From Roseburia hominis (GTDB taxonomy: Bacteria > Bacillota > Clostridia > Lachnospirales > Lachnospiraceae): a DNA stretch of 41,313 nucleotides. The stretch's first letter is position 1; each line of letters begins with the position of its first letter. The notes under the pieces are model-generated. The model searched no databases. It saw only the letters and a program-made list of their open reading frames with translations, and was not told the origin of the DNA. Both the position numbers and the translations under genes were made by a program. Below are positions 1-41,313 of the stretch, piece by piece. Location: positions 1 through 41,313 of the forward strand of contig JAETOE010000031.1 of the NCBI GenBank assembly GCA_021771815.1, read 5' to 3'.

Positions 1-209
1 GAAGCGGAGTGGCATCGGTCGCCCAAGGCGAATGCCATGGACGCTGTGCGTCTATGGCATAATGTCGCCAGACATTATACCCGCCCGGAGCGAAGCGGAG
101 TGGCATCGGTCGCCCACGGCGAATGCCATGGACGCTGTGCGTCTATGGCATAATGTCGCCAGACATTATACCCGCCCGGAGCGAAGCGGAGTGGCATCGG
201 TCGCCCAAG
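1..209. repeat. 91-bp tandem repeat, about 2.3 copies, continuing off the left edge
   Basis: Units start at 1, 92 and 183; the first two are nearly identical and the third breaks off near 209. Each full unit holds three hairpins. In copy 2 these are: GGCAT/ATGCC enclosing TCGCC-CAC-GGCGA (102-127); GCCATGGACGC/GCGTCTATGGC (125-149, one mispair); and ATAATGTC-GCCA-GACATTAT (150-169, perfect). The first loop is CAA in copy 1 and CAC in copy 2 while the stem is kept. The array ends about 60 bp before the response regulator gene. A further perfect hairpin, CATGTGC-GAA-GCACATG, follows at 216-232. The frame open through the array is repeat-encoded and is not taken as a gene. Confidence 0.85.
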
Positions 210-271
210 CGGCAGCATGTGCGAAGCACATGGTATAAATACAACACATTACGACACATAAGGAGCGCACA

Positions 272-979
272 ATGGAACAGTACAACATTCTTATCGTAGA
301 GGACGATAAAGAGATTCGTGACGGAATCGAGATATTCTTAAAGAGCCAGAACTACAACGTATTTAAGGCGGCGGACGGAATCGAGGGGCTTGCCGTGATA
401 GAGAAAGAGAACATTCATCTTGCGATCGTGGACATCATGATGCCGCGCATGGACGGCGTGACCATGACGATGAAACTCAGACAGACGCACGATTTCCCGG
501 TCATCATGCTCTCAGCAAAGTCCGAAGAGACGGACAAAGTCATCGGTTTGAATATCGGTGCGGACGATTATGTGGCAAAGCCGTTTACGCCGCTGGAGTT
601 GATGGCGCGGGTAAATTCCCAACTGCGGCGGTATATGAAATTTTCCAATAAAGGAAAGGCGCCGGAGACGAACGACCGCGTGTATACCATCGGCGGTCTG
701 GAACTGAACGAGGACACGGTGGAAGTCTTTGTGGACGGAAAGCCGGTGAAGATGACGCCGATCGAGTTCAAGATACTTGCGCTTCTGATAAAGAGCCCGG
801 GAAGGGTCTATTCTGCGGAAGAAATCTACGAGCGGGTCTGGAACGAGAAAGCAATCAATACGGATACGATTATGGTACATGTCAGGAACATTCGGGATAA
901 GATCGAGATCAACCCGAAGGATCCAAAATATTTAAAGGTGGTGTGGGGCGTTGGATACAAAATTGAAAAACAGCCGTAA
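272..979 (+). CDS. OmpR/PhoB-family response regulator (VanR-like)
   Basis: This 235-aa two-domain regulator has an N-terminal receiver domain (about 4-115) and a C-terminal winged-helix DNA-binding domain (about 135-232). The acidic pocket E10-D11-D12, phosphoacceptor D54 in the stretch VDIMMPRMDG, S81 and K103 are all present, so it should be phosphorylated by a partner kinase. AGGAG at 261-265 supports the ATG at 272. The 3' end overlaps the next gene, a sensor kinase, by 29 nt, so the two are translationally coupled and form a cytoplasmic regulator/membrane sensor pair. Its target genes cannot be told from the sequence. The repeat array directly upstream may contain or displace its promoter; no clear promoter boxes were seen. 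Confidence 0.93.
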   Translation: MEQYNILIVEDDKEIRDGIEIFLKSQNYNVFKAADGIEGLAVIEKENIHLAIVDIMMPRMDGVTMTMKLRQTHDFPVIMLSAKSEETDKVIGLNIGADDYVAKPFTPLELMARVNSQLRRYMKFSNKGKAPETNDRVYTIGGLELNEDTVEVFVDGKPVKMTPIEFKILALLIKSPGRVYSAEEIYERVWNEKAINTDTIMVHVRNIRDKIEINPKDPKYLKVVWGVGYKIEKQP

Positions 980-3182
980 GAAAAGAATAACGATTGCAGT
1001 CGTAGGAATTATTTTGCTTACGATTGCGACGACTGCGTTTTATCCGATGATTTATGAGGAGGCAGCAAAACGGATCGCGGAACAGTCCAAGGCAGAGGAG
1101 CAGATGGGCGGCAGCGTCAATGAGGTCGATGAGAGTATCATTGAAAAGCTGTACCGCGGATGTTACGTCTTATATCTGGAGGAACAGCAGAAAAAATCAG
1201 ATGTGACGGCCGCGGAAATCTATCTGAATAAGTCGGGAATCATTGATGTAGCCTACGCGAATGCGATGGGGGAAATCATGGACGCATGGAGAAGTGAATT
1301 TGAAGAGACATGCTGGGAACTTGATTACTGCGTCTACCGAAGCGATACGGATTATGAGAAGAATACCGACAAACTGCTGGAAGATGTGGCAGGGGGTGAC
1401 GGAGAAGAGCAGGACGATCTGCTGGATTATTACAGCGACTTTTTTATCGTAAGATTTGACGAAAACGGAACGTTGGAAATTGATTCGGTCTATACAAGCA
1501 ACATAACGCCCAGTACGTTGATTAAGAATTTCCAGCATGTGGACCGGAAGGAACTTTTGAGGGTAAACATGACTGACTACGGGATTCCGGCAGACTACAC
1601 AGCAAACCGCCCGAAGAATTTTACGGTCATCTACGGGATTCCGCTGGATAACGGCTTAGAACTTGCGGCGGTGTTTGACGATGGATATTCGTCCTATGAT
1701 GCATACCTCATGTGGCAGCGCGCCTGTGAGGGTGCGGGCGGATTTATGCTGTATTTCGCAGGACTCACAGCCGTGGCGATGCTCGTCTGGATCACAAGGA
1801 GCAGGCACATCTGGAAGGATGGCGTTTCTGTGGAACGCCCCGGAAACTGGTATCTGATGGAAGCCGCTGCCTTTGGCGTGTGCGTTACATTTTCGCTGGC
1901 GAGCAATTTCCTTACATCCGTTTCGTGGTATACCTATTATGAGGAAGGGATGAATGTATTTCATCAGAACGTGGCGATGGACGCGGTGGAGGAGTTTGCA
2001 GGAATCCTGTTTTTCGTGGCGGCAATGTACGTGATATGGTATCTTTCCCTGTATTTTCTGTACCCCGTATTCTCACTGGGACTGCGGGAATATATCAGAC
2101 AGTACAGCTTTATTTACCAGATATTTCCGTGGCTCAAGAGTAAATGGGAGCTGCTTAAGGATGAGGTCTGCCATATTGATTTTTCGCAGAAATCCACCAA
2201 AACGATTGTAAAAGTCGTGGCGCTCAATTTCGCCTTGCTCGCTGTCTGCTCCATCATGTGGTTCTATGGGATCGGCGCGCTGCTCGTCTACTCGGTCGTT
2301 CTGTTCTTTCTTATTAAAAAGTATTACGACAAGGCGGGAAGAGATTATCAGGCGCTTCTGCGCAGCGTGAACCGGATGGCGGAGGGTGACCTTGACACGG
2401 AGATCACGGAGGATCTCGGTATCTTTGAACCGTTCAAGACAGAACTGGCGAAAGTGCGGATCGGCTTTAAGAAAGCGGTGGACGAGGAGGTAAAGAGCCA
2501 GCGTATGAAAGCGGATTTGATTACGAACGTCTCGCACGACTTAAAGACGCCGCTCACGGCGATCACTACTTATGTGGAGCTGTTAAAAAAGGAGGACATC
2601 TCAGAGGAGGAGCGGCGTTCCTATATTGACACGCTCGACAAGAAGGCGGTAAGGCTGAAAGTTCTGATCGAGGATCTCTTCGAGGTGAGCAAGGCGACCA
2701 GCAACAATATCGTGCTGCATCCGATGGAGGTGGACGTCTGCAACCTGCTCAAACAGGTGTCCATTGAGCACGTGGAGAAGTTCGGGGAGCTTGGGCTGGA
2801 ACTGCGCTGGAATCTGCCGGAGGAAAAGGTGATTCTGATGCTGGATAACCAGAAGACCTTCCGCATTTTTGAAAATCTGTTCAACAATATCCAGAAATAC
2901 GCGATGCCGGGCAGCAGAGTTTATGTTTCCGTAAAGAAATCTGCGGCGGAGACAGGGGAAACGGTCGAAGTCATATTGAAAAATATGTCGGCGAATGAAC
3001 TGAATTTTGACACGGAGGAAATCACGGAGCGGTTCGTCCGCGGCGATGTATCGAGAAACACCGAAGGCTCGGGACTCGGGCTTGCAATCGCCAGAAGCTT
3101 CATCGAAGCGCAGGGCGGAAAATTCCGCATTGAGGTGGACGGCGATTTATTCAAGGCTGTCATTGTGTTTAAGACTGTATAG
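951..3182 (+). CDS. Membrane sensor histidine kinase (partner of the upstream regulator)
   Basis: A 743-aa kinase. The first membrane segment is near residues 13-35, followed by a large acidic extracellular region up to about residue 260. Several more hydrophobic segments (about 265-290, 300-325, 345-380, 420-460) form a multi-pass unit rather than a two-pass sensor. A HAMP-like stretch leads to the HisKA box with phosphoacceptor H529 (NVSHDLKTPL), then N-box (LFNNIQKYA) and G-box (GSGLGLAIA) of the ATPase domain. No ATG exists at the 5' end: the start is TTG at 951 or TTG at 963, both inside or beside the end of the regulator gene. I chose 951 because AGGTGG at 935-940 is well spaced. The signal sensed is unknown. 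Confidence 0.88.
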   Translation: MDTKLKNSRKKRITIAVVGIILLTIATTAFYPMIYEEAAKRIAEQSKAEEQMGGSVNEVDESIIEKLYRGCYVLYLEEQQKKSDVTAAEIYLNKSGIIDVAYANAMGEIMDAWRSEFEETCWELDYCVYRSDTDYEKNTDKLLEDVAGGDGEEQDDLLDYYSDFFIVRFDENGTLEIDSVYTSNITPSTLIKNFQHVDRKELLRVNMTDYGIPADYTANRPKNFTVIYGIPLDNGLELAAVFDDGYSSYDAYLMWQRACEGAGGFMLYFAGLTAVAMLVWITRSRHIWKDGVSVERPGNWYLMEAAAFGVCVTFSLASNFLTSVSWYTYYEEGMNVFHQNVAMDAVEEFAGILFFVAAMYVIWYLSLYFLYPVFSLGLREYIRQYSFIYQIFPWLKSKWELLKDEVCHIDFSQKSTKTIVKVVALNFALLAVCSIMWFYGIGALLVYSVVLFFLIKKYYDKAGRDYQALLRSVNRMAEGDLDTEITEDLGIFEPFKTELAKVRIGFKKAVDEEVKSQRMKADLITNVSHDLKTPLTAITTYVELLKKEDISEEERRSYIDTLDKKAVRLKVLIEDLFEVSKATSNNIVLHPMEVDVCNLLKQVSIEHVEKFGELGLELRWNLPEEKVILMLDNQKTFRIFENLFNNIQKYAMPGSRVYVSVKKSAAETGETVEVILKNMSANELNFDTEEITERFVRGDVSRNTEGSGLGLAIARSFIEAQGGKFRIEVDGDLFKAVIVFKTV

Positions 3183-3196
3183 ATATAGAAGAAAGG

Positions 3197-3333
3197 TAAC
3201 TATTCAGGACAGATTTATGCGGAACCGCATAAATCGTATGAAAACGTAGAGAATGCAGGAGCAAGCCTCATCAGCGAAGCTGATTTTCATTGGCTTGCGG
3301 CTTGTATCTGTGAAGGTACGGAAACAGATACGA
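3197..3333 (+). repeat. Dispersed structured repeat, copy 1 (137 bp)
   Basis: Nearly identical to 13251-13386, with about four substitutions and one indel. It contains three hairpins: a palindrome at 3212-3235 (GATTTATGCG-GAAC-CGCATAAATC); GCAAGCC/GGCTTGC (3261-3267 with 3292-3298) enclosing ATCAGC-GAA-GCTGAT (3270-3284); and GTATCTGT/ACAGATAC near the right end. It begins 15 nt after the kinase stop codon. It has no plausible reading frame, so a structured RNA or a small non-autonomous element is likely. Confidence 0.85.
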
Positions 3334-3341
3334 TGAAAGTA

Positions 3342-3419
3342 TTGCCGGAGGCTGTTCCCAGAGCAGTTTTCCGGCAAAAAAAATGTGCACCTATACGGAA
3401 AAGCCGTTTTTAGGTACAC
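3342..3419. other. Two further hairpins in the 347-bp gap before helD
   Basis: TTGCCGGA (3342-3349) pairs with TCCGGCAA (3370-3377) with CTG/CAG inside, followed by a run of A. A second hairpin joins 3385-3393 with 3411-3419 (one mismatch) around ACGG/CCGT. Neither has the T-run of a classical terminator on the plus strand, although the second may end kinase transcription. The rest of the gap up to 3529 is AT-rich; I found no confident promoter in it. Confidence 0.5.
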
Positions 3420-3529
3420 TTCATTATATAGCTTAACATAATCTTGAATATAAGTCTAGTACTTTTTTTCATTTCTGTTATTCTTTAACCATACCATTGA
3501 TGTGCGGGAAAAGAAATGGGAGGCAGAAT

Positions 3530-5608
3530 ATGAAGGAAGAAACAGAACATTTTAAGATGTGCAGGGAGGTCATCGCAAAGAACATCACGGAATATGAGAA
3601 GAAGGTCGCCGCCGGACGGCAGGAGACGGAGGAATTGTATGCGGCGGTGGCGGCTGGCGACGTCGAACTTTACAATCAGCTGGTCGTCAGCAAGGATATG
3701 CTTTTCCACAACGAAAATACTCTGCGCAAGAACCGCGCCGCGTTAAAGAAGCCCTACTTCGGCAGGGTGGATTACAGGGAAACGGCAAACGGCAGGACGG
3801 AAAAGCTCTACATCGGGAAAAACGGCGTCGCAAAAGACCGCACGGACGTATTGATCGTGGACTGGCGCGCCCCGGTTTCTTCTATCTATTATGAAAACGA
3901 GCTGGGCGAAGGGAGCTATTTTGTGCCGGAGGTCGGCGAGATCAGGGTAGACCTCACGTTAAAGCGCACGTTCGACGTAAATGACGGCAGGCTGCTCGGC
4001 TACTACGACAACGATGCGGTGGCTACGGATGAACTTCTAGTGAAATATCTTTCCCAGAATAAGGACGTCGTGCTCGGCGATATTATTTCCACGATCCAGA
4101 AGGAGCAGAACGAGATCATACGGGAATCCCCCTACTGTGACGTCATCGTGCAGGGCGTGGCGGGAAGCGGGAAAACGACGGTCGCGATGCACCGTATTTC
4201 CTACATCCTCTACAATTATGAGACGAAATTTGCACCGGACGAATTCTGTATTATCGGCGGAAACGACATGCTGCTCCACTATATTACCAGCGGGCTGCCG
4301 GAGCTCGATGTGCATGACGTAGGGCAAAAGCGGATGGATCTGTTTTTTGGGGAACTGCTTATGAAGGAGCAGGGAAAGGTCATTTCGAAAATTTCCGGGA
4401 AAAGGCAGGAGAAGGAAATCGTTCCTGTCCCGCCGGAGGACGCCTGCAAGAGCCGGATGGAATTTATACTTGCGTTGGAACGAACTTTGGCGGAGAAAAA
4501 AGCACAGTTGATTCCGACGGAGGATATCCGGGATGAGAAGATCGGCGTTATTTTGTCGGGGGAGAGCATTGCCGATACGCTGCGGGAAAACCCGGAGTAT
4601 TCCATTTTGCAGCTCCAGAAGCTTTTGAACGAGAGGCTTTTGAAGCGGATCGCATTTCTGATGACAGAGGAGGAGAGCGCCCAGAAGAAGAAGGAGGTAA
4701 AAGCGCGGTACAAAGGCTATTTTAAAATGGAAAAGGCGGATGCGGACATTTTAAAAATCTACGAAGAATTTCTGGCGGGCTATGCGAAAGAAAAAGTCGG
4801 CAGTTCCGGCGAACTGCCGACGGTCGGAAATTTTCACGTCTATGATCTGGCTGCGCTGACCCTCATCTGGAAGCGGGTAAGCGCAAAGGCAATTGTAGAA
4901 GAGTACACGCAGATCATCATTGACGAGGCGCAGGATTTCGGGACGGCAGTGTACTATGTTTTAAAACAGGTACTGCCGCACTGTCACTACACCGTTATGG
5001 GAGATGTGTCGCAGAACATCAATTATGAGACGGGCATGAACCGTTGGGATGAACTTAGGGACGAGGTTTTTGCGGGCGAGCGGGAAAGCTTTCATATCCT
5101 CTCGAAGAGCTACCGGAACACGATCGAGATTTCCGAATATGCCGGAAAAATTCTTGAAAAAGCTTCGTTCGGCGCGTACAAGATCACACCGGTCATCCGC
5201 CACGGCAGGGAGGTCGAATTTCATCGGGCAAAAGGAAATATGCAGGAAATACTGAAGAAACTGCTCGGCGAGATCACAGGAAGGGGCTATGGAACCGTGG
5301 CGGTCATCTGCCGTGACGAGGCGGAGACGGCGTGTGTGAGGGAGTGGATCGGAGAAACGAAAGAGCAGACGGATTTTGCGCAGGGCGTGATGGCACTGCC
5401 GATTCATCTGACGAAAGGTCTGGAATTTGACGCGGTGATCCTCTTAAATCCTACGCCGGAGGCTTACCGGGAGACGGAGGGGGACGCGAAGCTTTTGTAT
5501 GTGGCGGTGACGCGGGCGCTGCATGAGCTTCACGTTCTGTATGAAGGGGAGCTTTCACCGCTGTTTGGCGAAAGCGAAGCCCTGCGGAGTAAGAATGTGG
5601 AAACTTAA
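3530..5608 (+). CDS. helD: HelD-type RNA polymerase recycling helicase (UvrD/Rep superfamily I)
   Basis: A 692-aa cytoplasmic ATPase. In this family the protein binds RNA polymerase and uses ATP to free stalled or post-termination complexes from nucleic acid. The N-terminal 60 residues are charged and helical, as expected for the coiled-coil arm that enters the polymerase secondary channel. Walker A is GVAGSGKTT with K215, Walker B is IIDEAQDF, followed by GDVSQNI and the late motif LTKGLEFDAVIL; the end shows the superfamily motif YVAVTRALHELHVLY. The ATG at 3530 is preceded by GGGAGG (3518-3523); an in-frame ATG at 3497 lacks a good ribosome site. The last codons and the stop lie inside a 25-bp tandem repeat. 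HelD is the best assignment, not a DNA-repair UvrD, by motif layout and length. Confidence 0.9.
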   Translation: MKEETEHFKMCREVIAKNITEYEKKVAAGRQETEELYAAVAAGDVELYNQLVVSKDMLFHNENTLRKNRAALKKPYFGRVDYRETANGRTEKLYIGKNGVAKDRTDVLIVDWRAPVSSIYYENELGEGSYFVPEVGEIRVDLTLKRTFDVNDGRLLGYYDNDAVATDELLVKYLSQNKDVVLGDIISTIQKEQNEIIRESPYCDVIVQGVAGSGKTTVAMHRISYILYNYETKFAPDEFCIIGGNDMLLHYITSGLPELDVHDVGQKRMDLFFGELLMKEQGKVISKISGKRQEKEIVPVPPEDACKSRMEFILALERTLAEKKAQLIPTEDIRDEKIGVILSGESIADTLRENPEYSILQLQKLLNERLLKRIAFLMTEEESAQKKKEVKARYKGYFKMEKADADILKIYEEFLAGYAKEKVGSSGELPTVGNFHVYDLAALTLIWKRVSAKAIVEEYTQIIIDEAQDFGTAVYYVLKQVLPHCHYTVMGDVSQNINYETGMNRWDELRDEVFAGERESFHILSKSYRNTIEISEYAGKILEKASFGAYKITPVIRHGREVEFHRAKGNMQEILKKLLGEITGRGYGTVAVICRDEAETACVREWIGETKEQTDFAQGVMALPIHLTKGLEFDAVILLNPTPEAYRETEGDAKLLYVAVTRALHELHVLYEGELSPLFGESEALRSKNVET

Positions 5609-5692
5609 GAGAAATAAGAATATGGAAGTTTATGAGAAATAAGGATGTGGAAGTTTAAGAGAAATAGGACATCGAAACTTAAGAGAAATGGC
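5593..5692 (+). repeat. 25-bp tandem repeat, four copies, spanning the helD stop codon
   Basis: Units start at 5593, 5618, 5643 and 5668. Each follows the pattern GGATGTGGAAACTTAAGAGA plus AATAA or a variant. The helD stop TAA (5606-5608) lies in the first unit, so part of the repeat is coding and the rest is 3' untranslated. Copies differ at a few positions. Confidence 0.85.
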
Positions 5693-5694
5693 TC

Positions 5695-5722
5695 TTGGAT
5701 TTTAAGAAAAATGTGGTACACT
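5695..5722 (+). promoter_or_regulatory. Possible promoter of the S1-domain gene
   Basis: TTGGAT (5695-5700), 16-bp spacer, TACACT (5717-5722), about 80 nt before the start codon. It sits directly after the tandem repeat. The boxes are only a moderate match to sigma-A consensus. Confidence 0.4.
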
Positions 5723-5803
5723 CAGTATAGGACAGCGTGGGAGTGCAGCGCGCAATGCGCAATGCGTCCTTCTCCCCGCAAAAACAGACGGAGGTATACA
5801 CAG

Positions 5804-6709
5804 ATGGAAACAATGGACGATTACAAGGACGAGCTCGAAGCGTCCTTCCGCAGGGTAAATGAGGGAGACATTCTTTCAGGAACTGTTATTGACGTAAACG
5901 AGGATGAGGTCACGTTAGACCTGAAATACTACGCACAGGGAATCATTAAGACCGAAGACTTGAGCAGCGATCCGGATTTCTCGGCAGTGGAATCGGTGCA
6001 TGTAGGAGACGTGATTGAGGCAACTGTGGTAAAGAAGGACGACGGACAGGGCAATATCCTGCTTTCCCGGAAGGAAGCAAACGACATGCTCGCATGGGAG
6101 AAGCTTAAGCAGATGATGGAGGACGGCACGACGGTCACGGTACGCATCAAGGAGAGCGTGAAGGCGGGCGTGGTTGCATATTTAGAGGGTATCCGCGCAT
6201 TTATTCCGGCGTCACAGATCACATCGGCTTATGTCGAGGATACGGAGAGCTGGGTCGGCAAAGAGATTCCGGTGCGCGTCATTACCGTGGAGGAAGAGCG
6301 CGAGAAGCTTGTACTCTCCGGCAAAGCGGTAGCGCTTGAAGCCGAAGCGGAAGAGCGTAACCACAAGATTTCGATGATCGTGCCGGGAACGGTCATGGAG
6401 GGAACGGTCGAGAATCTGATGCCGTACGGCGCGTTTATCGACCTTGGAAATGGACTGAGCGGTCTGGTTCACATCTCACAGATCTGTGAACGCAGGATCG
6501 GCAAGCCGTCGGAGGTGCTTAAAGTAGGGCAGAAGGTCAAGGCGAAGGTGTTAAATACCAATGATAATAAGATCAGCCTGTCCATGAAAGCGCTCGAGGA
6601 GGAGATGGTCGATACGGAAGGCGCGGCGGACTTAGAGGAGTACACCGACCATACGCCGACCGGAACGAGCCTCGGCTCGCTGCTGGCGGGATTGAAGTTC
6701 GACGAATAG
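5804..6709 (+). CDS. S1 RNA-binding domain protein (short ribosomal protein S1 homologue)
   Basis: A 301-aa protein made of three S1 oligonucleotide-binding folds at roughly residues 15-90, 100-180 and 188-275, with an acidic tail. The third is the most canonical (GTVEN...YGAFIDLG...GLVHISQI...KVKAKVLN). Firmicute S1 homologues are shorter than the six-domain E. coli protein and bind mRNA or the ribosome. The ATG at 5804 with GGAGG just upstream was chosen; the frame is open further 5' but that part runs through the tandem repeat and has no ribosome site. It may be called rpsA in some genomes. It lies alone between helD and the convergent asnA. Confidence 0.85.
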   Translation: METMDDYKDELEASFRRVNEGDILSGTVIDVNEDEVTLDLKYYAQGIIKTEDLSSDPDFSAVESVHVGDVIEATVVKKDDGQGNILLSRKEANDMLAWEKLKQMMEDGTTVTVRIKESVKAGVVAYLEGIRAFIPASQITSAYVEDTESWVGKEIPVRVITVEEEREKLVLSGKAVALEAEAEERNHKISMIVPGTVMEGTVENLMPYGAFIDLGNGLSGLVHISQICERRIGKPSEVLKVGQKVKAKVLNTNDNKISLSMKALEEEMVDTEGAADLEEYTDHTPTGTSLGSLLAGLKFDE

Positions 6710-6722
6710 AGACAGAAAATAG

Positions 6723-6801
6723 AAAAGCTGTGCGTTGACAGAAACGAATGTAGTGCATAATTCTTATTATGTACTGTATTTACGTCAGCGAACAGCTTTT
6801 T
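6723..6801. terminator. Bidirectional terminator between the S1 gene and asnA
   Basis: AAAAGCTGT (6723-6731) pairs with ACAGCTTTT (6792-6800), extended by TGAC/GTCA. An inner imperfect hairpin is formed by AGTGCATAAT and ATTATGTACT. T-runs follow on the plus strand and, as the A-run, on the minus strand, so it can serve both convergent genes. Confidence 0.75.
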
Positions 6802-6809
6802 ATGCTTTA

Positions 6810-7820
6810 CTATAACAACTGAATTCCGTTCTTTTCACACGCGGCAACGACATTCTCTGGCCACATAGAGGACTGTACCTCGCCGATATGCGCCTTTCTT
6901 AAGAAGAACATACAGATGCGGGACTGTCCGATACCGCCGCCGATCGTATAAGGAAGCTCTTCATTGATGATCGCTTTCTGGAACGGAAGCTTTGCGCGCT
7001 CCTCGCAGCCTGCTTTTTTGAGCTGGGAGAGCAGAGCCGCCTTGTCAACGCGGATTCCCATGGAAGAAATCTCGAGCGCGATATCAAGAAGCGGATAGTA
7101 CACGACGATGTCGGCGTTTAAGGACCAGTCGTCGTAATCCGGCGCTCTGCCGTCGTGCGGCTCGCCGTTATCGAGCTTATCGCCGATCTGTAAGATACAC
7201 ACGGCGCCTTTGGTCTTGGTGATATAGTATTCGCGCTCCTTGGGCGTGTTGTCCGGGAACATCTCTGCGAGTTCCTTCGTTGTGATGAAGAAAATATCAT
7301 GCGGAAGCAGCTCTTCTATGTAATCGTACTGAATTGCCATATATTTCTCTGTCTTACGCAGACACTTGTAAACGGTAGTGACCGTCTCCTTCAGCGTGTC
7401 TATCGTTCGCTCCTCCTTGTGGATGATCTTCTCCCAATCCCACTGATCTACGAAAATCGAGTGGATATTGTCGGTGTCTTCATCTCTGCGGATGGCGTTC
7501 ATATCGGTATAAAGACCTTCGCCGTAGGAAAAGCCGTATTTCTGCAGCGCGTAGCGCTTCCATTTCGCGAGCGACTGTACGACCTCGGCGGTCTTGCCGT
7601 TCTGTTCCTTGATGTCGAAGGTGACAGGACGCTCCACACCGTTTAAGTTGTCGTTAAGACCCGACAGGGGATCGACGAACAGCGGCGCGGATACGCGGGA
7701 TAAATTCAAACGCAGCGCCAGAAGACCCTGAAAAAAGTCTTTTACCGTCTTGATGGCAATCTGCGTGTCATGCAGATTCAACTCAGAATGATAATCCTTG
7801 GGGATAATGATATTGTCCAT
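6810..7820 (-). CDS. asnA: Aspartate-ammonia ligase (asparagine synthetase A)
   Basis: This 336-aa cytoplasmic enzyme makes asparagine from aspartate, ammonia and ATP. It belongs to the class II aminoacyl-tRNA-synthetase-like AsnA family and has the usual length. Family features visible include the N-terminal stretch QIAIKTVKDFF, VSAPLFVD, GLYTDMNAIRRDE, the region IHSIFVDQWDWE and the C-terminal glycine-rich motif GGGIGQSRICMFFL (class II motif 3). The minus-strand start ATG is preceded by AGAGGAG. It is a single gene with its own promoter and shares a terminator with the convergent S1 gene. A short hairpin lies in the roughly 45-nt leader, too small for a T-box. Confidence 0.96.
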   Translation of the reverse strand: MDNIIIPKDYHSELNLHDTQIAIKTVKDFFQGLLALRLNLSRVSAPLFVDPLSGLNDNLNGVERPVTFDIKEQNGKTAEVVQSLAKWKRYALQKYGFSYGEGLYTDMNAIRRDEDTDNIHSIFVDQWDWEKIIHKEERTIDTLKETVTTVYKCLRKTEKYMAIQYDYIEELLPHDIFFITTKELAEMFPDNTPKEREYYITKTKGAVCILQIGDKLDNGEPHDGRAPDYDDWSLNADIVVYYPLLDIALEISSMGIRVDKAALLSQLKKAGCEERAKLPFQKAIINEELPYTIGGGIGQSRICMFFLRKAHIGEVQSSMWPENVVAACEKNGIQLL

Positions 7821-7871
7821 GTGTGGTTCTCCTCTCTGGTGTACGCAGGCGCGTATACACCAACCTTCCTA

Positions 7872-7899
7872 ATTATAGCACAGGGCTATTGATTTTCAA
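7872..7899 (-). promoter_or_regulatory. asnA promoter
   Basis: On the minus strand TTGAAA (7894-7899), 16-bp spacer, TATAAT (7872-7877), about 50 nt before the asnA start. This is a near-consensus sigma-A promoter. Confidence 0.75.
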
Positions 7900-7950
7900 G
7901 AAAAAATTGCATTCCGGCGCCGGCAGTTACCGAAGGTTCGGTTGAATGGG

Positions 7951-7979
7951 TTGACAGTTCGAACGCGGCAGATTATAAA
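7951..7979 (+). promoter_or_regulatory. Promoter of the DNA glycosylase gene
   Basis: TTGACA (7951-7956), 17-bp spacer, TATAAA (7974-7979). It predicts a leader of about 100 nt before the ATG at 8085, with no obvious riboswitch fold. Confidence 0.75.
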
Positions 7980-8084
7980 TAATAGTAAGGCTGCGGCGAG
8001 AGTATGTGCGTCTGCCGTTTTATTTTGTTTCATATGCGACATATTTGAGATAGGGTGTATGCAATACGTTAATACGGAGGAAAT

Positions 8085-8576
8085 ATGGAATATACACACG
8101 TAGTTCATACATTTGAACCGATCTATGATGCCCGGTCAGAAATACTGATTCTCGGTTCTTTTCCATCGGTGAAATCCAGGGAGAATGCATTTTATTATGG
8201 GCATCCGCAGAACCGTTTCTGGAAGGTGACGGCGGGAATCTTCGGGGAAGAGGTTCCTGTGACGATCCCGGAAAAGCGGGAATTTCTTCTGCACTGTCAC
8301 GTTGCGGTGTGGGATGTGATTGCTTCCTGCGATATCGCGGGTTCGTCGGATGCGTCCATTAAAAATGTAATTGCAAATGATATGAACCGTATCTTAGCGC
8401 ATGCCAATATCCGCAGGATCGGCGTAAATGGGGCGACGGCGTACCGGCTTTTCTTAAAATACTGCATGAGAGACGGAATGCCAAAGGTATGCAGGCTTCC
8501 GTCGACCAGCCCGGCGAATGCGGCGTGGAATGTGGAGCGGCTTAAGGAAGCGTGGAAGGAGAGCCTCGGACTCTGA
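8085..8576 (+). CDS. DNA-deoxyinosine / mismatch-type uracil-DNA glycosylase
   Basis: A 163-aa cytoplasmic base-excision repair enzyme of the uracil-DNA glycosylase superfamily, in the branch that removes hypoxanthine (deaminated adenine). Motif ILGSFPSVKSRE with the following FYYGHPQNRFWK matches the active-site and glycine-serine region of this branch, and the C-terminal RLPSTSPANAAW is the DNA-intercalating SPA-type loop. Full length for the family. GGAGG at 8076-8080 supports the ATG. It has a strong promoter of its own. Substrate choice within the superfamily is inferred from motif pattern only. Confidence 0.85.
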   Translation: MEYTHVVHTFEPIYDARSEILILGSFPSVKSRENAFYYGHPQNRFWKVTAGIFGEEVPVTIPEKREFLLHCHVAVWDVIASCDIAGSSDASIKNVIANDMNRILAHANIRRIGVNGATAYRLFLKYCMRDGMPKVCRLPSTSPANAAWNVERLKEAWKESLGL

Positions 8577-8634
8577 GCGAACCCGTGAGCGGAATGCAGG
8601 AGAAAGCGGCGGAAGGCGATGGAAGGAGCGTATA

Positions 8635-8658
8635 GTGTGAAATATGAATATTTCACAC
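8635..8658. repeat. Perfect 10-bp inverted repeat in the glycosylase/membrane-protein gap
   Basis: GTGTGAAATA-TGAA-TATTTCACAC. It is followed by two overlapping imperfect pairings: GCGATTTGTG with CACAAAGTCGC, and TCTGCGC with GCGCAGA. These could form alternative structures just before the next start codon. An operator or a folded leader are both possible. Confidence 0.6.
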
Positions 8659-8732
8659 GGCGATTTGTGTCTGCGCGTTGCTTGTCACAAAGTCGCTTAT
8701 GCGCAAAGAGCAGCGCAGAAATGGGGATTAAT

Positions 8733-9164
8733 ATGAAAAAGAATGAGCTGACATGGGCGGCGATGCTTGCCGAGGCGGTCGGACTTGTGTCCGCTTTGAT
8801 ATATCTGGGGCTTCAGATATATTACGGAATGGCTTACGGCGCAGATATTTTTGACATTGTGATGAATGTTGCGGCGATGCTTTTAGTCTATGCTGGACTT
8901 ACGCTCCTTTGCGTTTATCCCGAGCGTGTGAATGGGCTGACTAGGGAGGTGTGCAGCGGCGCAGTGAGAAAATATACGATACGCATGGTGCGCACGGCGA
9001 AGCTGATTTTCGTGGAGGGGCTGCTTTTTACGAGTATCTGTGACGTTATGCGTAAGCAGTTAAAGCCCGGGTACAGCCTGATCGTCGTCGTGCTCATCGT
9101 GGCGGTTGCTCTCTATTACGAGTACCGGATCATCCGCATTATCCGCGGGCAGAATAAAAAGTAG
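8733..9164 (+). CDS. Small four-helix membrane protein, unrecognised
   Basis: A 143-aa protein with four hydrophobic segments (about 7-35, 42-65, 85-105, 115-135) and short charged loops; the C-terminus is basic (RIIRGQNKK). I do not recognise the family and assign no function. The start at 8733 follows GGGGA at 8723-8727; the frame is open further upstream, but that part overlaps the inverted-repeat region. It is followed by a hairpin and T-run and may be co-transcribed with the glycosylase gene upstream, 156 nt away. Confidence 0.65.
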   Translation: MKKNELTWAAMLAEAVGLVSALIYLGLQIYYGMAYGADIFDIVMNVAAMLLVYAGLTLLCVYPERVNGLTREVCSGAVRKYTIRMVRTAKLIFVEGLLFTSICDVMRKQLKPGYSLIVVVLIVAVALYYEYRIIRIIRGQNKK

Positions 9165-9171
9165 GGGACGG

Positions 9172-9202
9172 CGCCGTTTGCGGCGAAACCGGGCTTTTTT
9201 TC
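9172..9202 (+). terminator. Probable terminator after the small membrane protein gene
   Basis: CGCCG (9172-9176) pairs with CGGCG (9181-9185), with an alternative CCGTTT/AAACCGG pairing, followed by seven T at 9195-9201. Confidence 0.5.
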
Positions 9203-9206
9203 CTGC

Positions 9207-9235
9207 TTTACAAAGAAAAATGATAATGATAGAAT
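9207..9235 (+). promoter_or_regulatory. Promoter of the coiled-coil gene
   Basis: TTTACA (9207-9212), 17-bp spacer, TAGAAT (9230-9235), about 48 nt before the ATG at 9283. Confidence 0.6.
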
Positions 9236-9282
9236 ACCAATAGGTGTTTTTTGTACGGAAAGCACAGAGGGAGGAAGCGTTT

Positions 9283-10353
9283 ATGGCAAATCTGTATCAG
9301 CAGTTACTGGCGCAGATTCACTCAGGATTAAGCAGGCACGCAAGAGAGCCGGGACGGGCGGAGAGCGCAAGAACGGCAGAGCGGCAGACGGAGGCGAGGT
9401 CTAAAGCGCACAGACAGACAGAGAACGTGTCAAAAGCGCAGACGGAGACAGAAATGCCGGGAAACGGCGCGGGGAAAGCACAGATTAAGACAGTAATCAT
9501 AGAAGATAGCATACCGGGAGAACAGGCTGAGGCAGGAAGCGGACAAAGAGCGTCGGAAACGCGGACCGGGACGCAGGAAGAGAACGCACGAAGTGTGCAG
9601 GAAACGCAGGAACGGGAAAGGATACAGACAGAGGTGGAAAAAGAAGATTTCTTATTAAGTCAGATTGATGAATTCAGAGAGAAAGCGAAGCAGCTTCAGG
9701 AACTGATTGCGGCGAAGGAAACAAAGGCGCAGGAGCTTCAGTCAGTCGTAAATGAGCGCGAGGGCAAGGCGAAGGAGTGGCAGAGCATTCTGACAGAGCG
9801 TCAGGTGGAGGCTGACAAGATCGTGACGGAGTTCACGGAGAAGGTGGACGGGCTTGCAGACTGTGTGACGAAGAAGATGACAGAGATTGAGGCGAGCATT
9901 TCGGAGCAGGTCGCGCAGGTCAAGAATGCCAGCGAGCAGCAGCTTGAGGCGAACCGCAAGCTCAACGAAGATCAGATTGCCGCGAATAAGAAGCTTTCCG
10001 AGGAGCAGCTTGCGACGAACAAGCAGTTTCTTGAGGAGCAGGCGATTGCGAATAAGAAGCTTTCCGAGGGACAGATCGCAGAGGTCAAGGCATTGCTTGA
10101 GAATGCGACGACGCAGCTCGAGTCGATCAAGACCGATCTTTCCGAGAAGGTGCATTCCGAGAATGTCAAGTGTTACCGGAACATTCAGGATCTGTTCAAT
10201 GAATTTGATTCTAAGATTGAGAAGATGGACGAGATGGAGCAGGGAGTCGGTTCCGTCAAGGGATATGTGAAATGTCTGTCCTGGTTTTCCATTCTTAATT
10301 TTGTAATTTTGATCGGATTTATCTTGTACTCTCTGGGAGTATTTAATTTCTAA
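9283..10353 (+). CDS. Tail-anchored coiled-coil protein, unrecognised
   Basis: A 356-aa protein with three parts. Residues 1-120 are low-complexity, rich in Ala, Arg, Glu, Gln and Thr. Residues about 120-320 are an almost continuous coiled coil containing phased near-repeats of 11-12 residues with the pattern NKKLSEEQLA (about 225-270). A single hydrophobic segment (about 333-352, LNFVILIGFILYSLGVF) ends the protein four residues from the C-terminus. There is no signal peptide, so the coiled coil should lie in the cytoplasm with the tail in the membrane. GGGAGG at 9269-9274 supports the start. I know no function; scaffold or cell-shape roles would be guesses. Confidence 0.8.
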   Translation: MANLYQQLLAQIHSGLSRHAREPGRAESARTAERQTEARSKAHRQTENVSKAQTETEMPGNGAGKAQIKTVIIEDSIPGEQAEAGSGQRASETRTGTQEENARSVQETQERERIQTEVEKEDFLLSQIDEFREKAKQLQELIAAKETKAQELQSVVNEREGKAKEWQSILTERQVEADKIVTEFTEKVDGLADCVTKKMTEIEASISEQVAQVKNASEQQLEANRKLNEDQIAANKKLSEEQLATNKQFLEEQAIANKKLSEGQIAEVKALLENATTQLESIKTDLSEKVHSENVKCYRNIQDLFNEFDSKIEKMDEMEQGVGSVKGYVKCLSWFSILNFVILIGFILYSLGVFNF

Positions 10354-10365
10354 ATGATGAAAAAT

Positions 10366-10543
10366 CAGTGGGACGCGGCGTAAGCTGGCGTCCGCTTTGT
10401 TCTGCAATAGGAAATTGCGTCCTATTGCAGAAAAGCACTGCGTGCACAGATGCGCAGCTGTCGCGCGCGGAACAAAAGCTGCGCTGCCGGAAAATTTGAA
10501 ACGCGAGAGTGTGCGAAGCGCACTTTTGTTCCTTTATAGGAAC
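10366..10543 (+). other. Highly structured leader upstream of the pyrophosphatase gene
   Basis: Consecutive hairpins: GGACGC/GCGTCC near 10371-10393; a perfect 13-bp stem TTCTGCAATAGGA/TCCTATTGCAGAA (10400-10432); CTGCG/CGCAG near 10438-10457; GTGTGC-GAA-GCGCAC (10509-10523); and GTTCCT-TTAT-AGGAAC (10528-10543). A long-range pairing GGAACAAAAG (10469-10478) with CTTTTGTTCC (10523-10532) would compete with the last hairpin. It ends about 47 nt before the start codon. Confidence 0.6.
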
Positions 10544-10589
10544 TTCGGAGAACAAATTGATTTTTGGGGGAATGAGAAAGGAGGGGCGT

Positions 10590-12248
10590 ATGGCTGCAGA
10601 GACAAAAAAGAAGGTATGGGTCGTCGGACATAAGAATCCGGATACGGATGCAATCTGCGCGGCAATTTCCTACGCGTATCTGAAGAATCAGACGGAAGAT
10701 AAGGAGTACGTTGCGAAGCGCGCCGGAAACATCAATGAGGAGACGCGTTATGTGCTGGAACATTTCGGTGTAAAAGAGCCGGAGCTTGTGACTTACGCCG
10801 GAGCGCAGATCAAGGATATCAGTATCCGCAAGACGGCGGGCGTTGGCAGCCAGATTTCCTTAAAGCGCGCGTGGGAACTGATGAAGAAGCTCGAGGTCGT
10901 GACGCTTCCGGTGACGAGTCAGTTCGGTATGCTTGAGGGCGTGATCGTGACGAAGGATATCGCGACTTCCTATATGGACGTGCTGGATAACTGTGTGCTG
11001 TCAGCGGCGCGGACGCAGTACAAGACGATTGCGGAGACGATCGACGGCGAGGTCTGTGAGGGAAATGAACACGCGCATTTTGTGCGGGGCAAGGTGGTCG
11101 TGGCGACCTCGAACCCGGAGTACATGGCGGACTATATTGAGGACGACGATCTTGTGATCTTAGGCGACCGCGAGGAGGCGCAGATGCAGGCGATCCGGTC
11201 AAATGCGAGCTGTATCATTATCGGCGGCGGACTGGAGGTCGATGAGGAGGTAAGGGAGCTTGCGGGGAAGCACGACTGCGTGATCATCACGACGCCGTTC
11301 GATACCTTTTCGATCGCGCGTCTGATCAACCAGAGTATGCCGATCAAGCAGTATATGACAAAGCATGACCTGATTACGTTTAACATAGACGATTATGTGG
11401 ATGACGTCAAGGAAGTCATGTCCAAGGTGCGCCACAGGGATTTCCCGGTGCTCGGGGAGAACGGCAAGTATGTCGGCATGGTATCCCGGAGAAATCTGAT
11501 GAGCATGCAGAAGAAGCAGGTCATTTTAGTCGACCACAATGAGAAGTCGCAGGCGGTGGATGGCATCAATGAGGCGGAGATTCTGGAGATCATCGATCAT
11601 CACAGGCTGGGGAGCCTTGAGACGATCTCTCCGGTCTATTTCCGAAATCAGCCGCTTGGCTGTACGTCCACGATCATCAGCCAGATGTACGAGGAAAAGG
11701 GGATTGCGATTCCGAAGAATATCGCGGGGCTTCTGCTTTCGGCGATTATTTCCGATACGCTGATGTTCCGTTCTCCGACCTGCACCGCACTTGATAAGGC
11801 GGCGGCGGAGAAGCTTGCGGGGATCGCGGAGATTGATATTGAGGAGCATGCGAAGAATATGTTTCGCGCGGGAAGCGATTTCAAGAATAAGACGACGGAG
11901 GAGATCTTCTATCAGGATTTCAAGATATTCCACACGGACGACTGCGATTTCGGCGTTGCGCAGATCAGTGCGATGAGCCGGGAAGAACTGGACCGTATCG
12001 GCGAGCAGCTTTCTCCGTTCCTGTCGCAGGTGCTCGGCGAGAAGAAGCTTGATATCGTGTATGTGATGTTGACCGATATCTTAGAGGAATCCTCGAAGGT
12101 CATTTTTGCGGGGGACGATGCAGGCAGGCTCCTTGCGCGCGCGTTTAAGAAGCAGGAGGACGGAAACGGCATTCTTCTCGACGGCATCGTTTCCAGAAAG
12201 AAGCAGATGATACCGACGCTTATGAATACGCTCGCGGAGCGCGCATAG
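10590..12248 (+). CDS. ppaC: CBS-domain manganese-dependent inorganic pyrophosphatase (family II)
   Basis: A 552-aa cytoplasmic enzyme that hydrolyses pyrophosphate to two phosphates. The DHH catalytic domain is split by a regulatory insert, as in the clostridial CBS-PPases. Residues 1-75 carry GHKNPDTDAICAAISYA (metal ligands). Then follow CBS 1 (about 75-130), a DRTGG domain (about 150-240) and CBS 2 (about 250-305). The DHH part resumes with LVDHNEKSQA and IIDHHRLG, and the C-terminal DHHA2 domain carries GIVSRKKQM for phosphate binding. In this family adenine nucleotides bound by the CBS pair regulate activity. AAAGGAGGGG just upstream fixes the start at 10590. Confidence 0.92.
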   Translation: MAAETKKKVWVVGHKNPDTDAICAAISYAYLKNQTEDKEYVAKRAGNINEETRYVLEHFGVKEPELVTYAGAQIKDISIRKTAGVGSQISLKRAWELMKKLEVVTLPVTSQFGMLEGVIVTKDIATSYMDVLDNCVLSAARTQYKTIAETIDGEVCEGNEHAHFVRGKVVVATSNPEYMADYIEDDDLVILGDREEAQMQAIRSNASCIIIGGGLEVDEEVRELAGKHDCVIITTPFDTFSIARLINQSMPIKQYMTKHDLITFNIDDYVDDVKEVMSKVRHRDFPVLGENGKYVGMVSRRNLMSMQKKQVILVDHNEKSQAVDGINEAEILEIIDHHRLGSLETISPVYFRNQPLGCTSTIISQMYEEKGIAIPKNIAGLLLSAIISDTLMFRSPTCTALDKAAAEKLAGIAEIDIEEHAKNMFRAGSDFKNKTTEEIFYQDFKIFHTDDCDFGVAQISAMSREELDRIGEQLSPFLSQVLGEKKLDIVYVMLTDILEESSKVIFAGDDAGRLLARAFKKQEDGNGILLDGIVSRKKQMIPTLMNTLAERA

Positions 12249-12260
12249 CGCGGCGGGCAG

Positions 12261-13106
12261 CTATAAAAGGCTTTGGCGGTAATCCCTCGGGGATTCCCCA
12301 AAGCTTTTTTTGTATGCCCGCGAGAAGGTCGAGTAGTTCTTAAAGCCGCAGGCGTAGCAGACGTCGGTGATCGGCGTTCCGGCGGCAATGTACTCTTTCG
12401 CGAGAAATAGGCGTTTTGTCAGAAGATATCCCCCAATCGTGTAGCCGGTCTGCTCCTTGAAGGTGTGCATGAGATAATAGCGGCTTAAGTAAAAGCGCGA
12501 AGAAAGTTCGTCGATGGAAATGTCTTCGGTCAGGTGTTCATTCAGGTAAGAAAGGATCGCCACGATTTTCCCGTTGGACGCCGAATCGCCGATAAATTCG
12601 ATGTGGTTGTGCAGGGCGGCGCGGTTCAACTGAATCATAAATTCGAGAAACAGGATGCGCCGGTGCAGTTCGCAGGCGTAGTCCGTGTCTTTCGCGGAGG
12701 CGTCAAGCTTGCGGATGGAATCGCCGAGACTGCCTGTCCTTGAGGAGTGGAGCCGGAGGACGTGCGCCTGTTCCGCGTAGGCGTGCTCAAAACACAGGGC
12801 GAGGTTATTTCCTTTTGCTTCATATCCGGCGAGAAATTCCGGGGAGACATAGAGGATGATGCGCTCGTAGGGCGTGTCCGAATGAATGATGGGCTTGTGC
12901 ACCTCACCGGCGTTGACGAGTACAATATCATTTGGAGAGAGCGCGTAGGTGCGTCCCTCGATGCAGTAGGTCACGTCGCCCTCAAGGAGAATCAGAATCT
13001 TGTGAAAATCGTGATAGTGGTAGGTAAATTCCTTGCGTTCCGTGTCCTTAAGGTGAAACATTTTAAAGCTGCTGGTCAGGTAGCCGACTTTTTTGTGTTC
13101 TGGCAT
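12261..13106 (-). CDS. AraC-family transcriptional regulator with cupin sensor domain
   Basis: A 281-aa protein. The N-terminal cupin (about 10-110) shows HYHDFHKILILLEGD and the NDIVLVNAGEVH strand typical of AraC ligand domains; the C-terminal half carries two helix-turn-helix motifs (ISIDELSSRFYLSRYYLMHTFKEQTG and ITDVCYACGFKNYSTFSRAYKKSFGESP). AGGAGG lies directly upstream of the minus-strand start. It is divergent from the PLP-enzyme gene, and the shared region has an inverted pair of 12-15 bp motifs, so that gene is a likely target. The effector is unknown. Its 3' end doubles as the terminator of the convergent pyrophosphatase gene. Confidence 0.9.
   Translation of the reverse strand: MPEHKKVGYLTSSFKMFHLKDTERKEFTYHYHDFHKILILLEGDVTYCIEGRTYALSPNDIVLVNAGEVHKPIIHSDTPYERIILYVSPEFLAGYEAKGNNLALCFEHAYAEQAHVLRLHSSRTGSLGDSIRKLDASAKDTDYACELHRRILFLEFMIQLNRAALHNHIEFIGDSASNGKIVAILSYLNEHLTEDISIDELSSRFYLSRYYLMHTFKEQTGYTIGGYLLTKRLFLAKEYIAAGTPITDVCYACGFKNYSTFSRAYKKSFGESPRDYRQSLL
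12267..12311 (+). terminator. Terminator of the pyrophosphatase gene, inside the convergent AraC coding sequence
   Basis: GGCTTTGG...AATCCC pairs with GGGGATT...CCAAAGC, followed by seven T at 12305-12311. The hairpin lies wholly in the last codons of the minus-strand regulator gene (codons for SFGESPRDYRQSLL). Confidence 0.75.
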
Positions 13107-13160
13107 GGCGCTTGTTTCCTCCTAAATATAAGTTGTAGGGATCAAGATACATTTACTCTA

Positions 13161-13229
13161 ATACAAAAAAACACTATTTGCAATATAAAAAGCACTGGAC
13201 GGGTATATATTCTAAAAAGTGTTTTGTAT
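13161..13229. promoter_or_regulatory. Inverted motif pair between the AraC regulator and the PLP enzyme
   Basis: ATACAAAAAAACACT (13161-13175) and AGTGTTTTGTAT (13218-13229) are inverted copies of one motif apart from three extra A. The right copy overlaps a TATAAT at 13227-13232 pointing toward the PLP-enzyme gene. The AT-rich gap holds no other gene. Confidence 0.5.
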
Positions 13230-13250
13230 AATAAATGTATTGAAATAAGA

Positions 13251-13386
13251 TAACTGTTCAGGACAGATTTATGCGGAACCGCATAAATCGTATGAAAACG
13301 TATAGAATGCAGGAGCAAGCCTCATCAGCGAAGCTGATTTTCATTGGCTTGCGGCTTGTATCTGTGAAGATACTGAACAGATACGA
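13251..13386 (+). repeat. Dispersed structured repeat, copy 2 (136 bp)
   Basis: About 96% identical to 3197-3333 and in the same orientation; it ends 41 nt before the PLP-enzyme start codon and would be part of its leader if transcribed from the TATAAT at 13227. The palindrome (13266-13289) and the GCAAGCC/GGCTTGC hairpin with inner ATCAGC-GAA-GCTGAT (13324-13338) are unchanged. At the right end GTATCT can pair with either of two later AGATAC segments. Confidence 0.85.
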
Positions 13387-13427
13387 AATAAGAAAGCATG
13401 TACGACGAAAATGGAGGGAACAATAAT

Positions 13428-14612
13428 ATGAAGAATTTCAGTAATTACACAGATTATGATACGAAAGAGGAACTGCATTTTGAGTCGAAAGCGGTGCACG
13501 GTGCGCTCGGGACAGAACCGCTGACAGGTGCGGTCAGCATGCCGATCTTTCAGGCTGCGACATTCCGCCACCCGGAGCTTGGCCGGTCCACGGGCTTTGC
13601 ATACAGCAGACTGGAGAACCCGACCAGACAGGAATTGGAGCGCACGATGGCGATTTTGGAGGGCGGAATTAAGGGATTTGCGTTCTCGAGCGGCCAGGCG
13701 GCGAATATGGCTGTATTTTCCCTTCTTAATCCCGGCGAACATGTGATTCTAACCGACGATATTTACGGCGGAACCTTCCGTATTATTGGGGATGTGTTCG
13801 GAAAATACGGCATTGAGCACACGTATGTGGATATGTCCGATCTAAGCGAGGTGTGTGCGGCGATCCGTCCGAATACGAAGATGTTCTTTATCGAGACGCC
13901 GACGAACCCGATGATGAAAGTCGCGGATATTCATGCGGTGTCTGAGATCGCGAAGGAAATCGGCGCGCTTACTGTTGTAGACAACACGTTTCTGACCCCG
14001 TATTTCCAGAAACCGCTGACGCTTGGCGCGGACATCGTAACGCACAGCTCTACCAAGTATCTCGGCGGACACAACGATACGATTTCCGGTATCGTGGTAG
14101 TGCGTGACAGCGAGGAGATCGCGGAGAAGATTCATATTCATATCAAGTCTCACGGCAGCCAGCTTGCACCGCTTGACAGCTGGCTGGTACTGCGCGGCAT
14201 CAAGACGCTTGCCGTGCGTATGGACCGCCACAATGAGAACGCGATGAAGGTCGCGGACTGGCTCCGCACCCAGCCGAAGGTGAAGAAGGTCTACTATGTG
14301 GGCTTTGAGGATCATAAGGATTACGCGGTGACGAAGAAGCAGACGACGGGCTTCGGCGGTATGATTTCTTTTACGGTGGACTGCTTTGAGACGGCAAAGA
14401 ATATTTTAAAGGGCGTAGATATGATTATGTTCGCGGAGAGTCTTGGCGGTACCGAGACGCTTATCACCTACCCGACGACGCAGACGCACGAGGATACGCC
14501 GCTTGACGTCAAGGAGAAGCTTGGCATTACGGACAGCTTTCTGCGGATGTCGGTCGGCATCGAGAATGCGGACGATATTATTGCGGACTTAGACCGCGCG
14601 ATGAACGGCTGA
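13428..14612 (+). CDS. Cys/Met-metabolism PLP-dependent enzyme (cystathionine lyase/synthase or methionine gamma-lyase family)
   Basis: A 394-aa cytoplasmic fold-type I PLP enzyme. The Schiff-base lysine is K210 in HSSTKYLGGH; the phosphate-binding and active-site segments FAYSRLENPTR and FSSGQAANMAV and the cofactor aspartate in VVDNTFLTP are all present. These fix the family but not the reaction: cystathionine gamma-synthase, beta-lyase, gamma-lyase and methionine gamma-lyase share them. GGAGGG before the ATG at 13428 decides the start. dapF follows after 13 nt with its own strong ribosome site, so the two are probably one transcript. The divergent AraC gene may control it. Confidence 0.9.
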   Translation: MKNFSNYTDYDTKEELHFESKAVHGALGTEPLTGAVSMPIFQAATFRHPELGRSTGFAYSRLENPTRQELERTMAILEGGIKGFAFSSGQAANMAVFSLLNPGEHVILTDDIYGGTFRIIGDVFGKYGIEHTYVDMSDLSEVCAAIRPNTKMFFIETPTNPMMKVADIHAVSEIAKEIGALTVVDNTFLTPYFQKPLTLGADIVTHSSTKYLGGHNDTISGIVVVRDSEEIAEKIHIHIKSHGSQLAPLDSWLVLRGIKTLAVRMDRHNENAMKVADWLRTQPKVKKVYYVGFEDHKDYAVTKKQTTGFGGMISFTVDCFETAKNILKGVDMIMFAESLGGTETLITYPTTQTHEDTPLDVKEKLGITDSFLRMSVGIENADDIIADLDRAMNG

Positions 14613-14625
14613 GGAGGAAGAAGAA

Positions 14626-15477
14626 ATGCGATTTACGAAAATGCAGGCGTTCGGCAATGATTATGTCTACATCGACGCCATTCATCAGGAATTAAAGAAT
14701 CTGCCGGAACTGGCAAGATTTGTCAGCGACAGGCATTTTGCGATAGGCTCCGACGGCATGGTGCTTATCTGTCCGTCCGAAACGGGGGATTTCCGTATGC
14801 GGATGTTCAACCCGGACGGCACGGAGGGAGAGATGTGCGGAAACGCGCTGCGCAGCGTCGGCAAATATGTCTATGACCACAGGCTGACGGATAAGACAAA
14901 GCTTGTGATTGAGACGCTGGGCGGTATGCAGCATTTGACGCTCACGGTCACGGACGGTCTTGTTTCTAATATCCGGGCGGACATCGGAGAACCGCGTCTT
15001 GACACCGGGGTGATTCCGGTAAATACGGATATGCCGGAATTTATCGAGCAGCCCGTGACGGTACTTGATAAGACGTTTCACATCACGGCGTTATCGTGGG
15101 GCAATCCGCATTGTGCGATGTACGTGGATTCGGTCGCAGACCTGGATGTGGAGGGCTTCGGCAGGACGATTGAACACATGACGGGGCTGTTTCCGAATAA
15201 GACGAACGTCACGTTTGCAGAGTTCGTGCGCCGCGATTACATCAAGATACGTGAGTGGGAGCGAGGCACGGGAGAGACGATCGGCTGCGGGACAGGCTGT
15301 GCGACGGCGGTCGTGGCGGGCGTGCTCACCGGGCGCACCGACCGGAAAGTCACGGTGGAACAGATCGGCGGACCGCTCTTAATTGAGTGGGATGAGGAGA
15401 CGAACCATGTGCTCATGACAGGACCGTCCCACACGGTATTTGAAGCGGAGATCGACGCGTCGCATATCCTGATGTGA
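14626..15477 (+). CDS. dapF: Diaminopimelate epimerase
   Basis: A 283-aa cytoplasmic, cofactor-independent epimerase converting LL- to meso-diaminopimelate, the last DAP step before lysine and peptidoglycan. The N-terminal FTKMQAFGNDYVYID, the catalytic base cysteine C71 in MCGNALR and the second catalytic cysteine C221 in TIGCGTGCA are all present. The family usually has alanine where C225 lies. AGGAGG precedes the start. Its product is the substrate of MurE, encoded 198 bp downstream. Confidence 0.96.
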   Translation: MRFTKMQAFGNDYVYIDAIHQELKNLPELARFVSDRHFAIGSDGMVLICPSETGDFRMRMFNPDGTEGEMCGNALRSVGKYVYDHRLTDKTKLVIETLGGMQHLTLTVTDGLVSNIRADIGEPRLDTGVIPVNTDMPEFIEQPVTVLDKTFHITALSWGNPHCAMYVDSVADLDVEGFGRTIEHMTGLFPNKTNVTFAEFVRRDYIKIREWERGTGETIGCGTGCATAVVAGVLTGRTDRKVTVEQIGGPLLIEWDEETNHVLMTGPSHTVFEAEIDASHILM

Positions 15478-15554
15478 GAGAATGTCAGGAGGCTTTATGA
15501 AATAAAGCTGAATGTGGTTGTCGGAACGGCCGCAAGGAATGAACAGGACAGGAT

Positions 15555-15586
15555 AACCCGCTGGGAGATAGTACCCGGCGGGTTTT
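15555..15586 (+). terminator. Possible terminator after dapF
   Basis: AACCCGC (15555-15561) pairs with GCGGGTT (15578-15584) with GGG/CCC inside, followed by only four T in a row. Partial read-through into murE is plausible. Confidence 0.45.
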
Positions 15587-15675
15587 GACGGATATATGAT
15601 ATAAAGCAGTGCGTAGGAAGTGTGTGCAGGAAGAAGAAGTCCGAAGTGTAATGCTGCGGAAGGGAGGAAAGAAAG

Positions 15676-17190
15676 ATGAAATTAAGCGAGATTTGTAAAG
15701 AAATAAAGTATGAATGTCTCAAGGGGAGCATGGAGACGGAGATTCGGGATATCATTTATGATTCCCGCAATCTTACCGAAGGAACCATGTTTGTCTGTAT
15801 GGTGGGCGCGGTGACGGACGGTCATAAGTATATCCCGGACGCGGTGGAAAAAGGAGCTTCGGCGATTGTGGTCGAGCGTGAGGAAGAAGCGGCGCAGATT
15901 CCGGAGGGGATTACCGTGTTAAAAGTGGCGTCGGCGAGAATGGCGCTGGCGCTCATGTCGGCGGCGCTCTTCGGATATCCGGACCGGAAGCTTGTAACGA
16001 TCGGCATTACCGGAACGAAGGGCAAGACGACGACTACCTACATGATTAAGAATGTGCTTGAGATGGCGGGCAAAAAGGTCGGGCTGATCGGAACCATCGG
16101 TGCGATGATCGGGGACTGTCATATTCCGTCGAAGAATACGACGCCGGAATCCTACGAACTTCACCGGATGTTTGCGTCGATGGTGGAAGCGGGCTGTGAG
16201 TATGTCGTGATGGAAGTGTCATCGCAGGGGCTAAAGCTCGACCGTACCGCGGGCATTCAGTTCGATTACGGCGTGTTCACGAATCTTTCCCCGGATCATA
16301 TCGGCCCTACGGAGCACGAGTCGTTTGAGGAATATCTTTTCTGCAAGAGTCTTCTGTTCCGCCAGTGCCGCGTCGGAATCGTCAATGCGGACGATGACCG
16401 TTGGGAAGAGATCTTAAAGGGACACACCTGTGAGGTGCGGACTTTCTCGGCGGCAGGTAATGCGGTGAAGGATAACGTTGTGGATTTATTTGCGTCGGAT
16501 ATCGGATTTATCAATGAGGACGGAAAGCTCGGCATGCATTTTACGGCGAGCGGCTGTATGGATTGTCAGGTCAAGGTGCATATACCGGGCAGATTTTCCG
16601 TCTACAACGCGATGGTGACGATGCTGGTCTGCCATCTGGCGGGAATCCCTAAGGAAGCGGTGCTTGAGGGATTGAACAAGGTGCAGGTCAAGGGGCGCGT
16701 GGAGATACTTCCGGTGTCGAAGGATTACTCCATGATTATTGATTATGCGCACAATGAGGTGAGCACACGAAGCGTTCTTACTACGTTGCTTGAGTATCAT
16801 CCGAAGCGTCTGATCTGCGTTTACGGCGGCGGCGGCAACCGTTCTAAGCTGCGGCGTTATGACATGGGCGAGGTCACAGGCGAGATGGCGGATCTGTGCG
16901 TGCTGACATGCGATAATCCGAGAGATGAGGAGATCCGTGACATCAACGAGGATATCAAGGTCGGACTTGCGAAAAGCAATGGAAAGTACATCGAGATCGA
17001 CGACCGCAAGGAGGCGATCGCCTACTGTATGACGCATGCAAGGAAGGGCGATATGATCGTGCTGCTCGGCAAGGGACATGAGGATTATCAGGAGATTAAG
17101 GGTGTGAAATATCACTTCGATGAGCGCGAGGCGGTCGCAGAGATACTTGACGAGATCAAGGCGGGCACGCGGAAGCTTGTGCGGGAATAA
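15676..17190 (+). CDS. murE: UDP-MurNAc-L-Ala-D-Glu:meso-diaminopimelate ligase
   Basis: A 504-aa cytoplasmic Mur ligase adding the third amino acid of the stem peptide, with ATP. The order is an N-terminal UDP-substrate domain (1-105), a central ATPase domain with GTKGKTTTTYM (about 114-124) and EVSSQGL, and a C-terminal domain with DNPRDEE. DNPR is the signature of meso-DAP-adding MurE enzymes (lysine-adding ones differ), and KGHEDYQ follows near the end. GGGAGG is well placed before the ATG. With dapF just upstream this predicts meso-DAP peptidoglycan. Confidence 0.95.
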   Translation: MKLSEICKEIKYECLKGSMETEIRDIIYDSRNLTEGTMFVCMVGAVTDGHKYIPDAVEKGASAIVVEREEEAAQIPEGITVLKVASARMALALMSAALFGYPDRKLVTIGITGTKGKTTTTYMIKNVLEMAGKKVGLIGTIGAMIGDCHIPSKNTTPESYELHRMFASMVEAGCEYVVMEVSSQGLKLDRTAGIQFDYGVFTNLSPDHIGPTEHESFEEYLFCKSLLFRQCRVGIVNADDDRWEEILKGHTCEVRTFSAAGNAVKDNVVDLFASDIGFINEDGKLGMHFTASGCMDCQVKVHIPGRFSVYNAMVTMLVCHLAGIPKEAVLEGLNKVQVKGRVEILPVSKDYSMIIDYAHNEVSTRSVLTTLLEYHPKRLICVYGGGGNRSKLRRYDMGEVTGEMADLCVLTCDNPRDEEIRDINEDIKVGLAKSNGKYIEIDDRKEAIAYCMTHARKGDMIVLLGKGHEDYQEIKGVKYHFDEREAVAEILDEIKAGTRKLVRE

Positions 17191-17204
17191 AAGAGAATTT
17201 TTGG

Positions 17205-17229
17205 GCAATAGGACGCAAGCTCCTATTGC
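17205..17229. repeat. GCAATAGGA hairpin
   Basis: GCAATAGGA (17205-17213), loop CGCAAGC, TCCTATTGC (17221-17229). The same stem core occurs at 10404-10428, and a half copy occurs at 18231-18239. Confidence 0.6.
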
Positions 17230-17231
17230 AT

Positions 17232-17276
17232 AAATGCCTGTCTTCCAGAATGAAAATGGAGGACAGGCATTTTATA
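17232..17276. terminator. Terminator between murE and the convergent PAP2 gene
   Basis: AAATGCCTGTC...TCCA pairs with TGGA...GACAGGCATTTT around a GAATGAAAA loop. The flanking A and T runs would let it work in both directions. Confidence 0.75.
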
Positions 17277-17289
17277 GTTCAGAAAATGA

Positions 17290-17991
17290 TTATACCTGAT
17301 GCAGTTTGCGTTCGTACTTTCCTGCGCGTACCGGAAAGCGGAACGGATTGCCCACGTAGACGATCCGGTACATGACGGCAGCCATAAGCATTCCTGTCAC
17401 AACGTCGAAGACCGAATGCTGCTTTAAGAACATCGTGGATAAAACGATGCTTACCATAAGGAGAGCGGAACCGTAGCGCACCAGAGGCTTTTTCTTGAAA
17501 TTCTCTGACTGCCATACCGCAATGTTCACGGCGATGGAGTTGTACACATGGATGCTCGGGAACAGGTTCGTCGCCGTGTCTGCGGAATAGAGCCACTTTA
17601 CCAGGTCGACAAAGATATTGTCCCGCGCGAACGTCGCAGGGCGCAGGTAATGTCCGTTCGGATAAATTGTCGATACAATAAGGAAGATGGTCATTCCGGT
17701 AAAGAGCATTGCGCACAGACGGAAATACGCATCCTTATTCTTTAGATAAAAATATCCCATACTCCATGCGACATAGCCGAACCACAGGAAATACGGAATG
17801 ATAAAATATTCGCAGAAAGGAATCAAATCGTCGAGCGCGACATGGATCACATGAAAATGCGTTGTCACTGTTTTCTCAAGATGTCCGAACCACGGAAGAT
17901 AAATCAGAAAATATAGCAGCAGAAAACCATGTTTATTCTTTTCGATGAAAGCGTTTAACGTGCCGTACGCGTTATGTACTCCTGTTTTCAT
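17290..17991 (-). CDS. PAP2-superfamily membrane phosphatase
   Basis: A 233-aa integral membrane protein with about six hydrophobic segments. The acid-phosphatase signature pieces are present: FPSIHVYNS with the catalytic histidine of the SxH motif, and KQHSVFDVVTG with the second histidine and aspartate. Family members act on lipid phosphates such as undecaprenyl pyrophosphate or phosphatidic acid; the substrate cannot be read here. Start at 17991 was chosen because AGAAGGAG precedes it, although the frame is open 26 codons further. It has a separate promoter and is convergent with murE. A role in lipid-carrier recycling would fit the neighbours but is only inference. Confidence 0.85.
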   Translation of the reverse strand: MKTGVHNAYGTLNAFIEKNKHGFLLLYFLIYLPWFGHLEKTVTTHFHVIHVALDDLIPFCEYFIIPYFLWFGYVAWSMGYFYLKNKDAYFRLCAMLFTGMTIFLIVSTIYPNGHYLRPATFARDNIFVDLVKWLYSADTATNLFPSIHVYNSIAVNIAVWQSENFKKKPLVRYGSALLMVSIVLSTMFLKQHSVFDVVTGMLMAAVMYRIVYVGNPFRFPVRAGKYERKLHQV

Positions 17992-18025
17992 GCAATCACT
18001 CCTTCTAAAATCATTTGCTTTTGCG

Positions 18026-18054
18026 ATTATAGCACACGCATTTTTCCGAAACAA
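18026..18054 (-). promoter_or_regulatory. PAP2 gene promoter
   Basis: Minus strand: TTGTTT (18049-18054), 17-bp spacer, TATAAT (18026-18031), about 35 nt before the chosen start; this also supports that start over the longer frame. Confidence 0.7.
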
Positions 18055-18186
18055 TTCCATTTTGGGCAAATTAAGAAAGATTATTGAAAATTTAAGAAAT
18101 AATTAAAGAGCGCCGGGGGATTTTGTGCATATCTACAAGGAAATGAAACGGATATTTTACATAAATATTACGATTCCGGGAAATTG

Positions 18187-18214
18187 TTGACAAGCATTCC
18201 AGGAGAACTATAAT
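18187..18214 (+). promoter_or_regulatory. L,D-transpeptidase promoter
   Basis: TTGACA (18187-18192), 16-bp spacer, TATAAT (18209-18214): both boxes match consensus. Leader of about 100 nt containing a half copy of the GCAATAGGA motif. Confidence 0.8.
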
Positions 18215-18320
18215 TAACGTGTGCTTTTATGCAATAGGAAATGGCACTTTGTTTTCTAAAAATACATATGTGACAGAATCTGGAATATGTTTACTATAAG
18301 AGGAAAGGAAACAAGAAAGT

Positions 18321-19934
18321 ATGAAAAAACGCATCGGACTTGTGCTGGCGGGAATCATAACGGTTCTGGCAGCAGCCTATGTTGGTATGGCGCTGTTTTT
18401 CCAGAGCCATTTTTGCTTTGGGACAACGATTGACGGGATCGCGGTCGGCGGCTGTAATGTGGGAAAGGTGGAGCAGCTTGTCACCGAGGAGATCAACCGT
18501 TATGTCTTAAAGCTTTTGGAGAGAGAGGATGAGACAGAGACGATCGCCGGGGACGCCATTGACCTTGCGCCCGTCTTTCACGGGGAAATCGACACGCTGC
18601 TTAAGGAACAGAACGGATTTGCATGGATCGTTACGCTCTTTGGCGGGAGGGAACTTGAACTGGAGAAGTCCGTTACCTTCGATGAAGAAAAGCTGGATGC
18701 GGTGCTTGGGGAGCTTTCCTGTGTGCAGGAGGAGAACCAGCGCGCTCCGGTAAGCGCGTCCTGCTCGGGGTACTCGAAGGAGGACGGTTACAGTCTGGTG
18801 CCTGCGGACTACGGCACGACTGTTGCAAAGCCGGCATTGAAGGCAGCGGTCATTTCGGCTGTGGAATCGCTTACGGACGAACTTGACTTGTCGGAAAATG
18901 GCTGTTATGAGGATCCCAAAGTGGGAGATGATGATAAAAAGCTTCTCTCTCTGATCGAGGAAATGAACCGCAGCGTGGGAACGACGATCACCTATGACTT
19001 CGGAGAGAAGAAGGAGATCCTGGACGGAGAGACGATCAGTACATGGCTTTCAGCGGCAGATTATGAAGCAATGGTCGATGAGGAGGCGGTGCGCGAGTAT
19101 GTAAAGGAGCTTGCAAAGACCTACAACACGGCGTATAAGCCGAAAACGCTGATGACTTCCTATGGAACGGAGGTCACGATTTCCGGCGGCGCCTACGGCT
19201 GGAAGATCGACAATGACGGCGAGACGGCGCAGATTCTGGAAGATCTTAAGACCGGGGAGGCGATAGAGCGCGAGCCGGTGTATTCCCAGACTGCGAACAG
19301 CCATGGGGAGAATGATTACGGCGATTCCTATGTGGAAATCAATCTGACGGCGCAGCATCTGTTCGTCTACGAGGAGGGGAAGCTTGTCGTCGAGAGCGAT
19401 TTTGTCTCGGGAAATGTGGCGAAGGGACATGGCTCTCCGACCGGAGCGTTTGCAGTTACATACACGACCACGGACGCCGTGCTGCGGGGCGAGGATTACG
19501 AGACTCCGGTGAAATACTGGATGCCGTTCGCGGGGGACGTCGGAATGCACGATGCGACGTGGCGCAGAAGCTTCGGCGGAAATATCTATAAGACGAACGG
19601 CTCTCACGGCTGCATCAATCTGCCGCTTTCCGTGGCGAAGACGATCTATGAGACGATCGACAAGGGCGATCCGGTCTTAGTGTACACGCTTCCGGGCACG
19701 GAGAGCGCCGCTATGGTGCAGCAGGATGCGCAGAACGTTATTGATCTGATCAACAGCATCGGTCCGGTGACGCTGGAGAGCGAGCCCGTTATCACGACGG
19801 CGCGCAACCTCTACAACGCGCTTCCGGATTCGGGAAAAGTATATGTAGGAAATTATGATGTGCTGGTGGCCGCGGAGGCGGCTTTGGAACAGCTTAAGGC
19901 GGCCGGACCGCCGGTGGAGCAGGCAGGTATGTAA
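18321..19934 (+). CDS. L,D-transpeptidase (YkuD) with N-terminal peptidoglycan-binding domains
   Basis: A 537-aa enzyme anchored by one N-terminal membrane helix (about 5-28) with the rest outside the cell. Residues about 35-330 form two VanW/PG-binding-4-type modules (opening FGTTIDGIAVGG; later VTISGGAYGWKIDN). The YkuD catalytic domain (about 335-455) ends in SHGCIN with nucleophile C431. It should form 3-3 cross-links between meso-DAP residues, consistent with the DNPR-type MurE nearby. The last 80 residues are a helical tail (QQDAQNVIDLINSIGPVTLE...) not needed for catalysis, perhaps a surface-association module. The stop codon lies inside the terminator hairpin. Confidence 0.92.
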   Translation: MKKRIGLVLAGIITVLAAAYVGMALFFQSHFCFGTTIDGIAVGGCNVGKVEQLVTEEINRYVLKLLEREDETETIAGDAIDLAPVFHGEIDTLLKEQNGFAWIVTLFGGRELELEKSVTFDEEKLDAVLGELSCVQEENQRAPVSASCSGYSKEDGYSLVPADYGTTVAKPALKAAVISAVESLTDELDLSENGCYEDPKVGDDDKKLLSLIEEMNRSVGTTITYDFGEKKEILDGETISTWLSAADYEAMVDEEAVREYVKELAKTYNTAYKPKTLMTSYGTEVTISGGAYGWKIDNDGETAQILEDLKTGEAIEREPVYSQTANSHGENDYGDSYVEINLTAQHLFVYEEGKLVVESDFVSGNVAKGHGSPTGAFAVTYTTTDAVLRGEDYETPVKYWMPFAGDVGMHDATWRRSFGGNIYKTNGSHGCINLPLSVAKTIYETIDKGDPVLVYTLPGTESAAMVQQDAQNVIDLINSIGPVTLESEPVITTARNLYNALPDSGKVYVGNYDVLVAAEAALEQLKAAGPPVEQAGM

Positions 19935-19947
19935 TGCCTGCTCTTTT
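19917..19947 (+). terminator. Terminator overlapping the L,D-transpeptidase stop codon
   Basis: GAGCAGGCA (19917-19925) pairs perfectly with TGCCTGCTC (19935-19943), followed by TTTT. The left arm is coding and the stop TAA (19932-19934) lies in the loop. Confidence 0.75.
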
Positions 19948-20034
19948 ACTCTATTAGGAAATACAGTGTTGCAGAGTCGGATTCTATTTACATGTTTATG
20001 ATAGAGAATAAGGGTCGGAAAGGACGGAGAAAAG

Positions 20035-20952
20035 ATGATACAGGATATAATGCCGCTGCGTCTGCGCAATGAATTTGAGAACAGACAGCCGGGGAAGGAC
20101 AGCCGGATGATGATATTCCGGGAAAACGAAATTTGTATAAAGAAGGACGGGAAACTTGACTTTCCGCTGTATGGGGACCTGGAAGATTGGTGCCAAAGGA
20201 CGGGAAGCGGGCTGCCGGAGGCGGTCTATCTTTTCTCAGTCGGCGGGGAAAGCTATTTTCTCACAAGTCTGCCGGGGAAATCCAAGAAATCGCAGGAGAG
20301 AGAAGTCCCGCGATCAGCGGGAAGGGAAACATTGGAATTATTGGAAGAGATGTGCGGCGGGGAGGAATTCGCGTTCGTGCGGATGTTTGAGGTGCGTGCA
20401 ATGCATCCGAAGGAGCGTGTGTTTGCGGCGGCGACGGCATGGCACCTGTATCGCTGGTACAGGGATCATCAGTACTGCGGCAGATGCGGCGGCAGACTTT
20501 CCCATGACAGGAAGATGCGTATGCTCTCCTGTCCGGCATGTGGTAATCAGGTGTTCCCGACAGTCGCGCCCGCGGTGATCGTCGGCGTGACGGACGGGGA
20601 GAGGATTCTCATGACAAAGTACGCGAACCGCGAGTACAAGCGATATGCGTTGATTGCAGGATTTACGGAAATCGGGGAGACGGCTGAGGAGACTGTGCAG
20701 CGGGAAGTTTTCGAGGAAGTCGGACTTCATGTGAAGAATATCCGTTATTACAAGAGCCAGCCCTGGGGCTTTGATTCGAACCTGCTGCTCGGCTATTTCT
20801 GTGAACTCGACGGTACCGGGGAGATCGCGCTTGACACCGGGGAGCTTGCAGTGGCGGAGTGGGTGCATTATAAGGATATTCCCGATGACCCGGAAGGCCT
20901 TTCGCTGACAAGGGAGATGATGACGGCATTCCGGGACAGGTTCCGGGAGTAG
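20035..20952 (+). CDS. nudC: NAD(+)/NADH diphosphatase (NudC-type Nudix hydrolase)
   Basis: A 305-aa cytoplasmic enzyme cleaving NAD(H) to NMN(H) and AMP; in this family it can also remove NAD caps from RNA. A variable N-terminal domain (1-140) is followed by a four-cysteine zinc ribbon (C148, C151, C166, C169). The Nudix box GFTEIGETAEETVQREVFEE (catalytic glutamates REVFEEVG) and the NudC-specific motif SQPWGFDSNLLLGY come next. A GGACGGAG ribosome site lies upstream. It is flanked by terminators or promoters and seems monocistronic. Confidence 0.93.
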   Translation: MIQDIMPLRLRNEFENRQPGKDSRMMIFRENEICIKKDGKLDFPLYGDLEDWCQRTGSGLPEAVYLFSVGGESYFLTSLPGKSKKSQEREVPRSAGRETLELLEEMCGGEEFAFVRMFEVRAMHPKERVFAAATAWHLYRWYRDHQYCGRCGGRLSHDRKMRMLSCPACGNQVFPTVAPAVIVGVTDGERILMTKYANREYKRYALIAGFTEIGETAEETVQREVFEEVGLHVKNIRYYKSQPWGFDSNLLLGYFCELDGTGEIALDTGELAVAEWVHYKDIPDDPEGLSLTREMMTAFRDRFRE

Positions 20953-20988
20953 AGGCGGAATTCTGTTTTTGAAAACGGCAGAAAAATC

Positions 20989-21017
20989 TTGACAGAAAAT
21001 AGATGACATTGTATTAT
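20989..21017 (+). promoter_or_regulatory. Promoter of the MacAB-like export operon
   Basis: TTGACA (20989-20994), 17-bp spacer, TATTAT (21012-21017). Predicted leader about 140 nt. Confidence 0.75.
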
Positions 21018-21057
21018 TACAACAGTACAAAGAAACAAACCTTTAGAAAGATGGTAG

Positions 21058-21101
21058 GAATTCGAAAGAATTCTTAAGTTTTACTTAAGCCCGTTTTTTT
21101 T
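21058..21101 (+). other. Leader hairpins with T-run before the export operon
   Basis: GAATTC-GAAA-GAATTC (21058-21073, a GNRA-type loop) is directly followed by CTTAAG-TTTTA-CTTAAG (21073-21089), CCCG and eight T (21094-21101). It resembles a weak attenuator, but the stems are AT-rich. Confidence 0.4.
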
Positions 21102-21160
21102 GAGGCGTGATAATGGTACAATCACCATAAAATGTAAATTAAGACAAGGGAGAGACAAGA

Positions 21161-22588
21161 ATGAAAGACAAAATGCACACAGTAAAAGGCGATGCCGCAG
21201 CGGTCGCAAAGCCGAAGAAGAAAAAGAAGGTGCTGATCGTCGTGTTGGTCGTCATAGCGGTTTTGGTCGCAGCGATCGGTACGATGCTGCACAATGCGAC
21301 GAAGGAAGTGGCGATGGTAAGCAATACGGTGGAGATAGAGCCGGTGCAGAAGCGGGATCTTTCAGATACCATTTCGTTAAAGGGAACGGTTGCGGGAGCA
21401 AGCAGCACGAACGTGACTTCCAAGGCAACGTCGGAGATTACGACGATGAACGTTCAGGTCGGCGATATCGTGCAGGAGGGCGACGTACTCTGTACGCTGG
21501 ATTCCGCATCTATCGAGGAGAAGATTGCCGATCTTGAGAAAACGCTTTCCAATTCGAATGCGATTGACGGTATCAACAACCAGCAGGCGGCGGATGCCGT
21601 ACAGCAGGCGAAGGACGATCAGGCGACACAGCTTGCGGACGCACAGCTCGCGATCCAGCGCGCGCAGGACGAGGTGAGCCGGATCGCGGTGGAGCCGGTT
21701 GACCCTGAGAATCCGAATTCCAAGGACGCTGCGGCGCGTGCGGCAAATCAGGCGCTTGAGGACGCGCAGACCAATTATGCGAAGGTACTTGAGTCAACGA
21801 ACCGTGCAATCCAGGCAGCAGAGCAGAACGCCAAACTCAATCAGTACAAAGATTCCGACAGCACGGCAAAGGATACGCTCAGTGATTTAAAAGAACAGCT
21901 TGCGGACTGTGAGATCGTAGCGCCGCACGGCGGCGTCGTGACTGCCGTAAATTCCAAGGTGGGTGATATCAATACGGAGAAGAACGTGATCTTAACGATT
22001 GAGGACACCAGTTCGCTTAAGATGGTGGCAACCGTGCAGGAGGCAGATGTTCTAAAGCTTGAGGAGGGCATGAAGGCGACTGTGACCGCGGATGCGACCG
22101 GCGAGGAGGAGATGCAGGGAACTGTTACGCGAGTAGTACGTGTGAAGAGCGCGGGCACAGGCAGCGGCGACGCCGCTGCGGCAGGCGGTTACTCGGTGGA
22201 GATTTCCATTGACAGCAAGGATCTGCTGATCGGTATGGCGACGAAAGCGCGGGTCATGATCAAGGAGAAGGGCGCGTGCCTTGCAGTGCCGTATGATCTG
22301 ATCCAGTATGATGAGAACGGCAATGCGTTCGTGATGGTTGCGGAAACGGCGTCTGACGGCTCGGCAACGGCGCACCGTAAGAATATCGAGGTCGGCGAGG
22401 AGGTCGACTACTATACGGAAGTGACCGGCGGTGATTTAAAGGAAGGCGATATGCTGATTTACGACTATACGTTTTCCATTATAGACGGTCAGACCTTTGC
22501 ACCGGAGCAGTTGTACTCTGAGCAGAATATGGGACTTGATGCAGGTGACGGAACAGACCCGGCAGCGGGCGCGGAGGTTGTTGAATAG
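21161..22588 (+). CDS. MacA-like periplasmic-adaptor (HlyD/RND adaptor) subunit of an ABC exporter
   Basis: A 475-aa protein with a lysine-rich cytoplasmic N-terminus and one membrane helix (about 26-44), then an extracellular adaptor: a lipoyl half-motif (VQVGDIVQEGDVLCTLD), an alpha-hairpin coiled coil (about 105-215), the second lipoyl half (EIVAPHGGVVTAVNSKVGD) and beta-barrel domains to about 420. Gram-positive relatives (YknX type) pair with a MacB-like transporter, encoded next. The stop codon overlaps the GTG start of the ATPase gene by 1 nt. The short C-terminal tail is acidic. Substrate not predictable; peptides or antibiotics are typical for the group. Confidence 0.9.
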   Translation: MKDKMHTVKGDAAAVAKPKKKKKVLIVVLVVIAVLVAAIGTMLHNATKEVAMVSNTVEIEPVQKRDLSDTISLKGTVAGASSTNVTSKATSEITTMNVQVGDIVQEGDVLCTLDSASIEEKIADLEKTLSNSNAIDGINNQQAADAVQQAKDDQATQLADAQLAIQRAQDEVSRIAVEPVDPENPNSKDAAARAANQALEDAQTNYAKVLESTNRAIQAAEQNAKLNQYKDSDSTAKDTLSDLKEQLADCEIVAPHGGVVTAVNSKVGDINTEKNVILTIEDTSSLKMVATVQEADVLKLEEGMKATVTADATGEEEMQGTVTRVVRVKSAGTGSGDAAAAGGYSVEISIDSKDLLIGMATKARVMIKEKGACLAVPYDLIQYDENGNAFVMVAETASDGSATAHRKNIEVGEEVDYYTEVTGGDLKEGDMLIYDYTFSIIDGQTFAPEQLYSEQNMGLDAGDGTDPAAGAEVVE

Positions 22589-23286
22589 TGAGTGAACCAG
22601 TAATCCGAATGGAAAAAATAATAAAGACATATTATGAGGGAAAGCCGAATGAACTGGAGATTCTCCACGGCATCGACCTCACCGTGAATCAGGGAGAATT
22701 TGTTTCCATCGTCGGGGAGTCCGGTTCCGGAAAAAGTACATTGATGAATATCATCGGCGTGTTGGATCGGCAGACCGCAGGAAACTATTTTCTTGAGGGA
22801 CAGGACGTCAACAGCATGAGTGATGAGGTGCGCAGTGCGGTCCGCAATCGCAGGATCGGATTTGTATTCCAGAATTTCAATCTGCTTCCGAGAGCGAATG
22901 CGCTGAAAAATGTCATGGTACCGCTGATGTACGGTGAGACAAAGGTAAAGGATCAGAAGGAACGTGCAATGGAAATGCTTAAAATGGTCGGCATGGAGGA
23001 GCGTGCGGGACATCGCCCGAATGAGCTTTCCGGCGGACAGAAGCAGCGTGTCGCAATCGCCAGAGCGATGATCAATGATCCTGCAATTATCCTTGCGGAT
23101 GAGCCGACCGGAGCGCTCGACTCTAAGACGGGGCATATGGTGATGGATCTGTTTCACAGGCTCCACGACGAGCAGGGTAAGACCATCGTGCTTATCACGC
23201 ACTCCCAGGAGCTTGCTTCCGAGACACAGAGAATCGTGACCCTCTTAGACGGTGAGATCGTAGGTGACAAGGGAGGTGCACGTTAA
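22588..23286 (+). CDS. ABC transporter ATP-binding protein (MacB/LolD type)
   Basis: A 232-aa cytoplasmic ATPase starting with GTG, 1 nt overlapping the previous stop. Walker [11 protein letters not shown]-loop [10 protein letters not shown], signature [14 protein letters not shown], Walker [13 protein letters not shown] and the switch histidine in VLITHSQE are all intact. The GALD form of the D-loop is typical of MacB/LolD-like exporters. It powers the permease encoded directly downstream, whose ATG overlaps this stop by 1 nt. Confidence 0.95.
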
Positions 23287-24614
23287 TGTTTTTAGAAAAT
23301 ATCAAAGAAGCGATTACCAGTATCTTTTCGAACAAGATGCGGTCGCTGCTTACGATGCTAGGCATTATCATCGGTATCAGTTCCGTTATCATCATTACGA
23401 CCATTGGCGGATCGATTCAGAGTACGCTGACTGCAACCCTAAATTCTATGGGCGGCAACACAGTCTCCGCCTATGTGGAGGCGAGATACCCGGAGACGGA
23501 CGAGGAGTGGGATACCTGGGTATACCCGGATATGACGGACGAGGACTATGTGACGCAGGAGATGATTGACGGATTGATTGAAGCGTATCCTGACGAGATC
23601 AGCGGTATTGCGGCACAGAGCAATCTGGGCTACGGGCAGATCAAAGACGAGACGGATGCGGACAATTACGCGAATGTCAATGTCGCAGGCATCACGCCGG
23701 AGTACCTTGACTATATGAAGGTTGAGATGTATGCGGGGCGTAATCTGACGAAGACGGATAATGAGACGCAGAAAAAGGTCTGCGTGATAGCAGATACGAT
23801 GGCGGAACGCTATTTTAACGGGAGAGATCCGATTGGCGAGAAGGTTTCCGTGGCGCTCTCGGACGGTTCGATTCACGATTTTGTTATTGTGGGCGTCTAT
23901 AAATACAATCAGGCGTTGTTCGGGCAGGTGGACACGTCCATACCGGAGAAGGACAGAAGTACGCTGATGATTATTCCACTGCAGACCTGTTTCAAGCTGC
24001 AGGGAACGGATCAGACCGGATATGATTACTTTAATCTTCTGCTCACGCCGCTTGCGGATGTGGAACAGGCGACGGCTGATATCACGTCATATTTCGACGA
24101 GATTTATGCGGACAATACGAATTTCCATATCTACGCATATAATATGCAGTCGGATCTTGGAATGATTAACACGGTGCTCAATGTCATTACCGTGGCGGTG
24201 TCCGGTATCGCAGCGATCTCCCTGATCGTAGGCGGCGTCGGCGTTATGAACATCATGCTCGTGTCCATCACGGAGCGCACCAGAGAAATCGGTGTGCGTA
24301 TGGCGCTTGGCGCGAAGCGGCGCACGATCCGGCAGCAGTTCGTCATTGAGGCGATCGTGCTCTGTCTGATCGGAGGTATCATCGGTATCTTGATCGGCGT
24401 CGGAATCGGCGCATTGCTCGGAACCGTGGCAGGCTTTGTCATCCAGAACATGTATGCGGAGTATTCGAACTTTATTATCATGGAGGTGCATCCTTCCGGA
24501 ACGGCAATTATGCTCTCCTTGTTCTTCTCGATGCTGACGGGCGTATTCTTCGGATACTATCCGGCGAACAAGGCGGCGAAGATGGAGGTCATCGACGCGC
24601 TGCGCTACGAGTAG
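23286..24614 (+). CDS. MacB-like ABC transporter permease (FtsX domain)
   Basis: A 442-aa membrane protein with MacB topology: one N-terminal helix (about 18-40), a large extracellular MacB core domain (about 45-280), then three C-terminal helices (about 290-315, 345-375, 405-425) forming the FtsX domain, with the conserved segment TERTREIGVRMALGAKRRTI before helix 3. It is the last gene of the operon and is followed by a strong terminator. With the adaptor and ATPase it should form a tripartite-like mechanotransmission exporter adapted to a single membrane. Confidence 0.93.
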   Translation: MFLENIKEAITSIFSNKMRSLLTMLGIIIGISSVIIITTIGGSIQSTLTATLNSMGGNTVSAYVEARYPETDEEWDTWVYPDMTDEDYVTQEMIDGLIEAYPDEISGIAAQSNLGYGQIKDETDADNYANVNVAGITPEYLDYMKVEMYAGRNLTKTDNETQKKVCVIADTMAERYFNGRDPIGEKVSVALSDGSIHDFVIVGVYKYNQALFGQVDTSIPEKDRSTLMIIPLQTCFKLQGTDQTGYDYFNLLLTPLADVEQATADITSYFDEIYADNTNFHIYAYNMQSDLGMINTVLNVITVAVSGIAAISLIVGGVGVMNIMLVSITERTREIGVRMALGAKRRTIRQQFVIEAIVLCLIGGIIGILIGVGIGALLGTVAGFVIQNMYAEYSNFIIMEVHPSGTAIMLSLFFSMLTGVFFGYYPANKAAKMEVIDALRYE

Positions 24615-24670
24615 ACAGATACATATTATTTATTTTGGAAAAAAGTGTTCCATGCAAAATGAATGGAAAA

Positions 24671-24724
24671 GAAGCTGTCGCTTTCACGAGTGGAAATTCG
24701 TGAAGCGGCAGCTTCTTTTTTGCT
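24671..24724 (+). terminator. Strong terminator after the export operon
   Basis: GAAGCTG(T)CGCTTTCACGA pairs with TCGTGAAGCGGCAGCTTC (24671-24689 with about 24698-24715) with one mispair and one bulge, followed by six T. It also separates the operon from the convergent GH42 gene. Confidence 0.85.
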
Positions 24725-24755
24725 ATTTTTATGATTTATTTAAAAGAAAAAAACT

Positions 24756-26873
24756 TTACACTTCTACGATTCGGCAGTCCCATGCGGGGAGCACGAGCGT
24801 TTCTTCCTGGGCGACGCTTGTGTCCGTCCGCAGCTCCACGCCCGCTCCGGCGGCATGGAGCACCGTCTGTTCCTTGCCGGAGTAATTGAAGTAGTAATAC
24901 AATTCTTTCCCCAAATCGTTCGTTCCGCGCTTTACGATCACCGGAAAATGCGGGGTGTGCTCCAAAAGCGCTGCACAGCCGTTTTTCGTAAAAAAGGAGT
25001 AGAGCACCGTCTCGAGCAGTTCTTCCCCGAAAAATGCGGCGAGATAGAGTGCTGCGCCCTTTCCGTAGGGATTTTCGGTCACGGCAGCGTAGTTCCCCCA
25101 TGCCGGATGGTCGTAGCGCGCTACGGAAAATGCGGTATCACAGGTGACAAGCTCCATCCAGTCGTGCGCCGGGCTGCCCGGAACGGGCACGGAATCGCTC
25201 GAACGGGAGACTGCGTCGGCGTTTGCGGATGCGCGGCTGCCCAAGGCGGACATGGAATCGCCCGGACAGGAGACTGTGTCGGCGTTTGCGGATGCGCGGC
25301 TGTCCGTCAGGACGACGCGGACATCCTTCGGGTAGGTGAACCCGTCGTAATGGATGCCGAGGCATTTGCTTAGAATGTGCGGCTGCCTGTCGTGATAAAT
25401 TTTGAGTTGTTCGTCGGAAAAGCCGCTGCGGAAGGTCGCAATCAGACGACCGCCGTCTGCCACATAACCGTCCAGAGCATGAAGCAGTTCCTCCGATGCG
25501 GAGTAGAGCGCCGGAACGATGAGAAAATCGTATCCGGAGAAATCGCGCTCCTTGGAGGAAACCATATCGAATTCAATATTCATGCGACAGAGCGCGTCGG
25601 CAAGCCAGCGCATGACGGCATTGTAACTCTGATTTCCCGTCGTCTCAAGCGGAAACTCCAAGAGCCCCGTCAGAGAATGATTGTCGAGCAGCAGGGCGAC
25701 GCGGTTCTGTTTTTTTAGATTGATCAGGTGTGCGCCGATGCGCTTCCACTCCGCACCGATGCGGCACGCTTCCCGATATGTCTCATTTTCCGCAAAATCG
25801 TGGGAGAGAACGCCCTTCCAATAGCTTTCGATGGCATTGTGAATCGAATGCCAGTGCCAGTACATGACGCTGTTCGCGCCGTTTGCAATGTGGCTGTATG
25901 CCTGTAAAAGAAGTTGGTTCGGGTAGGGCAGCCAGGCGGTAAGCCCCTGCGCCTGTGTCTCCAGGATGAGATAATTCTCGTTTTTTAAACTTCTTGCGAT
26001 GTTGCCGCAGACCGTGATTTCCGCGCCTGTCAGTTCGCCCTGCGAGGGATGGTAGATATCCGCTCCGGCGACGGTCATGCATTTTGCAGCTTCGTACTGG
26101 TCGACTTCCGGTTGATAGCCGTAGGAGTGGGAGGTCCAGTCAAAGTCAAAATTCTGGGTGATGAACTGGTCGTCCCTTTTATATTCGCGCACGATGTCCG
26201 CCTGCCACGACAGGAAATCTGTCACAAGGGAACGCTGGAATTTCCGAAATTCCGCGTCAAGGCTCTGGTTGATCGTACCGCGCACATCCGGGAAATCCGC
26301 CCAGTCATTCACGCGGTTGCTCCAGTAATCGAGCCCGAATTCATGATTGAACTCGCGGATATCGGGATATTTTTCCTTAAGATAAGAAACGAACATCTGT
26401 TGTACCCGTGGTCCCGCGGTGCCGTAGCTCTTTGTCTCGTTGTCGAGCTGAAAGCCGATGACGTGAGGAACGTCTTTGACGCGCTCCATCAGCGCCCGGA
26501 TCACGCGCTCGCAGTGCATCCGGTAGCCCGGGTGCGTGATATCCATATTCTGACGGTGTCCGTACAGCCCCTGCCCGTTTGCGGTGACGGCGAGAATGTC
26601 AGGATATTTTTTTGCAAGCCACGTGGGAATCGCGTAGGTCGGCGTGCCGATGATAACGGAAATATGATGTCTTGCGGCAGCGGCAAGCATCTGGTCGATA
26701 TGTGTAAAGTCAAAAGCACCGTCGGACGGCTCTAAGGTGCTCCAGGTAGATTCCGCGATGCGGATAGTATTCATGCCCGCGCGCTCCATCATTTCAAAGT
26801 CTGTTTCCAGACGGTCATAAGGAAGGTATTCCAGATAGTATGCAGCGCCGAAAAGCAGGTGATCTGTTCTCAT
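24756..26873 (-). CDS. GH42 beta-galactosidase
   Basis: A 705-aa enzyme releasing terminal beta-galactose. The catalytic TIM barrel covers about 1-385, with acid/base E146 in QLDNE and nucleophile E305 in YLILETQAQG; the trimerisation domain (about 390-600) and a small beta domain follow. No signal peptide, so cytoplasmic. The start at 26873 follows GGAGA at an 8-nt distance; the frame extends 11 codons further without a better site. A 42-residue insertion made of two 21-residue copies lies near 520-561 in the trimerisation domain. It is divergent from lacI with its own operator-bearing promoter. It resembles GanA of Bacillus galactan loci in context. Confidence 0.93.
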   Translation of the reverse strand: MRTDHLLFGAAYYLEYLPYDRLETDFEMMERAGMNTIRIAESTWSTLEPSDGAFDFTHIDQMLAAAARHHISVIIGTPTYAIPTWLAKKYPDILAVTANGQGLYGHRQNMDITHPGYRMHCERVIRALMERVKDVPHVIGFQLDNETKSYGTAGPRVQQMFVSYLKEKYPDIREFNHEFGLDYWSNRVNDWADFPDVRGTINQSLDAEFRKFQRSLVTDFLSWQADIVREYKRDDQFITQNFDFDWTSHSYGYQPEVDQYEAAKCMTVAGADIYHPSQGELTGAEITVCGNIARSLKNENYLILETQAQGLTAWLPYPNQLLLQAYSHIANGANSVMYWHWHSIHNAIESYWKGVLSHDFAENETYREACRIGAEWKRIGAHLINLKKQNRVALLLDNHSLTGLLEFPLETTGNQSYNAVMRWLADALCRMNIEFDMVSSKERDFSGYDFLIVPALYSASEELLHALDGYVADGGRLIATFRSGFSDEQLKIYHDRQPHILSKCLGIHYDGFTYPKDVRVVLTDSRASANADTVSCPGDSMSALGSRASANADAVSRSSDSVPVPGSPAHDWMELVTCDTAFSVARYDHPAWGNYAAVTENPYGKGAALYLAAFFGEELLETVLYSFFTKNGCAALLEHTPHFPVIVKRGTNDLGKELYYYFNYSGKEQTVLHAAGAGVELRTDTSVAQEETLVLPAWDCRIVEV
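25191..25316 (-). repeat. 63-bp in-frame tandem duplication inside the GH42 gene
   Basis: GGAATCG... starts at 25191 and again at 25254 on the plus strand, a period of 63 bp with few differences. On the coding strand each copy gives 21 residues opening SRASANAD, in a Ser/Ala-rich stretch unlike the surrounding domain. Confidence 0.85.
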
Positions 26874-26900
26874 AATCGTATTCTCCATTCTGTAAAAAAA

Positions 26901-26950
26901 GAACAACCGTTTGCGCTACTTATTATAGCATCACAGGGAAGCCGTGTAAA
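26901..26950 (-). promoter_or_regulatory. GH42 promoter with overlapping LacI-type operator
   Basis: Minus strand: TTTACA (26945-26950), 17-bp spacer, TATAAT (26922-26927). GAACAACCGTTTGCGCTAC (26901-26919, plus-strand reading) covers the expected transcription start and matches 17 of 19 positions of the site at 28440-28458. Confidence 0.75.
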
Positions 26951-27021
26951 TATACATGGACGCTCTAAAATAGCGCAAATACAGTAAAATCCGACGTAAA
27001 TTGCCAAATGAGCACAGGGGA

Positions 27022-27075
27022 TTGATTTTTTTGAAAATTGTGCAATAATAAAATTAGTTGCGCAACCAGCGCAAA
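27022..27075 (+). promoter_or_regulatory. lacI-type gene promoter and autoregulatory operator
   Basis: TTGATT (27022-27027), 16-bp spacer, AATAAT (27044-27049). Downstream lies GTTGCGCAAC (27057-27066, a perfect palindrome) and a second GCGCAAA (27069-27075), sharing the TTGCGC core of the two operators at 26901 and 28440. The -10 box is weak. Confidence 0.55.
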
Positions 27076-27121
27076 TTATGAAGGGGAGTCCGCTTATTGG
27101 AGAAGCGGGCGGGAGGTATAG

Positions 27122-28129
27122 ATGGAAAAGGAAGACGGACGGGATATTACGATTGCGGATGTGGCGGACGCGCTGGGCGTGTCCAAGACGACGGTATCGC
27201 GGGCAATATCCGGTAAGGGAAGAATCGGCAAGGAAACAAGGGAGAGAGTGTTAGAGTATATCGAGGAGCACGACTATAAGCCGAATGCGATCGCAAAGGG
27301 ACTGGCACAGTCGAAGACCTACAATCTCTGTGTGGTCATGCCGCGCGATTATGAGGTGGTGGACTGGAATTTCTTTCAGAGATGTCTGTTTGGAATTCAG
27401 GAGACGGCGGAGACGGTCGGGTACGATATCCTGCTTACGATGTGCCGCATGAATGATATTTCTTCTTTGGAGCGTATCGTCGACAACCATAAGGTGGACG
27501 GTGTGGTATTGATGCGTACTTTTTTGGAGGATGCGCAGATTGAATTCCTGCAGCAGAAGGGCATCTCCTTTGTGGTGACGGGAAGCACGAACTATGAGAA
27601 TGTAATTCAGATCGATCACAATCACAGGAGCGCCTGCCGGGAACTGACCTCTATCCTGCTGATGAAGAATTTAAAGCGAATCGCGCTGGTAGGCGAGGAC
27701 GAGGGGTACGTGGTCACCCAGAGCCGCCTGATCGGTTTTCGGGAAGCTTACAGGCAGGCGGGAGAGAAACTGGATGAAGAACTTCTTTTTCTGAATCCGG
27801 AGAACCGCGTGCGTATCGATAAGGCAGTGAACGAAATACTGGAGCGGGACGTGGACTGTATTCTGTGCATGGACGATGCGGTCGCCAGCCGCGTATTAAA
27901 AGCGCTTAGGCAGCGTCATGTGAAGGTGCCGCAGGACGTCCGCGTCGCGTCTTTCTACGACAGCACGATCCTGGAGAATCATGTGCCGTCCATCACGTCG
28001 CTTTCCTTTGACGCCAAGGAGCTTGGAAGAGTCGCGTGCAGGATGCTGCTTGATTTGGTGGAGGGATTGGAAGTCAGCGAAAAGACGCTGCTCCCTTATG
28101 AGGTCGTGCTGAAGGAATCGACGAAGTGA
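27122..28129 (+). CDS. LacI-family transcriptional regulator
   Basis: A 335-aa repressor-type protein. The N-terminal helix-turn-helix (about 8-60) reads TIADVADALGVSKTTVSRAISGKGRI with hinge-helix segment KPNAIAKGLAQSKT. The rest is a periplasmic-binding-protein-like sugar sensor (about 65-330). GGGAGG precedes the ATG. It sits between the divergent GH42 gene and the transporter genes, both carrying the same operator just past their -10 boxes. The likely scheme is repression relieved by galactose or a galacto-oligosaccharide; the effector is inferred from neighbours only. It is comparable in position and role to GanR of Bacillus, though I have not tested homology. Confidence 0.93.
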   Translation: MEKEDGRDITIADVADALGVSKTTVSRAISGKGRIGKETRERVLEYIEEHDYKPNAIAKGLAQSKTYNLCVVMPRDYEVVDWNFFQRCLFGIQETAETVGYDILLTMCRMNDISSLERIVDNHKVDGVVLMRTFLEDAQIEFLQQKGISFVVTGSTNYENVIQIDHNHRSACRELTSILLMKNLKRIALVGEDEGYVVTQSRLIGFREAYRQAGEKLDEELLFLNPENRVRIDKAVNEILERDVDCILCMDDAVASRVLKALRQRHVKVPQDVRVASFYDSTILENHVPSITSLSFDAKELGRVACRMLLDLVEGLEVSEKTLLPYEVVLKESTK

Positions 28130-28401
28130 TTTTGGCGGATAAAGCAACCCATGTACAGACACAGGTCTATGGGACGATGGCGGATACCGGGGATATTTCA
28201 TGCATAGAACGTGTGAGGCAGAAAACGGCATGATAATAGAATAAATGTTTGAATTTATTGGAAAAGTGACAGAATCCGCACGGATTTTAGAGGTTTATCG
28301 GTTGCACAAAAAAAGAAAATAAACATTTTAAAAGCCGATATCAGCAAGGTGCTTGTGCATTTTTGCTAAAATATGCAAAAATTTATTGGAAAATATACAC
28401 A
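28130..28401. other. Gap between lacI and the binding-protein promoter
   Basis: No gene seen. The only structure noticed is TTTTTGC/GCAAAAA (about 28356-28377), which could end the lacI transcript although it lacks a GC-rich stem. The stretch becomes markedly AT-rich toward the promoter. Confidence 0.4.
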
Positions 28402-28458
28402 TTGACACAAATACCCGACCGTAATATACTTTAACCATAGAACAACCGATTGCGCAAC
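28402..28458 (+). promoter_or_regulatory. Promoter and LacI-type operator of the sugar ABC transporter
   Basis: TTGACA (28402-28407), 17-bp spacer, TATACT (28425-28430). GAACAACCGATTGCGCAAC (28440-28458) starts about at the expected transcription start, so a bound repressor would block initiation. Confidence 0.8.
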
Positions 28459-28509
28459 GGCGCGCACGGAGTTCTGTAAGGTTTATGAGGAAAGGGAGGA
28501 ATTAAAAAA

Positions 28510-29853
28510 ATGAAGAAAAAAGTTTTGAGCGCACTCTTATGTGTGAGCATGGTAGCTACCATGGTTGCAGGATGCGGCGGAAAAGATGACGGCGCGGCAG
28601 CGGACAACAATGCGGCACCGGCAGATGACGCGGCAGCAGCTCCGGCAACAGAAGCGCCGGCAGATGATGCAGCAGCACCGGCAGATGACGCGGCGGCAGC
28701 AGATCCGGTTGCGAATCTGATCGCAGCGACAGAGGGAACCGTTTCACTTCAGTTATGGTGCTCCGAGACAGAGGCATATCAGACAACGATGGCTGAGTTG
28801 GTAGACGGCTTTAAGGCAGCTTATCCGGATGTTGATTTCGACATTACGATCGGTGCTGTATCCGAGTCGGATGCAAAGGACAGAGTTCTCGAGGATGTTG
28901 AGGCGGCAGCGGATGTATTCGTATTTGCTGACGATCAGTTGAACGACCTTGTAACTGCAGGCGCACTTCAGAGCGTTGACGCTACATTCACATATGATCC
29001 GGCGGAGGTAAATGCAGCTTCCACTGTTGAGGCGGCTTCTTCGGGCGGCAAGTTATATGCATATCCGCTGACAGCTTCCAACGGCTACTTCTTATATTAT
29101 AATTCAGAAGTTTTCACAGAGGAAGACGTACAGTCATGGGAGTCTCTTACCGCAGCGGCAGAGGCAGCAAATAAGAAGGTCGGTATGGATGTCGGAAACG
29201 GCTGGTACATTTACGGTTTCTTCGCAGGAGCAGGATGCAACCTTTCTATGAACGAGGATCAGTCTAACAACTGTGACTGGAACAATGAGACAGGTGTTGC
29301 TGTAGCGGAGTCGATCCAGAACATCGCTTCCAGCCCGGCATTTATTTCCGTAGCGGACGCAGACGCACAGGCTATGCTTCCGGACGGTGATCTGGCAGCA
29401 TATGTTTCCGGTACATGGGATTCCGGTATCTTCTCTGATAATTACGGTGAAGGTTATGCAGCGGCAAAGCTCCCGACTTTCGATGTAAACGGCACAGCTA
29501 CACAGATGGGTTCCTATGCAGGATACAAGTTTATCGGTGTCAGCGCTTATTCCCAGAATTCGGGATGGGCAATGCTTCTTGCTGAGTACTTATCAAGCGA
29601 GGAAAGCCAGGCACTGATCGCTGAGACGACAGGCGAAGGTCCGGCGAATGTAAACGCAGCAGGCACCATTACTTCTCCGGCGCTTGCAGCACTTGCAGCT
29701 CAGGCAGAGTTCGCAGACCAGCAGGTTGTTGGCGGTAATTTCTGGGATCCGGCAGCATCTCTCGGTGCAAGCCTTGTTGAAGGTTCTGATGATATTCAGG
29801 GTCTGCTTGATGCCGCAGTAGAAGGTATCACACAGCCGGTATCGGCACAGTAA
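28510..29853 (+). CDS. Sugar ABC transporter substrate-binding lipoprotein
   Basis: A 447-aa lipoprotein. The signal peptide ends in the lipobox VAGC with lipidated C22, followed by an Ala/Pro/Asp-rich linker of about 45 residues (PADDAAAAP-type runs) that holds the domain off the membrane. From about residue 75 the mature domain has the family 1 (MalE-like) layout: WCSETEAYQTTMAELVDGF, later SNGYFLYYNSEVF and SGTWDSGIF. GGGAGG precedes the ATG. Codon choice looks more biased than in neighbours, suggesting high expression. Context with GH42, GH2 and GH53 suggests beta-galacto-oligosaccharides as ligand (GanS-like); the ligand is not proven by sequence. Confidence 0.92.
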   Translation: MKKKVLSALLCVSMVATMVAGCGGKDDGAAADNNAAPADDAAAAPATEAPADDAAAPADDAAAADPVANLIAATEGTVSLQLWCSETEAYQTTMAELVDGFKAAYPDVDFDITIGAVSESDAKDRVLEDVEAAADVFVFADDQLNDLVTAGALQSVDATFTYDPAEVNAASTVEAASSGGKLYAYPLTASNGYFLYYNSEVFTEEDVQSWESLTAAAEAANKKVGMDVGNGWYIYGFFAGAGCNLSMNEDQSNNCDWNNETGVAVAESIQNIASSPAFISVADADAQAMLPDGDLAAYVSGTWDSGIFSDNYGEGYAAAKLPTFDVNGTATQMGSYAGYKFIGVSAYSQNSGWAMLLAEYLSSEESQALIAETTGEGPANVNAAGTITSPALAALAAQAEFADQQVVGGNFWDPAASLGASLVEGSDDIQGLLDAAVEGITQPVSAQ

Positions 29854-29873
29854 GACAGTGGCATGAGGTTTAT

Positions 29874-29907
29874 AAAACCCACACTCGCGGGTGTGGGTTT
29901 TATTTTA
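29874..29907 (+). terminator. Intra-operon terminator after the binding-protein gene
   Basis: AAAACCCACAC pairs perfectly with GTGTGGGTTTT around TCGCGG, followed by ATTTTAT. It lies 40 nt before the first permease gene and probably lowers permease expression relative to the lipoprotein. Confidence 0.75.
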
Positions 29908-29946
29908 TAACAGAAAGTCCGTTAGACTCTACAAAAGGAGTTCGCT

Positions 29947-31371
29947 ATGAGAAAAATTTTGGATGGATTAAAAAAATATTTCGGCGACTTTGGAAGAAGC
30001 GTCGCGAAAGGTGATATCTGGACACGGTTATCACTGGTTATTATGGGAGCCGGCTACATAGGAAGAAAGCAGATCGTTAAGGGTATTCTTATTACACTGT
30101 TGGAAGTAGCGGTTATTCTGGCAGAGTTCCTTATTACCGGACCATACATGGCAAAACTGAATACGCTTGGAACTGTACAGAGAGAAGAGGTCTTAGACCT
30201 TGTGACATTGACAAAGACCGTAAACGATTACGATAATTCGCTTTTGATATTGCTTTACGGTGTGATCGGCGTACTGATTATTGTGGCGTTCGTTCTTTTA
30301 TGGATGAGCAATATGAAAGCGGTATACCGTCTTCAGGAAATGAAAGAAAATGGAGAGCACATCAATAGTTTCGTAGAGGATGTGAAGTCTCTCTTTGATG
30401 GTAAATTTTATATAACACTTTTGACGCTGCCGAGTGTGGGCGTCCTTATGATGAACATTATCCCGATCATTTTCATGATCTGTATTGCGTTTACGAATTA
30501 CGACCAGAATCATCAGCCGCCGACTTACCTTTTCACATGGGTCGGATTTGAAAACTTCAAATCGCTGTTTACTTCGGGAACGACCGTTACCTTCAGTTAT
30601 GCGTTTGTAAGGATTCTCGTATGGACCTTGATCTGGGCGGTCACTGCAACCTTTACCACCTTTATCGGCGGTATTCTGCTGGCACAGTTTATCAACCACC
30701 CGAACACGAAGTGCAAGAAGCTATGGAGAACACTGTTTATTGTAACGATTGCGATTCCGCAGTTCGTAACGCTGCTTCTGATCAGCAAGATGTTCGGAAA
30801 TTATGGTATTGTAAACACGATTTGTTCCAATCTCGGCATTACGGATTTTTTGCACAATATCGGACTTGTGAGCGGCAGCCTCGACTACATCCCGTTCCTT
30901 TCCAAACCGGGCTGGGCGCATGTAATGATTATTTTGATTAATATCTGGGTCGGCGTTCCCTATCAGATGCTTGTGGCGACCGGTATCCTTATGAACATTC
31001 CGACAGATCAGCTTGAGAGTGCGAGGATTGACGGTGCGAACAAGTTCCAGATTTTCTGGAAGATCACAATGCCGTATATCCTGTTTATTATGGGACCGAG
31101 CCTGATCCAGTCCGTTGTTTCCAACATCAATAACTTTAACGTTATTTACCTGCTTACGACGGGCTTTACAACGACCAACATGGCATTTGCAAACTCCAAT
31201 GCGAAGGAGACGGATCTCCTTATCACATGGCTGTTTACATTGACCAACGATTATTCGAATTACAAGATGGCGTCGGTAATCGGTATTATCACATTTGTGA
31301 TCTGTGCCGGAATTACCCTGCTCAGTTACACCAGAATGATTAGCGGAGATAAAGAGGAGGAATACCAATAA
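29947..31371 (+). CDS. Sugar ABC transporter permease, MalF type
   Basis: A 474-aa inner-membrane permease. The MalF-like core starts near residue 155 and has six membrane segments with the ATPase-contact EAA loop LESARIDGANKFQIFWKITMPYI (about 355-380). The first 150 residues are an extension with three extra hydrophobic segments, longer than Bacillus GanP or E. coli MalF-type starts. AAAGGAG precedes the ATG. It pairs with the next gene, whose ATG overlaps this stop by 1 nt. No ATPase gene is in this cluster, so a shared ATPase of the MsmK/MsmX type encoded elsewhere is expected. Confidence 0.92.
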   Translation: MRKILDGLKKYFGDFGRSVAKGDIWTRLSLVIMGAGYIGRKQIVKGILITLLEVAVILAEFLITGPYMAKLNTLGTVQREEVLDLVTLTKTVNDYDNSLLILLYGVIGVLIIVAFVLLWMSNMKAVYRLQEMKENGEHINSFVEDVKSLFDGKFYITLLTLPSVGVLMMNIIPIIFMICIAFTNYDQNHQPPTYLFTWVGFENFKSLFTSGTTVTFSYAFVRILVWTLIWAVTATFTTFIGGILLAQFINHPNTKCKKLWRTLFIVTIAIPQFVTLLLISKMFGNYGIVNTICSNLGITDFLHNIGLVSGSLDYIPFLSKPGWAHVMIILINIWVGVPYQMLVATGILMNIPTDQLESARIDGANKFQIFWKITMPYILFIMGPSLIQSVVSNINNFNVIYLLTTGFTTTNMAFANSNAKETDLLITWLFTLTNDYSNYKMASVIGIITFVICAGITLLSYTRMISGDKEEEYQ

Positions 31372-32213
31372 TGAAGAAAACAGTGAATATTATTGTAAGA
31401 CATATCGTGTTGGCATTACTGGCGTTTATCTGGCTTATACCGATCATCTGGCTGGTCGTTACATCCTTAAGCGCCTACAAGGGAGTGAATTATGCACATT
31501 TCTTCCCGACAGAGTGGTCGCTTGACAATTATCAGCAATTATTCTTAAGACCGGATACCGCGGCGAATTTCCCGGCATGGTTTAAGAACTCATTAATTAT
31601 CGGTATATTTACCTGTATTATTTCCAGTATTTTCGTGCTTATGGTTTCCTACGCATTCAGTTGTATGAGATTCAAGGCAAGGAAACCGCTGATGAGTTTT
31701 TCTATCATCCTCGGAATGTTCCCGGGCGTGCTTTCCATGATTGCCGTTTACTTTGTATTGAAGATGCTTGGACTGACCGACAGTCTTGCGGGGCTTGTGT
31801 TCGTATATTCCGCTGCTTCGGGGCTTGGTTTCCTGATCTGTAAGGGATTTTTCGATACGATTCCGGTTTCTTTAAGAGAGGCGGCAAAGCTAGAGGGCGC
31901 GTCGGAAGCCACTATTTTTACGAGGATCGTAATTCCGCTTTCCAAGCCGATGATCGTATATACGGTAATCAATGCATTTTTAAATCCGTGGATGGATTTC
32001 GTAATGGCAAGACTTATGATTAAGTCCAAGAATTCGGCGGACTGGACCGTTGCGATCGGACTTTACAATCTGTTGCAGCGCTCGCTGATCGGTGATTATT
32101 TCTCCGTATTCTGCGCGGGTGGTGTAATTGTGGCAATCCCGATTTCCATTCTGTTCATTATCATGCAGAAGTTCTATGTTGAGGGAATTACGGGTGGAGC
32201 TGTAAAAGGTTAA
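31371..32213 (+). CDS. Sugar ABC transporter permease, MalG type
   Basis: A 280-aa membrane protein with six hydrophobic segments and the EAA loop SLREAAKLEGASEATIFTRIVIPLSKP (about 165-190). Usual length for MalG/GanQ-like subunits of CUT1 sugar importers. Start overlaps the stop of the partner permease by 1 nt (TAATG). It completes the membrane channel; the ATPase is not in the window. A stretch of hairpins and direct repeats follows before the next gene. Confidence 0.93.
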   Translation: MKKTVNIIVRHIVLALLAFIWLIPIIWLVVTSLSAYKGVNYAHFFPTEWSLDNYQQLFLRPDTAANFPAWFKNSLIIGIFTCIISSIFVLMVSYAFSCMRFKARKPLMSFSIILGMFPGVLSMIAVYFVLKMLGLTDSLAGLVFVYSAASGLGFLICKGFFDTIPVSLREAAKLEGASEATIFTRIVIPLSKPMIVYTVINAFLNPWMDFVMARLMIKSKNSADWTVAIGLYNLLQRSLIGDYFSVFCAGGVIVAIPISILFIIMQKFYVEGITGGAVKG

Positions 32214-32234
32214 ATTGCGAGGGAAGTACTAAGA

Positions 32235-32352
32235 CATCGCATCATTGGATGCGATGCCTAAGGACTTCCAACTCGCGTTAGAAGAACGCAGACCCGGCGT
32301 TCTTCGGAGTAATGCGGGAGATGCCTAAGGACTTCCAACTCGCGTTAGAAGA
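32235..32352 (+). repeat. 33-bp direct repeats and hairpins inside the transporter/hydrolase operon
   Basis: Two identical 33-bp copies (32253-32285 and 32320-32352) begin GATGCCTAAGGACTTCC; each can fold through CTTCCAAC-TCGC-GTTAGAAG. Perfect hairpins CATCGCATC-ATTG-GATGCGATG (32235-32256) and GAAGAACGC/GCGTTCTTC (32281-32305) precede or lie between them. None has a terminating T-run. The second copy ends 17 nt before the ribosome site of the next gene. Confidence 0.8.
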
Positions 32353-32379
32353 TAAGAATGAAAGAATTAGGAGGATGAA

Positions 32380-34230
32380 ATGGATCAATTTGTTTTAAAT
32401 CTGATTCACAGACCGGAGATGGTGCCGGAGTATTCGGCGACTGTCACGGGACAGGGAAAGGAAGAGGATATCGGAGATAAGGCGCTCCTTACAGAGTCGC
32501 TTGACATTTTTAAGACACAGCAGAGGCTGGCACATGAGAACGGACTTAAGGTGACGATCCAGATGACCTACGCTTCTCTTTTCAACGATGAAGCGGTGGA
32601 GATTGCGAAGCATGACCATGAGGCGTATGGAGACGAGATTGCTTTGTCGCTGCTCGGACTTCCGTGCGAGGAGTTCCGCGAGAAGTATAAGACAAAGGAT
32701 TTCTGTATCTGGATGTTCTCTATGGAGGACAAGAAAGCCATTGTCAACGATGTGTTCGAGAAGTTCCACGACAGATTCGGTTTCTACCCGGAGTCCACAG
32801 GCTCCTATTATATGGACGCCGATCTGACGAATTACATCAAAGAGACTTACCCGACGGTAAAGTGCGCGGTAGCTACCTGTTGGGAGGAAGGACCGAAGGC
32901 GTACCATACCTGCAACAATTCGTGGTATACGTTATTCGACGGAGGCCCATGGGCGCCGTGGATTCCTTCGAAGCAGAACACACACGCGCCGGCGGCAAAT
33001 GAGGCGGAGGACAGCGGTATCGTTGCAATCCCGCATCTTTCAAGGGATCTGATTGCGTGCTATGACGGAAACGGTTCGAACTTCGGAACGCACCCGCAGA
33101 ACGTGTTGCGTGGAATGATCTACGATACGAAGACCTGGGAGTACCCGTATCTTTACAATCTGATCGACCAGTACCGTGCGCTCGGGAAGTACAACAACGG
33201 CTATGCATACAATATGATGTTTGTAGGACCGGGTTGGATGAATAAGATGGGACGCTGGGAGCAGCCGTATGAGCTTCTCTACAAGTCCTACAGCGACGGC
33301 TGCGCTTACTATGGCAAGCTGAAAAAAGAAGGACAGCTTGTAGATATGACGATGTCTGAGTTCGCGGATTATTACCGCGAGAAAAAGGGCGTGAACGGCG
33401 GCAATTACAATGAGCCGGAGTGCGCGCTCTGGAGAGATATTTTATACGGTTCTGACAAGCAGTTGTTCTGGTACTGCGACCCATATATGCGCGCATGCGT
33501 GAACATGGATCAGGGCGGCGCGATCGTTGATCTCCGTCCGTATGCGGCGAAGCTGGAGTGGCCGGTCGGCATCGGCACGAAGCATGTGCAGGATGCTTCC
33601 TATCCGTTCCTTATCCAGGAGAAGTACCGCGCAGGTTATTTCACACATTATGCAGGCGAGGGTACGGTAAGAAGTGCAAAGCTTTCCTATAAGGGAGAGG
33701 AAGTTGATCTGTGTCTCTGCCCGACGAAGGCGCATTTCTCGCAGGAAGGCAAGACGAGAATACTGACGCTCGATCCGGTGACGATCGAGTTCAGAGATCT
33801 GACCGTTACGCTGCAGACGAAGGAGTATTTCGAGGAGGGCTCTTCCAATATCAAGGTTGAGCGCACCATTCTTGAAATGAGCGATCCGAATGCGGAAGTC
33901 GTATTGAATGAATACATGGTAGCCTGCTACGGTACGACTGAGTATTCTGAGGATATGTCCCATATCACATTGAAGATTGACGGTCCCGAGAAGAAGACGA
34001 TTCCGTATGAGTACAAGTGCCGCGAGGAGAGTGAAGAGGGCGCGACAGAGGTGAGCGCAGTCATTCCTGAAATCGAGACAAGAGTATCCATGACAGCATC
34101 CGATGCGAAGGCAGAGGGATATGTGAAGGAAGGATATGCATTCTCGCCGATGTTTACTTTGGGATACAGAAAAACAATCTCAGATAAGGAGGTATTCGCG
34201 ACATGGCTCAACTTGGCAAAGGCAAATTAA
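32380..34230 (+). CDS. Unrecognised 616-aa protein of the galactoside locus (possible carbohydrate-active enzyme)
   Basis: I do not recognise the family with certainty. There is no signal peptide or membrane segment, so it is cytoplasmic. The first 300 residues are rich in Trp, Tyr, His and Asp, with segments such as ESTGSYYMDADLTNYI, ATCWEEGPKAYHTCNNSWYT, GGPWAPWIPSKQNTHAP and AIPHLSRDLIACYDG. These are spaced like strand ends of an alpha/beta barrel (the GH57/GH38/polysaccharide-deacetylase fold is a guess). From about 420 on it looks beta-rich (TRILTLDPVTIEFRDLTVTLQ). AGGAGG at 32369-32374 fixes the ATG. It lies downstream of the importer genes, and its 3' end overlaps the next small gene by 28 nt. 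Confidence 0.8.
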   Translation: MDQFVLNLIHRPEMVPEYSATVTGQGKEEDIGDKALLTESLDIFKTQQRLAHENGLKVTIQMTYASLFNDEAVEIAKHDHEAYGDEIALSLLGLPCEEFREKYKTKDFCIWMFSMEDKKAIVNDVFEKFHDRFGFYPESTGSYYMDADLTNYIKETYPTVKCAVATCWEEGPKAYHTCNNSWYTLFDGGPWAPWIPSKQNTHAPAANEAEDSGIVAIPHLSRDLIACYDGNGSNFGTHPQNVLRGMIYDTKTWEYPYLYNLIDQYRALGKYNNGYAYNMMFVGPGWMNKMGRWEQPYELLYKSYSDGCAYYGKLKKEGQLVDMTMSEFADYYREKKGVNGGNYNEPECALWRDILYGSDKQLFWYCDPYMRACVNMDQGGAIVDLRPYAAKLEWPVGIGTKHVQDASYPFLIQEKYRAGYFTHYAGEGTVRSAKLSYKGEEVDLCLCPTKAHFSQEGKTRILTLDPVTIEFRDLTVTLQTKEYFEEGSSNIKVERTILEMSDPNAEVVLNEYMVACYGTTEYSEDMSHITLKIDGPEKKTIPYEYKCREESEEGATEVSAVIPEIETRVSMTASDAKAEGYVKEGYAFSPMFTLGYRKTISDKEVFATWLNLAKAN

Positions 34231-34421
34231 ATTACAGATGCCCGTCCTGTTTTTTAAGAGATCTCGATATTGACATGTTTTACAATAAAGAGACGGGGAT
34301 ATACAGTTGTATCCGTTGCCAGTACCGCGGAACCGAGGAGGACATCTTAGAGAAAAATGAGATGATCCGTTTCCGCTATAAGGCAATGCATGAGAGAATC
34401 ACGAAGTTTGATTTTGACTAA
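34203..34421 (+). CDS. Small zinc-ribbon protein, function unknown
   Basis: A 72-aa protein with two CxxC pairs, CPSC (C13, C16) and CIRC (C36, C39), spaced as a zinc ribbon, with a basic start (LGKGKLNYR) and a charged helical end. AAGGAGG at about 34187-34193 lies inside the end of the 616-aa gene, 10 nt before this ATG, and the genes overlap by 28 nt in different frames, which argues for translational coupling and a real gene. Role unknown; nucleic-acid or protein binding is common for such ribbons. Confidence 0.75.
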   Translation: MAQLGKGKLNYRCPSCFLRDLDIDMFYNKETGIYSCIRCQYRGTEEDILEKNEMIRFRYKAMHERITKFDFD

Positions 34422-34453
34422 ACGCTGATATAATTGCGAAACGGGGTAATGTT

Positions 34454-35407
34454 ATGGGGAAAAAGAAGAAAGATACCATCGAACTCCGCTTTTATGAAAT
34501 ACCGCAAAACGAATATGTGTTGGCGCTTCTGGGAGATAACTGGATAAGAGATTACGGTCATGATGAGTTTTGTCTTCATTTCCATAATCTGATGGAGATT
34601 GGAGTGTGCAGGAGTGGTACGGGCGAATTGGTTCTGGATGAAGAACGCGTGCCCTACCAGCCTGCCATGATGAGCATTATACCAAACAATTATCCGCATG
34701 TGACGATCAGTAATGTAAAGGACGGTCCCAGCTTTTGGGAATATCTGTTTTTTGATCCTGTGCAGATTCTTGCCGAGATGTACCCGAAAGATGAACTTTT
34801 GCAGAGGGAGTATCTGGAGAGGATCGGAAGAAGAGCGCTCTTTGTGCATGAGTGGGAGTACCGCAATTTGTCGCTTCTGGTGAAATTGATTATGGAGGAA
34901 ATGCGTTTGCTTTCTGCCCATCACACTGAAAGTGTACGCGGACTGCTGGTAGCGCTTGTCATTGAGTTGATTCGTCTGAATGAGCAGGATGGCGTGATAG
35001 CCGATAAACAGGGGAACGAAGTTCGAAAGAACGGAGGTATCACGCAGATTGCGGCAGCGCTTGACTTTGTGCGTGCGGAATATGTGCATCTGATCCGTGT
35101 GGAGGAATTGGCGGAGGTCTGCCATATGAGTGAGACACATTTTCGCCGGATTTTTGAGGCGAGTATGAATATGTCTCCGGTGGATTACATCAATCTTGTG
35201 CGAATCCAGAGAGCGTGCGATCTCCTGAAAAAGACAAACGATTCGATGGATATCGTTGCGCAGAAGGTCGGCTTTGCGACGACCTCGACCTTTAATCGTA
35301 ATTTTAAGAAATTTCTTAATACATCGCCCTATCAGTGGAAGATAAAACCAGAAAACTACGAGACAAAGCTTCTGAATTATAACATATCTGCACGAAAGGG
35401 ATGGTAG
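34454..35407 (+). CDS. AraC-family transcriptional regulator
   Basis: A 317-aa protein. The N-terminal cupin-like domain (about 20-110) has FCLHFHNLMEIGVCRSGTGEL; the C-terminal AraC DNA-binding domain (about 200-300) has two helix-turn-helices, IRVEELAEVCHMSETHFRRIF and MDIVAQKVGFATTSTFNRNFKKFLNTSP. It is 32 nt downstream of the zinc-ribbon gene and ends in a strong terminator, so it is probably the last gene of the transporter transcript. A second regulator besides LacI in the same locus suggests layered control, perhaps of the GH2-GH53 pair that follows. The effector is unknown. Confidence 0.9.
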   Translation: MGKKKKDTIELRFYEIPQNEYVLALLGDNWIRDYGHDEFCLHFHNLMEIGVCRSGTGELVLDEERVPYQPAMMSIIPNNYPHVTISNVKDGPSFWEYLFFDPVQILAEMYPKDELLQREYLERIGRRALFVHEWEYRNLSLLVKLIMEEMRLLSAHHTESVRGLLVALVIELIRLNEQDGVIADKQGNEVRKNGGITQIAAALDFVRAEYVHLIRVEELAEVCHMSETHFRRIFEASMNMSPVDYINLVRIQRACDLLKKTNDSMDIVAQKVGFATTSTFNRNFKKFLNTSPYQWKIKPENYETKLLNYNISARKGW

Positions 35408-35445
35408 TTTCGGCTGCGGATGCGGTTACTGCAAATACGATTGAA

Positions 35446-35492
35446 AATGCGTGTTTTGTGCAGAAATATAAGCACAAAACGCGCATTTTTTT
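35446..35492 (+). terminator. Strong terminator after the second AraC gene
   Basis: A 16-bp stem (35446-35461 with 35472-35487, one G-T pair) around AGAAATATAA, followed by T. It separates the transporter transcript from GH2-GH53. Confidence 0.85.
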
Positions 35493-35501
35493 GTTAAAAT
35501 G

Positions 35502-35632
35502 TAACTTAGATACAGGTTGCGAAGCAACCTGCGCAGCGAGCAAAGCGAGTTGTGGGCCGCGAAGCGGCATCTAAGTTAACGAAAAAAGCGCAGCTTTTTG
35601 AGTCTTGTGGGCCGCACAGCGGCATCTGAGTG
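35502..35632. repeat. Three-way-junction-like element with a partial second copy
   Basis: TAACTTAGAT (35502-35511) pairs perfectly with ATCTAAGTTA (35569-35578) and encloses CAGGTTGC-GAA-GCAACCTG (35513-35531) and GCCGC-GAA-GCGGC (35556-35568). The stretch from 35549 (TTGTGGGCCGC...) recurs in diverged form at about 35605-35632. AAAAAGC-GCA-GCTTTTT lies between them. It forms most of the leader of the GH2 gene; no clear promoter was seen. Confidence 0.7.
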
Positions 35633-35652
35633 AAATATATGGGGGTAGGGTC

Positions 35653-38600
35653 ATGGAGAAATTTGATGTAAAGAAATTAGCGGATCCGGAGTTTTTTATG
35701 GAGAATCGCATGGCGGCGCATTCCGACCATGTGTGCTACAGAAGCTGGGAGGAGGCGGCGGACACCTACGGGGAGGTGCGGGACATTTGCGCGGCGAGGG
35801 ACGGCGTTTCGGGCGCGTCGCTCGCGTTCGATCCGCTGGGGAAGAAGAGCAGTTTTCGGCTGTTTTTAGACGGAACGTGGAAGTTCCATTATGCCGGAAA
35901 TTATGCGCAGACAATTCCCGGTTTTGAGAAGGATGATTATGATTGCAGAGCATGGGCGGACATCCGCGTCCCGGCGCATATTCAGATGGAGGGCTACGAT
36001 CGGCCGCAGTATGCCAACACCCAGTACCCGTGGGACGGCAGGGAGGAAATCTGGACGGAGGAAATGCCAAAGGAGTTCAACCCGGTAGCAAGCTATGTGA
36101 AATATTTCACATTGCCGGAGAACTTTTTGGGGGAGCGCGTGTTCGTCTCGTTTCAGGGAGCGGAGAGCGGGCTTGCGGTCTGGCTGAACGGCGTGTATGT
36201 GGGCTACAGCGAGGATTCGTTTACACCGTCGGATTTTGAACTGACGCCGTATTTGCGGGCCGGGGAAAATAAATTGGCGGTACAGGTATTTAAGTGGACG
36301 ATCGGAAGCTGGTGCGAGGATCAGGATTTCTACCGTTTTTCCGGTCTGTTCCGAAGCGTGTATCTGTATACCGTGCCTAAGACGCATATCTGGGATATGA
36401 AGATTCGTCCGCTTGTAGAGGAGGACTTGCAGGCGGCAAGCCTTGACCTTACCTGTGAGGTGTGGGGAGATGGAAGCGTGAAGATTCGACTTCTGGAGCT
36501 TGAGCGGTTGGATTTTGCAGACAGCCGCATGGGACAGCCTGCGGGCAGAGTCATGCTGGAAAAGGAAGAGCGGCTGAAGGAAGCGTTTCATGTCGCTTAT
36601 TCTATCGAGAAACCAAGGCTTTGGAGCGCGGAGACACCGTATTTGTATGAGCTTCGCATGGAAGTTTCGGACGCGGAAGGAAAAATTACCGAGGTGATTT
36701 CACAGAAGATCGGTTTCCGCCGTTTTGAGATGAAGGACGGGCTGATGTGCTTAAACGGAAAGCGCATTGTGTTTAAGGGTGTGAACCGCCACGAGTTCAG
36801 TTCGCTGACCGGGCGCGCGGTGAATCTGGACGAGACGCTTTTGGATATTGTGACAATGAAGCAGAACAATATCAATGCGATCCGCACGAGCCATTATCCG
36901 AACAGCTCCGGTATTTATGAGCTTTGCGACCGCTATGGGCTTTACATGATAGCGGAAAATAATCTGGAATCCCACGGCACATGGGACGCGGCGATTTTCC
37001 GGAAATGCGCCGAGCCGGAGTCGGTCGTTCCGGGAGATAATCCGAAATGGGAAGCGCGTATGTTAGACCGCGTGAATTCCTGCTATCAGAGAGACAAGAA
37101 TCACCCGGCGATTTTGATCTGGTCGTGCGGCAACGAGGCGTATGGCGGGAGCGTCATTTATCATATGTCCGAGAAGTTCCGCGCGCTCGACCCAGACCGG
37201 CTTGTGCATTATGAGGGTGTTTATAACGACAGGCGTTACAACGGAACAAGCGATATGGAGAGCCAGATGTACCCGTCGGTGGAGCGCATTCGAAAGAATC
37301 TAAACGAGCAGAAGGAGAAGCCTTTTATCTGCTGTGAATATACGCATGCGATGGGAAATTCCTGCGGGGCGATGCACAAGTACACCGATCTTACGGACAG
37401 CGAGCCGCGTTACCAGGGCGGATTTATCTGGGATTACATCGATCAGTCCATCAGCGCGAGGGACCGTTATGGCAGAGAATTTCAGGCGTACGGCGGGGAT
37501 TTTAAGGAGCGTCCGACGGACTATAATTTCAGCGGAAACGGAATATGCTATGCAAAGGACCGCGCGCCGTCCCCTAAGATGCAGGAGGTAAAGTTCAATT
37601 ATCAGAACATCAGCGTTTTGTTTGGTGAAGATGATTTCACCGTGCAGAATAAGAGCCTTTTTGCAGATACAGAGCAATATGACTGTGTGCTGAATCTGCA
37701 AAGAAACGGCGTTGTTGTCGGGAAAAAGAAGCTGACGCTTGCCGTGCCGCCGCTTTCGGAGAGGACATTTTCACTTCGTGAATGCGGTTTTGGAGAGGAT
37801 GCAGTCTCCGGCGCAAACGGCGCAGAGTATGCGCTTACGGTATCGTTTGTTTTAAAGGAAGATATGCTCTGGGCGAAAGCCGGATATGAGGTCGCATTCG
37901 GGCAGAAGATATATCCGGCCGCGCAGCCGGGAGGCGCTGCCACAGGAAATACAGGCGCACAGCAGAAACAGGATATGACGAAAAGTGCAGACGTGCGGCA
38001 GAAAACAGAAGACGCGGCTTTTCATGTGATTCACGGAAAACACAATCTCGGTGTGAAGGGGGAGGATTTCGAGGTACTGTTTTCTTACAATAGCAGCGGT
38101 CTTGTGTCATACCGCTATCAGGGCAGGGAGATGATCGAGAAAATTCCGATGCCGAATTTCTGGCGGGCTCCGGTGGACAATGACTGCGGAAGCCGTATGC
38201 AGGGAAAAATGGCGCAGTGGAAGATTGCGAGCATGTACGCAGGTATGAGCAGTACGGGCATGTTTGATTATGAGGCTCCGGTCGTAGAGGAAGGGCAGAA
38301 TGCTGTATCGATTACATATGTCTATTGCCTGCCGACGACCCCGCAGAGCAAGTGTGCCGTCAAATATACGGTATTTGGCGACGGTACCGTGGAGACGAAG
38401 CTCTCCTATGATCCGGTGAAGGAGCTTGGCGATATGCCGGAATTTGGAATGCTCTTCAAGCTGAATGCGGATTATGACAGACTTGAGTGGTATGGGCTGG
38501 GGCCTGAGGAGACTTATGCGGACCGGATGCGCGGTGCGAAGCTCGGCATTTATCAGAACCGTGTTGCGGACAATATGACGAAGTACCTTGTACCGCAGGA

Positions 38601-38892
38601 ATGCGGAAATAAGGTCGGCGTGCGGTATGCGAAGGTTATGGACGAGCGGGGAAGAGGTATGCTTTTTACGGGAGAGAATTTATCGTTTTCGGCTCTGCCC
38701 TACACACCGCACGAACTGGAAAATGCAATGCATGCTTATGAATTGCCGCAGGTTCATTATACTGTTGTCCGCGTAGCGCTCATGCAGATGGGCGTGGGAG
38801 GCGACGACAGTTGGGGAGCGCCCGTGCATCCCGAGTATCATATTGATGTCACAAAGCCGCTGGAACTGACATTTAGGTTCCGCGGGATATAG
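35653..38892 (+). CDS. GH2 beta-galactosidase (LacZ type)
   Basis: A 1079-aa cytoplasmic enzyme with the five-domain LacZ plan: jelly-roll sugar-binding domain (about 75-225), immunoglobulin-like domain (about 230-345), TIM barrel (about 350-640), a second Ig-like domain and the C-terminal beta-galactosidase small-chain domain (about 790-1079). Acid/base is E495 in IWSCGNEAYGG and nucleophile E562 in CCEYTHAMGNS; ENNLESHG is also conserved. A low-complexity Gln/Ala/Thr linker (about 760-785) precedes the last domain. The start at 35653 has a GGGGGTAGGG site; the frame is open 16 codons earlier through the repeat element. GH53 follows after 21 nt, so they form one transcript. Confidence 0.94.
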   Translation: MEKFDVKKLADPEFFMENRMAAHSDHVCYRSWEEAADTYGEVRDICAARDGVSGASLAFDPLGKKSSFRLFLDGTWKFHYAGNYAQTIPGFEKDDYDCRAWADIRVPAHIQMEGYDRPQYANTQYPWDGREEIWTEEMPKEFNPVASYVKYFTLPENFLGERVFVSFQGAESGLAVWLNGVYVGYSEDSFTPSDFELTPYLRAGENKLAVQVFKWTIGSWCEDQDFYRFSGLFRSVYLYTVPKTHIWDMKIRPLVEEDLQAASLDLTCEVWGDGSVKIRLLELERLDFADSRMGQPAGRVMLEKEERLKEAFHVAYSIEKPRLWSAETPYLYELRMEVSDAEGKITEVISQKIGFRRFEMKDGLMCLNGKRIVFKGVNRHEFSSLTGRAVNLDETLLDIVTMKQNNINAIRTSHYPNSSGIYELCDRYGLYMIAENNLESHGTWDAAIFRKCAEPESVVPGDNPKWEARMLDRVNSCYQRDKNHPAILIWSCGNEAYGGSVIYHMSEKFRALDPDRLVHYEGVYNDRRYNGTSDMESQMYPSVERIRKNLNEQKEKPFICCEYTHAMGNSCGAMHKYTDLTDSEPRYQGGFIWDYIDQSISARDRYGREFQAYGGDFKERPTDYNFSGNGICYAKDRAPSPKMQEVKFNYQNISVLFGEDDFTVQNKSLFADTEQYDCVLNLQRNGVVVGKKKLTLAVPPLSERTFSLRECGFGEDAVSGANGAEYALTVSFVLKEDMLWAKAGYEVAFGQKIYPAAQPGGAATGNTGAQQKQDMTKSADVRQKTEDAAFHVIHGKHNLGVKGEDFEVLFSYNSSGLVSYRYQGREMIEKIPMPNFWRAPVDNDCGSRMQGKMAQWKIASMYAGMSSTGMFDYEAPVVEEGQNAVSITYVYCLPTTPQSKCAVKYTVFGDGTVETKLSYDPVKELGDMPEFGMLFKLNADYDRLEWYGLGPEETYADRMRGAKLGIYQNRVADNMTKYLVPQECGNKVGVRYAKVMDERGRGMLFTGENLSFSALPYTPHELENAMHAYELPQVHYTVVRVALMQMGVGGDDSWGAPVHPEYHIDVTKPLELTFRFRGI

Positions 38893-38913
38893 CGGACAAA
38901 GAAGGAGGAAACT

Positions 38914-40077
38914 ATGGAATTTGTAAAAGGTATGGATTTATCTACATTACTGGAATTAGAGCGCTGCGGCGCAAAATATTACGACGAGGGAAAAGAGACG
39001 GATATTCTTGCAGTCATGAAGAAGTATGACGTTGATACGATCCGTATCCGTTTATGGAACGATCCGTGGTCCGAGAGCGGCGAATCCTACGGCGCGGGAG
39101 AAAATGATTTAAAGACCTCGCTTGAAATTGCAAAACGTGTGACAGCCGCAGGCTTTGGCGTGCTCCTCAATTTTCATTACAGTGATTTCTGGGCGGATCC
39201 GGGAAAGCAGTTCAAACCGAAGGCATGGGCGTCCTACGGCGTGGAGGAGCTTGAGAAGGCAGTCTATGATTTTACGTTTAGCGTGATGAACAAATTTCTG
39301 GAGAACGGCGTCAATATCACGATGGTGCAGGTAGGAAACGAACTGTCGAACGGGCTGCTCTGGCCGGAGGGCAAGGTGCCCAACTACGATAATATCGCGC
39401 GTTTTGTAAATGCCGGAATCCGTGCGGTGCGCAAGGCGGACGAGCGGCGCATTCTGGGCGTGATAAACGGTGTCAATGAGAAATGCCGGGAACTGGAGAA
39501 GATACCGGTCATGATTCATCTGGACAACGGAGGAAACAATGCGCTCTACCGCGAGTGGTTCGACAATTTCACCAGGCGGGGCGAGGATTTCGAGATCATC
39601 GGGCTTTCCTACTATCCGTTCTGGCACGGTTCGCTTCAGATGTTGACGGATAATATGAACGATATTGCGGAGCGTTATGGAAAGGATCTGATCGTAGCCG
39701 AGGTTTCCATGGGGTATACGATGGAAGATTACAAGGAGTACGAGAAGCTTTCGGATGAGGAGCGCAAGGGTTACGCGACAAAGCCCGCGCTTGTTGAGAA
39801 AATCGAGTACCCGATGACGGAGCAGGGACAGTATGATTTTATGGAGGATTTTTTAAACCGCATCAGTCACATCAAGGGCGGAAAGGGAAGAGGGTTCTTC
39901 TACTGGGAGCCTGCGTGGATACCGGTGGAGGGTTCCGGCTGGGCGACTCCGGCGTCGTTAAAGTACATCGAAGATCCGGGGCCGTGCGGCAACGAGTGGG
40001 CGAATCAGGCACTGTTCGATTATGACGGAAACGCATTGCCGACGCTGCAGTTGATTCGGGATTTTAAGGCGGAGTAA
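38914..40077 (+). CDS. GH53 endo-beta-1,4-galactanase
   Basis: A 387-aa TIM-barrel enzyme cleaving internal beta-1,4-galactosidic bonds of (arabino)galactan. FVKGMDLSTL opens the barrel; RIRLWNDPW and LLNFHYSDFWADPGKQ are family hallmarks. Acid/base is E143 in VQVGNELSNGLLWPEG, nucleophile E263 in IVAEVSMGY. The protein starts directly in the first beta-strand with no signal peptide or anchor, whereas most studied GH53 enzymes are secreted, so it should act on imported oligosaccharides. GGAGG precedes the ATG 21 nt after the GH2 stop. It is the GanB counterpart of Bacillus loci. About 90 bases of apparently empty sequence follow. Confidence 0.94.
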   Translation: MEFVKGMDLSTLLELERCGAKYYDEGKETDILAVMKKYDVDTIRIRLWNDPWSESGESYGAGENDLKTSLEIAKRVTAAGFGVLLNFHYSDFWADPGKQFKPKAWASYGVEELEKAVYDFTFSVMNKFLENGVNITMVQVGNELSNGLLWPEGKVPNYDNIARFVNAGIRAVRKADERRILGVINGVNEKCRELEKIPVMIHLDNGGNNALYREWFDNFTRRGEDFEIIGLSYYPFWHGSLQMLTDNMNDIAERYGKDLIVAEVSMGYTMEDYKEYEKLSDEERKGYATKPALVEKIEYPMTEQGQYDFMEDFLNRISHIKGGKGRGFFYWEPAWIPVEGSGWATPASLKYIEDPGPCGNEWANQALFDYDGNALPTLQLIRDFKAE

Positions 40078-40158
40078 GGAAAAAGGAGCAGGCGTATCAC
40101 AGAGATAGAGTGTGAGGCAGCCGGCATGCTTGAGGAGTAAATGAAAGTCTGTGTAGAT

Positions 40159-40239
40159 CTCCAAACTGAGGTAAGATAAATGAGGCGCCCCCAAAAAGTC
40201 TAACTTTTGGGGGTGCCTTAAAAATTACTCAGTTTGGAG
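40159..40239. repeat. 80-bp imperfect palindrome, probable insertion-sequence end remnant
   Basis: CTCCAAACTGA (40159-40169) is inverted at 40229-40239; inside, AGGCGCCCCCAAAA is inverted as TTTTGGGGGTGCCT around AGTCTAAC. The two arms read alike for nearly 40 bases each, as two terminal repeats facing each other. The ...CCCCCAAAA...GTTAGAC style resembles ends of IS3-family elements, from memory only. It could also act as a terminator for GH53. Confidence 0.65.
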
Positions 40240-40248
40240 GTTATTTTT

Positions 40249-40302
40249 ATGGCAAAAAGAGAAGAGTACACAAAGCACTACAATGCGGGAAATGATATAT
40301 GA
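40249..40302 (+). pseudogene. 17-codon open frame after the palindrome, possible truncated transposase start
   Basis: ATG at 40249 has a good GGAGG nine nt upstream and encodes MAKREEYTKHYNAGNDI before TGA. A second short frame (MIYDYLKIVTSAL..., from 40292, 32 codons) overlaps it, so a frameshifted longer gene start is possible. No transposase domain can be seen. The rest of the gap to 40654 is AT-rich, with no further gene recognised. Confidence 0.3.
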
Positions 40303-40654
40303 TTATCTAAAAATAGTGACATCAGCATTAAAGATGGCACAGGTTCGGAACAAAGAAAAAGGCAGCAGCATTATTGTCACAGGTGGATAAAAGTGCGGCA
40401 TTGCCCGGAAATAGTTTAGTGGATGGGTGCGGGAATGTCAAGAAGGGGAAAGAAACAGAAAAAATAAACCGTATTCCCTATTGTAGTTCTATTTATAAAA
40501 TCTTATAATAGAAACTATATTTACAGTTGTAATTAATACTGGAGCAATATCAGAGAGAAAAAAGAGCGTACAAACAACCGAATATTGGAAAAACAGAGAG
40601 GACGTCAGGAAAACAGATAGATGAAAGAAAACAGCCAGATCGGAGAAAATACAA

Positions 40655-41313
40655 ATGTCAAATACAAACAAAGCCCAACTCACCCACGACTGCGCCTTTG
40701 ACGCCGCAGACTTACAGGAATTATTGAGCGAAGGAACAAAAATCCTTACCGCCGCCATTGATCTAAGCCGCGACATGGAAACTTCCATGGCAAACATCGC
40801 ATCCATCTACGCCGAAATCGACGGCAGGGACAAAGACGGCGGACTCGGCGACGCCCTGAGCCGCTTACAGGGAATGCTAGTCAAAGAACAGTACAGCGAA
40901 ACGATCAATCACTTACAGACTATCATCGGAAAACTCCAGAGCGACATTCCCGAATACGACAGCCGCCTTGCAGGACAGATGGACAGTCTCGGCGAAATAC
41001 TCGGCACGGTTGAAAAGCGGATCGCAGACCTGCACGGGCTTCTTACAAGTGGGGATATCAGCTTAAGCTACACCGACTTTACCGCCCGCTTAAACGACAT
41101 CAAGACCTCGTGGGAGGACACCACCGAGGAACTTGCCGCGCGCCTTGCAGAGATTGAGGCCGAAATGCTCGGCGTTGCAGCCGCGGCAGTGGCATATAGC
41201 AAAGACCCGGTCAACCTTAGCACCGGAAACTTTATCTACGACCATGAAGACCTTGCCGTCCGCGGGGAGATACCGCTTTCTTTTCATCGCTACTACAATT
41301 CCAAAGACCACAC
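40655..41313 (+). CDS. Rhs-repeat protein, N-terminal part (runs off the window)
   Basis: The frame is open from ATG 40655 to the end (219 codons), with GGAG 9-10 nt before it. Residues 1-175 are helical and look like a coiled-coil secretion or scaffold domain without signal peptide (MSNTNKAQLTHDCAFDAADL at the start). At about 181-215, DPVNLSTGNFIYDHEDL and PLSFHRYYNSKD match the start of the Rhs/DUF6531 core that opens the YD-repeat shell. Such proteins are usually polymorphic toxins whose C-terminal effector lies beyond this window. Codons strongly prefer C-ending forms (GCC, ATC, CGC, GAC), unlike the rest of the window where GCG and GAG prevail, suggesting transfer. Confidence 0.85.
   Translation, partial: MSNTNKAQLTHDCAFDAADLQELLSEGTKILTAAIDLSRDMETSMANIASIYAEIDGRDKDGGLGDALSRLQGMLVKEQYSETINHLQTIIGKLQSDIPEYDSRLAGQMDSLGEILGTVEKRIADLHGLLTSGDISLSYTDFTARLNDIKTSWEDTTEELAARLAEIEAEMLGVAAAAVAYSKDPVNLSTGNFIYDHEDLAVRGEIPLSFHRYYNSKDH

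What the first reader, a model, noticed from the sequence alone, without database searches (positions are those of the whole stretch)
3197..3333. Dispersed 137-bp structured repeat with two copies 10 kb apart
Copies at 3197-3333 and 13251-13386 are about 96% identical, same orientation, in unrelated intergenic regions (after a kinase gene, before a PLP-enzyme gene). All three hairpins are kept, and the few differences cluster in the last one, where GTATCT can pair with either of two AGATAC-like segments. It could be a small mobile element or an undescribed RNA with a switchable 3' stem.
Basis: partly seen in the sequence, partly recalled or inferred. Interest (0 to 1): 0.7.

Follow-up and report, generated by a model that had tools for sequence, protein, structure and literature searches.

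The report
Hairpin-rich miniature transposon in gut bacteria
The repeat is a tiny, gene-less jumping DNA element, probably moved by the enzyme of a larger transposon family, that occurs in many gut bacteria of the Lachnospiraceae and keeps its folded shape even where its letters have changed.

Summary
The two copies are real; exact bounds are 3196-3331 and 13250-13384. They belong to 16 copies in the window's genome, and relatives occur in 31 of 62 genomes of the genus, own included, and in other Lachnospiraceae. Each has ~12-bp inverted ends (GTAACTRTTCAG / GTATCTGTTCAG, worn in some copies). Of 113 elements, 84 have 8-bp target duplications matching at 7 or 8 positions; three relatives lack the second copy. 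This is a MITE. Its ends and duplication length match single-ORF IS66 (ISBst12-type) insertion sequences, found with such ends in other genomes but not in this one. Its hairpins covary strongly (516 cells changed on both sides, shuffles 146). Between co-directional genes 60 copies are in sense and 12 in antisense; target preference explains part. Whether RNA-level selection or DNA-level palindrome maintenance keeps the hairpins is unresolved: a strand-neutral G-U test was negative after composition correction. The proposed switchable 3' stem is not conserved. Verdict: a new MITE superfamily of a known kind, with an open question about its kept fold.

The parts
3188..3195 (+). left target duplication of copy 1, GAAGAAAG
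   Evidence: 7 of 8 equal to the right copy
3196..3331 (+). MITE copy 1 (subfamily A), 136 bp
   Evidence: R1 match 148.3 bits; BLAST family
3196..3207 (+). left terminal inverted repeat GTAACTATTCAG
   Evidence: exact pattern match
3212..3235 (+). hairpin 1, GATTTATGCG-GAAC-CGCATAAATC
   Evidence: fold, covariation
3261..3298 (+). hairpin 2, outer stem GCAAGCC/GGCTTGC with inner hairpin 3270-3284 and a 3' bulge
   Evidence: fold, covariation of the outer stem; inner hairpin position
3304..3331 (+). hairpin 3, GTATCTGT...ACAGATAC; its 3' arm lies in the right inverted repeat
   Evidence: fold, covariation
3320..3331 (-). right terminal inverted repeat, worn: reads GTATCTGTTTCC inward
3332..3339 (+). 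right target duplication of copy 1, GATGAAAG
13242..13249 (+). left target duplication of copy 2, GAAATAAG
   Evidence: identical to the right copy
13250..13384 (+). MITE copy 2 (subfamily A), 135 bp
   Evidence: R1 match 154.9 bits; element absent at this site in G053, G034 and G046
13250..13261 (+). left terminal inverted repeat ATAACTGTTCAG
13373..13384 (-). right terminal inverted repeat GTATCTGTTCAG
   Evidence: exact pattern match
13385..13392 (+). right target duplication of copy 2, GAAATAAG

Best explanation
The repeat is a miniature inverted-repeat transposable element (MITE), 132-139 bp in the uninterrupted copies of this genome, with no gene of its own. Its ~12-bp ends are most likely recognised by a DDE transposase of the single-ORF (ISBst12-type) branch of the IS66 family acting in trans, which inserts it into AT-rich targets that tend to begin with GA and duplicates 8 bp. 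The interior is a conserved three-hairpin fold that travels with the ends; a copy between co-directional genes would be read as part of the mRNA. Shown by sequence: inverted ends, 8-bp duplications, copy number, empty sites, covarying stems, sense bias. Inferred: the IS66-type enzyme as mover, co-transcription, any effect on neighbouring genes.
For: Ends: motif GTAWCTRTTCAG occurs 15 times in the own genome against 0 for the reversed control, and 90 against 1 in G021. Duplications: 40 of 53 elements chosen without looking at flanks match at 7 or 8 of 8 (mispaired flanks 0.84%), 30 at length 8, 0 at length 9; 84 of 113; 15 of 16 own copies. Empty sites for copy 2 in G053, G034, G046. Transposase link: L130, a 1824-bp single-ORF element in G075 with ends GTATCTGTTCAG/GTAACTGTTCAG, the same asymmetry as subfamily A, its ORF 72% identical to the L105 fragment; L125 with GTAACAGTTCAG/GTAACAGCTCAG ends like subfamily C; L110 with GTTACTGTTCAG at both ends and a perfect 8-bp duplication; PF03050 in L105, L109, L110, L115, L125, L131. 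Published active ISDge4 of the ISBst12 group: ends GTGACTACTCAGCA/GTAACTGCTCAGCA, 8-bp direct repeat (PMC12898284, passages).
Against: No single-ORF IS66 element with these ends was found in the window's genome; its two PF03050 genes lie in elements with other ends. Only the ~12 end bases are shared with L130, not the interior. L130, L125, L109 and L115 show no 8-bp duplication themselves, and the second end of L131 was not found. Relatives of the L105 transposase are rare: 3 of 62 genus genomes at E <= 1e-20, two of them at 26-28% identity, and 3 of 397 family genomes at E <= 1e-50, fewer than the genomes with MITEs. 29 of 113 elements lack a duplication of 7 or 8 matching bases.
Confidence: 0.87

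Rival explanations
1. A MITE that also carries an RNA structure under selection: the + strand hairpins act in the mRNA (stability, processing or attenuation), so copies persist mainly in sense orientation.
For: Covariation far above shuffles and slid controls; two free positions of hairpin 3 complementary in 82 of 83 matches; 60 sense against 12 antisense between co-directional genes, where target preference predicts 62-68% (p 1e-4 and 2e-3); conserved linker and bulge; G-U 50 against A-C 11 on the model alignment; the inner hairpin followed by T's is the one terminator-like site in each copy, 0.3 and 0.1 expected.
Against: The model alignment is fitted to RNA pairing. A strand-symmetric stem count gave 560:466 over 119 elements and 228:184 over 52 representatives (p 0.004 and 0.03), but against base composition the excess vanished (92:70, p 0.35; other cut-offs p 0.86 and 0.64). 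No transcript data. Gene calls were longest-ORF only.
Confidence: 0.3
2. A MITE whose palindromes are kept at the DNA level, by template-switch correction of imperfect palindromes or by a need for DNA hairpins, without any RNA function.
For: Stems are overwhelmingly Watson-Crick (1419 of 1626 pairs in 50 representatives); helix 1 has no G-U in 330 cells among 33 copies; both strands fold; G-U excess not significant after composition control.
Against: Sense excess beyond target preference; conserved loop, linker and bulge letters outside the stems. The template-switch mechanism is recalled, not tested.
Confidence: 0.5
3. A non-mobile regulatory RNA (riboswitch-like or GA-cis-like) copied by duplication.
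For: Stable conserved fold; sub-threshold Rfam GA-cis matches at 5 places of the own genome, all overlapping copies (best 28.5 bits, cut-off 34.7).
Against: Inverted ends, 8-bp duplications, empty sites; copy number from 0 to at least 53 between species of the genus; no Rfam family at its cut-off in the window.
Confidence: 0.03

Closest known systems
IS66 family, ISBst12 group (single-ORF; e.g. ISDge4, PMC12898284, passages)
   Same: Near-identical ends (GTAACTGCTCAG against GTAACTRTTCAG), 8-bp duplication
   Different: The repeat has no transposase gene, and only the end bases are shared; it would be a non-autonomous dependant, not a member
BOX, RUP and SPRITE repeats of Streptococcus pneumoniae (PMC3049150, abstract and passages)
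   Same: Short intergenic, probably non-autonomous mobile repeats with strong predicted hairpins, likely to affect co-transcribed genes
   Different: Other host and sequence; the paper reports those repeats over-represented between convergent genes, whereas here the copies lie mostly between co-directional genes in sense
Rfam RF02987 GA-cis RNA
   Same: Hairpin with CGAAG loop and 3' bulge like hairpin 2, and a GAUAC aligned to the element end
   Different: All five own-genome matches below the gathering score, a different 3' stem, and no GA-cis match at cut-off in 36 other loci searched
Canonical three-ORF IS66 elements of the own genome (C25, C34)
   Same: IS66 family, ends begin GTAA
   Different: The rest of the ends differs (GTAAGCGATGAATAA..., GTAAA.GTCAAACCA...)

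Membership tests
MITE (miniature inverted-repeat transposable element) | short, no coding capacity for a transposase | tested here: met
   132-139 bp in the uninterrupted own copies
MITE (miniature inverted-repeat transposable element) | terminal inverted repeats | tested here: met
   ~12 bp, imperfect
MITE (miniature inverted-repeat transposable element) | target-site duplication | tested here: met
   8 bp; 40 of 53, 84 of 113 at 7 or 8 of 8
MITE (miniature inverted-repeat transposable element) | presence/absence at orthologous sites | tested here: met
   copy 2 absent in G053, G034, G046; the L003 copy absent in G053, with other sequence differences
MITE (miniature inverted-repeat transposable element) | autonomous partner with matching ends | tested here: inconclusive
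   single-ORF IS66 elements with matching ends in other genomes; none found in the own genome
IS66 family, ISBst12 group | carries a PF03050 transposase gene | tested here: not met
   the element has no gene; it is at most a dependant of this group
Rfam GA-cis RNA | score at or above the gathering cut-off (34.7 bits) | tested here: not met
   best 28.5 bits; 4 of 14 control genomes also ring at E <= 1
functional structured RNA | compensatory changes in stems | tested here: met
functional structured RNA | constraint specific to one strand (G-U tolerated, A-C not) | tested here: inconclusive
   50:11 on the fitted alignment; not significant in the strand-symmetric, composition-corrected count
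functional structured RNA | transcript of defined ends | not testable with these tools
   no RNA-seq data

The most novel reading that the evidence does not exclude
A Lachnospiraceae-wide MITE superfamily whose cargo is a selected RNA architecture: a mobile mRNA module of three covarying hairpins with conserved linker and bulge, kept in sense within transcripts, which can exchange its letters and take up nested modules at one spot while keeping its fold.
Probability: 0.3. Interest if true: 0.7.

Novelty: new member of a known kind. Interest (0 to 1): 0.42.

Why it matters
It gives a precise anatomy (ends, duplication, fold, search model) for an abundant repeat of gut Firmicutes that reaches no Rfam cut-off where tested, explains intergenic copies that could be mistaken for regulatory RNAs, and supplies many natural sequence variants of one fold for testing whether MITE hairpins are kept for RNA or for DNA reasons.

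Tried and rejected
Rfam on the window: no match at gathering cut-offs. Plasmid and phage collections: no match; the tool notes that very near records may be left out. A pair of ends 1.8 kb apart in G016 was thought autonomous but encloses what I read by eye as a DEAD-box helicase gene. The two IS66 elements of the own genome were rejected as parents because of their ends. The switchable stem was rejected. The reading that G-U over A-C proves RNA-strand selection was withdrawn after the strand-symmetric control. GA-cis membership was rejected. No promoter-like site was found around either copy.

Literature: eight searches of a CC-licensed library aimed at prior descriptions listed no paper that, by its title and abstract start, describes this repeat; listings were judged, not the papers, and subscription papers are not covered. 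sought comparators. Seen: passages of PMC12898284; abstract, section list and passages of PMC3049150; one passage of PMC11701678.

A reading frame runs through subfamily A copies into the downstream gene in L002 and L003 but is broken by a stop in the G014 version (seen by eye); set aside as chance.

Full report
Copies at window 3196-3331 and 13250-13384 are 96% identical and in the same orientation. The first begins 13 bp after a histidine kinase gene; the second lies between an AraC-type regulator gene on the other strand and a Cys/Met-metabolism PLP enzyme gene.

Copy number. BLAST finds 8 full copies and one copy interrupted by about 91 bp in the window's genome, and matches in 12 of 60 genomes of the genus. 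A covariance model (R1, from 33 sequences) gives 16 matches at E <= 0.001 in the own genome and matches in 31 of 62 genomes, own included; G021 has 53, equal to the number of candidates scored, so a lower bound. By eye the 16 fall into subfamily A (9), B (1, L283) and C (6, GTAACAGTTCAG ends). Genome G060 of the window's genus shares contig length and sequence with a MAG labelled Roseburia sp., so the window probably comes from a Roseburia-like organism.

Mobility. Of 83 right-end matches, 53 have a left end within 300 bp, chosen without regard to flanks; 30 of these have identical 8-mers outside both ends and 10 have 7 of 8, while mispaired flanks reach that in 0.84%; identity at length 9 occurs in none. 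Over 113 elements the counts are 62 and 22. The 113 are 50 elements from the 52 hits (one weak hit dropped, two hits of one interrupted copy merged), 8 further genus copies, and 55 of the 109 hits; weak, truncated and duplicate hits were dropped. Fifteen of the 16 own copies match at 7 or 8; L003 matches at 6. Targets are AT-rich and tend to begin with GA. At the site of copy 2, G053, G034 and G046 have no element; in G053 the target stretch is present once but has diverged (GAGCAA for GAAATAAG). The copy between what read as fabD and fabG (my reading of the translations) is absent in G053 too, but there about 68 further bases of the own genome are also missing.

Transposase. GTA-initial ends with 8-bp duplications suggested IS66 (recalled). 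Single-ORF IS66-type elements with such ends exist elsewhere: L130, 1824 bp, with the GTAAC/GTATC asymmetry of subfamily A; L125 with ends like subfamily C; L109 and L110 with GTTACTGTTCAG, L110 with a perfect 8-bp duplication. PF03050 was found in L105, L109, L110, L115, L125 and L131; L130 was found by 72% identity to L105 and was not scanned itself. L130, L125, L109 and L115 show no duplication, and the second end of L131 was not found. The published active ISDge4 of the ISBst12 group has near-identical ends and an 8-bp repeat (PMC12898284, passages). No such element was found in the window's genome, so mobilisation in trans is inferred.

Structure. RNAalifold on 33 copies gives three hairpins, with 16 of 25 pairs compensated in at least one sequence. 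On 93 model-aligned copies 95.6% of cells pair (shuffled 72.5%), 516 cells have changes on both sides (146.0), and the covariation score is 0.607 (shuffled 0.180, slid 0.050-0.104). That alignment was fitted to the structure and the sequences are related, so these figures lean upwards. A cleaner point: the scan pattern left two positions of hairpin 3 free, and they are complementary in 82 of 83 matches. Linker and bulge letters are also conserved.

RNA or DNA? With an ORF cut-off of 120 aa, of 113 elements 60 lie in sense and 12 in antisense between co-directional genes, 16 between divergent and 10 between convergent genes, and 15 lack a called gene on one side; other cut-offs give 65:14 and 56:11. 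The own genome alone gives 11 or 12 sense and 0 or 1 antisense. A target matrix from the duplications predicts 62-68% sense in 112 element-free spacers, so part of the bias is target preference; the excess to 83% has p 1e-4 or 2e-3. The matrix was trained on the same insertions, which makes the test conservative; gene calls were longest-ORF only. G-U outnumbers A-C 50:11 on the fitted alignment. A strand-symmetric count also leans that way (560:466, and 228:184 in representatives), but not against base composition (92:70, p 0.35). I leave RNA-level selection as the less likely but open alternative to DNA-level maintenance.

The switch. The second AGATAC-like segment of copy 2 comes from a G-to-A change; 65 of the 71 elements with the motif in their last 27 bases have GGTA there. 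It is not a family feature.

Known families. The element meets the definition of a MITE. In kind it resembles pneumococcal BOX, RUP and SPRITE repeats (PMC3049150, abstract and passages). Rfam GA-cis matches parts of five copies below its cut-off; in three of the five its 3' end falls 5 bases past the element end. This may be a distant relative or chance; 4 of 14 control genomes also show matches at E <= 1.

Verdict. A new MITE superfamily of a known kind, well supported; the open and more interesting question is why its fold is kept.

Noticed in passing
L286:1752-1977 (own genome C51), L171:521-743, L202:506-738: The same nested module (CGCGAGNAACGAGYCA...) sits at element position 98-99, in the 3' bulge of hairpin 2, in 3 of 113 elements from two genera: a recurrent insertion spot.
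   Followed up: partly
L148, L150, L154, L156, L191, L211, L212 (hairpin 1): One clade keeps tandem mismatches (CGAA opposite TGAG) inside an otherwise covarying stem, which looks like a conserved internal motif.
   Followed up: no
window 32253-32352: Two identical 33-nt direct repeats 67 bp apart just upstream of an ATG at 32380; unexplained.
   Followed up: no
window 1-209: 2.3 tandem copies of a 91-bp hairpin-rich unit at the contig end.
   Followed up: no
L081, L082, L085, L087 (G059), L077 (G016), L089, L090 (G033): Other MITE-like elements of 45-176 bp with GTAACTATTCAG or GTATCTATTCAG ends and different interiors, so several unrelated interiors share these ends.
   Followed up: partly
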